A stretch of 36,189 bases of DNA, from positions 1 to 36,189 of IMG/VR virus record IMGVR_UViG_3300025769_000357; one strand, given 5' to 3'. This document shows positions 1 through 36,189 of this stretch, piece by piece. Origin of the DNA: a virus. The translations under genes and the position numbers were made by a program. The first letter of the stretch is position 1; each line of letters opens with the position of its first letter. Below the pieces are notes generated by a model that was given only the letters and a program-made list of their open reading frames with translations, was not told the DNA's origin and did not search any database.

Positions 1-341
1 CATCTACTTATGTTTCGGATGGCGGCAGTGCTACACAAAACACTGCACAAAGTCTGGCGAAGTCTTGGTCTGCGGTCAATGGTTCAGGGACTATTGCAGT
101 TCTTGACTCGTTCAACACTGCCAGCATTTCGGATATTGGAGATGGTGTACATCAAGTAAACTACACATCAGCGATGTCAAATGCTAGTTACGCGGCGGCG
201 GTCAGTCACCAAGAATCACAACGAAATAATGCCTACGGTTCACATGCAACTGGTAGCATTAGGTCATTTTCTCGTTCAGATAGCGGCACATATTCAGACG
301 TTGCACATAAATCTGTAATAATCCACGGAGACCTCGCATAA
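1..341 (+). CDS. Tail-fibre-like paralogue 1, 5' end cut by window edge
   Basis: The frame is open from base 3 to a TAA at 339-341, giving 112 residues of a protein whose start is outside the window. It carries the same core as the next two genes: a KSW/KAW segment, then G-[ST]-[IL], S-x-N-[TI]-x-S-I-[ST]-D, and a C-terminal I-H-G-D-L-A. This short core is familiar from tail-fibre and appendage proteins of marine phages, so a host-recognition or tail-decoration role is inferred. The final GDLA codons (GGAGACCTCGCA) also supply the GGAG ribosome site for the next gene, whose ATG overlaps this stop by one base (TAATG). Confidence 0.75.
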   Translation, partial: STYVSDGGSATQNTAQSLAKSWSAVNGSGTIAVLDSFNTASISDIGDGVHQVNYTSAMSNASYAAAVSHQESQRNNAYGSHATGSIRSFSRSDSGTYSDVAHKSVIIHGDLA

Positions 342-751
342 TGGCTAGTGTATTAAAAGTAGATACAATCACAGGAGTAACCACGGCTGGTTCTATTAGC
401 GTGACAGGTGAAGGCAACTCAACCACGACTAATCTGCAACAGGGATTAACGAAGGCTTGGCTTTCTTGTGAAAATGAAGGTACTTTAAGTATTCACGGAA
501 GCATAAATATAAGCAGTATTAGTGACGATGCAACAGGCCGAATTGGTATTACAATAAATAACAACTTCGCTAATAACGACTATTCTATCTCTGGTATTGC
601 TGGTGGTAATAGTAACTCAGACCGCAATCTTGCGCTTGGTGATGATGCTAATCTAACGGCTGGTGGGTTTGTAGTTGACATCAAAAACTCAAGCGGCACT
701 GCCGCAGATGTACCGTATGCGTCCAGTACAATTCACGGAGACCTAGCATAA
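341..751 (+). CDS. Tail-fibre-like paralogue 2
   Basis: A 136-aa protein starting MASVLKVDT, close to the MASELRVNT of the next gene. The middle holds KAW..(N)EGTLSIHGSINISSISDD, aligned with its two neighbours, and the end is IHGDLA. Asn, Ser, Thr and Gly are abundant and Cys nearly absent, as in beta-rich fibre proteins. It is the middle member of three tandem copies separated by one-base overlaps. The start is fixed by GGAG in the preceding gene's GDLA codons, 10 bases upstream. Function as a small virion appendage or fibre subunit is inferred from family resemblance and position next to the large fibre gene. No catalytic motif is visible. Confidence 0.75.
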   Translation: MASVLKVDTITGVTTAGSISVTGEGNSTTTNLQQGLTKAWLSCENEGTLSIHGSINISSISDDATGRIGITINNNFANNDYSISGIAGGNSNSDRNLALGDDANLTAGGFVVDIKNSSGTAADVPYASSTIHGDLA

Positions 752-1134
752 TGGCAAGCGAACTAAGAGTAAACACATTAAAGGATGCCTCTGGTAACAA
801 CAGCATTGCTACTAGCTTTGTGGCAGGTGGTAGTGCGAAGGCGTGGGCAAACTTTAATAGCACAGGCACTTTAGCAATTAGGGAGTCATTAAATACGTCT
901 TCAATAACAGATAATAACACGGGCGATTACACTAAAAATTTTACCAACTCAATGAGTGATGCAGATTATGCGCCTCAAGGTGCGGGGCAGAACAGTGCCG
1001 CAACAACTTTGGGTTTGATTTTCAATCCCTATGTTCTTGCCGCAAGCAATTTTAGAATGACATTTGTAAACGAAATAGCTGGAACTAGAGACGGAACACA
1101 GACTAATACTACCGTTCAGGGAGACCTCGCATGA
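751..1134 (+). CDS. Tail-fibre-like paralogue 3
   Basis: A 127-aa protein with the same plan: MASELRVNT at the N-terminus, then AKAWANFNSTGTLAIRES, NTSSITDNNTGDYT, an F-x-N-[SA]-M-S-D-A-D-Y-A segment, and VQGDLA at the end. The KAW-NFNSTGT / SSITDNNTGDYT / DADYA series is common in short fibre proteins of marine phages. Its start overlaps the previous stop by one base. Its own last codons provide GGAG seven bases before the next start at 1131, and the coding regions overlap by four bases (ATGA). Divergence from paralogue 2 is high outside the core, so this looks like old duplication or cassette exchange rather than a recent copy. Confidence 0.75.
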   Translation: MASELRVNTLKDASGNNSIATSFVAGGSAKAWANFNSTGTLAIRESLNTSSITDNNTGDYTKNFTNSMSDADYAPQGAGQNSAATTLGLIFNPYVLAASNFRMTFVNEIAGTRDGTQTNTTVQGDLA

Positions 1135-2222
1135 GTAAAGCAGCAGAATTAGCCGCACTGATTGGTTCGCAGTCGGCGTTGTCAAACAGGAACCTGATTA
1201 TCAATGGTGCGATGCAGGTGGCACAGCGGGGGACGAGTTTTTCATCAATATCAAGTGCCGCTTATCCTGTCGATAGGTTTTTTGTGCAAGATGTTAATTC
1301 TGCGGCTGGCGAAGCTACGGTATCTCAATCAACAACAGCACCAGACGATTTTATAAACTCTTTGAAAATTGATGTCACAACGGCAGACACTTCTTTAGTA
1401 GCGGCTGACCAATACAAAATTGAACATCGTATCGAAGGGCAAAACATATCGCATCTTAATTGGGGTACGTCTGCCGCAAAGACTGTCACACTGTCATTTT
1501 GGATACGTTCAAACAAAACAGGAAACACGCAAGTGGGGTTTATGAACAGTGCAAACAACAGAGCTTATGTTGCAACCTTTACTATTGATGTGGCAGATAC
1601 TTGGGAAAAGAAAGAGATAACTGTTGCTGGTGACACTAGCGGAACTTGGCTAACAGACAATGGTATCGGCTTGAGATTGCGTTGGGGTTCTTTTGGCTCA
1701 ACCTATCAGACATCTTCTGTAGACCAGTGGGTAGGTGCAAATGTCATAAGCAGAGATGACAGCCCAATTAACTTTTTTGATAGCACAGACAATGAACTCT
1801 ACATCACAGGCATCCAGCTTGAGGTAGGCGAACAGGCCACGCCTTTTGAACATCGGTCATACGGTGAAGAACTGGCGGCGTGTCAGAGGTATTACTTCCA
1901 AGAAACCAAACCTATCTATGGTGTGTTTACTGTGGGACGAGTTTTCAACAGTAAAACACCACAGTTCGGTTACAGCTTTCCAGTGCCTATGAGAACACTT
2001 CCAAGTATTTCTAATGTTGGTAGTGGATGCGGGGTTTGGTTTTCTTCTGGAAGTGAAACCCAGCTATCTAATCCGGCATTCTACCAAGACAATACATCTG
2101 GGACAGATTTGATAAAAGGCAGTTTAGTATTTAGTGCCAATAGTAACTTATCGGACAACAATGGGGTAGCACTCTGCGCACACGCGGCTGACAGTGGACT
2201 AGCCTTTAGTGCGGAATTGTAG
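1131..2222 (+). CDS. Tail fibre protein
   Basis: A 363-aa protein. The N-terminus (MSKAAELAALIGSQSAL, residues 1-17) is followed by NRNLIINGAMQVAQRGTSF at about 20-38, a motif recurrent in phage tail-fibre proteins. A carbohydrate-binding-like beta region follows, rich in W, S and T, with KTVTLSFWIRSNKTG and the ITGIQLEVGEQATPFEHRSYGEELAACQRYY block at roughly 225-257. That block is typical of fibre knob modules. A role in host receptor binding is the expected function. The distal 100 residues are unlike anything I recognise, as is usual for the receptor-contacting part. The start overlaps the previous gene by four bases with a good GGAG site. Confidence 0.85.
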   Translation: MSKAAELAALIGSQSALSNRNLIINGAMQVAQRGTSFSSISSAAYPVDRFFVQDVNSAAGEATVSQSTTAPDDFINSLKIDVTTADTSLVAADQYKIEHRIEGQNISHLNWGTSAAKTVTLSFWIRSNKTGNTQVGFMNSANNRAYVATFTIDVADTWEKKEITVAGDTSGTWLTDNGIGLRLRWGSFGSTYQTSSVDQWVGANVISRDDSPINFFDSTDNELYITGIQLEVGEQATPFEHRSYGEELAACQRYYFQETKPIYGVFTVGRVFNSKTPQFGYSFPVPMRTLPSISNVGSGCGVWFSSGSETQLSNPAFYQDNTSGTDLIKGSLVFSANSNLSDNNGVALCAHAADSGLAFSAEL

Positions 2223-2231
2223 GGGTCAGAC

Positions 2232-2414
2232 ATGATTACAAGCGCAAAGAAATTAAAATACACGTTGCCCGATGGCACTGAGGTTGTTTCGTCTATTCTA
2301 ATTGTAAGAGACGGACAGACTTGGACAGTGCCTATGAATGAGTCTAATTCAGACTACGCAGAAATCATGCGTCAGGTAGCGGCTGGCGATTTGACTATTG
2401 CTGACGCTGACTGA
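2232..2414 (+). CDS. Small tail-fibre-associated protein
   Basis: A 60-aa protein with a compact beta N-terminal part (KLKYTLPDGTEV) and a C-terminal SDYAEIMRQVAAGDLTIADAD. The Y-x-x-I-x-x-x-[VW]-x-A-G-x-x-I-x-x-A-D ending is a short module often found directly after tail-fibre genes or at fibre C-termini in tailed phages. It follows the fibre gene with a 9-base gap containing AGGGG, and its TGA overlaps the ATG of the next gene (TGATG). Chaperone, assembly factor or minor virion part are all possible; nothing in the sequence decides among them. Confidence 0.6.
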   Translation: MITSAKKLKYTLPDGTEVVSSILIVRDGQTWTVPMNESNSDYAEIMRQVAAGDLTIADAD

Positions 2415-2620
2415 TGAAGATGGTACAGCAACAGGAACAAACATTGAAAGTAGCAATGGACTTGGAGTCGCATGAGAAAGAGTGTGCGATGTTCCGTGAG
2501 TTGGTACACGGTAAGCTGGACAGTTTAGACAAGCGCATGTGGCGTTTAGAAGCAATGATAATGGGTAGCACTGTAATGGTGGTGGCTATGGTAGTTACAG
2601 TATTTATGGGAATGAATTAA
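2414..2620 (+). CDS. Putative XhlA-like membrane protein (holin candidate)
   Basis: A 68-aa protein. Residues 5-45 form a charged amphipathic helix (LESHEKECAMFRELVHGKL, then DSLDKRMWRLE). A single hydrophobic helix at about 48-66 (MIMGSTVMVVAMVVTVFMG) follows. Coiled coil plus C-terminal membrane segment is the layout of haemolysin XhlA-type phage proteins, which assist host lysis, and it lies just after the fibre genes where many phages keep lysis genes. No endolysin is seen nearby in the window, so the holin role is inference. It could equally be a virion membrane-contact protein. Translation is coupled to the preceding gene through a TGATG overlap. Confidence 0.5.
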   Translation: MKMVQQQEQTLKVAMDLESHEKECAMFRELVHGKLDSLDKRMWRLEAMIMGSTVMVVAMVVTVFMGMN

Positions 2621-2621
2621 T

Positions 2622-3974
2622 ATGGCAGCTATAAAGACAGACGCGGAACTCCAATCAGAGATGGGGGCATTGGCTGGGGGTAGCACAACAGTTCTTCCTG
2701 AAGTACAGCCCGTGGAACAGACCGTCGGTACTGGCACCACTATGGCAGCTACAACTGGGCAACTGGCTCCTTCTCCCGTAGCAGGTGTAACCACAGCAGC
2801 CGAAACAGGTCTAGCCCCCGCAGCCCCTGTGGCTCCTGCCGCAGACGTGGGACAGGTTGCCGGGATTTCTGCAATCACCCCCGGTTTGGAAACTTTGGGC
2901 GGCGCACAAGCTGCCCAGCTAACCCCGCCAACCTCTTATGTGGACATGACGGGAGTCGAGGGAACGGTATCCCCTGAGTCTATGGCAGTTGCGGCCACGG
3001 AACAACTCGACCCCAAGGCTACAGTCCAGTATCAGCTAGGTGAAATCATGTCTAGCCTAGAGTCTGGCGCACCTATGCCAGCGTGGGCAGCACCACAGGT
3101 TCGCAAGGTCAGTGCAATTATGCAAGCCCGTGGCTTGGGTGCATCTTCTATGGCCGCAGCAGCAATCACACAGTCCCTGATGGAATCGGGTGTTCAGATT
3201 GCAGCCGCTGATGCAAACAAGTACGCGGCCATTCAATTACAAAACCTCAACAACAAGCAACAGACCGCCCTCACCAATGCAGCCACAGTCGCCGCAATGG
3301 ACAAGGCTAACCTGTCTGCACGTCTACAAGGTGCAGTCACAGAAGCACAAGCCCTGCTGTCTGTAGATTTGAAAAACCTTGACAATAAACAAAAAAGTGA
3401 TACACTTACATATAGTAGCCTAGTTCAAGGCTTGTTCAAGGATGGTGCAGAAGAGAATGCACGTCAGCAATTCAACGCCAAGAACGAATTACAGGTGGAC
3501 GAGTTCTTTGCCGAATTGAGTTCGCAGGTCGAGACAGCCAACTCCAACCGTGTGGCAGCGATGCGCCAGTTCAACACGGGCGAGGCAAACGCAATGTCAC
3601 AGTTCAACCAGCAGGTTGCTGACTCCCGCGACAAGTTCAATGCAAACATGGGGTTTGCGATTGACCAGTCGAACACTGTGTGGCGCAGGGAAATCAACAC
3701 GGCTAACACAGCCCTGCAAAACGAATCAAATCGTATCAACGTACAAAACGCCTACAACGCAAGTCAAACAGCCATGAACAATCTGTGGCAACAGTACAGG
3801 GACAACGCTTCTTGGAACTTCCAGAAGTCGGAAAGTGCATTGGGACGCCAACACGATATCGGCACGATGGCTATGCAGTTTGCAAACGCTAACGAACTGT
3901 ACGAACAGGACCAAAAAGATAAGCTGGCGTCCGGAATTGGTAACTGGCTTGCACGTTGGGCAGCAGAAAGTTAA
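2622..3974 (+). CDS. Virion structural protein, Ala-rich helical
   Basis: A 450-aa protein. Residues 1-125 are low-complexity Ala/Thr/Pro/Val (a flexible N-terminal region). Residues ~130-215 include APMPAWAAPQVRKVSAIMQA and RGLGASSMAAAAITQSLMES. The C-terminal half is long helix with repeated Q-F-N/K-F-N units (RQQFNAKNE, MRQFNTGEANAMSQFNQQ, DKFNANM) and ends in W-rich helices. This pattern recurs in structural proteins of marine podoviruses and cyanophages. Position between fibre genes and giant internal proteins supports an internal-core or tail-associated role. It starts one base after the previous stop with GGGA nine bases upstream. Confidence 0.65.
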   Translation: MAAIKTDAELQSEMGALAGGSTTVLPEVQPVEQTVGTGTTMAATTGQLAPSPVAGVTTAAETGLAPAAPVAPAADVGQVAGISAITPGLETLGGAQAAQLTPPTSYVDMTGVEGTVSPESMAVAATEQLDPKATVQYQLGEIMSSLESGAPMPAWAAPQVRKVSAIMQARGLGASSMAAAAITQSLMESGVQIAAADANKYAAIQLQNLNNKQQTALTNAATVAAMDKANLSARLQGAVTEAQALLSVDLKNLDNKQKSDTLTYSSLVQGLFKDGAEENARQQFNAKNELQVDEFFAELSSQVETANSNRVAAMRQFNTGEANAMSQFNQQVADSRDKFNANMGFAIDQSNTVWRREINTANTALQNESNRINVQNAYNASQTAMNNLWQQYRDNASWNFQKSESALGRQHDIGTMAMQFANANELYEQDQKDKLASGIGNWLARWAAES

Positions 3975-3979
3975 AAGAA

Positions 3980-4468
3980 ATGTCATTTAGTTTTAGTAAG
4001 ATAGGTGATTGGCTAGATGAGGCCGTAGGCTGGGTTTCGGGTGGCGAGGACAGCTACCACGATGATTATGGTGGCTCCCCTAAAAGCGACTCTGGCGACA
4101 TCTTTGGGTTTATCCAAAAGGGTGCGAAAGTCTATACATCTATGACGGATAAAGATGGTGACCGGGACCCTTTTGAAACTACCAAGCGCACACCCCCCAA
4201 GATTACACGGTATAGGGGACAAGCCCCTAGAGCAGCCGGACTAGAGGCACTCCGCAACCCCGTGGGACTTCGCAACCCAGACATCACCAGTGCCTTGCAA
4301 AAGTTTATCAACCGTACAAGTGCGAACCCACACATGGGCCGCATGCAAAATAACATAATGGTAAACAGAAACATCCGGCAGGGACGCCGTACAGTCGGCT
4401 TAGAAACACCCAAGTTACCTACCGCCACCAAGGCGAAACCCGCAACCGTCCGAAAAGAAAGTACGTAA
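3980..4468 (+). CDS. Hypothetical virion-module protein
   Basis: A 162-aa protein starting MSFSFSKIGDWLDEAVGWV. An upstream TTG in the same frame at 3956 would extend it into the previous gene, but the ATG at 3980, five bases after the preceding stop, is the more natural start. The N-terminal third is acidic and Gly/Ser/Asp-rich. The C-terminal half is basic (RGQAPRAAGLEALRNPVGLRNP; many Arg/Lys to the end). There is no recognisable domain. Being flanked by structural genes, it is likely a minor virion or assembly protein. Confidence 0.6.
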   Translation: MSFSFSKIGDWLDEAVGWVSGGEDSYHDDYGGSPKSDSGDIFGFIQKGAKVYTSMTDKDGDRDPFETTKRTPPKITRYRGQAPRAAGLEALRNPVGLRNPDITSALQKFINRTSANPHMGRMQNNIMVNRNIRQGRRTVGLETPKLPTATKAKPATVRKEST

Positions 4469-4470
4469 GT

Positions 4471-5025
4471 ATGTCTGAAACTGATGCCCAGATTTTGAAC
4501 CGGGGTTCTGTGGAAAACATGGACCGATTTGCCTACGCACCGCCGGGGCATTCCCTAACACAAGATAACTCGCGCTGGCCTTGGGGTAAGCCTCCACGGG
4601 ATGTTGACCCGGAAGCTGCCCTCGAACGCGCCATTGCCGGACTCAAGAAGCCGAAGGTTCGCGGCGAACTGATGAAGTTGCTTATGGTGGGTGTTTCTGT
4701 GGAAGTGCTTGTGGAAGGCTTCCTGTTGCAGGGATTCCAAGAGGGCAAGTTCACACCGGATGTAGCCGTGCTTATCAAGCCCGCCTTGGGTCTGTTCATT
4801 GCGGACATGGCAGAGGACGAGGATGTCCCTTACCGCCTGTTCGAGAATGACGATGCAATGGACGAAGGCGAAATGGACGACGAAACATTCTTCCGTATGA
4901 TGAAGGAAAACAACCCACGCATGTTCGAGTTTGTGAATGAAAAAGTAAACGCCCAGATTCGGGCAGGGTTAGCCCCGCGTGAACCGCAGGAAAAGAACTT
5001 CTTGGATATGGGGGAGAGTGAATAA
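4471..5025 (+). CDS. Hypothetical virion-module protein, acidic C-terminus
   Basis: A 184-aa protein. Residues 60-110 form a mostly helical hydrophobic block (GELMKLLMVGVSVEVLVEGF, then KFTPDVAVLIKPALGLFIADMAE). This is followed by a very acidic stretch (AEDEDVPYRLFENDDAMDEG, EMDDETFF) and a helical tail. It starts two bases after the previous stop, and its TAA overlaps the next ATG by one base (TAATG). I do not recognise the family with certainty. The arrangement of this and the neighbouring genes as an uninterrupted series points to a virion core or assembly component. Confidence 0.6.
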   Translation: MSETDAQILNRGSVENMDRFAYAPPGHSLTQDNSRWPWGKPPRDVDPEAALERAIAGLKKPKVRGELMKLLMVGVSVEVLVEGFLLQGFQEGKFTPDVAVLIKPALGLFIADMAEDEDVPYRLFENDDAMDEGEMDDETFFRMMKENNPRMFEFVNEKVNAQIRAGLAPREPQEKNFLDMGESE

Positions 5026-7082
5026 TGGGAATTGGTATTGCATTCGCCACTGGGGTTCTCAAGGGAGCCAACGCCGTTGCACGAGAAAGAGCAGAAGAAC
5101 AAAAAAAGATAGACGAAGAAAATCGTGCGTTTGATATTTTTAAAAAGGAACAGACGTTTACCTCTGGGTTAGAAACGGATAAAGCTGTTGCTGTTGCTAA
5201 AGTATCAGCGGAGAACAAAAAAAGGCAGCAGACTTTAGAGTTTTTTAAGGCTCTTCCCGATGAACAGAAGAACGCATGGTTACAGCAGAATAGAGGCATG
5301 TTCCCCGGAATTACGGATGAAATGCTAAATACTGCCAATGCTATGTCGAAGGTAAACACCCATTTTAAATTAGGACAAGTAGAGTTCAAAAACCCGGACT
5401 TGAAAGGTACCGAAGGTGTGTACAATCAGGGTACTATTAAGATGGAGAATATAGAAAGGCAGCTTGCCAACCCTGAGTTTTTCGATAGCGTAGTTTCAAG
5501 CATAAGTCAAAATGAGTCTACCTTTGCCGCAGTTAGAGATTACCTAATGGGTGCGGAACAAGATATCATAGAGGGGTATCGACTGATTCCGGACAAAGCA
5601 TTACAGCCCGGAGAAGTCCTTACTACATCAATAAAACGCTACACAAATGTAAATAGACTGATAGATTCTATGGGCGGTTTACATGAGGACCGAGAGGCTG
5701 CAGAAACAGAAGTAAACAAGGCGTTAGCTAATACACCAGACGGACGTACTCCTATTGCCTTTACAATCACAGTGGATGAAGACGGTAATAAAAAACAATA
5801 TCTTCGCAATATATCGAATGACAATCTTAGCCACATCAATGACCTATCTGCCAAGCATGGCATGACCCCCGGTCAGTTTGTTGAAAGTTTCAAAGCCTTC
5901 CGGGATATACCTACTTCCGAAGAATTTGGCGGCGACATATACATGAATATGAGCGATGCGGAAATAGCAGATGCACAATACTCAATGCTAAACAACGTGC
6001 TTGAAATGCAAAAGCGCGGGTTCGGGGAAATTCTTGCAAATCCTTTGGCAGGTTCCCCTAAAAAGAAAGAAGAACTTGTTAGCTTCTTAAATGAAAAGTA
6101 TGGCGACGACAGGTACGGTATGGCTGTTGCCTTGGGTTATATGTTACCAACAGATGAAGTATTCCTTGTTCAACCTACGGGGGGCAGACTATACAAACCC
6201 ACGACTAGAAAGACGGGCGTTACTGTTAATGGTCGCCAGTTTATGATGGACGAACTGGGCTACACAAATGCGGAAATCACAGCCATAAAGGATGGATTTA
6301 AGTATTCCAGAGAAACTGTAGACATGTTAAAGCAACTTTCTGTACTAGAAGCAACTGTCCTAAAAGACGAGCAAGGTTTTGCACGAGAAGTCAAAAGAGT
6401 GATGTATGGTGCTGGCGCACAGGCAAAACAGCTAGGTGGTGTACTTAAAGACGTGGTTTCATCGGGAGAAGAATTTGAGGGTAACTACAAGAAAAACCCG
6501 GATGGTAGCGAAACAACTGTACAATCCATTAACGAAAGCGTTCAAAAACTTATTGATAATGGTGAATTTAGGTTATCTGAAGGTTCTACATTAGCAAATA
6601 TATCAGAAGCTGACGCTCTGAAACTTGCACTTGCAGCACGTATGGCTCGTGCGATTGACCCGTCAGGTCGTCTGTCTAACCAAGATTTTGAAATACAGTT
6701 AAAGAGACTTGGTGGTGCTTTGCTGGGTGATGCACAGTCGGTGCAACGACAGCTTGGTTTGTTGCTAGACGAATTTGGAACTAACATGCAACGTAACAGC
6801 GTATTAGCAACAGTGTCTGCGGTGGGTACAAAAATTGATGCCACAACTGCCCGTGCTATCCGCGCAGACCGTATGTTGGAGACCTCTCTTGTAGGTTCAG
6901 GAACTTACGCCCCTAATAAAACTACAGAAAAAAAAGAAACCCCGCCGTCCCAAGTGGACATGAATAATTATAGGCCTTTTGGAACTGGCTTCGTCAAGAC
7001 AGGTGGGACTGGCCCCGCATACCTTGATGCTGAAGGCAATCCATCAACACGCAGAGAAATAGCGGACAAAGGAAATAAATAG
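5025..7082 (+). CDS. Internal virion protein, 685 aa
   Basis: A 685-aa, Lys/Glu/Asn-rich protein. An amphipathic start (MGIGIAFATGVLKGANAVA) leads into a charged helix (RERAEEQKKIDEENRAFDIF). The rest alternates helical segments without Cys and without visible enzyme motifs. The closing region is Thr/Pro-rich. Length, charge and position directly before a 1559-aa protein match the paired internal core (ejectosome) proteins of podoviruses such as T7 gp15/gp16, which travel into the cell with the DNA. That assignment is by position and size, not by a motif. Codon use is more A/T-rich (ATA, AGA, TTA) than in the terminase or portal genes. Confidence 0.6.
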   Translation: MGIGIAFATGVLKGANAVARERAEEQKKIDEENRAFDIFKKEQTFTSGLETDKAVAVAKVSAENKKRQQTLEFFKALPDEQKNAWLQQNRGMFPGITDEMLNTANAMSKVNTHFKLGQVEFKNPDLKGTEGVYNQGTIKMENIERQLANPEFFDSVVSSISQNESTFAAVRDYLMGAEQDIIEGYRLIPDKALQPGEVLTTSIKRYTNVNRLIDSMGGLHEDREAAETEVNKALANTPDGRTPIAFTITVDEDGNKKQYLRNISNDNLSHINDLSAKHGMTPGQFVESFKAFRDIPTSEEFGGDIYMNMSDAEIADAQYSMLNNVLEMQKRGFGEILANPLAGSPKKKEELVSFLNEKYGDDRYGMAVALGYMLPTDEVFLVQPTGGRLYKPTTRKTGVTVNGRQFMMDELGYTNAEITAIKDGFKYSRETVDMLKQLSVLEATVLKDEQGFAREVKRVMYGAGAQAKQLGGVLKDVVSSGEEFEGNYKKNPDGSETTVQSINESVQKLIDNGEFRLSEGSTLANISEADALKLALAARMARAIDPSGRLSNQDFEIQLKRLGGALLGDAQSVQRQLGLLLDEFGTNMQRNSVLATVSAVGTKIDATTARAIRADRMLETSLVGSGTYAPNKTTEKKETPPSQVDMNNYRPFGTGFVKTGGTGPAYLDAEGNPSTRREIADKGNK

Positions 7083-7083
7083 C

Positions 7084-10000
7084 ATGGCTGAACAAGCATC
7101 TCCTGTATTGTTAGACGAAGACCAGCCTGTTTCTGCTGACGAGCCTCAGAAGAAGAGTCTTGCCGAAGCTGTCGCGTCAGACCCTAATATAAAGTTAGAT
7201 GATTCTCCCCCTACAACGGATGTGGAAACAGGCTTGCCTCGTATAAGCATCGGCGCAATACCCGCACGTCCTGAAGTTGGTGTGAGTGATGTAGGTGTGG
7301 ATATAGTAAAAACAGATGGTGTCATACCTGTACAGCCCAGATTCAAAACCCTAGAAGCTTCCGCTAAAAGAAGCCTAGAACAAAAGGCTTTGCGGGAAAC
7401 TCCTGTCACACCCGAACAAACCTTGTCACGGTTAAATGCGGGAGAGGTGGTTACGCTACAATCTGCCAAAGGTGAAGAAGACTATGGCCCTGAGATTTTG
7501 CCCCTGTTAAAGTCAGACCCTGATTTTGCGGCAGATTTTCAGTACAAACTAGATGTGGATTCAGCCCTAAAAGAATCTAGCAAGCAGGAAGTTGACATAG
7601 CCTTTACCGACCCCTCTGCTACCAAGGTCGTTACAGATTATATTGAAGACCCCTCCGAACAAAAACGGGCAAAATTATACGCAGAAAATCGTATGAAGGT
7701 AAACAACCTGTTGAAGCCACTGGTTGATACAGGTAACTCAGAAATAGACACAGTAGTTCGCCAATACTTTGTAGACCACTACGATACAGGAAAGTTTTTT
7801 GATAATCTAAATATTAGATTGACAGAAGCAAGCAGGGGTATGGTCACCATACTTCCGTACATGGATACGCTATCAAGTTCTTTTGGCAGGGCGTTAGGAC
7901 GCTCTATGAGAAAAGGAACCCCGCTGGGTGATGAATGGGCAGTAGATGAGCAGTTCCGTAGTGACAGAATGGAAAACTATCTGGACACTATAGAAACCGT
8001 ACTTCCGGGGCCGACTGCAGCCAGACACTTTAACAACGAAATTAGAAAACTTCTAGCCGAAGACTTAGAAAACGACGTGATAACCCAGCAACAACACGAC
8101 GCAATAGTTTATGAATCTGTAGGCACAGACGGTACTAAGGTAGAGCGTAACTTCATATCTGATGAAGCTGCCTATGACCTTATAGAGTTGTCTTTCATAG
8201 AGGCTAACAAAATATCACAAGCAACAACTCTTGTTGGTGAGGGCATGCTCACAGGGGGCATACTAGGAAGAACAAAAAGCGCAACAGCAATCGACGACCT
8301 TAAAAACCTAGCCCGCATAAAAAAGACCGACCCACGTTTTAAAAATGTTCGACTACGGGACATGCCAGCTTTTGCTGCTGAAAATGATATAGTCTTAAAA
8401 GTAGACACCCAAATGCTAGACTTGGGATTTTTCACCAAAGACCTCAACTCTCAAATGAGACAGGCAAGTATTCGTCAGAAGGATATTCGCAGGGAACTAG
8501 AAGTCCTAGAACTTGCGGGTGAAGGAAATTCAACAACTGCCAAAATATTAAAGTCAGAGATGGACAATCTTGGTAGGCTTCAAATACGCAACACAATTAA
8601 AAACAAACTAAGTCCCTATGCTACACAAGTCATGGGTCAGGAAGTAGTGATAGGTCTAGGCGGGTTGGCCGGACGTGAAGTTCTTACAGGCGTGTGGGGC
8701 ATGGACGGTGAAACGTCAGAATTAGCAGGTATGGTAGGGTCTTTGATACTCAACAGGCCCTTAACTAAAGTAGCCAAAGGAACTGCAAAAGTAGGGATGG
8801 GAGCGGCAGGGTTTGTAGGAACCAAAGCCATAAGATATACAGGTGGCATTGGTGCATCTATAGACGCTGCGTTTTACAAGCTTACATTTAAGGACACTAC
8901 GTTAGAAGACTACGAGAAATTAGTGTACATGCCTAAGAACGGTGGTAAGAGAATGTCTTACCAAGAACGTCTGGCAGTCGAACACGCATTTAAGATGGTC
9001 GATAAGGCAGGTGTGAAAGAAAAGCAAGCACTTTATAATAGCATACAGGGCTACACAGACCTAACAGACAGGCTAATTGCAGGATTCCCGGACGACCAAA
9101 AGGCAGAAGCCCGCAAATTATTTACTCTTTCCTTCGGGGAAAGTACGGGACTTGCCCCTCTAGTCGCATCTTATCAGGCCACGTTATCAAGGTTCGATAT
9201 AAAAAAGATTGGCAGAGATGGTTTAAACGACGTAACAAAGGCAGGGGAAGAACTGTGGAACCAGACCGTAGCCTCTCAAAAAGCCTTAGATAATTTCGAG
9301 CAACACGCGCTGTCTAAAGCAAAGGAAGGCTCCAAAGAAAGCATTCGTCTTCTAGTGCGGCAAACACGCGCACAGTTAGAGCGGGCGGAAGATAATATAA
9401 AAGAAGACTTCCTGCAATTAAAAGAGATTGTAAAAAATGTAGAGCAAGCAGCGGCAGCAGATGTATTCCAAGACCTTCCGGCAAACTACATGGAACAGGT
9501 GTTAGAAGCTAAACATAGAATTGAGAAAGTAGAAGGTAAAGTTTCCCAAATGAGTGAACCCTTTTACTCTGGGTCAATCTCTAGGCAGAACCTTGAGGAA
9601 ACTAGCAGGAATTGGATTGAGGCTACTACCAAAAGAACATCCAAGGTTGCTGCTTTGCGAGACAATCGCACTTTACACAGAGGCGCATTAGCTAGACTAG
9701 CAGAAGATTTCTTTGAAGCCAGAGCCGAACTCATGGAACAACAGCGAGGCGAATCTTACGCGCCTTTTCGTGCGTACATGCAACGCGAAGACATAACACG
9801 ACCTGATATAGATATGGCTCCCCTTGTAGAAGAAATGGTGAAGCTATCGGAAGAGAGCGACATAGCACTGTTGTTCGGTCCGCAGGGAACCTTCTTTTCA
9901 GGTGTGCTGGGAAGACGCGCACAGAAAGTATTTAATAATATGGTCGTCAGGGCATTTGATGAACTAGGCCCTGATTCTCGTGAAGTATTGACCCAAGGAA

Positions 10001-11763
10001 TTATATCTGCGGGTATAGCAACAGCAGAAGAAGTTGCAACTAAAAGTAACCTAGAAATAGGTCTCATAGCCCACAAATCAGGTTCCTTTAATATATTTGC
10101 AAAGGCAACTTTAGAAGAAGCTGAAGAAATGCGAAAGGCTTTCCGGGACTATGGCTATAAAATTAGCAGCCCTGCAGTCAGCCGTGAGTACACAAAGTTT
10201 GAAAAACTTGTAGACGAAGTTATGGAAACTGCTGACAAAGAAGGCTTTGATATTTTGAAAGCTTCACGGGACAGATACCGGGGTACTGTGGGAGATGCAA
10301 ACAGAAAAGGCATGATGACCTATGAACTTTACAAGTCTAGGGAAGGTGCAGAAAGAGTAGGCCAAGCTGAGTTTGGTTTCTTCAAGTATTATTACAAGAA
10401 CGTAGACCCCTTGTCTGTGTGGGATGGTATAACTACCCCTATGGGTAAAGCTATGAGGGGTGGAAGAGATAGGCAAAAACACCTAGATAAACTTCAACAG
10501 GCAGTGACCGACGCTTCTTACGCTTTCGCAGATACTATGACAGTAGTAGATGGAAAGCCCGAAGTGATATTCGACTTGACCACTGAGGAAGGCTTAAAGA
10601 ACTTTCAACTTGCACAAAGGATAATGGAAGAGGGTATATTCGATGGGTGGGCGTACGATTACCTAGAGTCTTTCAAGCCTCGCGCTGGGGCAGGTGGCGT
10701 TAGGCCGGGCATGGGCTACAGCTTTGAGCAGTCCACAAACATAGATATATTGAACGAATATACTAAAGTAAAGGCTCGTGTCAAGAATCCAGATGGAAGT
10801 ATCTCCGTAGAGGAAGTAAGCTTCCCTGATGTTTCCCGTATGCTCTCTGAAGAAAAAGATATTGTAAATGAAATAGGTGAAGGCGGCAGGTTTGTAAAAC
10901 AATTTGAGGAGTTCAAGGTTGATTTTAAAAACACAGTAGCGGGGGTAACAGACCGTGCTAAGATTGACGAAGCCCGTGAACTAGCAGGGTTAAAATACTT
11001 ACAGCACATTTCAGGAACCCTCGACGCAAGGAACTTCTACGACACGTTCTTAGGTTCAAAAGCAACCGAAAGCTTGGAAGATTTAAAAGACGTGTTCATG
11101 GCCACTATGAAAAGAAGCGGTGAAATAAGTCCTAAAGAAGCAAAAGAAATGTATGACGCCGCTATTGTTTCCTTGACCTACGAGGGCATGATAGACTTGG
11201 GCGGGTACTCTACGGTCGCAGCTACTCAGAGAGGGTTGCGAGGGGAACTTATGACAGGCAAGGTGCTTACCGATGCAGCGTCCCTTTTGCAAGACCTATC
11301 TGACCCTACTGTAGTTAAAAACCTACAACAAATAATGGACAAGGAACAGATTGAATATCTGACAGACATAGTGGATTACACTGTGGCAAAATCTGCAGTC
11401 TATGCTACAGCAGAAGGCATGGTCAGAGGCATGTCTACAAACGAAGTCCTGAGTCGTGCCTACAACATTTCTAGGGGCATGGTTAGTCCCCTCTACGTGG
11501 GTTCGGAAATGGCTATTCGACTGATGGAAAAGAACAGTTCAGATGCTTTACTACTTGCTGTGCAAAATAAAGATGCAGCCCGGATAGTATCCAAAATGAT
11601 ACGGTTCCCTAAATTAATAACACCCACAGAACTAGAAACCCTAGATACTATGCTATTAGAATTTGTAGCTACAGATGTAGTCCGCAAAGGACAGCAGATG
11701 ATGAATGAACAATATCTCAACACGGAGTCAAGTGAAAATGAAACCAGTACCGAAGAACAATAA
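7084..11763 (+). CDS. Giant internal virion protein, 1559 aa
   Basis: The largest gene of the window, starting one base after the previous TAG. Residues 1-130 are a Pro/Asp/Glu-rich flexible leader. Helical regions with many Lys/Glu follow to about 510. Residues ~520-600 are Gly/Ala/Val-rich and hydrophobic (VIGLGGLAGREVLTGVWG; KVGMGAAGFVGTKAIRY), a possible membrane-interacting segment. Long coiled-coil-like helices follow (around 730-880). I see no lysozyme or transglycosylase catalytic signature. A single protein of this size after a 685-aa partner is typical of ejected core proteins that form a channel across the envelope. Function is inferred from size and context. Confidence 0.65.
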   Translation: MAEQASPVLLDEDQPVSADEPQKKSLAEAVASDPNIKLDDSPPTTDVETGLPRISIGAIPARPEVGVSDVGVDIVKTDGVIPVQPRFKTLEASAKRSLEQKALRETPVTPEQTLSRLNAGEVVTLQSAKGEEDYGPEILPLLKSDPDFAADFQYKLDVDSALKESSKQEVDIAFTDPSATKVVTDYIEDPSEQKRAKLYAENRMKVNNLLKPLVDTGNSEIDTVVRQYFVDHYDTGKFFDNLNIRLTEASRGMVTILPYMDTLSSSFGRALGRSMRKGTPLGDEWAVDEQFRSDRMENYLDTIETVLPGPTAARHFNNEIRKLLAEDLENDVITQQQHDAIVYESVGTDGTKVERNFISDEAAYDLIELSFIEANKISQATTLVGEGMLTGGILGRTKSATAIDDLKNLARIKKTDPRFKNVRLRDMPAFAAENDIVLKVDTQMLDLGFFTKDLNSQMRQASIRQKDIRRELEVLELAGEGNSTTAKILKSEMDNLGRLQIRNTIKNKLSPYATQVMGQEVVIGLGGLAGREVLTGVWGMDGETSELAGMVGSLILNRPLTKVAKGTAKVGMGAAGFVGTKAIRYTGGIGASIDAAFYKLTFKDTTLEDYEKLVYMPKNGGKRMSYQERLAVEHAFKMVDKAGVKEKQALYNSIQGYTDLTDRLIAGFPDDQKAEARKLFTLSFGESTGLAPLVASYQATLSRFDIKKIGRDGLNDVTKAGEELWNQTVASQKALDNFEQHALSKAKEGSKESIRLLVRQTRAQLERAEDNIKEDFLQLKEIVKNVEQAAAADVFQDLPANYMEQVLEAKHRIEKVEGKVSQMSEPFYSGSISRQNLEETSRNWIEATTKRTSKVAALRDNRTLHRGALARLAEDFFEARAELMEQQRGESYAPFRAYMQREDITRPDIDMAPLVEEMVKLSEESDIALLFGPQGTFFSGVLGRRAQKVFNNMVVRAFDELGPDSREVLTQGIISAGIATAEEVATKSNLEIGLIAHKSGSFNIFAKATLEEAEEMRKAFRDYGYKISSPAVSREYTKFEKLVDEVMETADKEGFDILKASRDRYRGTVGDANRKGMMTYELYKSREGAERVGQAEFGFFKYYYKNVDPLSVWDGITTPMGKAMRGGRDRQKHLDKLQQAVTDASYAFADTMTVVDGKPEVIFDLTTEEGLKNFQLAQRIMEEGIFDGWAYDYLESFKPRAGAGGVRPGMGYSFEQSTNIDILNEYTKVKARVKNPDGSISVEEVSFPDVSRMLSEEKDIVNEIGEGGRFVKQFEEFKVDFKNTVAGVTDRAKIDEARELAGLKYLQHISGTLDARNFYDTFLGSKATESLEDLKDVFMATMKRSGEISPKEAKEMYDAAIVSLTYEGMIDLGGYSTVAATQRGLRGELMTGKVLTDAASLLQDLSDPTVVKNLQQIMDKEQIEYLTDIVDYTVAKSAVYATAEGMVRGMSTNEVLSRAYNISRGMVSPLYVGSEMAIRLMEKNSSDALLLAVQNKDAARIVSKMIRFPKLITPTELETLDTMLLEFVATDVVRKGQQMMNEQYLNTESSENETSTEEQ

Positions 11764-11941
11764 AGGCTTGGGCATGCTACCCAAGAAAGTCCGCAACAAC
11801 ATGGGCTACATGTCCTATGGCGGCAAAGCCAAACGCAAGGGATATGCCTACGGCTCTATGGTTCGTAGCCCTATGCAAACGGGAAACATGGCCATGTCAG
11901 CCAATCCCATGATGGACCCCAAGAAAAAGATGGGCATGTAG
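11738..11941 (+). CDS. Small basic Met/Gly/Lys-rich protein
   Basis: A 67-aa protein in a different frame from the giant virion gene and overlapping its last 26 bases. The chosen ATG at 11738 follows GGAG by 10 bases; an ATG at 11705 in the same frame lies deeper inside the upstream gene. It is highly basic with many Met and Gly (KVRNNMGYMSYGGKAKRKGY; PMMDPKKKMGM at the end). Such short basic Met-rich proteins close structural operons in several marine phages. A DNA- or capsid-binding role is possible but unproven. It is the last gene before the terminator at 11966. Confidence 0.6.
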   Translation: MKPVPKNNKGLGMLPKKVRNNMGYMSYGGKAKRKGYAYGSMVRSPMQTGNMAMSANPMMDPKKKMGM

Positions 11942-11965
11942 CCCACCCAAATAAATACCAAAAGG

Positions 11966-11993
11966 AAACCCCGCCGTGTTCGCGGGGTTTTTT
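11966..11993 (+). terminator. Rho-independent terminator between convergent operons
   Basis: AAACCCCGC (11966-11974) and GCGGGGTTT (11982-11990) form a perfect 9-bp stem around a 7-base loop, and the T-run extends to 11993. It lies 25 bases after the last rightward gene and six before the end of the leftward operon. Because the stem has an A-run on its left flank it may also stop leftward transcription, though the leftward U-tract is interrupted (TTTCCTTTT). Confidence 0.9.
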
Positions 11994-11999
11994 GTTGGG

Positions 12000-12224
12000 T
12001 TAAACGTAGCGGCTAGATTTTTCTAGCACCTCGTCGCCCATAGATTTTAAGTAGCGCACTAGGCTTGCAATCTTGTAGGTTCCGTCGAAAGAAGGCATGC
12101 CCTCTTCCATTGCCCGTATGAAGTGTTCGGGGTTAACGCAGTCCATATCCATCTCTACGTTGCCCTTGTCGTTCATAACAGCCGTTAGCTTGAACAGGTC
12201 AGCCCTTGGTCGTTTCTTGTTCAT
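12000..12224 (-). CDS. Hypothetical protein, last gene of leftward operon
   Basis: A 74-aa protein starting MNKKRPRADLFKL. An upstream ATG at 12245 would add seven residues; the one at 12224 is preceded by AAGG nine bases away and is preferred. It contains MDMDCVNPEHFIRAMEEGMP and a helical tail (KIASLVRYLKSMGDEVLEK). The start overlaps the end of the upstream nuclease-like gene by 26 bases, showing tight translational coupling. No family is recognised. Confidence 0.55.
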   Translation of the reverse strand: MNKKRPRADLFKLTAVMNDKGNVEMDMDCVNPEHFIRAMEEGMPSFDGTYKIASLVRYLKSMGDEVLEKSSRYV

Positions 12225-12630
12225 CTTTGTACGCCTTAATAACATCGGTTGAAAATAACTTCTGTAAATTCAGAAGGTACATCCGTGAGGCGTTGTTATC
12301 GCCGCCACTCACGGAACGTTTGTAGTCTAGGTTATCTATGATACGACGTAGTGAGGGAACGTCGAACACAAGGGTTGCAAAAGTATCTTCACCTATGCAC
12401 AGCTTGTGGAACCAAAAGTCAGCTTCTGTGGCATTGATACCGCTGGGCTTGCCGTAAGATTCGTACTCAATGGCGATGTTGCCCGTCTTCATCCACATAC
12501 CGCGTTCGGATTTTACCTCAATCTTCTTTTCCTGTAGCATGTCAGCAACCTGTTGCTCACGTACTTTGCCGTAGGAAAGGTCTATGTCAAACTTCTTGCG
12601 GTCTGCTACGCTTGGTTCCATACTGTTCAT
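12199..12630 (-). CDS. PD-(D/E)XK-like nuclease-fold protein
   Basis: A 143-aa protein. Residues 14-60 show the core of a restriction-endonuclease-like fold: FDIDLSYGKVREQQVADML (helix), then KIEVKSERG (E-x-K at residues 38-40), then NIAIEYESYGKPSG with conserved E and G. The helix plus IEVKSE plus IAIEYE pattern is seen in many small phage proteins. The usual upstream catalytic Asp may be D15 or D17, so activity is plausible but not certain. It sits in the replication operon after RNR and a 44-aa gene, with a 4-base ATGA overlap. Role may be DNA degradation or repair. Start at 12630 has AAGG eight bases upstream. Confidence 0.55.
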   Translation of the reverse strand: MNSMEPSVADRKKFDIDLSYGKVREQQVADMLQEKKIEVKSERGMWMKTGNIAIEYESYGKPSGINATEADFWFHKLCIGEDTFATLVFDVPSLRRIIDNLDYKRSVSGGDNNASRMYLLNLQKLFSTDVIKAYKDEQETTKG

Positions 12631-12761
12631 TTGGTTTTACCTTCGTGTTTATCTTTTATCTTTTGCCACTCGTCCCACTGCTCTGACTTGCGGGGTGGAT
12701 TGTATATAAGATAATCCTTTCCCCGCTTCCAGACAAGTGGTTTCTTTTCTTTAGGCGGCAT
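12627..12761 (-). CDS. Short basic protein, 44 aa
   Basis: An ATG at 12761 opens a 44-codon frame (MPPKEKKPLVWKRGKDYLIY, then a W- and K-rich tail ending HEGKTK). It overlaps the 3' end of the RNR gene by 11 bases and the next gene by four (ATGA), which closes the otherwise empty gap between them and is strong support for a real gene. It is Lys-rich with three Trp. Function is unknown. Confidence 0.6.
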   Translation of the reverse strand: MPPKEKKPLVWKRGKDYLIYNPPRKSEQWDEWQKIKDKHEGKTK

Positions 12762-14679
12762 TTAAGTCCACCACTTCACACACACCCGCAGTACACGCTA
12801 GTTCCCGCGAACCCGTGGTGTTGTCCTCTTTCTCGAACTCAGTCAACCGTGACCAGTCAATCTCAACGTGGGACATCATCTGTTTCCACTCAAGGTAATC
12901 ATCAGGCTCTATGTCTTGGTATGGTGCCTGTTGGTACGTATGGTCACTGAATGGCAAGAAGGATACGCCCGACGCCACGTCAAAGTTTTCGTAGACCCAC
13001 GCACCCACTTCCATCCATTCCTCTTCCTTCACAGAAACAGTGATAGATGGCTTGTGTTCACACCAGTGCAGAGCATAGGTCTTCCACAACTCTAGCTGTT
13101 CGATGGCTGTCATTTCCGTACGTGTGACTGCACCCTTGGGTGATTCCATCGGGAAACTAAACACGGTTGTTGAGTCTGGCTTCATCACGTCACGCTCGTT
13201 ATGTACGCCACTTTCAATAAGGAACTGCGTCAAGGGGTCTTTGTTGTCCCCCCGAACTGTGCGTATGTAGTGAGGATGATGACGGGCGTGGATACCACTG
13301 GCGGCATCAACAAGCTGTGACACAGTGCCACTAGGCTTAACACAGGTGATAGCCGCAGACTGCGGTATGCCCAACTTCTTTGCGTACTCTTTGTTTACCT
13401 TGACAGCCTCTTCTTTCATTTCTTCTAGCCATCTTTTGCTGTCCACATTCTTGGACAACACAGGATGGTCCATGATGCCTGTCAGGGATACACCCAGCAA
13501 ACGCTCTTCTTCTGTGTTCTTCTTCCAGACGTTACGAAGATACTTGAAGTCTGTCATGGTAGACTGCAGGGTACCCAAAATGGTTGCCAAGCGTACCTTG
13601 CGCTTCAATGATGCTAGGTCATCGGACTCCCGCACCACGATTTCTGACAGGTTGCAAAACTGGTACGGGCGTAAGATAATTTCAGAACACGGGTTAGTCC
13701 CCCACATGTGTCCTTGCTCACGGCGTCCGTTGCGACCAACCTGTATGTCAGCGGCCTGTCTGTTGAAGATGCCTCGCTCACCGGACTTGGACTCGTACAG
13801 GGACACCCACTCACGCATAAACGTACCCATCTCAGGCTTGCCCTTGTAGGACACGGAGTTGTTGGCCAACGCACGTTGCCCCTCGTTCTCCCACCACATA
13901 CCCGACTTGGCGTGTGCCATCTGGTCATCATTCAGGTTGCTGAGTGAGATTAGGGCAGAGCGGCGAACACCACCCACAACCACAATCTCGCCCACCTTGC
14001 ACATCAAATCGTGGCACTCAATAGGAAATAGCTTGCGGCCACTTGCCTTCTTGAATGTTTCGATGGTGAAGTTGAACAGGTCTACCAGCGGTTGCGGACC
14101 TGATGCCCGACCACCCATTGTCTTCAAGCGTTCACCCGCAGGGCGAACAGCAGACACATCAATCTCTGGAACCTGTCCCGCATAGAGCAGGGCAACCAAT
14201 TCACGGTACGCCTTCGCCCATCCGGGCTTGCTGTCGCCTACCTTGATTGTGGTGTCTGTCTCGTGGAAGTTATCTGAAATTGTGGGCAGCTTTTCCACGT
14301 TCTCACGTTCCACAGAAAAGCCCACGCCTGTTCCACACATAAGAATGTACATGCACTCGTCAAATGAACGCGGACTGTCCACAGGGATGTACGAGCAGTT
14401 GTACCCGCAGATGTTATCACGAGCAAGTGCCGGACCTGCAGTCATCATAGCCCGCATAGATGGCATGATTTCTAGGTTTAAGATGCCCTCGCGCAGGTCT
14501 GATACATCCTTGCTAGACAAATCGTAGTTGTGCTTGCCCTTGGCTTGATAGACCATAAACTTGAGGTATCGCTCCACGGTCTCGTCAAAGTTTTCGCGGC
14601 GTCCCTCGTCCTCTATCCAACGTGCGTAACGTGACTTGTGGATGAACTCTTGGTAAGGTGTCGGTAGTAAATTATTCAT
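12751..14679 (-). CDS. nrdJ: Adenosylcobalamin-dependent ribonucleotide reductase (class II)
   Basis: A 642-aa enzyme converting ribonucleoside triphosphates to deoxy forms with vitamin B12 as radical source. It is the monomeric (Lactobacillus leichmannii-type) form. Active-site N-P-C-S-E is at 329-333 (thiyl-radical Cys331, Glu333). C91 or C95 with C342 would be the substrate-reducing pair. The C-terminal shuttle pair is C629 and C634 in ELACTAGVCE. GGVRRSALISL is at 236-246. It lies downstream of MazG and DUF3310 in the same operon, overlapping the latter by 8 bases, so it supplies dNTPs for replication. It requires host cobalamin. No intein or intron interruption is seen. A 20-mer at 12802-12821 recurs in the noncoding region near 29205 and 29281. 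Confidence 0.97.
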   Translation of the reverse strand: MNNLLPTPYQEFIHKSRYARWIEDEGRRENFDETVERYLKFMVYQAKGKHNYDLSSKDVSDLREGILNLEIMPSMRAMMTAGPALARDNICGYNCSYIPVDSPRSFDECMYILMCGTGVGFSVERENVEKLPTISDNFHETDTTIKVGDSKPGWAKAYRELVALLYAGQVPEIDVSAVRPAGERLKTMGGRASGPQPLVDLFNFTIETFKKASGRKLFPIECHDLMCKVGEIVVVGGVRRSALISLSNLNDDQMAHAKSGMWWENEGQRALANNSVSYKGKPEMGTFMREWVSLYESKSGERGIFNRQAADIQVGRNGRREQGHMWGTNPCSEIILRPYQFCNLSEIVVRESDDLASLKRKVRLATILGTLQSTMTDFKYLRNVWKKNTEEERLLGVSLTGIMDHPVLSKNVDSKRWLEEMKEEAVKVNKEYAKKLGIPQSAAITCVKPSGTVSQLVDAASGIHARHHPHYIRTVRGDNKDPLTQFLIESGVHNERDVMKPDSTTVFSFPMESPKGAVTRTEMTAIEQLELWKTYALHWCEHKPSITVSVKEEEWMEVGAWVYENFDVASGVSFLPFSDHTYQQAPYQDIEPDDYLEWKQMMSHVEIDWSRLTEFEKEDNTTGSRELACTAGVCEVVDLNAA

Positions 14680-14917
14680 TTGTCTCTCTCTCTTCTATCA
14701 ATCTGTTTAAGTACCACTGGGCTTTCTTGAGGTCTTCGTTACCGTTTTTGTATCGGTATCGCCAGAGGTACTTGATAATGTTTCCTTGCAGGTAGTATTG
14801 GAACCCATCGCCTGTCGCCGCCGCGATTGCCTCAATGCACTCGATACCTGCTTTATTGTAGTGTGGCGGGTTGTTGACATTGTCTGCCTTCTCTTTCATG
14901 TACTTCTCGTGTCTCAT
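14672..14917 (-). CDS. DUF3310 protein (T7 gp1.7-like)
   Basis: An 81-aa protein with the DUF3310 signature: PPHYNKAGIECIEAI (residues 17-31), GNIIKYLWRYRYKNG (45-59) and LKKAQWYLNRL (63-73). The family includes the C-terminal part of T7 gp1.7, a nucleotide kinase, and the neighbours here are also nucleotide-metabolism genes (MazG upstream, RNR downstream). The start at 14917 overlaps MazG by four bases (ATGA); an in-frame ATG six codons later is an alternative. Kinase activity is not shown by any P-loop in this short protein. Confidence 0.85.
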   Translation of the reverse strand: MRHEKYMKEKADNVNNPPHYNKAGIECIEAIAAATGDGFQYYLQGNIIKYLWRYRYKNGNEDLKKAQWYLNRLIEERETNE

Positions 14918-15255
14918 CTATTGTCTCCACTGCCTTGGATAGTACCACTGGCGGCGCGTTCTTTCAACTTCCAAATGTTCATTTCTGCAATTTGCTGTAG
15001 GTCATAGCCCAAGTCGTCAGCCAGAACAGCGCAGTACCATAGCACGTCACCTATTTCCTTGGCAATCTCGTGCCTAAACTCAGGGGTATCTTTATCGTCC
15101 CTAATTATTTTTTTCACCTTGTCAGCAACCTCGCCAGCTTCCCCCGCAAGTCCTAGTGCAGGGTACGTTATCTTTGCGCTGGCAGGGTATATGGCAGTCT
15201 TACGTGCTTGCATCTGATAGTTATTCAAGTTCCAAAATTCCTTTGCCCAATTCAT
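14914..15255 (-). CDS. MazG-like nucleotide pyrophosphohydrolase
   Basis: A 113-aa all-helical protein with the MazG metal-binding pattern: GLAGEAGEVADKVKK (residues 35-49, E-x-x-E) and EIAKEIGDVLWYCAVLA (63-79, E-x-x-D). Single-domain MazG proteins hydrolyse NTPs or ppGpp-like nucleotides. In phages they are thought to clean the nucleotide pool or prolong host metabolism. Coupled by ATGA overlaps to both neighbours. Confidence 0.9.
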   Translation of the reverse strand: MNWAKEFWNLNNYQMQARKTAIYPASAKITYPALGLAGEAGEVADKVKKIIRDDKDTPEFRHEIAKEIGDVLWYCAVLADDLGYDLQQIAEMNIWKLKERAASGTIQGSGDNR

Positions 15256-15599
15256 TGTTTAACTCCGAAGTCTACTTTTAGTACATTACCCTCTGTGTTG
15301 AGAAGCCTATCTTCTGGGGTATCTAGTTCTTCTTTTACACTTTCAACAAAGTCGTTGAATGAAAGTCTTGCCAAGCCCGCTTCCATGACTCTTTCCAAGT
15401 CGTTCTCTAGCAGTTCCATAATACCCTGCTGTGCAACGACACCCGCCTCTAGGTATTCATCGTTAGGGTCAGGCATGGGGGTGGTATCGTATGCTGTGAC
15501 TTTGAACCCCTCTGCATCACTGTCAGTTACTGGCTTCAATATCAAGTACCACCTATCTTTCAGAAGGCTTCCTATTTCTAAATCATGTTCCCGCGTCAT
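15252..15599 (-). CDS. Conserved hypothetical protein in replication operon
   Basis: A 115-aa acidic protein. I place the start at the ATG at 15599 (MTREHDLEIGSLLKDRWYLI), which overlaps the end of endonuclease I by 17 bases and has GGAG ten bases upstream; a longer frame would run much further into the nuclease gene. N-terminal half is beta (WYLILKPVT, GFKVTAYD), then a helical C-terminal half rich in Glu/Asp. Unknown function; location between endonuclease I and MazG suggests a replication or repair accessory role. Confidence 0.55.
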   Translation of the reverse strand: MTREHDLEIGSLLKDRWYLILKPVTDSDAEGFKVTAYDTTPMPDPNDEYLEAGVVAQQGIMELLENDLERVMEAGLARLSFNDFVESVKEELDTPEDRLLNTEGNVLKVDFGVKQ

Positions 15600-15963
15600 C
15601 TTTGAGCCACTCCTCTGGTATGGTTCCCTCTGCCCAAGGAAACCCGTAACGGTTTGCCCAATCAGCATAGGTGGTCTTGCTACCTTTGTAAATCTTATTC
15701 GTAGCCCTGACAAAAACAAATCGTATGTCTAGGTCAGGGTACTGTGCTTTAACCAGTTGCATCTTAACCCTGTCGCCCTTATCCAAGTGTCCCTTTGCTT
15801 CTATGATAATCCCATTTTGGGTAAGCACAAAGTCAGGAGTGTAGGTTCGCGGCTTCGGTATGTAAGTTAATTTCATTTGTTCGTATTCATAAGGAATATT
15901 CTTGCTTGCCAGTGACTTTGCCAGCCCTATCTCAAACTGTGACCTAAATTTTGTGCCTCTCAT
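15583..15963 (-). CDS. Endonuclease I (T7 gp3-like Holliday-junction resolvase)
   Basis: A 126-aa protein closely following T7 endonuclease I: F-R-S-x-F-E-I-G-L-A (Glu11), Y-x-P-K-P-R-T-Y-T-P-D-F (Asp44), G-I-I-I-E-A-K-G (Glu55, Lys57), D-L-D-I-R-F-V-F, then NKIYKGSKTTYADWANRYGF and IPEEWL. All four catalytic residues of the family are present. The enzyme cuts branched DNA and in T7 breaks down host DNA and resolves replication junctions. An ATG at 16086 in the same frame would overlap the upstream gene by 127 bases; the start at 15963 overlaps it by four (ATGA) and gives the family's usual length, so it is preferred. Confidence 0.93.
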   Translation of the reverse strand: MRGTKFRSQFEIGLAKSLASKNIPYEYEQMKLTYIPKPRTYTPDFVLTQNGIIIEAKGHLDKGDRVKMQLVKAQYPDLDIRFVFVRATNKIYKGSKTTYADWANRYGFPWAEGTIPEEWLKDDAGT

Positions 15964-16355
15964 AATCCTAGCAACGGAAATCCCACCTTCACCTCGTTCA
16001 GCCTTTTTGATAGATACTGTTCTACTTTTGGTGTTCGCTTTTCTAGTGACAGTAGTTCGTCTGCCAGTAACAGCGTCGGAAGACATACAGTTGCCCCCTG
16101 TCTTAAATGGTTGGTAATAGCCTGAAACTCTGCTTCGATTAGGCGCGTATCACGCATCTCCGTATCAGACGACAGGTGGCCTTCGGAAGAAAAGTTTTCT
16201 TTCAAAGTTAGTGGGAGTGACCTTTCTAAGCCGCGAACTTGCACGGTTGCAGGGTCACCCCCTCTTTTGGTATGCGACTCAATGTACACACACATAAGCT
16301 TGGGATTCAGATTGAACAAATCACGAGGATAAGTTTGTGTGTACAAAATAGGCAT
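15960..16355 (-). CDS. DUF7831-like protein, divergent
   Basis: A 131-aa protein. The order of features (YTQTYPRDLFNLNPKLMCVY at the N-terminus, a central R-G segment, then F-Q-A-I-x-N-H-L-R-Q-G-A-T-V-C-L-P and a terminal L-x-x-R-x-P-x-x-x-x-Y-L) resembles the phage DUF7831 group, whose members normally carry FGDN...GGQA and MRGEPN motifs. Those loops are altered here (YIESHTKRGGDPATVQVRG), so it may have lost a conserved activity. Its ATG overlaps the Cas4-like gene's TAA by one base. Function of the family is unknown. Confidence 0.45.
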   Translation of the reverse strand: MPILYTQTYPRDLFNLNPKLMCVYIESHTKRGGDPATVQVRGLERSLPLTLKENFSSEGHLSSDTEMRDTRLIEAEFQAITNHLRQGATVCLPTLLLADELLSLEKRTPKVEQYLSKRLNEVKVGFPLLGL

Positions 16356-17245
16356 TACAGTTCCTTAGTGACTAACTTGGTGTACCAAGCGTTTGGTTTG
16401 AACTTTGCTTTAGATGTTACCTTCGGTGCGTACTCTGCTGATTTCCAACAGTTTTCTTTGAACGAACAGAAGGTACAAGTCTTGGGCATGAGTCGGTTAC
16501 CTGTCTCTATCTTGTTGCCTTTGACCGTGTAGGTCTCCGGCACTGACTGGAAAGGTACCTTGAAGGGTGTGTCGTTTACTATAGATTTGACACGACTCTC
16601 AGCTTCCGCGATGTACGTCTTGCTATCTTCGTCTTGGTCTTCGGGTGCCTGTACAAAATCCCATTCACCACTAGACTTGTCGATTACAATCCAACCACCG
16701 AACGGCCTGTCTTCTGCCTTGGCATACAGATGCCCCTGCATTATGTAACCGAAGGGGTCATCTTCCTTGATAACATCGTAACCACCGCGACCTGAGAACT
16801 TGTTGGAGAAAGACCACGGGCTTGCTGACTTGATGTCCCAAACCTTTTCTTCCCCGTCTATATCCAAGATTACATCTAGTGTACCCTTCACTTCTTGACC
16901 CGCAAGGTCAATGGTACACTGACGCTGTTCGTCTACAATCTTTACGCCTGTAGCTTTCAACACGAATATAGCCACAGCCTCAACCAAATCACCCATGAGG
17001 AAACGCATGATGTCGTTATAGGCAACATCTTGCTTCATCCCCTGCTTCTCTAGCTGTTGCTGACACAAGGGGCGTCCCAGCCCTGACATGCGTATGCGAT
17101 AGTCCCCACGCTTTGTGAGTTGCTTACGCAAGGCATCCTTACATTCTTCACCAAACTTTTCTATCAAAGGTTCGAGGCGAGAAGAGTCTACCTCTCCCCG
17201 CCCCGCCTTTTGCAGAAAGTCTTGGACTTCTACAAGAGTAAGCAT
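16355..17245 (-). CDS. Cas4/RecB-like PD-(D/E)XK exonuclease with Fe-S cysteines
   Basis: A 296-aa nuclease. The catalytic core is G-T-L-D-V-I-L (Asp124) and V-W-D-I-K-S (Asp137, Lys139), followed by Y-I-M-Q-G-H-L-Y (residues 167-174), the helix with Q/Y of RecB nucleases. C61 plus C257, C260 and C266 (CTFCSFKENCW) match the one-plus-three cysteine layout of Cas4/AddB 4Fe-4S nucleases. It likely resects DNA ends for recombination or replication. It follows the putative ssDNA-binding gene by two bases and is coupled to the DUF7831-like gene. Confidence 0.88.
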   Translation of the reverse strand: MLTLVEVQDFLQKAGRGEVDSSRLEPLIEKFGEECKDALRKQLTKRGDYRIRMSGLGRPLCQQQLEKQGMKQDVAYNDIMRFLMGDLVEAVAIFVLKATGVKIVDEQRQCTIDLAGQEVKGTLDVILDIDGEEKVWDIKSASPWSFSNKFSGRGGYDVIKEDDPFGYIMQGHLYAKAEDRPFGGWIVIDKSSGEWDFVQAPEDQDEDSKTYIAEAESRVKSIVNDTPFKVPFQSVPETYTVKGNKIETGNRLMPKTCTFCSFKENCWKSAEYAPKVTSKAKFKPNAWYTKLVTKEL

Positions 17246-17247
17246 GA

Positions 17248-18105
17248 TTAACCTGCCAGACGACTGGCTAAGTCTGCATCATCCGCACTCATGTTTGCTT
17301 TGTTTGCCTCTTTGAACTCGCCCATAACAGATTCGTTGTGGCCACGAACAGTGTCAGCAAACTTCTTCATCAGGTCTTTATCATCATCAGTGATGCTAAC
17401 CTCTTTTACCAAAGACAACTTAGGTGTCCAGTAAAGTACGCTACCCTTCTTGTGCTTTTCAGTGGACATCTCGACCACTGCTTTTTGCATAAGAATTTTC
17501 TTACGGGTGAGGTTGTTCTCAATGAAGTCACGCACAGGCATAAAACCCGAACGCTTAAAGTACGCCACAAATGCCATACCTTCGATAGGAGAAGGTGAGC
17601 CATCAGCAAGGGTTGCGTTAGGCGCATCCAAGATACCATAGATAACTTGGTTACATGCAACTGACTTACTCAAAAGAAGGCGGGGGTCATCCGAAGACAG
17701 ACCTTCTTCTTCTTGGCGTGATAGTCGTCCGCACTTGTTGCCACCTACAGAATCAGGAAAGTCCCCTGACATAGAAGGCTTTTGCACAGACTTAGCCGCG
17801 AACTTACGCTCTTCGGCATCCCACAGTGACCACTCGTATGTACGCATGAGTGGACGAATGTTAACTGACTCTGCATACACAGGAGCGTTACCATTCCAGA
17901 TACGCCACGAACCACGCTTGAGCGGTAGGCCATCATCTGTTTCTGTATCGTAGTTAATAGTCAAGCGGGGCAGTCCCATCTTTGGTGCGTCACCGTCCTC
18001 AGACTTTTGACCGCTTGCCTTCATCAAAGTTTCGGCATCATCCGTATCGAATGCTGCTACCATATTGTCTAGTTCGTCATTTAGTGTTTGGAGTTCTGTT
18101 CCCAT
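17248..18105 (-). CDS. Putative single-stranded-DNA-binding protein
   Basis: A 285-aa protein with an acidic N-terminus (residues 1-40), a beta-rich middle with aromatic residues (GSWRIWNGNAPVYAESVNIR, MRTYEWSLWDAEERKFAAKS), an SVACNQVIYGILD core, and an acidic helical tail ending SADDADLASRLAG. Between polymerase and a recombination nuclease, with an acidic C-terminus, it fits the place and shape of a phage ssDNA-binding protein. No OB-fold signature can be proved by eye, so the name rests on position and general build. A strong GAGAGGA site precedes the start. Confidence 0.4.
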   Translation of the reverse strand: MGTELQTLNDELDNMVAAFDTDDAETLMKASGQKSEDGDAPKMGLPRLTINYDTETDDGLPLKRGSWRIWNGNAPVYAESVNIRPLMRTYEWSLWDAEERKFAAKSVQKPSMSGDFPDSVGGNKCGRLSRQEEEGLSSDDPRLLLSKSVACNQVIYGILDAPNATLADGSPSPIEGMAFVAYFKRSGFMPVRDFIENNLTRKKILMQKAVVEMSTEKHKKGSVLYWTPKLSLVKEVSITDDDKDLMKKFADTVRGHNESVMGEFKEANKANMSADDADLASRLAG

Positions 18106-18139
18106 GATGTCCTCTCTATGGGTTGGAGTTGTATAGCGA

Positions 18140-19687
18140 TTATACTTCTAATATAACTTCGGAGTCAAGCCAATTTTTACCTATTTTTAATTCTATTCCT
18201 ATAGGCATGTCATAGAAGACCCCGTATCTTTTTTGTGCTTCTTCATTTATCATTAGCATACAGCTAGATAGCACGTCAACACATTTCTCTTCCTCACCCG
18301 GATAAACATCTAGGACAATAGAATCGTGTACGGTATTACAGATAACTGACTTCATTTCTTGGCGGCGCATTTCCCTATCCAGCAACACCAAGCCCATCGG
18401 AAGAAGGTCAGCCGTGGCAAATCCCTGCACAGGGTAGTTACATATAGCAGTGCGGTCTGTGGCCGTACCCCAATCAGTCCACCTAGCATACGGAAAGGCA
18501 TACTGCCGCCCTGATGGTAACTGGATGTACTTGTGCATTACCGCATGTTTTTGCATACCGTCTTGCCACTCAGCAACCTGTGCATACTTGGTCTTGAAAG
18601 CGTTGTAATATCTTTTCTGGTCATCAGTGCCACTGGTGCCACCGTACAAGGGTTTGAATGTGTGCGCCTTGGCTTCTTGTCTGGTACACCCGATAATACC
18701 TGCGGTGATACTGTGTACGTCTGTGCCTTCCTGCACATCAGACATGACTGTCTCGTCCCCCGCAAGAAAGCCAGCAACCCTGAACTCCAACTGCGAGTAG
18801 TCCCCTTCTAGGATAGACCCGCCCTCGAACCTACTTTCCACGGCACGGCGAATCTCGAACGTGTTACCCCGTGGCATGTTCTGGAAGTTTGGGTTGCGGC
18901 TGGATAGTCGTCCGGTTGCTGTCACACACTGCATAAACTCTGTGTGGATAATACCGTTGGCATCCATGTTGTTTTCCATTCCTTCGAGGAAGGAACCGAC
19001 ATAGGTGCGAACCGCACTGTACCGTATGTACGACTCAGCAAACTCGCGGGCTTCACCTCGTAGGCTAGACAAAACCTGTTCCAAGGTTTCCTTGTCCGTC
19101 TTGAAGCCAGCCGCCGCAGTGCTGTAAACATCACGGGGTATGAGTTTGAAGCCCGCTACCTCACCAGTCGATTCGTAGCGCACTCCCTTGCCACCACAGG
19201 GCTTGCAGATTCTGATAGCCTTACCTAGTGTCCCGTCCTTCTTGCGGGCTGTGTAGCGTCCCTTGCCCCCGCAATCGGTACACTGACTGCCCTTGGTCTT
19301 GTACAGCACGTCTGTCTCGTTGATTACGTACCTGTTGAAGTCTTGACGGGACATGCGGGTTCGCCGCTTGGGCTTCATACCTGCACCCCGCAATTCCATC
19401 CCCAAGTTGAAGATGCTTGCCCAACGGGACTTGTTGCGTACGGCGCAGGAGTAGAACAGCTTGGAGCGGTCATCTGCACTGGCTAGGTTGATAGGGGTAT
19501 CCCCCATTGCGTTCGCGGCGAGTTCGGTTAGCCGCCGCTCTAGGGTGAACAGTTCGGTCTGGTACTGTTCTCTGATTTCGTCTAGGGTTTGTTTATTTAC
19601 TTTGATTCCGTTCTGCTCCATACGGGCAAGAACTTTTGTCATGTCAAGCGACAGACGCAAAGTGGGCAAGAGAGTCCGGTTGTTCAT
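18140..19687 (-). CDS. Family A DNA polymerase, with DnaJ-type zinc finger
   Basis: A 515-aa polymerase without its own exonuclease domain. Residues 1-30 (LLPTLRLSLDMTKVLARMEQ) are the usual entry to the Pol I thumb. A zinc finger, CTDCGGKG at 136-143 and CKPCGGKG at 161-168, is inserted in the thumb region. Motif A DYSQLEF holds Asp296. Motif B R336-x3-K340-x3-F344-x3-Y348 matches E. coli R754/K758/F762/Y766. Motif C VHDS holds Asp455. The ATG at 19687 has GAGGA about seven bases upstream and overlaps the exonuclease gene by 44 bases in another frame. DnaJ-domain-bearing polymerases are a reported trait of HMO-2011-type phages. Confidence 0.93.
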   Translation of the reverse strand: MNNRTLLPTLRLSLDMTKVLARMEQNGIKVNKQTLDEIREQYQTELFTLERRLTELAANAMGDTPINLASADDRSKLFYSCAVRNKSRWASIFNLGMELRGAGMKPKRRTRMSRQDFNRYVINETDVLYKTKGSQCTDCGGKGRYTARKKDGTLGKAIRICKPCGGKGVRYESTGEVAGFKLIPRDVYSTAAAGFKTDKETLEQVLSSLRGEAREFAESYIRYSAVRTYVGSFLEGMENNMDANGIIHTEFMQCVTATGRLSSRNPNFQNMPRGNTFEIRRAVESRFEGGSILEGDYSQLEFRVAGFLAGDETVMSDVQEGTDVHSITAGIIGCTRQEAKAHTFKPLYGGTSGTDDQKRYYNAFKTKYAQVAEWQDGMQKHAVMHKYIQLPSGRQYAFPYARWTDWGTATDRTAICNYPVQGFATADLLPMGLVLLDREMRRQEMKSVICNTVHDSIVLDVYPGEEEKCVDVLSSCMLMINEEAQKRYGVFYDMPIGIELKIGKNWLDSEVILEV

Positions 19688-20231
19688 TGAATAGTTCCTC
19701 AAATGTAGTGCCAAAGGCTTCGAGTTGTGCAAGTGCTACTTGCTCTGTAGATAGTACATCGGCAATGCCGTATTCTTTAATCACATCCCAAGGAATGTCA
19801 TAAAACGTTTTACCTTCCTTGAAATACGGTGTGATAACGTCCTTCTGCTTTTGTACGTCACTATACTTTTCTGCAAGAGAAGCAAGTCCCAGAGGCCATC
19901 TCTGCGACCTCGCCAGTATATATTCCGAAACCATCGTGTCATAGATATGTCCCTCGTATGTAAAGCCACATTCACGTAGCCAGTTTAAGTCAAACTTAAA
20001 GTTTTGTCCAATGATAACGTCAGCGTAGTTGAGTGCCGTTTGCATATCTTGGGCGGCACTGTCCGTGGGTGGCTCAGTGCTGTGGTAGTAGCAGTCGTAG
20101 AATACCCGCTCCTCGTTTAACCACTTGTAACCTATTGAAACCAAAGAGTTTCCAAAGTAAGGCAGGGGTGTTGTCCTACCGTTGGCACGTTCTTTGTGCG
20201 TGGTCTCCACGTCTAGGGTTAGTACGTTCAT
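19644..20231 (-). CDS. 3'-5' exonuclease (proofreading part of split family A polymerase)
   Basis: A 195-aa DnaQ-like exonuclease. Exo I is L-D-V-E-T (Asp7, Glu9), Exo II I-I-G-Q-N-F-K-F-D-L (Asp81) and Exo III Y-G-I-A-D (Tyr154, Asp158). The family A polymerase domain follows in a separate, overlapping frame, so proofreading and synthesis are made as two chains that presumably reassociate. The last 20 residues or so (FEELFNEQPDSLAHFASVA) are read in the frame overlapping the polymerase start. GGGGA precedes the ATG, which overlaps the 49-aa upstream gene by four bases. Confidence 0.92.
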   Translation of the reverse strand: MNVLTLDVETTHKERANGRTTPLPYFGNSLVSIGYKWLNEERVFYDCYYHSTEPPTDSAAQDMQTALNYADVIIGQNFKFDLNWLRECGFTYEGHIYDTMVSEYILARSQRWPLGLASLAEKYSDVQKQKDVITPYFKEGKTFYDIPWDVIKEYGIADVLSTEQVALAQLEAFGTTFEELFNEQPDSLAHFASVA

Positions 20232-20377
20232 TCCATTTCCCCAAATATCTTACCTGCAAAGTATTTGGCTAATATTTCTATAGAAGCCTCGTTAAACTGT
20301 GGATACCTTTTGCGCAAGCGTTCATACTCTTCTTCGTATATGCGTTCTAGTATTTCTTCGTTCTCGTGATTGCTCAT
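20228..20377 (-). CDS. Short acidic helical protein, 49 aa
   Basis: The helicase stop overlaps an ATG at 20377 (TAATG) that opens a 49-codon frame. An earlier ATG at 20431 lies inside the helicase and is less likely. The protein is one charged helix (NEEILERIYEEEYERLRKRY) followed by a second (EASIEILAKYFAGKIFGEME). It overlaps the exonuclease gene by four bases. Coupled on both sides within the replisome genes, it could be a small adaptor for helicase or exonuclease, but no family is recognised. Confidence 0.65.
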   Translation of the reverse strand: MSNHENEEILERIYEEEYERLRKRYPQFNEASIEILAKYFAGKIFGEME

Positions 20378-21615
20378 TAGTAATACACTCCTCTTTGCAC
20401 ATCGATGTGGCTTGTAAACATACCGTGCCACCCGTTAAGTTTATTTTTTGAAATACAAATGTGTCGTACCGTATTCTCTTCTTCTGATGTTCCTGTCTTG
20501 CCAATGCCTATGATGACATCTGCTTCACCAGCCTTACCTGTACGCGAACCATCCAACATAGCATAGTCAATGAACTGACGGTCATGTGCCTCGAAGCTGG
20601 CCTGACTGACCGACCATACCATAAGTTTGTTACGCTTGGCAATCTCCCGCGCAAGCACATAGGTTTCCTTGAGGCGTTCGTCACCACGGTTGAACTCACC
20701 AGCAACCCTGAATTTATCTAGCTGGTCACAGAACATTACATCGGGTTCGTTTAGCTGGGCATAATCATTTAATTCATCCATAGATGTACCCACAGAATCC
20801 ATGACAGTCAGGTACGGTTCTATCTCTTCGGCGTACCGCATCTTGAGTGTGTCAGATTGTTGACGCATCTCTTCACGGGTCAGTCGGAATATTGACTGTA
20901 TAATTCTCAGCTTGATTTTTTCAGCAGGTTCCTCGTTAGCCCAATACACCACCTTTTGCTGTCGCCGTATGTACCCTGCGGCAATGAAGGCACAGAAGGT
21001 GGTCTTGCCTACCTCTGGACGGGCAAAGATAATACCAAGGTTGCCCCTATCCGTTCCTGACAAATGTTCGGACAACAAGTCCCAATCAAAAGGGAAGTCG
21101 GGTTCGCCTGTCTCCTCTTCCATTAGTTGTTCAAAGCCTTTGTCCATTTCACTATAGGTAGTTTTGTCCGACATCCGACCATCCTCTACCATATCAATTA
21201 GGGTCTTGAGTTCGCCAAAGTGTTCGGACTCCCCTGTAAAGATTGCTATAGCTTTCTCACCAATCTGCCGCGCACGGTCACGCACCCAGAAGTTACGCAC
21301 AATGTCCATCTCTAGGTCACCAGCATCGGACATGTGGGTGGGTAGGTTGTCAACTATACCGTACAGTTCTTCCATAGCCGACAGGGGCGTGGCAGGGTTA
21401 CGGTCTGCAATGATTGCCGATAGCTGTCGAGGGTGCAAGGTCACATCGTACTTCTTATGCCCGTGTGTGATTGCATCGAACACGGTAGCGTACCGTCCCT
21501 CGAACATGTCACGGGTAACAATGTTCTTTACCCGACCATAAAAGTCCTTATTTAGTATGTAGCCCAGAACCTGTAGTTCAAGGGACGTATTTTTCGAGTG
21601 TTCGTTCTCGTTCAT
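20377..21615 (-). CDS. Replicative DNA helicase (DnaB/T7 gp4 C-terminal type)
   Basis: A 412-aa RecA-fold helicase. Walker A is ARPEVGKTT at 198-206, a catalytic-Glu region YWANEEP follows at 224-230, Walker B DVMFCDQLDKF at 292-302, and the sensor motif WSVSQASF at 334-341 (Gln338). The N-terminal 180 residues are helical and include a DnaB-N-like part. It lacks a primase domain; the primase is the preceding gene and overlaps it by 38 bases, so a T7 gp4-like machine is made from two chains. It unwinds DNA ahead of the polymerase encoded two genes downstream. Confidence 0.93.
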   Translation of the reverse strand: MNENEHSKNTSLELQVLGYILNKDFYGRVKNIVTRDMFEGRYATVFDAITHGHKKYDVTLHPRQLSAIIADRNPATPLSAMEELYGIVDNLPTHMSDAGDLEMDIVRNFWVRDRARQIGEKAIAIFTGESEHFGELKTLIDMVEDGRMSDKTTYSEMDKGFEQLMEEETGEPDFPFDWDLLSEHLSGTDRGNLGIIFARPEVGKTTFCAFIAAGYIRRQQKVVYWANEEPAEKIKLRIIQSIFRLTREEMRQQSDTLKMRYAEEIEPYLTVMDSVGTSMDELNDYAQLNEPDVMFCDQLDKFRVAGEFNRGDERLKETYVLAREIAKRNKLMVWSVSQASFEAHDRQFIDYAMLDGSRTGKAGEADVIIGIGKTGTSEEENTVRHICISKNKLNGWHGMFTSHIDVQRGVYY

Positions 21616-22375
21616 CGTTGTTCATATCCTTCAAATCTTTGTTCAATACAAGCAAGCTGGCGGGCATGTGACCCTGTAGTTTTCTTACCAGTTGCAAACC
21701 TTTTGCTGTTGCGTCTTTATCCAACGCCACAATTACTTTATCATATCTTTTTAGGATAGGCAAGTGGCTGTCCAATAGGTTAGTACCCAGCAGGGCTATC
21801 CCCGAAAAAATATCAGATACACAGCAAGCACTAGCACAATCTTCCAAAAGAATAGCGACACGTCCTGTGCCGCAAACGAAAGGATAACCTGATTTTCCAT
21901 ATCTCCACCATTTTGGTTTTTGGTTTGTTAGGGTGCGACCCGCCGCATCGATAACCTTGCGACCATCCTTTACAAGATAGACCACACGGTTCATGCGAAA
22001 GTCGTAGCGAATGTCTGCGCGACCTTCTTGGTACGCAGGGTAGGCATTTACTTTTTTTACGTAAGATTCTGCCGCGTGTTCGCGGGACAGTGCCACGAAA
22101 GTATCGGGCAACTCGAAAGACCCCGTGTGAATGTCGGGTCTTGGTGTGGGCTTTACTTTGGATAGCAAAGGATGGTAGGGTGCGTCTTTCCTGATTCGGA
22201 ATCCTGTCCGACCGCGAACACCACAGTCAGCGTGAAAACAAAACCACAGGCGTTCACCACCCGTGTCACTAACGCTAAACGTATTCTTTTTGCCACACGC
22301 AGGGCAGTCCATACGCAACTGACCTTCGGGTGCAATAGACAAATCTGCAACGTAATCTTTTATCCAAGATGTCAT
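21578..22375 (-). CDS. DNA primase (zinc-binding plus TOPRIM)
   Basis: A 265-aa primase. Zinc-binding cysteines are C24/C27 (CPAC) and C46/C51 (CFHADC). The central part carries RNRVVYLVKDG-like strands (DFRMNRVVYLVKDGRKVI, 125-142). The TOPRIM domain shows ILLEDCASAC (Glu178) and VIVALDKDATAKG (Asp219, Asp221). It makes RNA primers for lagging-strand synthesis. First gene of the leftward replication operon, it sits downstream of a candidate promoter at 22399-22427. Confidence 0.93.
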   Translation of the reverse strand: MTSWIKDYVADLSIAPEGQLRMDCPACGKKNTFSVSDTGGERLWFCFHADCGVRGRTGFRIRKDAPYHPLLSKVKPTPRPDIHTGSFELPDTFVALSREHAAESYVKKVNAYPAYQEGRADIRYDFRMNRVVYLVKDGRKVIDAAGRTLTNQKPKWWRYGKSGYPFVCGTGRVAILLEDCASACCVSDIFSGIALLGTNLLDSHLPILKRYDKVIVALDKDATAKGLQLVRKLQGHMPASLLVLNKDLKDMNNDERERTLEKYVP

Positions 22376-22398
22376 GTGTGTTTCCTTTCATGGCAAAA

Positions 22399-22427
22399 CA
22401 GATACGCTAGAAATTATTTTCAGTCAA
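22399..22427 (-). promoter_or_regulatory. Candidate leftward sigma70 promoter of replication operon
   Basis: On the minus strand TTGACT (22427-22422) is followed after exactly 17 bases by TATCTG (22404-22399), 24 bases before the primase ATG. The -35 is near consensus; the -10 is only half. It is the only good hexamer pair in this divergent gap for the leftward operon. Confidence 0.45.
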
Positions 22428-22441
22428 GTGCATTTTTGTTG

Positions 22442-22480
22442 TTGACGTGGGTTGACAAAACTGATACCCATTAAAGAGAA
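22442..22480 (+). promoter_or_regulatory. Candidate rightward early promoter with doubled GTTGAC
   Basis: GTTGACG (22441-22447) and GTTGACA (22451-22457) lie ten bases apart, directly after a T-rich run (ATTTTTGTT). Neither has a clear -10 at the right distance (TACCCA or AGAGAA), so strength or dependence on an activator is uncertain. The position, 50-60 bases before the first rightward gene and back-to-back with the leftward promoter, supports a divergent control region. The same T-run plus GTTGACA occurs at 23129 and 29381. Confidence 0.4.
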
Positions 22481-22503
22481 CAAACCCTATAGGTAACCCT
22501 ACT

Positions 22504-22647
22504 ATGAAAAAGATTAATAGAATCAACCCTATAGCTAAACAGTTACCTAAGTTTGGTAAGCAAGTAATACCTGACAAAAGAAAAACATTACAGGATAAAC
22601 AGGCAAAGAAAGAAATGTATGATGCCAAGACCGATAAAGATACTTGA
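22504..22647 (+). CDS. Short basic protein, 47 aa, first rightward early gene
   Basis: The ATG at 22504 opens a 47-residue frame: MKKINRINPIAKQLPKFGKQ, then VIPDKRKTLQDKQAKKEMYD. It is strongly basic. Short KKINRINP-type proteins are frequent in marine phage early regions. The stop at 22647 overlaps the start of the RHH-like gene by 29 bases. Its role may be regulatory or RNA/DNA binding, but this is inferred from charge only. Confidence 0.6.
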   Translation: MKKINRINPIAKQLPKFGKQVIPDKRKTLQDKQAKKEMYDAKTDKDT

Positions 22648-22816
22648 ACCAACAAAACCTTACAACATGATGATTAAGGTTAGTCAGTTTGAAAAACTAA
22701 CTGCAATAGCAGAACACATGCAAAAGACAAGCCTAGAACAGGTAGCAGTAGCAGACATAATCCGTGACGCTATAGATGTTTACCTGAGTGCCATCGAGGA
22801 AGAAGATGAAAACTAA
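22619..22816 (+). CDS. Ribbon-helix-helix-like DNA-binding protein
   Basis: A 65-aa protein with tandem ATGs at 22619 and 22622. The part MMIKVSQFEKLTAIAEHMQK could be strand plus helix A, and ADIIRDAIDVYLSAIEEE helix B of a ribbon-helix-helix fold, as in Arc/CopG repressors. As a small DNA-binding protein early in the rightward operon, it may control the divergent promoters just upstream. The acidic tail EEEDEN contains the GAGGAAGAAG ribosome site for the following gene. Confidence 0.5.
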   Translation: MMPRPIKILEPTKPYNMMIKVSQFEKLTAIAEHMQKTSLEQVAVADIIRDAIDVYLSAIEEEDEN

Positions 22817-23072
22817 TTTGAAAACGCCCAAGCTAAAAGTCGAAGTCATATCCCCTGCCGAAGGAAGGTGGGAAGTTCTTGTACCCGCATCGTCTGTGAG
22901 ATTGGGGGAAACATCCCGCGAACTTGTCAAGTCAAAAGATTGTGTAGATTATCTGCGGCTTGTCACTGCTTATGTGGGAAAAACTGAAAAAGAATGTAAA
23001 AAATGGCTTGACGCAAACGAAAAGAACGTGGTAAGAATAGGCATACCTTATGAGGTTGCTCCTTCCCCATAA
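22806..23072 (+). CDS. Hypothetical early protein, 88 aa
   Basis: Start at ATG 22806 gives MKTNLKTPKLKVEVISPAEG; a start 18 bases earlier would add six residues without a better ribosome site. The N-terminal half is beta (KVEVISPAEGRWEVLVPASS) and the C-terminal half helical (YLRLVTAYVGKTEKECKKWL). The gene overlaps its predecessor by 11 bases and ends 28 bases before a strong terminator. No family recognised. Confidence 0.6.
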   Translation: MKTNLKTPKLKVEVISPAEGRWEVLVPASSVRLGETSRELVKSKDCVDYLRLVTAYVGKTEKECKKWLDANEKNVVRIGIPYEVAPSP

Positions 23073-23100
23073 GGTTGCTTTCATGTTGTTGTGTGGAAAG

Positions 23101-23137
23101 CAGGGGTGGCATTGATTTGTCGCCCCTGTTTTTTTTT
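23101..23137 (+). terminator. Strong Rho-independent terminator
   Basis: CAGGGGTGGCA (23101-23111) pairs with TGTCGCCCCTG (23118-23128) over 11 positions, two of them G-U, with a 6-base loop, followed by nine T (23129-23137). It ends the short early transcript 22504-23072. A -35-like TTGACA starts two bases after the T-run, so terminator and next promoter abut. Confidence 0.9.
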
Positions 23138-23138
23138 G

Positions 23139-23168
23139 TTGACAGGCAACATTTGTTTGTTGTATGGG
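23139..23168 (+). promoter_or_regulatory. Candidate sigma70 promoter directly after terminator
   Basis: Consensus TTGACA (23139-23144) is followed after 18 bases by TATGGG (23163-23168), a weak -10. A short inverted repeat GTTG-ACAGG-CAAC (23138-23150) overlaps the -35 and could be an operator. It would drive the block of small genes starting at 23202. Confidence 0.45.
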
Positions 23169-23181
23169 TAACTTAATGCAA

Positions 23182-23206
23182 ACAACACAAGGACAAAGCA
23201 GATGAA
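23182..23206 (+). repeat. 25-bp translation-start repeat, copy 1
   Basis: A perfect 25-base sequence with AAGGACAAAGCAGATGAA at its 3' end covers the ribosome site and first codons of the gene at 23202 and occurs again at 23517-23541 before the gene at 23537. Confidence 0.9.
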
Positions 23207-23540
23207 TTATAGAGTAGTATCTTGGGAAAAAGATGAAAGCATAAAAGAAGTAAAAGTATTTAAGGTTTGTTCTAGCTTTCAAGAGGCCAGTACATATGTG
23301 GAAGATTGGAATCATAGCGAATATTACTTGAGTACACAATTCAATGAAGATGGGTGGCCTGACTATATATATTTTATTCAAAAGTTAAACAACAAAGGCG
23401 AGTGGGTGGAATACGACCAATTTGACTTTGAGGATGATGGAGGCTGTTTGCACGAATTAAATGAACATTGTCTTAAAGAATCTTATGAAACGCAACGGGC
23501 ATCTCCTAGATACTACACAACACAAGGACAAAGCAGATGA
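23202..23540 (+). CDS. Hypothetical early protein, 112 aa
   Basis: A 112-aa acidic protein (MNYRVVSWEKDESIKEVKVF at the start; EYDQFDFEDDGGCLHELNEH later). It has a compact alternating strand-helix N-terminal half typical of small phage proteins (SFQEASTYVEDWNHSEYYLS). Its last nine residues, YYTTQGQSR, are encoded largely by the second copy of the 25-bp start repeat, so its C-terminus depends on that duplicated element. AAGGA lies eight bases before the ATG. Function unknown. Confidence 0.6.
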   Translation: MNYRVVSWEKDESIKEVKVFKVCSSFQEASTYVEDWNHSEYYLSTQFNEDGWPDYIYFIQKLNNKGEWVEYDQFDFEDDGGCLHELNEHCLKESYETQRASPRYYTTQGQSR

Positions 23541-23541
23541 A
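23517..23541 (+). repeat. 25-bp translation-start repeat, copy 2
   Basis: Identical to 23182-23206. It ends the previous reading frame (TTQGQSR then TGA) and at the same time supplies AAGGA and the ATG of the gene at 23537. Confidence 0.9.
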
Positions 23542-23761
23542 AAAGAAACTGTACAACGTCAAGATTGACCTGACCGTTTGGTATGACCGCAACTTTGAGA
23601 TTGAGGCGTACGATGAACTAGAAGCAGAAGTAAAAGCGCGTGAGATGGCAAGGGAACAGACCCAGCACTTGATTGGTGTTGACATAGATGTGGAAAACGA
23701 TGGTGGCTGGGCGTATGGTGACCAAGACTATAGCACTGCGTATGTGGAGCTAGAAGAATGA
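23537..23761 (+). CDS. Hypothetical early protein, 74 aa
   Basis: A 74-aa acidic protein starting MKKKLYNVKIDLTVWYDRNF, followed by a helix (AYDELEAEVKAREMAREQTQ) and a W/Y-rich end (GGWAYGDQDYSTAYVELEE). The strand-helix-strand plan with alternating residues is common among small phage proteins of unknown role. Its stop overlaps the next ATG by four bases (ATGA). Confidence 0.6.
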   Translation: MKKKLYNVKIDLTVWYDRNFEIEAYDELEAEVKAREMAREQTQHLIGVDIDVENDGGWAYGDQDYSTAYVELEE

Positions 23762-23916
23762 ACTGCTGGCATTGTAAGCACGAACTGATATGGGGCAGTG
23801 ACCACGACATATCAGAGGAAACAGAAAACTTTAGCATCCTTACAAATTTGCATTGCCCTAATTGTGGATGTGATGTAGATGTTTGGTATCCAAAGCGGGA
23901 GAATGATGATGACTAG
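23758..23916 (+). CDS. Small zinc-ribbon protein, 52 aa
   Basis: An ATG at 23758 opens a frame with two cysteine knuckles, MNCWHCKHELIWGSDHD at 1-17 and LHCPNCGCDV at 31-40, giving a C-x2-C ... C-x2-C zinc ribbon. This short ribbon is widespread in phages. The product could bind zinc and nucleic acid or protein; nothing specific is shown. The gene is coupled to its predecessor by ATGA, and its C-terminal codons (RENDDD) hold the GGAG site of the next gene. Confidence 0.75.
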   Translation: MNCWHCKHELIWGSDHDISEETENFSILTNLHCPNCGCDVDVWYPKRENDDD

Positions 23917-24052
23917 GAAAGAGTTTTGGGAGTGGATGGAAACTTGCCCTGCAAAAGAAAACGCTGACCCATCAGGTTGGTTTCTTGCTGATGACATGGG
24001 TGATGAATGTCGTGTATTCTTTTACTTTGATGGAGACGAAGATGAAGTTTGA
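23909..24052 (+). CDS. Short hypothetical protein, 47 aa
   Basis: Three in-frame ATGs occur at 23903, 23906 and 23909. The last is seven bases from GGAG and is preferred, giving MTRKEFWEWMETCPAKENAD, then PSGWFLADDMGDECRVFFYF. An N-terminal EFWEWM and an FFYFDGDEDEV end are seen. It overlaps both neighbours. Function unknown; the packing of starts and stops supports expression. Confidence 0.55.
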   Translation: MTRKEFWEWMETCPAKENADPSGWFLADDMGDECRVFFYFDGDEDEV

Positions 24053-24233
24053 CCCTGATAAAACTTATGGTGCAGTGGTTATGGATATGCCAATAGCCGT
24101 AGTGGATATGGAAGCTGATGATTATGTCCGTAATGAGGATGGAAGCGTCAAGCTGTTTAACATTCCCAACTATGACTATTCATACATCTGTGATGACGTG
24201 GATGTGGATTACTTAGAGGAAAGGAGTGAGTAA
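24042..24233 (+). CDS. Hypothetical protein, 63 aa
   Basis: Start at ATG 24042 (MKFDPDKTYGAVVMDMPIAV), with GGAG about six bases upstream inside the preceding gene's last codons; an upstream ATG at 23985 in the same frame is deep inside that gene. Very acidic, with Y/D-rich end (YDYSYICDDVDVDYLEERSE). Family not recognised. Confidence 0.55.
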   Translation: MKFDPDKTYGAVVMDMPIAVVDMEADDYVRNEDGSVKLFNIPNYDYSYICDDVDVDYLEERSE

Positions 24234-24234
24234 G

Positions 24235-24417
24235 ATGATAACGCTCAACCTACCACCGAAACAAGTCAACGCGATGCTAGTTGCAATGGACTCTGAGATT
24301 GATTATACATTTGAGATGGGTGGCAGACCTGATTGGGAAACATTTCCAGAGATTGCCGCACTGCTAATGGCATACTATACAACACGTTGTAAATTTGAGG
24401 AGAACCAAGATGCCTAA
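24235..24417 (+). CDS. Hypothetical protein, 60 aa
   Basis: Start at ATG 24235, eight bases after AGGAG; a GTG at 24226 is also in frame. The sequence begins MITLNLPPKQVNAMLVAMDS and is mostly helical. It ends KFEENQDA, an ending shared with the next gene, because both gene ends are built from the same seam sequence (GAGGARAACCAAGATGCC) that starts the following gene. Confidence 0.55.
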   Translation: MITLNLPPKQVNAMLVAMDSEIDYTFEMGGRPDWETFPEIAALLMAYYTTRCKFEENQDA

Positions 24418-24565
24418 GCAATGGACAGCATACGTTACCGTCTACCACACCTTCAAGGTAGAAGGTGACACATGGGATGAGGCGCATGAGGATGCAATCC
24501 ATACCATTTGGGATGACCACATAAAAGATGTTGAAATTAATCTAGAGGAAAACCAAGATGCCTGA
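24410..24565 (+). CDS. Hypothetical protein, 51 aa
   Basis: An ATG at 24410 overlapping the previous stop by eight bases opens a 51-codon frame: MPKQWTAYVTVYHTFKVEGD, then TWDEAHEDAIHTIWDDHIKD. A beta hairpin followed by a helix and VEIN strand is typical of small phage proteins. It ends NLEENQDA like its predecessor. Ribosome site GAGGAG is in the codons for E-E. Function unknown. Confidence 0.55.
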   Translation: MPKQWTAYVTVYHTFKVEGDTWDEAHEDAIHTIWDDHIKDVEINLEENQDA

Positions 24566-24680
24566 TACACCAACAATATACATAGATGGCGAATACTTTC
24601 CCGCTAAGTGGGAGTGGCACGACAATGACGTTGTTTCACAGTGGGTGCTGGTAGCACTAGAGGAGAATGATGATGATTGA
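24558..24680 (+). CDS. Very short hypothetical protein, 40 aa
   Basis: An ATG at 24558 is overlapped by eight bases with the preceding stop and preceded by the same seam (GAGGAAAACCAAG). The 40-residue product (MPDTPTIYIDGEYFPAKWEW, then HDNDVVSQWVLVALEENDDD) has W and acidic residues. The closing LEEN codons form the next gene's ribosome site. Expression is likely from the coupling; function unknown. Confidence 0.5.
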   Translation: MPDTPTIYIDGEYFPAKWEWHDNDVVSQWVLVALEENDDD

Positions 24681-24897
24681 ACAAGACCGCAAAGAATTGC
24701 TAAAAGTTATTAATATTATAAGGGACATAAATACGACTACAGATGAAAAATGTCCTATCACATACAACCAAGTGTGTGACCTAGAACAAATAGAATGGAT
24801 ACTGCGTAGGGTAGGTGTGTTCCGTAAGGTTGATGGACACTGGTCTGACTATGCGTACGCCGAAGATGTACGGGATGACACCGATGAAAACAACTAG
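24673..24897 (+). CDS. Hypothetical protein, 74 aa
   Basis: In-frame ATGs at 24667, 24670 and 24673; the last is seven bases after AGGAG and is preferred (MIEQDRKELLKVINIIRDIN). A helical, acidic protein with EQIEWILRRVGVFRKVDGHW in the middle. It overlaps the preceding gene by eight bases and the next by 14. Function unknown. Confidence 0.55.
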   Translation: MIEQDRKELLKVINIIRDINTTTDEKCPITYNQVCDLEQIEWILRRVGVFRKVDGHWSDYAYAEDVRDDTDENN

Positions 24898-25192
24898 GTG
24901 CAATGATTGTGATGGGGAAGGCAAGATAGAAACAGAACGTGCTTGCCCCGACCCAATACGCGGCGGCGAACTTGTCGGTGCAATCGAAGAATGCCCTACC
25001 TGTGATGGTGAGGGTGAGGCAGAAGAAGATACTGTAGATTTTCTGCGGATAGCCCAAGACGACTTGCGGGATTGCAGGGGTCTTGACAGTACAGCAGAAT
25101 ATGTGGCTAGTTTATTGGAACAACTTTATATGCTGTGTCCGTACACTAGAAATGATATCAACTTACAATGGGATGACATGAAAAATGGGTAA
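24884..25192 (+). CDS. DnaJ-type zinc-finger protein, 102 aa
   Basis: Start at ATG 24884 (MKTTRCNDCDGEGKIETERA). The protein has two C-x-x-C-x-G-x-G knuckles, CNDCDGEG at about residues 6-13 and CPTCDGEG at about 38-45, the spacing of a DnaJ central-domain zinc finger half. The rest (residues 50-102) is an acidic helical region (FLRIAQDDLRDCRGLDSTAE). No J-domain is present. Such fingers bind unfolded protein or partners; in this phage a second finger of the same type is inserted in the polymerase. Overlaps both neighbours. Confidence 0.7.
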   Translation: MKTTRCNDCDGEGKIETERACPDPIRGGELVGAIEECPTCDGEGEAEEDTVDFLRIAQDDLRDCRGLDSTAEYVASLLEQLYMLCPYTRNDINLQWDDMKNG

Positions 25193-25355
25193 AGTAAAAG
25201 ATTGGTTAATTGAAATGCAAGAAGATGCCGTGTGTATGACCCGTGAAGAATGGACAGACAAACACGGGGAATCTGTGATAGAAGTTTACGACAAAATACA
25301 TCGTGAACTAGACATGGCGGGGCAACAACTCGATTTTTTTACGAGCATCAACTAA
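25185..25355 (+). CDS. Hypothetical protein, 56 aa
   Basis: An ATG at 25185, overlapping the previous stop by eight bases, opens a 56-codon frame: MGKVKDWLIEMQEDAVCMTR, then EEWTDKHGESVIEVYDKIHR. It is helical and acidic. Short MGKVKDWLIEMQEDA-type proteins occur in marine phage early regions. The function is unknown. The next gene starts one base after its stop. Confidence 0.55.
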   Translation: MGKVKDWLIEMQEDAVCMTREEWTDKHGESVIEVYDKIHRELDMAGQQLDFFTSIN

Positions 25356-25356
25356 C

Positions 25357-25602
25357 ATGTTTCAAATCATAGGACAACACAACTGCGTTTACTGTGAGTA
25401 TGCCTGTAATAAGTTAGACGAACTGGGCGTTCCGTATAAGTACAGACAAATAAACAAACCATTAAAACGCTGGTTTAGAAAACGGGGAATGCGAACTGTT
25501 CCCCAGATATGGCTTGACGGTGCGCACATAGGCGGCTATGAAGAATTGATAAAGCACTTGGAGAAAGCAAATGTACAAACCACTTCCTTACCCAACGCCT
25601 GA
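25357..25602 (+). CDS. Glutaredoxin
   Basis: An 81-aa thioredoxin-fold protein. The active site is C-V-Y-C at residues 10-13, followed by the cis-Pro segment R-T-V-P-Q-I-W (46-52) and G-G-Y-E-E-L (59-64), the glutathione-binding tail. It is a dithiol electron carrier. The phage class II RNR needs an external thiol reductant for its C629/C634 pair, so a link is plausible though class II enzymes are normally served by thioredoxin. The start lies one base after the previous stop and lacks a clear ribosome site, suggesting coupled translation. Confidence 0.92.
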   Translation: MFQIIGQHNCVYCEYACNKLDELGVPYKYRQINKPLKRWFRKRGMRTVPQIWLDGAHIGGYEELIKHLEKANVQTTSLPNA

Positions 25603-25768
25603 CGTTGACCCACGCCTGACAAATGTTGTCTCGCAACTAAAAACATTGCGCAGACAAATCGATGACGCCGAATGGAATGACAAACCCGTGGCAAAAGCCA
25701 AACGTGACAAATTATCCACGCTAAAGAAACTGGTAAATGCGGGCGTACTATGGGAGCCAAAATTTTGA
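25571..25768 (+). CDS. Hypothetical protein, 65 aa
   Basis: A 65-aa basic helical protein starting MYKPLPYPTPDVDPRLTNVV, overlapping the glutaredoxin gene by 32 bases in another frame. GGAG lies eight or nine bases before the ATG. A helix-rich middle (SQLKTLRRQIDDAEWNDKPV) may form a coiled coil. Unknown function. Confidence 0.55.
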   Translation: MYKPLPYPTPDVDPRLTNVVSQLKTLRRQIDDAEWNDKPVAKAKRDKLSTLKKLVNAGVLWEPKF

Positions 25769-25950
25769 CAAACCAATCACGACAAAAACCTGACAAACCG
25801 ACCACGCTATCCCGTGATTACCCCTGCAATACGTGCGGTGAACCCGCTATGGTAGTTGAGCAGGGCAGGTTCTATTCTTGCCCAAAATGTTATCTAAAAA
25901 AACAAGGCCACAAAATAAAAGCACTTGACCACGGGGGATATTACCCGTAA
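25750..25950 (+). CDS. Zinc-ribbon protein, 66 aa
   Basis: A 66-aa basic protein with a zinc ribbon, CNTCGEPAMVVEQGRFYSCP at about residues 26-45 followed by KC (C-x2-C ... C-x2-C). The N-terminus is unstructured and polar. It overlaps the previous gene by 19 bases. Ribbons of this kind often bind nucleic acid or RNA polymerase, but no specific role is visible. Confidence 0.65.
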   Translation: MGAKILTNQSRQKPDKPTTLSRDYPCNTCGEPAMVVEQGRFYSCPKCYLKKQGHKIKALDHGGYYP

Positions 25951-25990
25951 AGCTTGTTTTATTACGCACAACAAAACAAGGTAACCAGCC

Positions 25991-26677
25991 ATGAAAAAGG
26001 CCGACATAAACAAGCCAGCTTTCACCATGTACCCAAAATCCGTAAAGTTTTTGGATAACTACCCGCACAAGGTATTGAAGCAATCCAAAAACAAAAAGCT
26101 GTCCCGCGATAAATTACCCGTAATAAAAAAGGGCGAGTTTAAGGGCTATGTTATCTATACTTTGACCTTAGAAGAACGCGCCACGTGTCCGCGCGAATGT
26201 TATCACTGGGACGATTGCTACGGGAATAATATGATGTTTGCGCACCGTATAGAACACGGCGCAGAATTAGAACGGCGCATATCATTAGAAGTAAAAGAAT
26301 TGTGTGACACCTACAAGGGCGTCATTATCCGTTTGCATGTATTGGGCGACTTTTATTCTGTGCAATATGTCGAACTGTGGCAGTTATTGCTTGCCCGTTT
26401 TGATAACTTGGCGGTGTGGGGATTCACGGGGCGAACTTATACCAGCGACATAGGGCGGGCTATCAAAGCAGTAAAAGACCTGTTCGGTTCGCGGTTTTCT
26501 GTTCGGTTTAGCAATGCACCTGACATCAAGTTTTCAGCAAATAGCGCAGATTTATATAAACCAGTAAAGGGTGAAAGCGCAGTATGTCCAGAACAAACGG
26601 GGTTATCCGAATCTTGCGCGGATTGTACGTTTTGCTGGGCGGCACCTGATAGGCAAGTTTTGTTTTTGACGCACTAA
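25991..26677 (+). CDS. Cys-rich phage protein, GP88/DUF5131-like
   Basis: A 228-aa protein. Cys clusters are CPRECYHWDDCYGNNM near residues 56-71 and CPEQTGLSESCADCTFCW near 200-217. Between them lie RLHVLGDFYSVQYVELWQLL and WGFTGRTY, then RFSVRFSNAP. The CP..CY..CYG.NM start and IRLHVLGDFYS core match a phage family I associate with gene product 88 / DUF5131, thought to be radical-SAM-like in fold. Two Cys clusters suggest a metal or Fe-S centre. The function of these proteins is unknown. AAGG lies nine bases before the ATG. Confidence 0.6.
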   Translation: MKKADINKPAFTMYPKSVKFLDNYPHKVLKQSKNKKLSRDKLPVIKKGEFKGYVIYTLTLEERATCPRECYHWDDCYGNNMMFAHRIEHGAELERRISLEVKELCDTYKGVIIRLHVLGDFYSVQYVELWQLLLARFDNLAVWGFTGRTYTSDIGRAIKAVKDLFGSRFSVRFSNAPDIKFSANSADLYKPVKGESAVCPEQTGLSESCADCTFCWAAPDRQVLFLTH

Positions 26678-26726
26678 TGACAAATTGACCACGCCAATAA
26701 AAACTTTGGGGCTGTCATGTTACTTT

Positions 26727-26752
26727 CGGGCGGGCTTGTCGGGCGGGCTTGG
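26727..26752 (+). repeat. Tandem 13-bp repeat forming a G-quadruplex motif
   Basis: TCGGGCGGGCTTG occurs twice without a gap (26727-26739, 26740-26752). The four GGG runs are spaced by loops of 1, 6 and 1 bases, which fits the classic G3+N1-7 quadruplex pattern on the plus strand, and a fifth GGG run follows at 26752. Confidence 0.8.
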
Positions 26753-26767
26753 GTGCGGTGGCGGCGG

Positions 26768-26807
26768 GGAATCTTTGCGAGTCGCGGGGCGGGATTCCAT
26801 TTTTTTT
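26768..26807 (+). terminator. Possible terminator
   Basis: GGAATC (26768-26773) pairs with GATTCC (26793-26798) around a GC-rich 19-base loop, followed by A and eight T (26800-26807). The stem is short and the loop long, so efficiency is doubtful, but the T-run after a hairpin 91 bases downstream of the previous gene fits. Confidence 0.45.
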
Positions 26808-26903
26808 GGGGACATTTTTTGCTTGCACTGTTGCCGGGCTTGTGTCTTTAATAATCGGGCGGCGGGTTGCCGCGTAACATTAACAAAGTTAAGGAAAGTA
26901 AAA

Positions 26904-27923
26904 ATGCCGTTAGATATTATAACAAATGATGACCGTGTTGAAATCATGGGTGACCGGATGCAACTTATACATCAGGACATAAACGACATAAGCATATATG
27001 AAAAGTTTGGTGCAATCCGGCGGGTGCCAGTCGAAGCGATAAAACCCTATGAGAATGAACCGACCATATCGGAACCTGTCCCGATGCCAAACTATTCCGC
27101 GTTAATGAACGAAGCCACGGGTGATATTCTGGATACCAGACCCGTAGCAAAAAGCTATAACCTTGTTCCGCATGATGGTTTATTCCAGCAACATGCGGGG
27201 ATGTTAGATGCTGGGGAACTTCCCACCAACAATGTAGAAGTACACGATAGGCTATATGATGGCGGGCTTCGTGCGCACCGTACCATTTACTTTAACGACC
27301 TTGAAAAGCAGATAGGCGATTCAACCGACCTTGTGCGATGCCGCGTCGATGTTTTTAACAGTGTGGATATGTCGTGGGCTTTCCAAGTGTTTAGCGGGGC
27401 GTATCGTGACCTGTGCCGCAATACTCTTGTGTTTGGCGGGCAAAAATCATACCAGCAAAAAGCCAAGCATACCCGCAATCTATCGCCAACCGCTATGCTA
27501 ACCAAGGCCAGCAACGGGCTTGAAATGTGGACTAGCCAAGGCCAGCAGATGCAAAACTGGGCAGGTGCCAAAATGACCCTCGAACAGTTTGGGCAGATAT
27601 TGGGTGAGACCATATGCAAAAAGAATACTCTTGCCAGCAATGCGGGGCAGGGTTCGCAGGTTAATGAAAAGCTTATGAACTATCTTTTGCATAGGTTCCG
27701 CGAAGAACAAAAGGAATTGGGTTCGACCATGTGGGCGGGTTACAATGCTTTGACGCATTGGGCAACCCATACTAACGAACAATGGGAAGGCGATGACGGG
27801 AAGGTACGCCAGTCAGGCACCAAAACAGGTAAAACCCATATGGTTCAACGAAAGCGCAACGATGACGTGCGGGCAATCTTGAATAGTAATTCTTGGAATT
27901 ATCTAGAACAGGTTGCCGCGTAA
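26904..27923 (+). CDS. DUF932 family protein
   Basis: A 339-aa protein. I place the start at ATG 26904, six bases after AAGGAAAG; the frame is open further upstream but across noncoding G-rich DNA. Features of the DUF932 family seen are an S-Y-N-L-V-P-H-D-G-L-F segment near residue 85, D-V-F-N-S-V-D-M-S near 150, and V-F-S-G-A-Y-R-D-L-C-R-N-T-L-V-F-G near 160-176 (the C-R-N-x-L core). The family is common in plasmids and phages of Proteobacteria and its biochemical role is unknown. Codon use is more GC-rich than the small genes upstream. Confidence 0.85.
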   Translation: MPLDIITNDDRVEIMGDRMQLIHQDINDISIYEKFGAIRRVPVEAIKPYENEPTISEPVPMPNYSALMNEATGDILDTRPVAKSYNLVPHDGLFQQHAGMLDAGELPTNNVEVHDRLYDGGLRAHRTIYFNDLEKQIGDSTDLVRCRVDVFNSVDMSWAFQVFSGAYRDLCRNTLVFGGQKSYQQKAKHTRNLSPTAMLTKASNGLEMWTSQGQQMQNWAGAKMTLEQFGQILGETICKKNTLASNAGQGSQVNEKLMNYLLHRFREEQKELGSTMWAGYNALTHWATHTNEQWEGDDGKVRQSGTKTGKTHMVQRKRNDDVRAILNSNSWNYLEQVAA

Positions 27924-27925
27924 AC

Positions 27926-28006
27926 ATGGAAGCACTTTACGTAATTTATCGCACTATGACTGTAGTGTTAATTTGCCTAATTATCTGGGCAGTGTTTATT
28001 CAATAA
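27926..28006 (+). CDS. 26-aa membrane micropeptide
   Basis: An ATG two bases after the DUF932 stop opens a 26-codon frame ending TAA: MEALYVIYRTMTVVLICLII, then WAVFIQ. Residues 11-25 are a single hydrophobic helix. It could be a small membrane-acting peptide. No good ribosome site is seen, so expression would depend on coupling. It may be chance. Confidence 0.35.
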   Translation: MEALYVIYRTMTVVLICLIIWAVFIQ

Positions 28007-28029
28007 CGACATAGGAAAGGAACGAAACC

Positions 28030-28419
28030 ATGTCATTAAATACCAAAGGAATACCAGCCGAACTAGCCGCAGAACTTGCCAACCTTGCCAACCGTATTGA
28101 ATTGGCGGTACGGGCAGATGAACGCCAAAAAGTTGCCAGCAACATTGCCACGGGTGCCGCTACTGGCATGCACGGTGAATCCCTCGAACCCGTCAAGCAA
28201 TCGCGCAAGCTTTGCCGCAAGGAACAGGAACTGATTGTCATGTTAAAGCGCGGGTTTCAAGCCGCACCAACCTTGGCGGGCAACCTTGGCGTGTCGAAGC
28301 AATATGTTTATGCCATGATTCATAACCTCAAGCGCGATGGTATGAATCTGGAAATCCGTAATGTTTCAGGAACGGCGGCACGATACCAAAAGATTTATAG
28401 GCTTGCCAAGACTGGCTGA
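28030..28419 (+). CDS. Helix-turn-helix DNA-binding protein
   Basis: A 129-aa protein. The N-terminal third is helical (LAAELANLANRIELAVRADE). Residues ~68-110 look like a winged helix-turn-helix: LIVMLKRGFQAAPTLAGNLG, then VSKQYVYAMIHNLKRDGMNL, with Ala-x3-Gly-Val-Ser-x-x-x-Val as the HTH core. A transcription regulator of phage genes is likely. AGGAAAGG is well placed before the ATG. A promoter-like TATAAT and an inverted repeat lie just after its stop and could be its own targets. Confidence 0.65.
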   Translation: MSLNTKGIPAELAAELANLANRIELAVRADERQKVASNIATGAATGMHGESLEPVKQSRKLCRKEQELIVMLKRGFQAAPTLAGNLGVSKQYVYAMIHNLKRDGMNLEIRNVSGTAARYQKIYRLAKTG

Positions 28420-28457
28420 CCTGTGCTTATAATGACGGGCGGGCAGGTTTGCCCGTC
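28403..28457 (+). promoter_or_regulatory. Candidate promoter with inverted repeat (operator-like)
   Basis: TTGCCA (28403-28408) and a perfect TATAAT (28428-28433) are 19 bases apart. Directly after the -10 an inverted repeat GACGGGC (28434-28440) and GCCCGTC (28451-28457) brackets the expected start site. GGGCA/TGCCC (28441-28454) is an overlapping alternative hairpin. The layout suits a repressor operator for the gene at 28494, or an attenuator. Confidence 0.45.
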
Positions 28458-28493
28458 CAGTTTAACCAGTTAAGAGAGTAGGAAATAGGAACC

Positions 28494-28760
28494 ATGGATA
28501 TCAATATTTTCGCCCATACCCAAGAAGTACCCAACCGCGCCAAGGTAGGTAATGCCGTAGTGAATGCCAAGCGCACTAAGCATAAAGGCTTTGACGTGTT
28601 CAAGCTTTTTGGCACCAATCAGGATGGCGCACCATTTGAAATCAACATATTTTTGGACAACGGCCAGAAGATTGCCCAATCAATCGAAGTAGCGGGCGAG
28701 TACGGTAAAGCAATCAAAGCGAACCCAGCTAACGGCTATAAGGTTGCAACCACGGGCTAA
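28494..28760 (+). CDS. Hypothetical protein, 88 aa
   Basis: An 88-aa basic protein starting MDINIFAHTQEVPNRAKVGN, with AGGAA upstream. It is beta-rich (GFDVFKLFGTNQDGAPFEIN, IFLDNGQKIAQSI) with no Cys. Last gene before the long control region. Family not recognised; being between a HTH gene and a terminator it may be a separately controlled early product. Confidence 0.6.
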   Translation: MDINIFAHTQEVPNRAKVGNAVVNAKRTKHKGFDVFKLFGTNQDGAPFEINIFLDNGQKIAQSIEVAGEYGKAIKANPANGYKVATTG

Positions 28761-28772
28761 CCAGCCGCGAAC

Positions 28773-28851
28773 AGGTACCCTTTCCCGCTGGGGTTTATCG
28801 GCGGGTTACCTCCCTTAACTTGCCCCCGTCCATTGTGGCGGGGGTCTTTTT
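28773..28851 (+). terminator. Hairpin plus Rho-independent terminator
   Basis: A first hairpin pairs CCCGC (28784-28788) with GCGGG (28801-28805), and AGGT (28773-28776) with ACCT (28808-28811). A second, stronger one pairs CCCCCG (28823-28828) with CGGGGG (28839-28844), extended inside by CCA/TGG, followed by TCTTTTT (28845-28851). It ends the rightward early block. Confidence 0.85.
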
Positions 28852-29204
28852 ATGTGCAACCCGTTAATATTCCGCGCGGGTTGCTGTTATTGCTGGGCTT
28901 TTTGTCTTTTGGGTGTGGTGCGTGATGCTATGAATATGTAAACCGACAGGCCGCCCCCCAAGTTTTCACCTCATCAAAACCATGACAAATAGGTTACGCG
29001 CGGGTGCGCGGGCGGGTGTGTCTATGGGTTCGGGTGCTTGTTGCTGGGGTTTGGGTGTCCGTTTGGGGTGCGTGACGTTTCGGCGAGGTGACAAAAAAGA
29101 TAAATATTTGGCTCGTGCGCGGGTACGCGAGGGACACCCCACCCCCCCGGCATTTGCTATGCAATCTCGACATCATTTTTGTATTTTCAGGTTATCGATA
29201 TGGG

Positions 29205-29229
29205 TTTCCCGCGAACCCGTAGTGTACCC
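29205..29229 (+). repeat. 25-bp direct repeat, copy 1
   Basis: A perfect 25-base repeat containing TTTCCCGCGAACCCGTAG, present again at 29281-29305 (76 bases start to start). Nineteen of 20 bases of TTCCCGCGAACCCGTAGTGT recur inside the RNR gene at 12802-12821. Confidence 0.95.
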
Positions 29230-29280
29230 CGACGCTCCTTACTAGGAGATTTACGGAAATTATTCGGGGCCTACAAAGGA

Positions 29281-29305
29281 TTTCCCGCGAACCCGTAGTG
29301 TACCC
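29281..29305 (+). repeat. 25-bp direct repeat, copy 2
   Basis: Identical to 29205-29229. A short inverted repeat CTCCT-TACT-AGGAG (29235-29248) lies between the two copies. Confidence 0.95.
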
Positions 29306-29365
29306 GGTGTGTATGGGGGTATATCCCGGCGGGCTTAGGCCCATTGTACAGTCGAATTTCGCATT

Positions 29366-29418
29366 TGTCAACCCTTTTTATTTTTTTTGTTGACACAAAG
29401 GTTAAATACCCTTAAAAT
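29366..29418 (+). promoter_or_regulatory. Strong sigma70-type promoter for packaging and head genes
   Basis: TTGACA (29390-29395) and TAAAAT (29413-29418) are exactly 17 bases apart. An eight-T tract precedes it. TGTCAAC (29366-29372) and GTTGACA (29389-29395) form a perfect inverted repeat that overlaps the -35 and encloses the T-rich tract, so a repressor could cover the promoter. The first gene starts 26 bases after the -10. Confidence 0.85.
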
Positions 29419-29444
29419 AGAGGGAAGTACGGAGGGAAACCTGC

Positions 29445-29639
29445 ATGTTCGCGGCGTTGATACTGATATGTTCGATAGGTCCTGCGCCAAATTGTGTGGA
29501 AGCCCACGATACCCGTGGTCCATACCGCACAGAAGAGGCGTGTGAGGCCCGTGTGGGCGAAATGATACGCGATGTAGCCTTCTTTGTACCCCCACCCTAC
29601 GAAATTATGTACAAGTGTAAGCAAGTGACAGGTATCTGA
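29445..29639 (+). CDS. Small Cys-containing protein, possibly exported
   Basis: A 64-aa protein. It begins with a short hydrophobic segment (MFAALILICSIGPAPNCVEA, residues 1-20) that may be a signal or membrane anchor, followed by a soluble part with two more Cys (EEACEARVGE; MYKCKQVTG). GGAGG lies nine bases before the ATG. Similar short proteins with a hydrophobic start and scattered Cys occur near terminase genes of marine phages. An envelope role is possible. Confidence 0.55.
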   Translation: MFAALILICSIGPAPNCVEAHDTRGPYRTEEACEARVGEMIRDVAFFVPPPYEIMYKCKQVTGI

Positions 29640-29640
29640 G

Positions 29641-30045
29641 ATGAATCTTCTTCCTCAAACCCCCAATCGCAAGCCCGCCCTAACCGAAAAACAGGAATCC
29701 TTCTTGGAAGTCCTGTTCGAGAACGGTGGGAATGTCCACGCAGCAGCCGAATCAGCCGGATACTCCCAGAGTTCCGTGTCGTGGCTGCGCGAACGCCTTG
29801 CTGATGAGATTGTAGAACGCACCAAAATCATGTTGGCGGGACAGTCCCTAAAGGCCGCGAACAAGTTGGTGAACCTGATAGACACTCCCGCCATCGAACG
29901 CGGTGATGACCTGCGTATGAAGGCCGCTGAAGCCATCTTGAACCGTGTCGGGCTAGGTAAACAGGAAACAGTCAATCACAACGTACAGGCAGTCCACGGT
30001 GTCGTCCTGTTACCCCCGAAAAAAGAAGTAGTCATTGATGGGTAA
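29641..30045 (+). CDS. Putative terminase small subunit
   Basis: A 134-aa protein one base after the previous stop. The N-terminal part is a helix-turn-helix (LTEKQESFLEVLFENGGNVH, then AAAESAGYSQSSVSWLRERL), as in terminase small subunits that recognise the packaging site. The middle is helical (LRMKAAEAILNRVGLGKQE), the usual linker and oligomer region. It lies directly before the large subunit and overlaps it by eight bases. Together these give a confident though not certain call. Confidence 0.8.
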   Translation: MNLLPQTPNRKPALTEKQESFLEVLFENGGNVHAAAESAGYSQSSVSWLRERLADEIVERTKIMLAGQSLKAANKLVNLIDTPAIERGDDLRMKAAEAILNRVGLGKQETVNHNVQAVHGVVLLPPKKEVVIDG

Positions 30046-31771
30046 ACCCCGCAAACGTGTCCTTGTCCCGCCCGACCCCGCGACATTGGACAAACCCCGT
30101 GGACCGGGGCGACCCAAGAAAGACCCGAACCAACCCAAGGCTCAGTACAAGATTTCTGACAGGGAACGTGCGCGTCGTTCTGTGCAAGCCAAGTTGCGTA
30201 ATGCAAAAAAGGCCGCTGCCAGTCAAGAAATAAAGACCCAGACAAAAAAGAAGAAGGTCAAAAGGCTAAAAGAGTCTGCAAAGAAAATCGAAGCAGCCCT
30301 CAAGGGAAACAAGACACGGGTTGTTGACCAAGGTGACCTAGAGCATCTGCCCGGAGCCGTGGAAGATTTGGTGGATGGCTCTCCTGTCATCTTCAAGCCC
30401 AACCCCGGTCCCCAAGAAGACTTCCTTTCTGCCAGTGAGCAGGATGTCCTGTATGGCGGCGCAGCAGGGGGAGGAAAAAGTTTTGCCTTGCTTGCTGACC
30501 CACTTCGGTATTGCCACAACGCCAATCACCGTGGCCTTCTTCTAAGACGCACACTCGACGAACTAACCGAACTCATCGACAAGTCCAAGCAGCTATACCC
30601 CAAGGCGTTTCCCGGAGCAATCTTCCGCGAGGCAAAGTCCACTTGGGTGTTCCCGTCTGGGGCAACACTCTGGTTCACGTACTTGGACAGGGACAAAGAT
30701 GTCACTCGTTTCCAAGGACAGGCGTTCAACTGGATTGGCGTAGATGAAATAACCCAGTACCCCACACCTTATGTATGGGACTATCTGCGTTCTCGCTTGC
30801 GTTCCACAGACCCCGAACTCCAACAGAACTTGACCATGCGCTGCACAGCTAACCCCGGTGGTGTTGGCGGCTGGTGGGTCAAGAAAATGTACATCGATGC
30901 CCACGAACCCAATATGGCGTTCGGTGCAAAGGACCTAGAAACAGGAAAAACTTTTGTGTGGCCAGACGGTCACAAGAAGGCAGGTCAGCCGTTGTTCTAC
31001 CGCAAGTTCGTTCCTGCGCGGTTGACTGATAACCCCTTCCTGATGGCAGATGGCCAATATGAGGCCATGCTTCGGTCACTCCCGGAAGTCGAGCGTAGAC
31101 GACTATTAGAAGGGGACTGGGATGTAGCGGAGGGAGCCGCCTTCCCGGAGTTTTCACGGGTGCGTCATGTGGTGGAACCTTGGGACTTGCCAACCAACTG
31201 GCCCCGCATACGTGCAGCCGACTACGGCTACTCTAGCCCCTCTTGTGTCCTGTGGGGTGCAATCGATTGGGACAACAATATCTGGGTCTATAGAGAATTG
31301 TACGTAAAACACTTGACAGCGGAACAATTAGCTGATAAAATATTAGAATGTGAGGAGTTGGACCCACAACCACATTACACAGTCCTTGACTCCTCATGCT
31401 GGAATAAAACCGGATTCGGTCCGTCCATAGCAGAAACTATGATGCGGGCTGGTGTTAGGTGGACTCCCTCAGACCGCAACCGTCTTCAAGGAAAAATGGA
31501 ATTACACAGGCGGCTTGCTGACGACCCCTACTCTAACGAACCACGAATGCGGATTTTTTCTAATTGTAAGCATATAATCGCACAGCTATCGGGCATTCCA
31601 CTCTCCAAAACAAACAGTGAAGATGTAGACACCAGAGCAGAGGACCATGCCTACGATGCGTTGCGTTATATGGTTATGACGCGAACCAGCGGATATACTT
31701 CTATACATAAACAGTTGCAAGGTATCAAAGACCAAGCCTTCCAACCTTTTGACCAGACCTTTGGATACTGA
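30038..31771 (+). CDS. terL: Terminase large subunit
   Basis: A 577-aa packaging motor. Start is the ATG at 30038; a TTG three bases earlier is in frame. Walker A is G-G-A-A-G-G-G-K-S at 140-148, Walker B N-W-I-G-V-D-E-I at 231-238 with catalytic Glu237. The RNase-H-type nuclease has Asp395 (AADYGYSSP), Asp451 (VLDSS) and D537/D540 (EDHAYDALRYM). An unusual first 115 residues are very basic, with an AT-hook-like GPGRPKKDP at 22-30 and a Lys-rich coiled region. It pumps DNA into proheads through the portal and cuts it. Confidence 0.96.
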   Translation: MGKPRKRVLVPPDPATLDKPRGPGRPKKDPNQPKAQYKISDRERARRSVQAKLRNAKKAAASQEIKTQTKKKKVKRLKESAKKIEAALKGNKTRVVDQGDLEHLPGAVEDLVDGSPVIFKPNPGPQEDFLSASEQDVLYGGAAGGGKSFALLADPLRYCHNANHRGLLLRRTLDELTELIDKSKQLYPKAFPGAIFREAKSTWVFPSGATLWFTYLDRDKDVTRFQGQAFNWIGVDEITQYPTPYVWDYLRSRLRSTDPELQQNLTMRCTANPGGVGGWWVKKMYIDAHEPNMAFGAKDLETGKTFVWPDGHKKAGQPLFYRKFVPARLTDNPFLMADGQYEAMLRSLPEVERRRLLEGDWDVAEGAAFPEFSRVRHVVEPWDLPTNWPRIRAADYGYSSPSCVLWGAIDWDNNIWVYRELYVKHLTAEQLADKILECEELDPQPHYTVLDSSCWNKTGFGPSIAETMMRAGVRWTPSDRNRLQGKMELHRRLADDPYSNEPRMRIFSNCKHIIAQLSGIPLSKTNSEDVDTRAEDHAYDALRYMVMTRTSGYTSIHKQLQGIKDQAFQPFDQTFGY

Positions 31772-33366
31772 TGGCAGAACTCGACCCTAAAACCGCAACT
31801 CTCCGTGAGGTTGCCCAAGCCTACGCCAAGAAGTCTGGGCGTGAAAAAACCTTTATGGGTCCGGCTTTGCAATTCTTCAAGGACATTGCAGACGAACCCG
31901 GTTCGGCGTTGCGGTTGTTTGAGAAGGATGCCGAAGGAAACACTCTTCTTTCCAAAACGTTTAAGGGTAGCGAAGACTCTTCTACAGTCAAGACAGCTAT
32001 GCAAAACCTTCGCCAAGTCGGTTTGACACTGAAAGAATCTGTAGGTCCTGATACACCAGAGTACAAACTGCTTCCGGACAAAGCACCCAATACCGATTTA
32101 AACAACCGTATTTTTGGACGCAGCGAACCTGCCAAGGCTCTATCTGAGGTTGCTATCAACCCTGACAAAGCAAAAATGAGCCAGTTGTTTGCAGGGGTGG
32201 CAAAATACCTAGACGACCCTAAAACACGTTCTACTGCACAAGCCATTATTTTTAATCTCAATACGGGTCTCCGTCCCAATGCTGCCGCTGGCTTACAGGT
32301 ATCTGCCTATAAGCCCGATAGTGGCGCAATATACATCGAAGCTGAAACCAAAGGTGCCAAAGGTCGCGCCGTTAATATTCCCTTGAACCCTATTGCAGAT
32401 AGTATCCTACAGGAAAACCTAGCTGCGGGCAATAAAGAAAATTTCTTTGTCAAGCCAAACGGCAAGGTTGTCACATCTGCAGACATGACAGATTTGCTAA
32501 AAGATGTCAAGGTAAAAGATATAGCCTTCGACGCATCTACAGGCAGATATTTTGACACCCTAGCACCTGCAGGATTTAAAGGTAAAAAGGGTTCGTCCCT
32601 GTTGCGTAACATCCATGCTACTGTGGGACAGTCAATCGGCGTAGACCAAGACCGACTCGCTTATCTGCAGGGTCGTAGTTTGAAGTCGGCGGGTAAGAGC
32701 AGCACAGGCGAACTAACAACCTATCAGCAAGCCTATCCGGGTGCTGTTGGTGAGGTGGACCGCCAGAACGCTAACATGTTTGCTACCTTCTGGGGTGAGG
32801 CCGCTGAAGAAGCCGGATTTAAAATCACATCCAAGATTCCAATGCCAGAAACCCGTATCACAACCCAAACCGCTGGTTACGAGGGCTATTTCGACCTTCC
32901 GGTCCGCGAAGAAGTGCCGACCACAGCTAAACCCACTGTGGCCTCTCCCGCTGAAGTAAATCCCGCTGCACTAGAAGAAATGAAAGCCAAGGGATTTGAT
33001 ATGGATAAGTTTTTAGAAGGGGCAAAAGAAGCGTTTGGTAAACTGCCCGGCCCCGTTAAAAAGTCCCTTGGCCCTATAAGTATAGGTTTAACTGCAGCTA
33101 CTGCTGCCTCTACAGTTTCTGAAGTAGAAGCCGCAACAGGCTCTTCTACTCTTGCTGCTGTTGCTGGCGCATCAGAGTTTGGCCCTATAGGATATAGTGA
33201 TGTTCGAGATATTGCTGCTGGACGGTCAGAACCAGACCAGTTCGGTACCACACCAGCTAGTCGTATAGCTGCCGAAGAAAAGGCGGGCTTTATTGATTTA
33301 GGACGCAACAGGGAACCTGAAGCCAACCCTGCCGCTAATCAAGGCTTCATCCAATCACAACCCTAA
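31771..33366 (+). CDS. Protein with degenerate tyrosine-recombinase domain
   Basis: A 531-aa protein whose residues ~1-330 follow a tyrosine recombinase: helical N-terminal part (LREVAQAYAKKSG), then F-N-L-N-T-G-L-R-P (Arg168, box I), K194/K197 in the hairpin, S-S-L-L-R-N-I-H-A-T (Arg279, box II) and Y-L-Q-G-R (R302 where GH is usual), then TTYQQAY (Tyr318 or Tyr322). The box II His is replaced by Ser276 and the second His by Arg302. Residues 380-531 are an extra Pro/Ala/Gly-rich tail with a small-residue segment near 435-470. Sitting between terminase and portal, it may be a virion or packaging protein rather than an integrase. Confidence 0.65.
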   Translation: MAELDPKTATLREVAQAYAKKSGREKTFMGPALQFFKDIADEPGSALRLFEKDAEGNTLLSKTFKGSEDSSTVKTAMQNLRQVGLTLKESVGPDTPEYKLLPDKAPNTDLNNRIFGRSEPAKALSEVAINPDKAKMSQLFAGVAKYLDDPKTRSTAQAIIFNLNTGLRPNAAAGLQVSAYKPDSGAIYIEAETKGAKGRAVNIPLNPIADSILQENLAAGNKENFFVKPNGKVVTSADMTDLLKDVKVKDIAFDASTGRYFDTLAPAGFKGKKGSSLLRNIHATVGQSIGVDQDRLAYLQGRSLKSAGKSSTGELTTYQQAYPGAVGEVDRQNANMFATFWGEAAEEAGFKITSKIPMPETRITTQTAGYEGYFDLPVREEVPTTAKPTVASPAEVNPAALEEMKAKGFDMDKFLEGAKEAFGKLPGPVKKSLGPISIGLTAATAASTVSEVEAATGSSTLAAVAGASEFGPIGYSDVRDIAAGRSEPDQFGTTPASRIAAEEKAGFIDLGRNREPEANPAANQGFIQSQP

Positions 33367-33381
33367 TCTGGGAGAAAAAAG

Positions 33382-33600
33382 ATGCCAGACAATAATTACA
33401 ATTATGGCGCATCGTACATCATGGCCTCATGCACAACTTCTGTGGATGACCAAATGGGTGCGGACAAGCTATATCGTGAAGGTCTTGAGTTCGATACTCG
33501 CGCCAAGACTGATGTCTTGACAGAAGATATGCCAAAGAAACAGACGAAAACGACTGTGGATGCTTCTGTTATGCGTATGGCCGAAGAACGCGATTACTAA
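33382..33600 (+). CDS. Hypothetical protein between recombinase-like gene and portal
   Basis: A 72-aa polar protein starting MPDNNYNYGASYIMASCTTS and continuing with charged helices (VDASVMRMAEERDY at the end). GGGAG sits about nine bases before the ATG. It has no hydrophobic stretch and no recognisable family. Its location and size suggest a minor virion or assembly protein. Confidence 0.6.
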   Translation: MPDNNYNYGASYIMASCTTSVDDQMGADKLYREGLEFDTRAKTDVLTEDMPKKQTKTTVDASVMRMAEERDY

Positions 33601-33606
33601 AATCAG

Positions 33607-35721
33607 ATGTCAGAAGATAACTTTCTCCAACCGGAAGACGACACCACTGTCGGCGTGATGAACCCCGAAGAGCAGATGCCCGGACTTGCTGCCTATGTTA
33701 AAGGCAAGTTCGACGATGCTGAAAACGGACGATACGCGCACGAGCAGCGGTGGCTACAAGCCTACAAAAACTTTCGCGGTATCTACGATTCTACCACACA
33801 GTATCGTGACTCCGAAAAGTCCAAGGTGTTCATCCGGATTACAAAAACCAAGGTGCTTGCAGCTTTTGGTCAGATTGTGGACATTCTGTTCGCAAACAAG
33901 AAGTTTCCCCTAGTTGTGGAATCCACTCCCGTACCCGAAGGTATCGCGGAGTTTGCCCACATGGAAACACCCTTGGACCAAGCCGCCCCGCAGGAAGACC
34001 CCTACGGGTTTGCCGGGGATGGACGGGAACTTGCTCCCGGAGCCACCGAAGCCAAGGCTTTCTTGGGCGGTCTCGAAAACGAGTTGGGTTCGTTGCCCCT
34101 CGCAGAAGGTCCGGCACGTATGGGCGAACCACAAATTAGCCCTGCACAAGAAGCAGCCCTTCGTATGGAGAAAACTATCCACGACCAACTGCTAGATACC
34201 AATGCAGTCAACGTACTTCGTAACTCTGTGTTCGAGTCGTGCTTGCTAGGTACTGGTGTAGTCAAAGGCCCGTTCAACTTCTACAAGCGTGTCCACAACT
34301 GGGAACGCAACGAAGAGGGCGAACGTGAATACTTACCAACTGAAAAAACCGTTCCACGGATTGAAATGGTCTCTGTGTGGGATTTCCACCCTGACCCCTC
34401 TGCTACTAGCATCGACGACTGCGAATATGTTATTCAACGTCACCGCATGAATCGCCAACAGCTTCGCGCACTTATCAAGCGTCCGTACTTCAATGCGGAA
34501 GCAATTCAAGAGTGCTTGGCTAAAGGCCCGAACTACGAAGATAAATACTACGAAGACACCATTCGTGAGGATGAGACTGAGCCGTACTATCAGGGTAACC
34601 GCTACGAGGTTCTTGAGTATTGGGGTGTTCTCGATTCTGAACTGGCTAAAGAAGCCGGACTCGAAGGCGCAGAACAAATGTCTGAGTTCGACGAGGTTCA
34701 GGTTAACGTGTGGGTGTGTGGCACTATGGTTATACGCTGTGTGTTGAACCCCTTCACACCAGCCCGTATTCCTTACCAGATGTTCCCGTACGAGGTCAAC
34801 CCCTATCAGCCGTGGGGTGTTGGCGTAGCTGAGAACATGGAAGACGCCCAGAAGCTTATGAACGGTCACGTTCGTATGGCTATCGACAACCTAGCCCTAG
34901 CTGGTAACCTCGTCTTTGACGTGGACGAAGCAAGTTTGGTTCCCGGTCAAAACATGGACATCTTTCCCGGAAAGATTTTCCGTCGTCAGTCGGGTGTGAC
35001 AGGAACAGCCATCAACGGTCTCAAGTTCCCGAACACAGCAGGTGAAAACTTGCAGATGTACCAGATTAGTCGGCAGCTTGCTGACGAAGAAACGGGCATT
35101 CCGTCCATCATACACGGACAGACAGGCGTTAGTGGCACAGGACGTACCGCTGCAGGTCTTTCGATGCTGATGGGTTCTGCGGGTTTGTCTATGAAGACAG
35201 TTATCAAGAACGTGGATGACATGCTCTTAAAGCCGCTAGGTGAAGCTTACTTCCAGTGGAACATGCAGTTCAACGAAGAAGCAGAAGACATCAAGGGCGA
35301 CCTAGAAATCAAACCACGTGGCGTAGCCGCAGTTATGCAAAAAGAAGTTCGTACACAGCGTCTGACTTCCCTACTGCAAACGGTATCTAACCCTATGCTG
35401 GCTCCGTTTATCAAGATACCGAACCTGATGCGCGAACTGGCGATATCACAGGACATCGACCCTGATAGCCTAGTGAACGATGCCAACGAAGCGCAACTCT
35501 ACGCAAAGATGTTACAAGGAATGATGGCCAATGTACAACAAGGAACAGGCGAAGATGCTGGGGCCGCTGCTGGCCCAGCCGGAGATATGGGCGGGGTTGG
35601 AGGAGTATCTCCTAACCCAGAAGGAACAGACGTTCAAGGCTCTGGTAACGGCACAATCGGAGTCGGAACTGCGCCAAATGCAGGGGAAAGCGGCTTTACT
35701 GGAAACGCTCCTCAAACTTAA
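33607..35721 (+). CDS. Portal (head-tail connector) protein
   Basis: A 704-aa portal. Its N-terminal half has RYAHEQRWLQAYKNFRGIYD and KVFIRITKTKVLAAFGQIVD segments. The central part has VSVWDFHPDPSATSIDDCEY and FTPARIPYQMFPYEVNPYQP, with WGVGVAENMEDAQKLMNGHV (helix of the wing/clip region). DEETGIPSIIHGQTG and RTAAGLSMLMGSAG are portal helices of podoviruses. The C-terminal ~65 residues are low-complexity Gly/Ala/Pro-rich and overlap another gene in a different frame. It forms the ring through which the terminase threads DNA. Confidence 0.9.
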   Translation: MSEDNFLQPEDDTTVGVMNPEEQMPGLAAYVKGKFDDAENGRYAHEQRWLQAYKNFRGIYDSTTQYRDSEKSKVFIRITKTKVLAAFGQIVDILFANKKFPLVVESTPVPEGIAEFAHMETPLDQAAPQEDPYGFAGDGRELAPGATEAKAFLGGLENELGSLPLAEGPARMGEPQISPAQEAALRMEKTIHDQLLDTNAVNVLRNSVFESCLLGTGVVKGPFNFYKRVHNWERNEEGEREYLPTEKTVPRIEMVSVWDFHPDPSATSIDDCEYVIQRHRMNRQQLRALIKRPYFNAEAIQECLAKGPNYEDKYYEDTIREDETEPYYQGNRYEVLEYWGVLDSELAKEAGLEGAEQMSEFDEVQVNVWVCGTMVIRCVLNPFTPARIPYQMFPYEVNPYQPWGVGVAENMEDAQKLMNGHVRMAIDNLALAGNLVFDVDEASLVPGQNMDIFPGKIFRRQSGVTGTAINGLKFPNTAGENLQMYQISRQLADEETGIPSIIHGQTGVSGTGRTAAGLSMLMGSAGLSMKTVIKNVDDMLLKPLGEAYFQWNMQFNEEAEDIKGDLEIKPRGVAAVMQKEVRTQRLTSLLQTVSNPMLAPFIKIPNLMRELAISQDIDPDSLVNDANEAQLYAKMLQGMMANVQQGTGEDAGAAAGPAGDMGGVGGVSPNPEGTDVQGSGNGTIGVGTAPNAGESGFTGNAPQT

Positions 35722-35755
35722 ACAAAATCACGAGGCAATAGTTAAGAATGGTTGA
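35531..35755 (+). CDS. Helical virion-module protein overprinted on the portal 3' end
   Basis: A 74-aa protein in the frame +1 to the portal, with 191 of its bases shared with the portal end and eight with the next gene. It is well-formed and helical (LLAQPEIWAGLEEYLLTQKE, then QTFKALVTAQSESELRQMQG, then KAALLETLLKLK), a pattern I know from small proteins following portal genes in other tailed phages. In the overlapping portal frame the same bases give Gly/Ala-rich low-complexity sequence, as expected if the portal tail is the unconstrained partner. AAGGA is 11 bases before the ATG. Confidence 0.65.
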   Translation: MYNKEQAKMLGPLLAQPEIWAGLEEYLLTQKEQTFKALVTAQSESELRQMQGKAALLETLLKLKQNHEAIVKNG

Positions 35756-36189
35756 CCGCATTGACATAGGAATGGATGATGATACAGATGGGACAGAGAC
35801 ACCCTCGTTCTTTCAAAGTCAGCGCGTCATCTCCCCTACGGAGTACGGAAGCAGCTTTGTCAACTTCTATAACACGTCTTTGGGTCTTCCTACTTTGGAA
35901 GAGGAAACAGGCATTGAAGTTGAAACGCCCGAAGTAGAGTTGGCCACCCCCACAGTACGAGATACAACAACGGGCGGTGACGACTTCCAACCTAACATCC
36001 TAGAACAGACTGCGTTCGGTACGGGCGACCCTATGAATGAAGTCGTGTTCGGTACGGGTACAGGAAACTTCGACAGCTACTCTGACTACCTGATGAGTGG
36101 GACCGACGGTAAGTTTAGCGACAGGGTTCCACTGGTGCAAAATGTTATACAGCCAATAGCCGAAGGTAGATACAGCGACATTAAGTTTG
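35748..36189 (+). CDS. Putative virion or scaffold-region protein, 3' end cut by window edge
   Basis: An ATG at 35748 opens a frame that stays open to the window end (147 residues). It begins MVDRIDIGMDDDTDGTETPS and is acidic with low-complexity Thr/Gly/Glu segments (LEEETGIEVETPEVELATPT) and two FGTG repeats (AFGTGDPMNEVVFGTGTGNF). This composition fits a scaffold or a head-associated protein after the portal, but length and family cannot be judged. It overlaps the previous gene by eight bases. Confidence 0.6.
   Translation, partial: MVDRIDIGMDDDTDGTETPSFFQSQRVISPTEYGSSFVNFYNTSLGLPTLEEETGIEVETPEVELATPTVRDTTTGGDDFQPNILEQTAFGTGDPMNEVVFGTGTGNFDSYSDYLMSGTDGKFSDRVPLVQNVIQPIAEGRYSDIKF

Follow-up and report, generated by a model that had tools for sequence, protein, structure and literature searches.

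The window analysed here was IMG/VR virus record IMGVR_UViG_3300025769_000357 at its full length of 36,189 nucleotides. An ORF at 31771–33366 on the plus strand, termed the slot gene below, encoded a 531-residue product from an ATG start and was located between the terminase large subunit gene terL (30035–31771, plus strand) and the portal gene (33607–35721, plus strand). The terL stop codon and the ATG of the slot gene overlapped by a single base (TGATG). On its 3′ side, a 15-base gap was followed by a small conserved ORF of 72 residues (33382–33600, plus strand), which was found in relatives too, and then by the portal gene. A putative terminase small subunit gene (29641–30045, plus strand) was located upstream of terL, at a position matching the annotated small terminase genes of cultured relatives. 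A sequence-only reading of the window had described the slot gene as a degenerate tyrosine recombinase placed inside the packaging/head operon instead of a lysogeny module, with one-base overlaps. The placement directly after terL and before the portal gene was correct, and the overlap was present at the terL junction but not on the portal side.

The TerL and portal proteins of the window were 47–59% and 45–54% identical, respectively, to those of HMO-2011-type phages (HMO-2011, CRP roseophages, and HTVC115P), and the DNA polymerase ORF (18140–19732) contained two CXXCXGXG motifs. A DNA polymerase with a partial DnaJ domain is a hallmark of HMO-2011-type phages (PMC9038755). Based on the TerL and portal homology and the polymerase motifs, the window genome is assigned to the HMO-2011-type phages. 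The terL–portal interval was empty in cultured HMO-2011 and contained small ORFs in HTVC115P, HTVC033P, and HTVC103P, phoH with small ORFs and an SGNH hydrolase in phiM6, an 850-residue protein with small ORFs in RHph_N3_19, and a 220-residue protein in MW202701. As the content differed among the cultured relatives, the interval was regarded as a variable slot. The 28-nt repeats reported earlier at 29205/29281 were present at 29202/29278. Exact copies were confined to the window's own phage and one imperfect copy occurred in each of four other records (three contigs), so the repeats were rejected as a family-wide recombination site; the repeat search across relatives found nothing linking them to the slot protein as a substrate.

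The residue map proposed for the slot protein was reproduced, namely Arg168 in a TGLRP motif, Lys194 and Lys197, Ser276, Arg279 (111 residues after Arg168), Arg302 at +23, Tyr318 and Tyr322, and a tail of ~150 residues. The Pfam Phage_integrase profile (PF00589) matched the window protein with an E-value of 0.011, below the cut-off, with one relative at the cut-off, and PHROG integrases matched it with E-values of 5e-5 and 1e-4. The profile of 12 catalytic segments was compared by hhalign with that of 11 true recombinases, which gave a probability of 93% and an E-value of 2.8e-7 and paired R168, K194, R279, and R302 with Arg I, the catalytic lysine, Arg II, and the third-box His, respectively. 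A profile search of PDB sequences gave weak matches only (XerH, E 0.9). The AlphaFold model of the window protein had a mean pLDDT of 58, with values of 80–88 in the best parts of the core and below 50 in the Tyr318 region. Its best structure match was archaeal XerA with a Z score of 14.7, and the lambda Int core was matched with a Z score of 11.7. Among the 50 structure matches listed, which included SSV1 Int, all were recombinases or type IB topoisomerases, and the best viral Foldseek matches were integrases and one nudivirus VLF-1. A tyrosine-recombinase fold of the N-terminal ~350 residues was thus demonstrated computationally, as predicted by the model and the profile comparisons. The sequence-only reading had staked its proposal on a structural match and on R168, R279, and the tyrosine not varying freely; the match was strong and these residues were constrained.

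The conserved core of the protein (residues 1–375, 31771–32895, plus strand) was composed of an N-terminal helical part and the catalytic domain. Among 38 aligned sequences of the window type, R168, G195, K197, R199, R279, and R302 were invariant and K194 was kept in 37. The first His was lost, with Ala, Gln, Pro, or Ser at position 276, and the third-box position was occupied by the invariant Arg302, with neither His nor Trp. The conserved tyrosine was Y318, at an offset of +39 after Arg II and not at +31/+32, and Y322 was mostly replaced by Phe. Y318 was missing in L025, by a 21-residue in-frame deletion, and in L055, whose contig ends before it, and in no others. Residues R168, K197, R279, R302, and Y318 held down to 43% identity. 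At that depth K194, which hhalign had aligned to the catalytic lysine, became Gln or Ala, but K197, three residues on, was invariant. The two arginines of the superfamily (R168 and R279, invariant also in slot proteins below 30% identity) and its C-terminal tyrosine were therefore present in the window type. As two defining residues, the first His and the third-box His, were absent from its sequence, the protein was not filed as an integrase.

The change of the third-box His to Arg and the loss of K194 in the deepest members speak against catalysis, as does the relative L025, which lacks Y318. We know of no tested precedent for the third-box change. Absence of the first His need not abolish activity, because archaeal integrases of the SSV1 type (R..KxxR..Y) and the pNOB8 type (R..YxxR..Y) lack it (PMC8371274), Cre H289A still recombines with reduced efficiency (PMC4381057), and the first His is replaced by Arg in the integrase of CRP-3, which integrates into its host (PMC6918029).

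The dN/dS of the core was 0.03–0.05 in most pairs, with a maximum of 0.08, compared with 0.04–0.09 for TerL, and these ratios place the core under strong purifying selection. The ~150 C-terminal residues formed a hypervariable tail (residues 376–531, 32896–33363, plus strand, ending ...NQGFIQSQP), which was 27–45% identical to that of the window, whereas the core was 79–88% identical. L006 and L014 shared 99% identity in the core and 39% in the tail, and L006 and L090 shared 64% and 77%, respectively. By these sequence comparisons, the tail was shown computationally to be exchanged separately from the core. In some relatives, the protein began with an additional module; these modules were of more than one type and ranged from 26 to about 146 residues in length. 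A GF(L/I) motif at the tail end was found in 25 of 44 proteins, and was rejected as proof of virion targeting, since the enrichment was modest and arose partly through relatedness.

In the TerL clade of the window, the terL–portal slot contained a HYPERDIVERSE family of tyrosine recombinases. The slot gene was a single allele of this hyperdiverse family of swappable cassettes, a point that the earlier reading had overlooked. A TerL profile added 80 viral loci, and most members of the clade contained one long ORF (about 300–1050 residues) behind terL, which in many cases showed no pairwise similarity to the window gene. When the slot proteins were scanned singly, 16 of 45 matched Pfam Phage_integrase (best E-value 5e-23) and 18 of 45 matched PHROG integrases. 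An iterated profile was seeded with the 11 true recombinases only and searched against a pool of the slot proteins and 575 decoys, which were other ORFs and reversed and shuffled sequences; it recovered 46 slot-type proteins and 0 of the 575 decoys. Because the profile E-values relate to a small curated pool, the decoys and the tyrosine count below are quoted instead. The evidence throughout was computational and drew mostly on uncultured contigs. Across 151 loci, many of them near-duplicates, 108 had a recombinase in the slot, 22 had an empty slot, and 12, which were left unassigned, had a long ORF without signal; with near-duplicates removed, the numbers were 46, 18, and 11, respectively. 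In the TerL tree, all recombinase slots fell in a single clade of 62 rows (SH-aLRT 98), within which the slot had been lost or changed several times.

Both arginines were present in every slot protein that was alignable at those positions. A tyrosine was located 30–41 residues past Arg II in every slot protein long enough, including 22 of 22 representatives below 35% identity, while control stretches of the same length contained one in 3–11 of 22 (chance about 3e-13). The complete R-K-H-R-H-Y set was found in four slot proteins (L128, L137, L140, and L141), the active site of L142 was R-K-E-R-H-Y, and that of the window type was R-K-x-R-R-Y. The third-box His was present in several slot proteins outside the window type. 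The expectation that R-K-R-Y is kept and the His pair always lost was accordingly valid for the window's own subfamily but not family-wide. In the automatic family alignment, the lysine of the window protein was shifted by one column and its tyrosine lay beyond the matched part. When 12 proteins were aligned without active-site information (core identity 17–84%, median 26%), nine columns were invariant, and five of these were R168, K197, R279, R302, and Y318. Retention of the two arginines, the lysine, Arg or His at the third box, and the tyrosine in members below 30% identity was thus shown computationally at the sequence level, and conservation of the catalytic set at such divergence is not expected from decay or free reuse. 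The term degenerate, taken as catalytically dead, does not suit a family whose arginines and nucleophile have survived such extreme divergence, and recombinases that lack the first His yet remain active have been documented.

The exchange of the cassette was most evident from L098. Its sequence was 99.0% identical to the window over 1989 bases on the left, through terL and up to window position 31775, four bases past the terL stop, and 99.4% identical over 2371 bases on the right from window position 33303, within the last codons of the slot gene, into the portal gene. The slot product of L098 was 28% identical to the window protein, with the same C-terminal residues (NREPEANPAANQGFIQSQP). The model of the L098 allele matched XerA with a Z score of 15.4 and an r.m.s.d. 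of 2.8 over 171 residues, and the phi3T repressor SroF was among its structure matches. A tblastn search of cultured phages found no relatives of the window protein or of the L098 allele, and a search of bacterial species genomes with slot-protein patterns found none either. In other pairs with TerL 95–99% identical, the slot proteins were unalignable. L157 cleanly lacked the slot gene, with flanks 94–98% identical to those of the carriers L137, L140, and L141. These comparisons demonstrated computationally, from the aligned sequences, that the cassette is exchanged as a unit between near-identical phages, that some phages lack it, and that the slot gene is accessory in this clade.

The fixed site at the terL stop codon, together with replacement and presence or absence, could suggest a selfish mobile element that uses its own recombinase for insertion next to terL. 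This origin appears highly improbable. Site-specific insertion was rejected since flanking direct repeats were absent from 24 loci apart from one 12-mer, and L098 rejoined the window in the last codons of the gene, as homologous exchange predicts. With no direct repeats marking an insertion, homologous exchange through the flanks would be the simplest route.

The complete active site of some slot proteins is also what would be expected of a lysogeny integrase in an unusual place, in which case the phages would be temperate and swapping would change the integration site. No other integrase was found in the long contigs, and other HMO-2011-type phages have a real integrase, with CRP-3 able to integrate (PMC6918029, PMC9038755). 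However, the coupled start suggests co-expression with the late genes, and there was no room for attP within the cassette flanks, which also lacked flanking repeats. No tRNA was found in the window, no tRNA-like match was found in 26000–36189, and eight long contigs gave no HTH_3 match over the cut-off. Among 84,980 species genomes, the best TerL matches reached 47–58% identity and were located on metagenome-assembled contigs. Overall, no attP/tRNA, repressor, integrated copy, or close prophage in named isolates was found in this set of incomplete contigs, and a lysogeny role is considered unlikely.

The integrases of HMO-2011, CRP-3, and CRP-603 belong to the same phage group and superfamily as the slot protein, and those of HMO-2011 and CRP-3 also lack the first His. 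Unlike the window type, they keep the third-box His, and HMO-2011-type integrase genes sit upstream of the replication module (PMC9038755). Recent descent of the slot protein from the HMO-2011 integrase was rejected, as tblastn gave no similarity to the window protein; a deep common ancestry would still be compatible. Lambda Int, XerC/XerD, and archaeal XerA (PF00589) share with the slot protein the fold, Arg I, Arg II, a lysine, and the C-terminal tyrosine. The window type differs from them in the lost first His, Arg in place of the third-box His, the Tyr offset of +39, the long exchangeable tail, and the gene position in the packaging operon. The SSV1-type and pNOB8-type integrases, which resemble the window type in the lost first His, have an integration role and no packaging context (PMC8371274).

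Recombinases of this superfamily also act outside lysogeny, and P1 Cre is a precedent. The recombinase gp143 of phiCbK, a phage without reported temperate behaviour, was proposed to resolve multimers (PMC3556154). Unlike the slot protein, gp143 consists of a 208-residue catalytic core only, in a replication context, with no tail and no allele swapping reported.

The position between terL and the portal gene and the exchangeable tail would also suit a protein that uses a recombinase fold for structure or packaging without catalysis, in line with the reuse proposed by the sequence-only reading. VLF-1 of baculoviruses and nudiviruses, which was among the Foldseek matches, has this fold and has been connected with the capsid and with processing of the genome (PMC11654684, PMC3649998). 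The viruses are unrelated, and the virion role was shown for VLF-1, whereas such a role of the slot protein would be putative. Since the catalytic tyrosine and arginines were kept at very low identity, a purely structural role seems rather unlikely. An essential role in packaging is also unlikely, given that some close relatives have no slot gene and others have a very different one, so that packaging can proceed without it.

Wholesale swapping would fit immunity types as well, if the slot protein were a DNA-binding repressor or superinfection-immunity protein like MrpR of SPbeta-type phages. MrpR has the fold without recombinase activity (PMC10516654), and the phi3T repressor SroF, a further phage protein with this fold, was matched by the L098 model as described above. 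In MrpR, however, the catalytic arginines were lost, whereas both were kept in every alignable slot protein and the tyrosine in all representatives, and the packaging-operon position is unsuited to a repressor. We consider a repressor very unlikely.

The reading that we tentatively favour, at somewhat less than even confidence, is that the window gene is a single allele of an accessory, hyperdiverse cassette, which occupies the fixed terL–portal slot in one clade of HMO-2011-type marine phages and encodes a catalytic protein that would be made late and act at the packaging or virion stage. The slot gene is swapped between near-identical genomes, yet its cutting residues are kept, so cleavage and rejoining of DNA by the recombinase probably still occur at a late stage of infection. 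The slot protein would be a catalytically competent enzyme that cleaves and rejoins DNA strands, with a site specificity that may differ between alleles. Late production and activity at the packaging, virion, or ejection stage are suggested by the operon position, because the start overlaps terL and the portal gene comes next. The enzyme may be tied to assembly through its tail and perhaps be virion-borne, and its substrates could be the ends of phage DNA, genomes in circular or multimeric form, or DNA in the cell infected next. Whole-allele exchange points to possible selection by variable partners, such as hosts, rival phages, or target sites. The wholesale differences between 99%-identical phages, combined with terminase-like constraint within a type, resemble partner-selected specificity systems. 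The T-even internal head proteins (IPI and kin) are likewise a highly diverse set, with the capsid-targeting sequence alone in common (PMC3012670); the likeness is an analogy between unrelated proteins. The stronger form of the favoured reading, in which a hyperdiverse, allele-swapped recombinase of a large marine-phage clade is packaged in the virion and, after ejection, acts at specific sites in the DNA of the phage, a rival, or the host, is regarded as doubtful.

HMO-2011-type phages, a group regarded as largely lytic, are dominant in the ocean. Most subgroups (IV–X) are reported to lack identifiable lysogeny genes (PMC9038755); the window was assigned at the level of the whole group. The superfamily of the fold is already known, while a literature search of open-licence papers found no description of a recombinase in the terL–portal slot. 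A packaging-operon recombinase that is swapped on a 99%-identical background, with its nucleophile kept below 30% identity, would imply that variable specificity for DNA sites is strongly selected, probably at a late stage of infection. According to a 2024 paper, baculo-like viruses are the only ones in which a tyrosine recombinase has been tied to packaging or to the formation of virions (PMC11654684), and the slot family makes this statement directly testable. The family is also a rich natural source of divergent recombinases and of variants of the active site. If the virion-packaged reading is true, the slot protein would be the first recombinase of its superfamily, apart from those of baculo-like viruses, to have a function in the virion or in packaging.

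Natural variants of the slot gene, the recombinase-fold gene between terL and the portal gene, were found in related viral contigs. The slot protein of contig L025 (1881–3446) carried an in-frame deletion of 21 residues, which removed the putative nucleophile Tyr318 together with its helix; the core was otherwise intact. An additional in-frame N-terminal module of approximately 140 residues was present on the slot-gene relatives of contigs L007 (6901–7315), L011 (3303–3741), and L059 (upstream of 8001), and these modules were of at least two unrelated types. The slot proteins of four further contigs (L128, L137, L140, and L141) were composed of approximately 970–1050 residues; a recombinase part with a complete active site lies near the N terminus, and no domain could be assigned to the long remainder of the chain on its C-terminal side. 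In MW202701, the terL–portal slot was occupied by a protein of 220 residues (L045 3589–4248), the C-terminal end of which, as judged by eye, resembles a nuclease motif of the HNH type.

The regular integrases of HMO-2011 (L064 5377–6255) and CRP-3 (L065 448–1521) likewise have no His at the first position of the HxxR box, where Met and Arg, respectively, are found instead. CRP-3 has been reported as integrating (PMC6918029), even though its integrase lacks this residue.

Two direct repeats of 28 nt (window 29202–29229 and 29278–29305), which were 96% identical to each other, were located 5′ of the putative terS gene. Elsewhere, the repeat was found only in three further contigs, as single copies that did not match it exactly.

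The DNA polymerase region of the window was composed of two overlapping ORFs on the minus strand (18140–19732, 530 aa, and 19644–20231, 195 aa), in contrast to the single ORF of 680 aa in HMO-2011. The gene could be genuinely split, or the arrangement could result from a frameshift or from an error in the assembly.

An intergenic stretch on the plus strand (window 28777–28860) resembled the alphaproteobacterial sRNA family mmgR/suhB (RF00519), with a score of 33.7 bits (E = 6e-4), below the gathering cut-off of 41. The stretch is possibly a small RNA carried by the phage, and the resemblance gives a hint of an alphaproteobacterial host.
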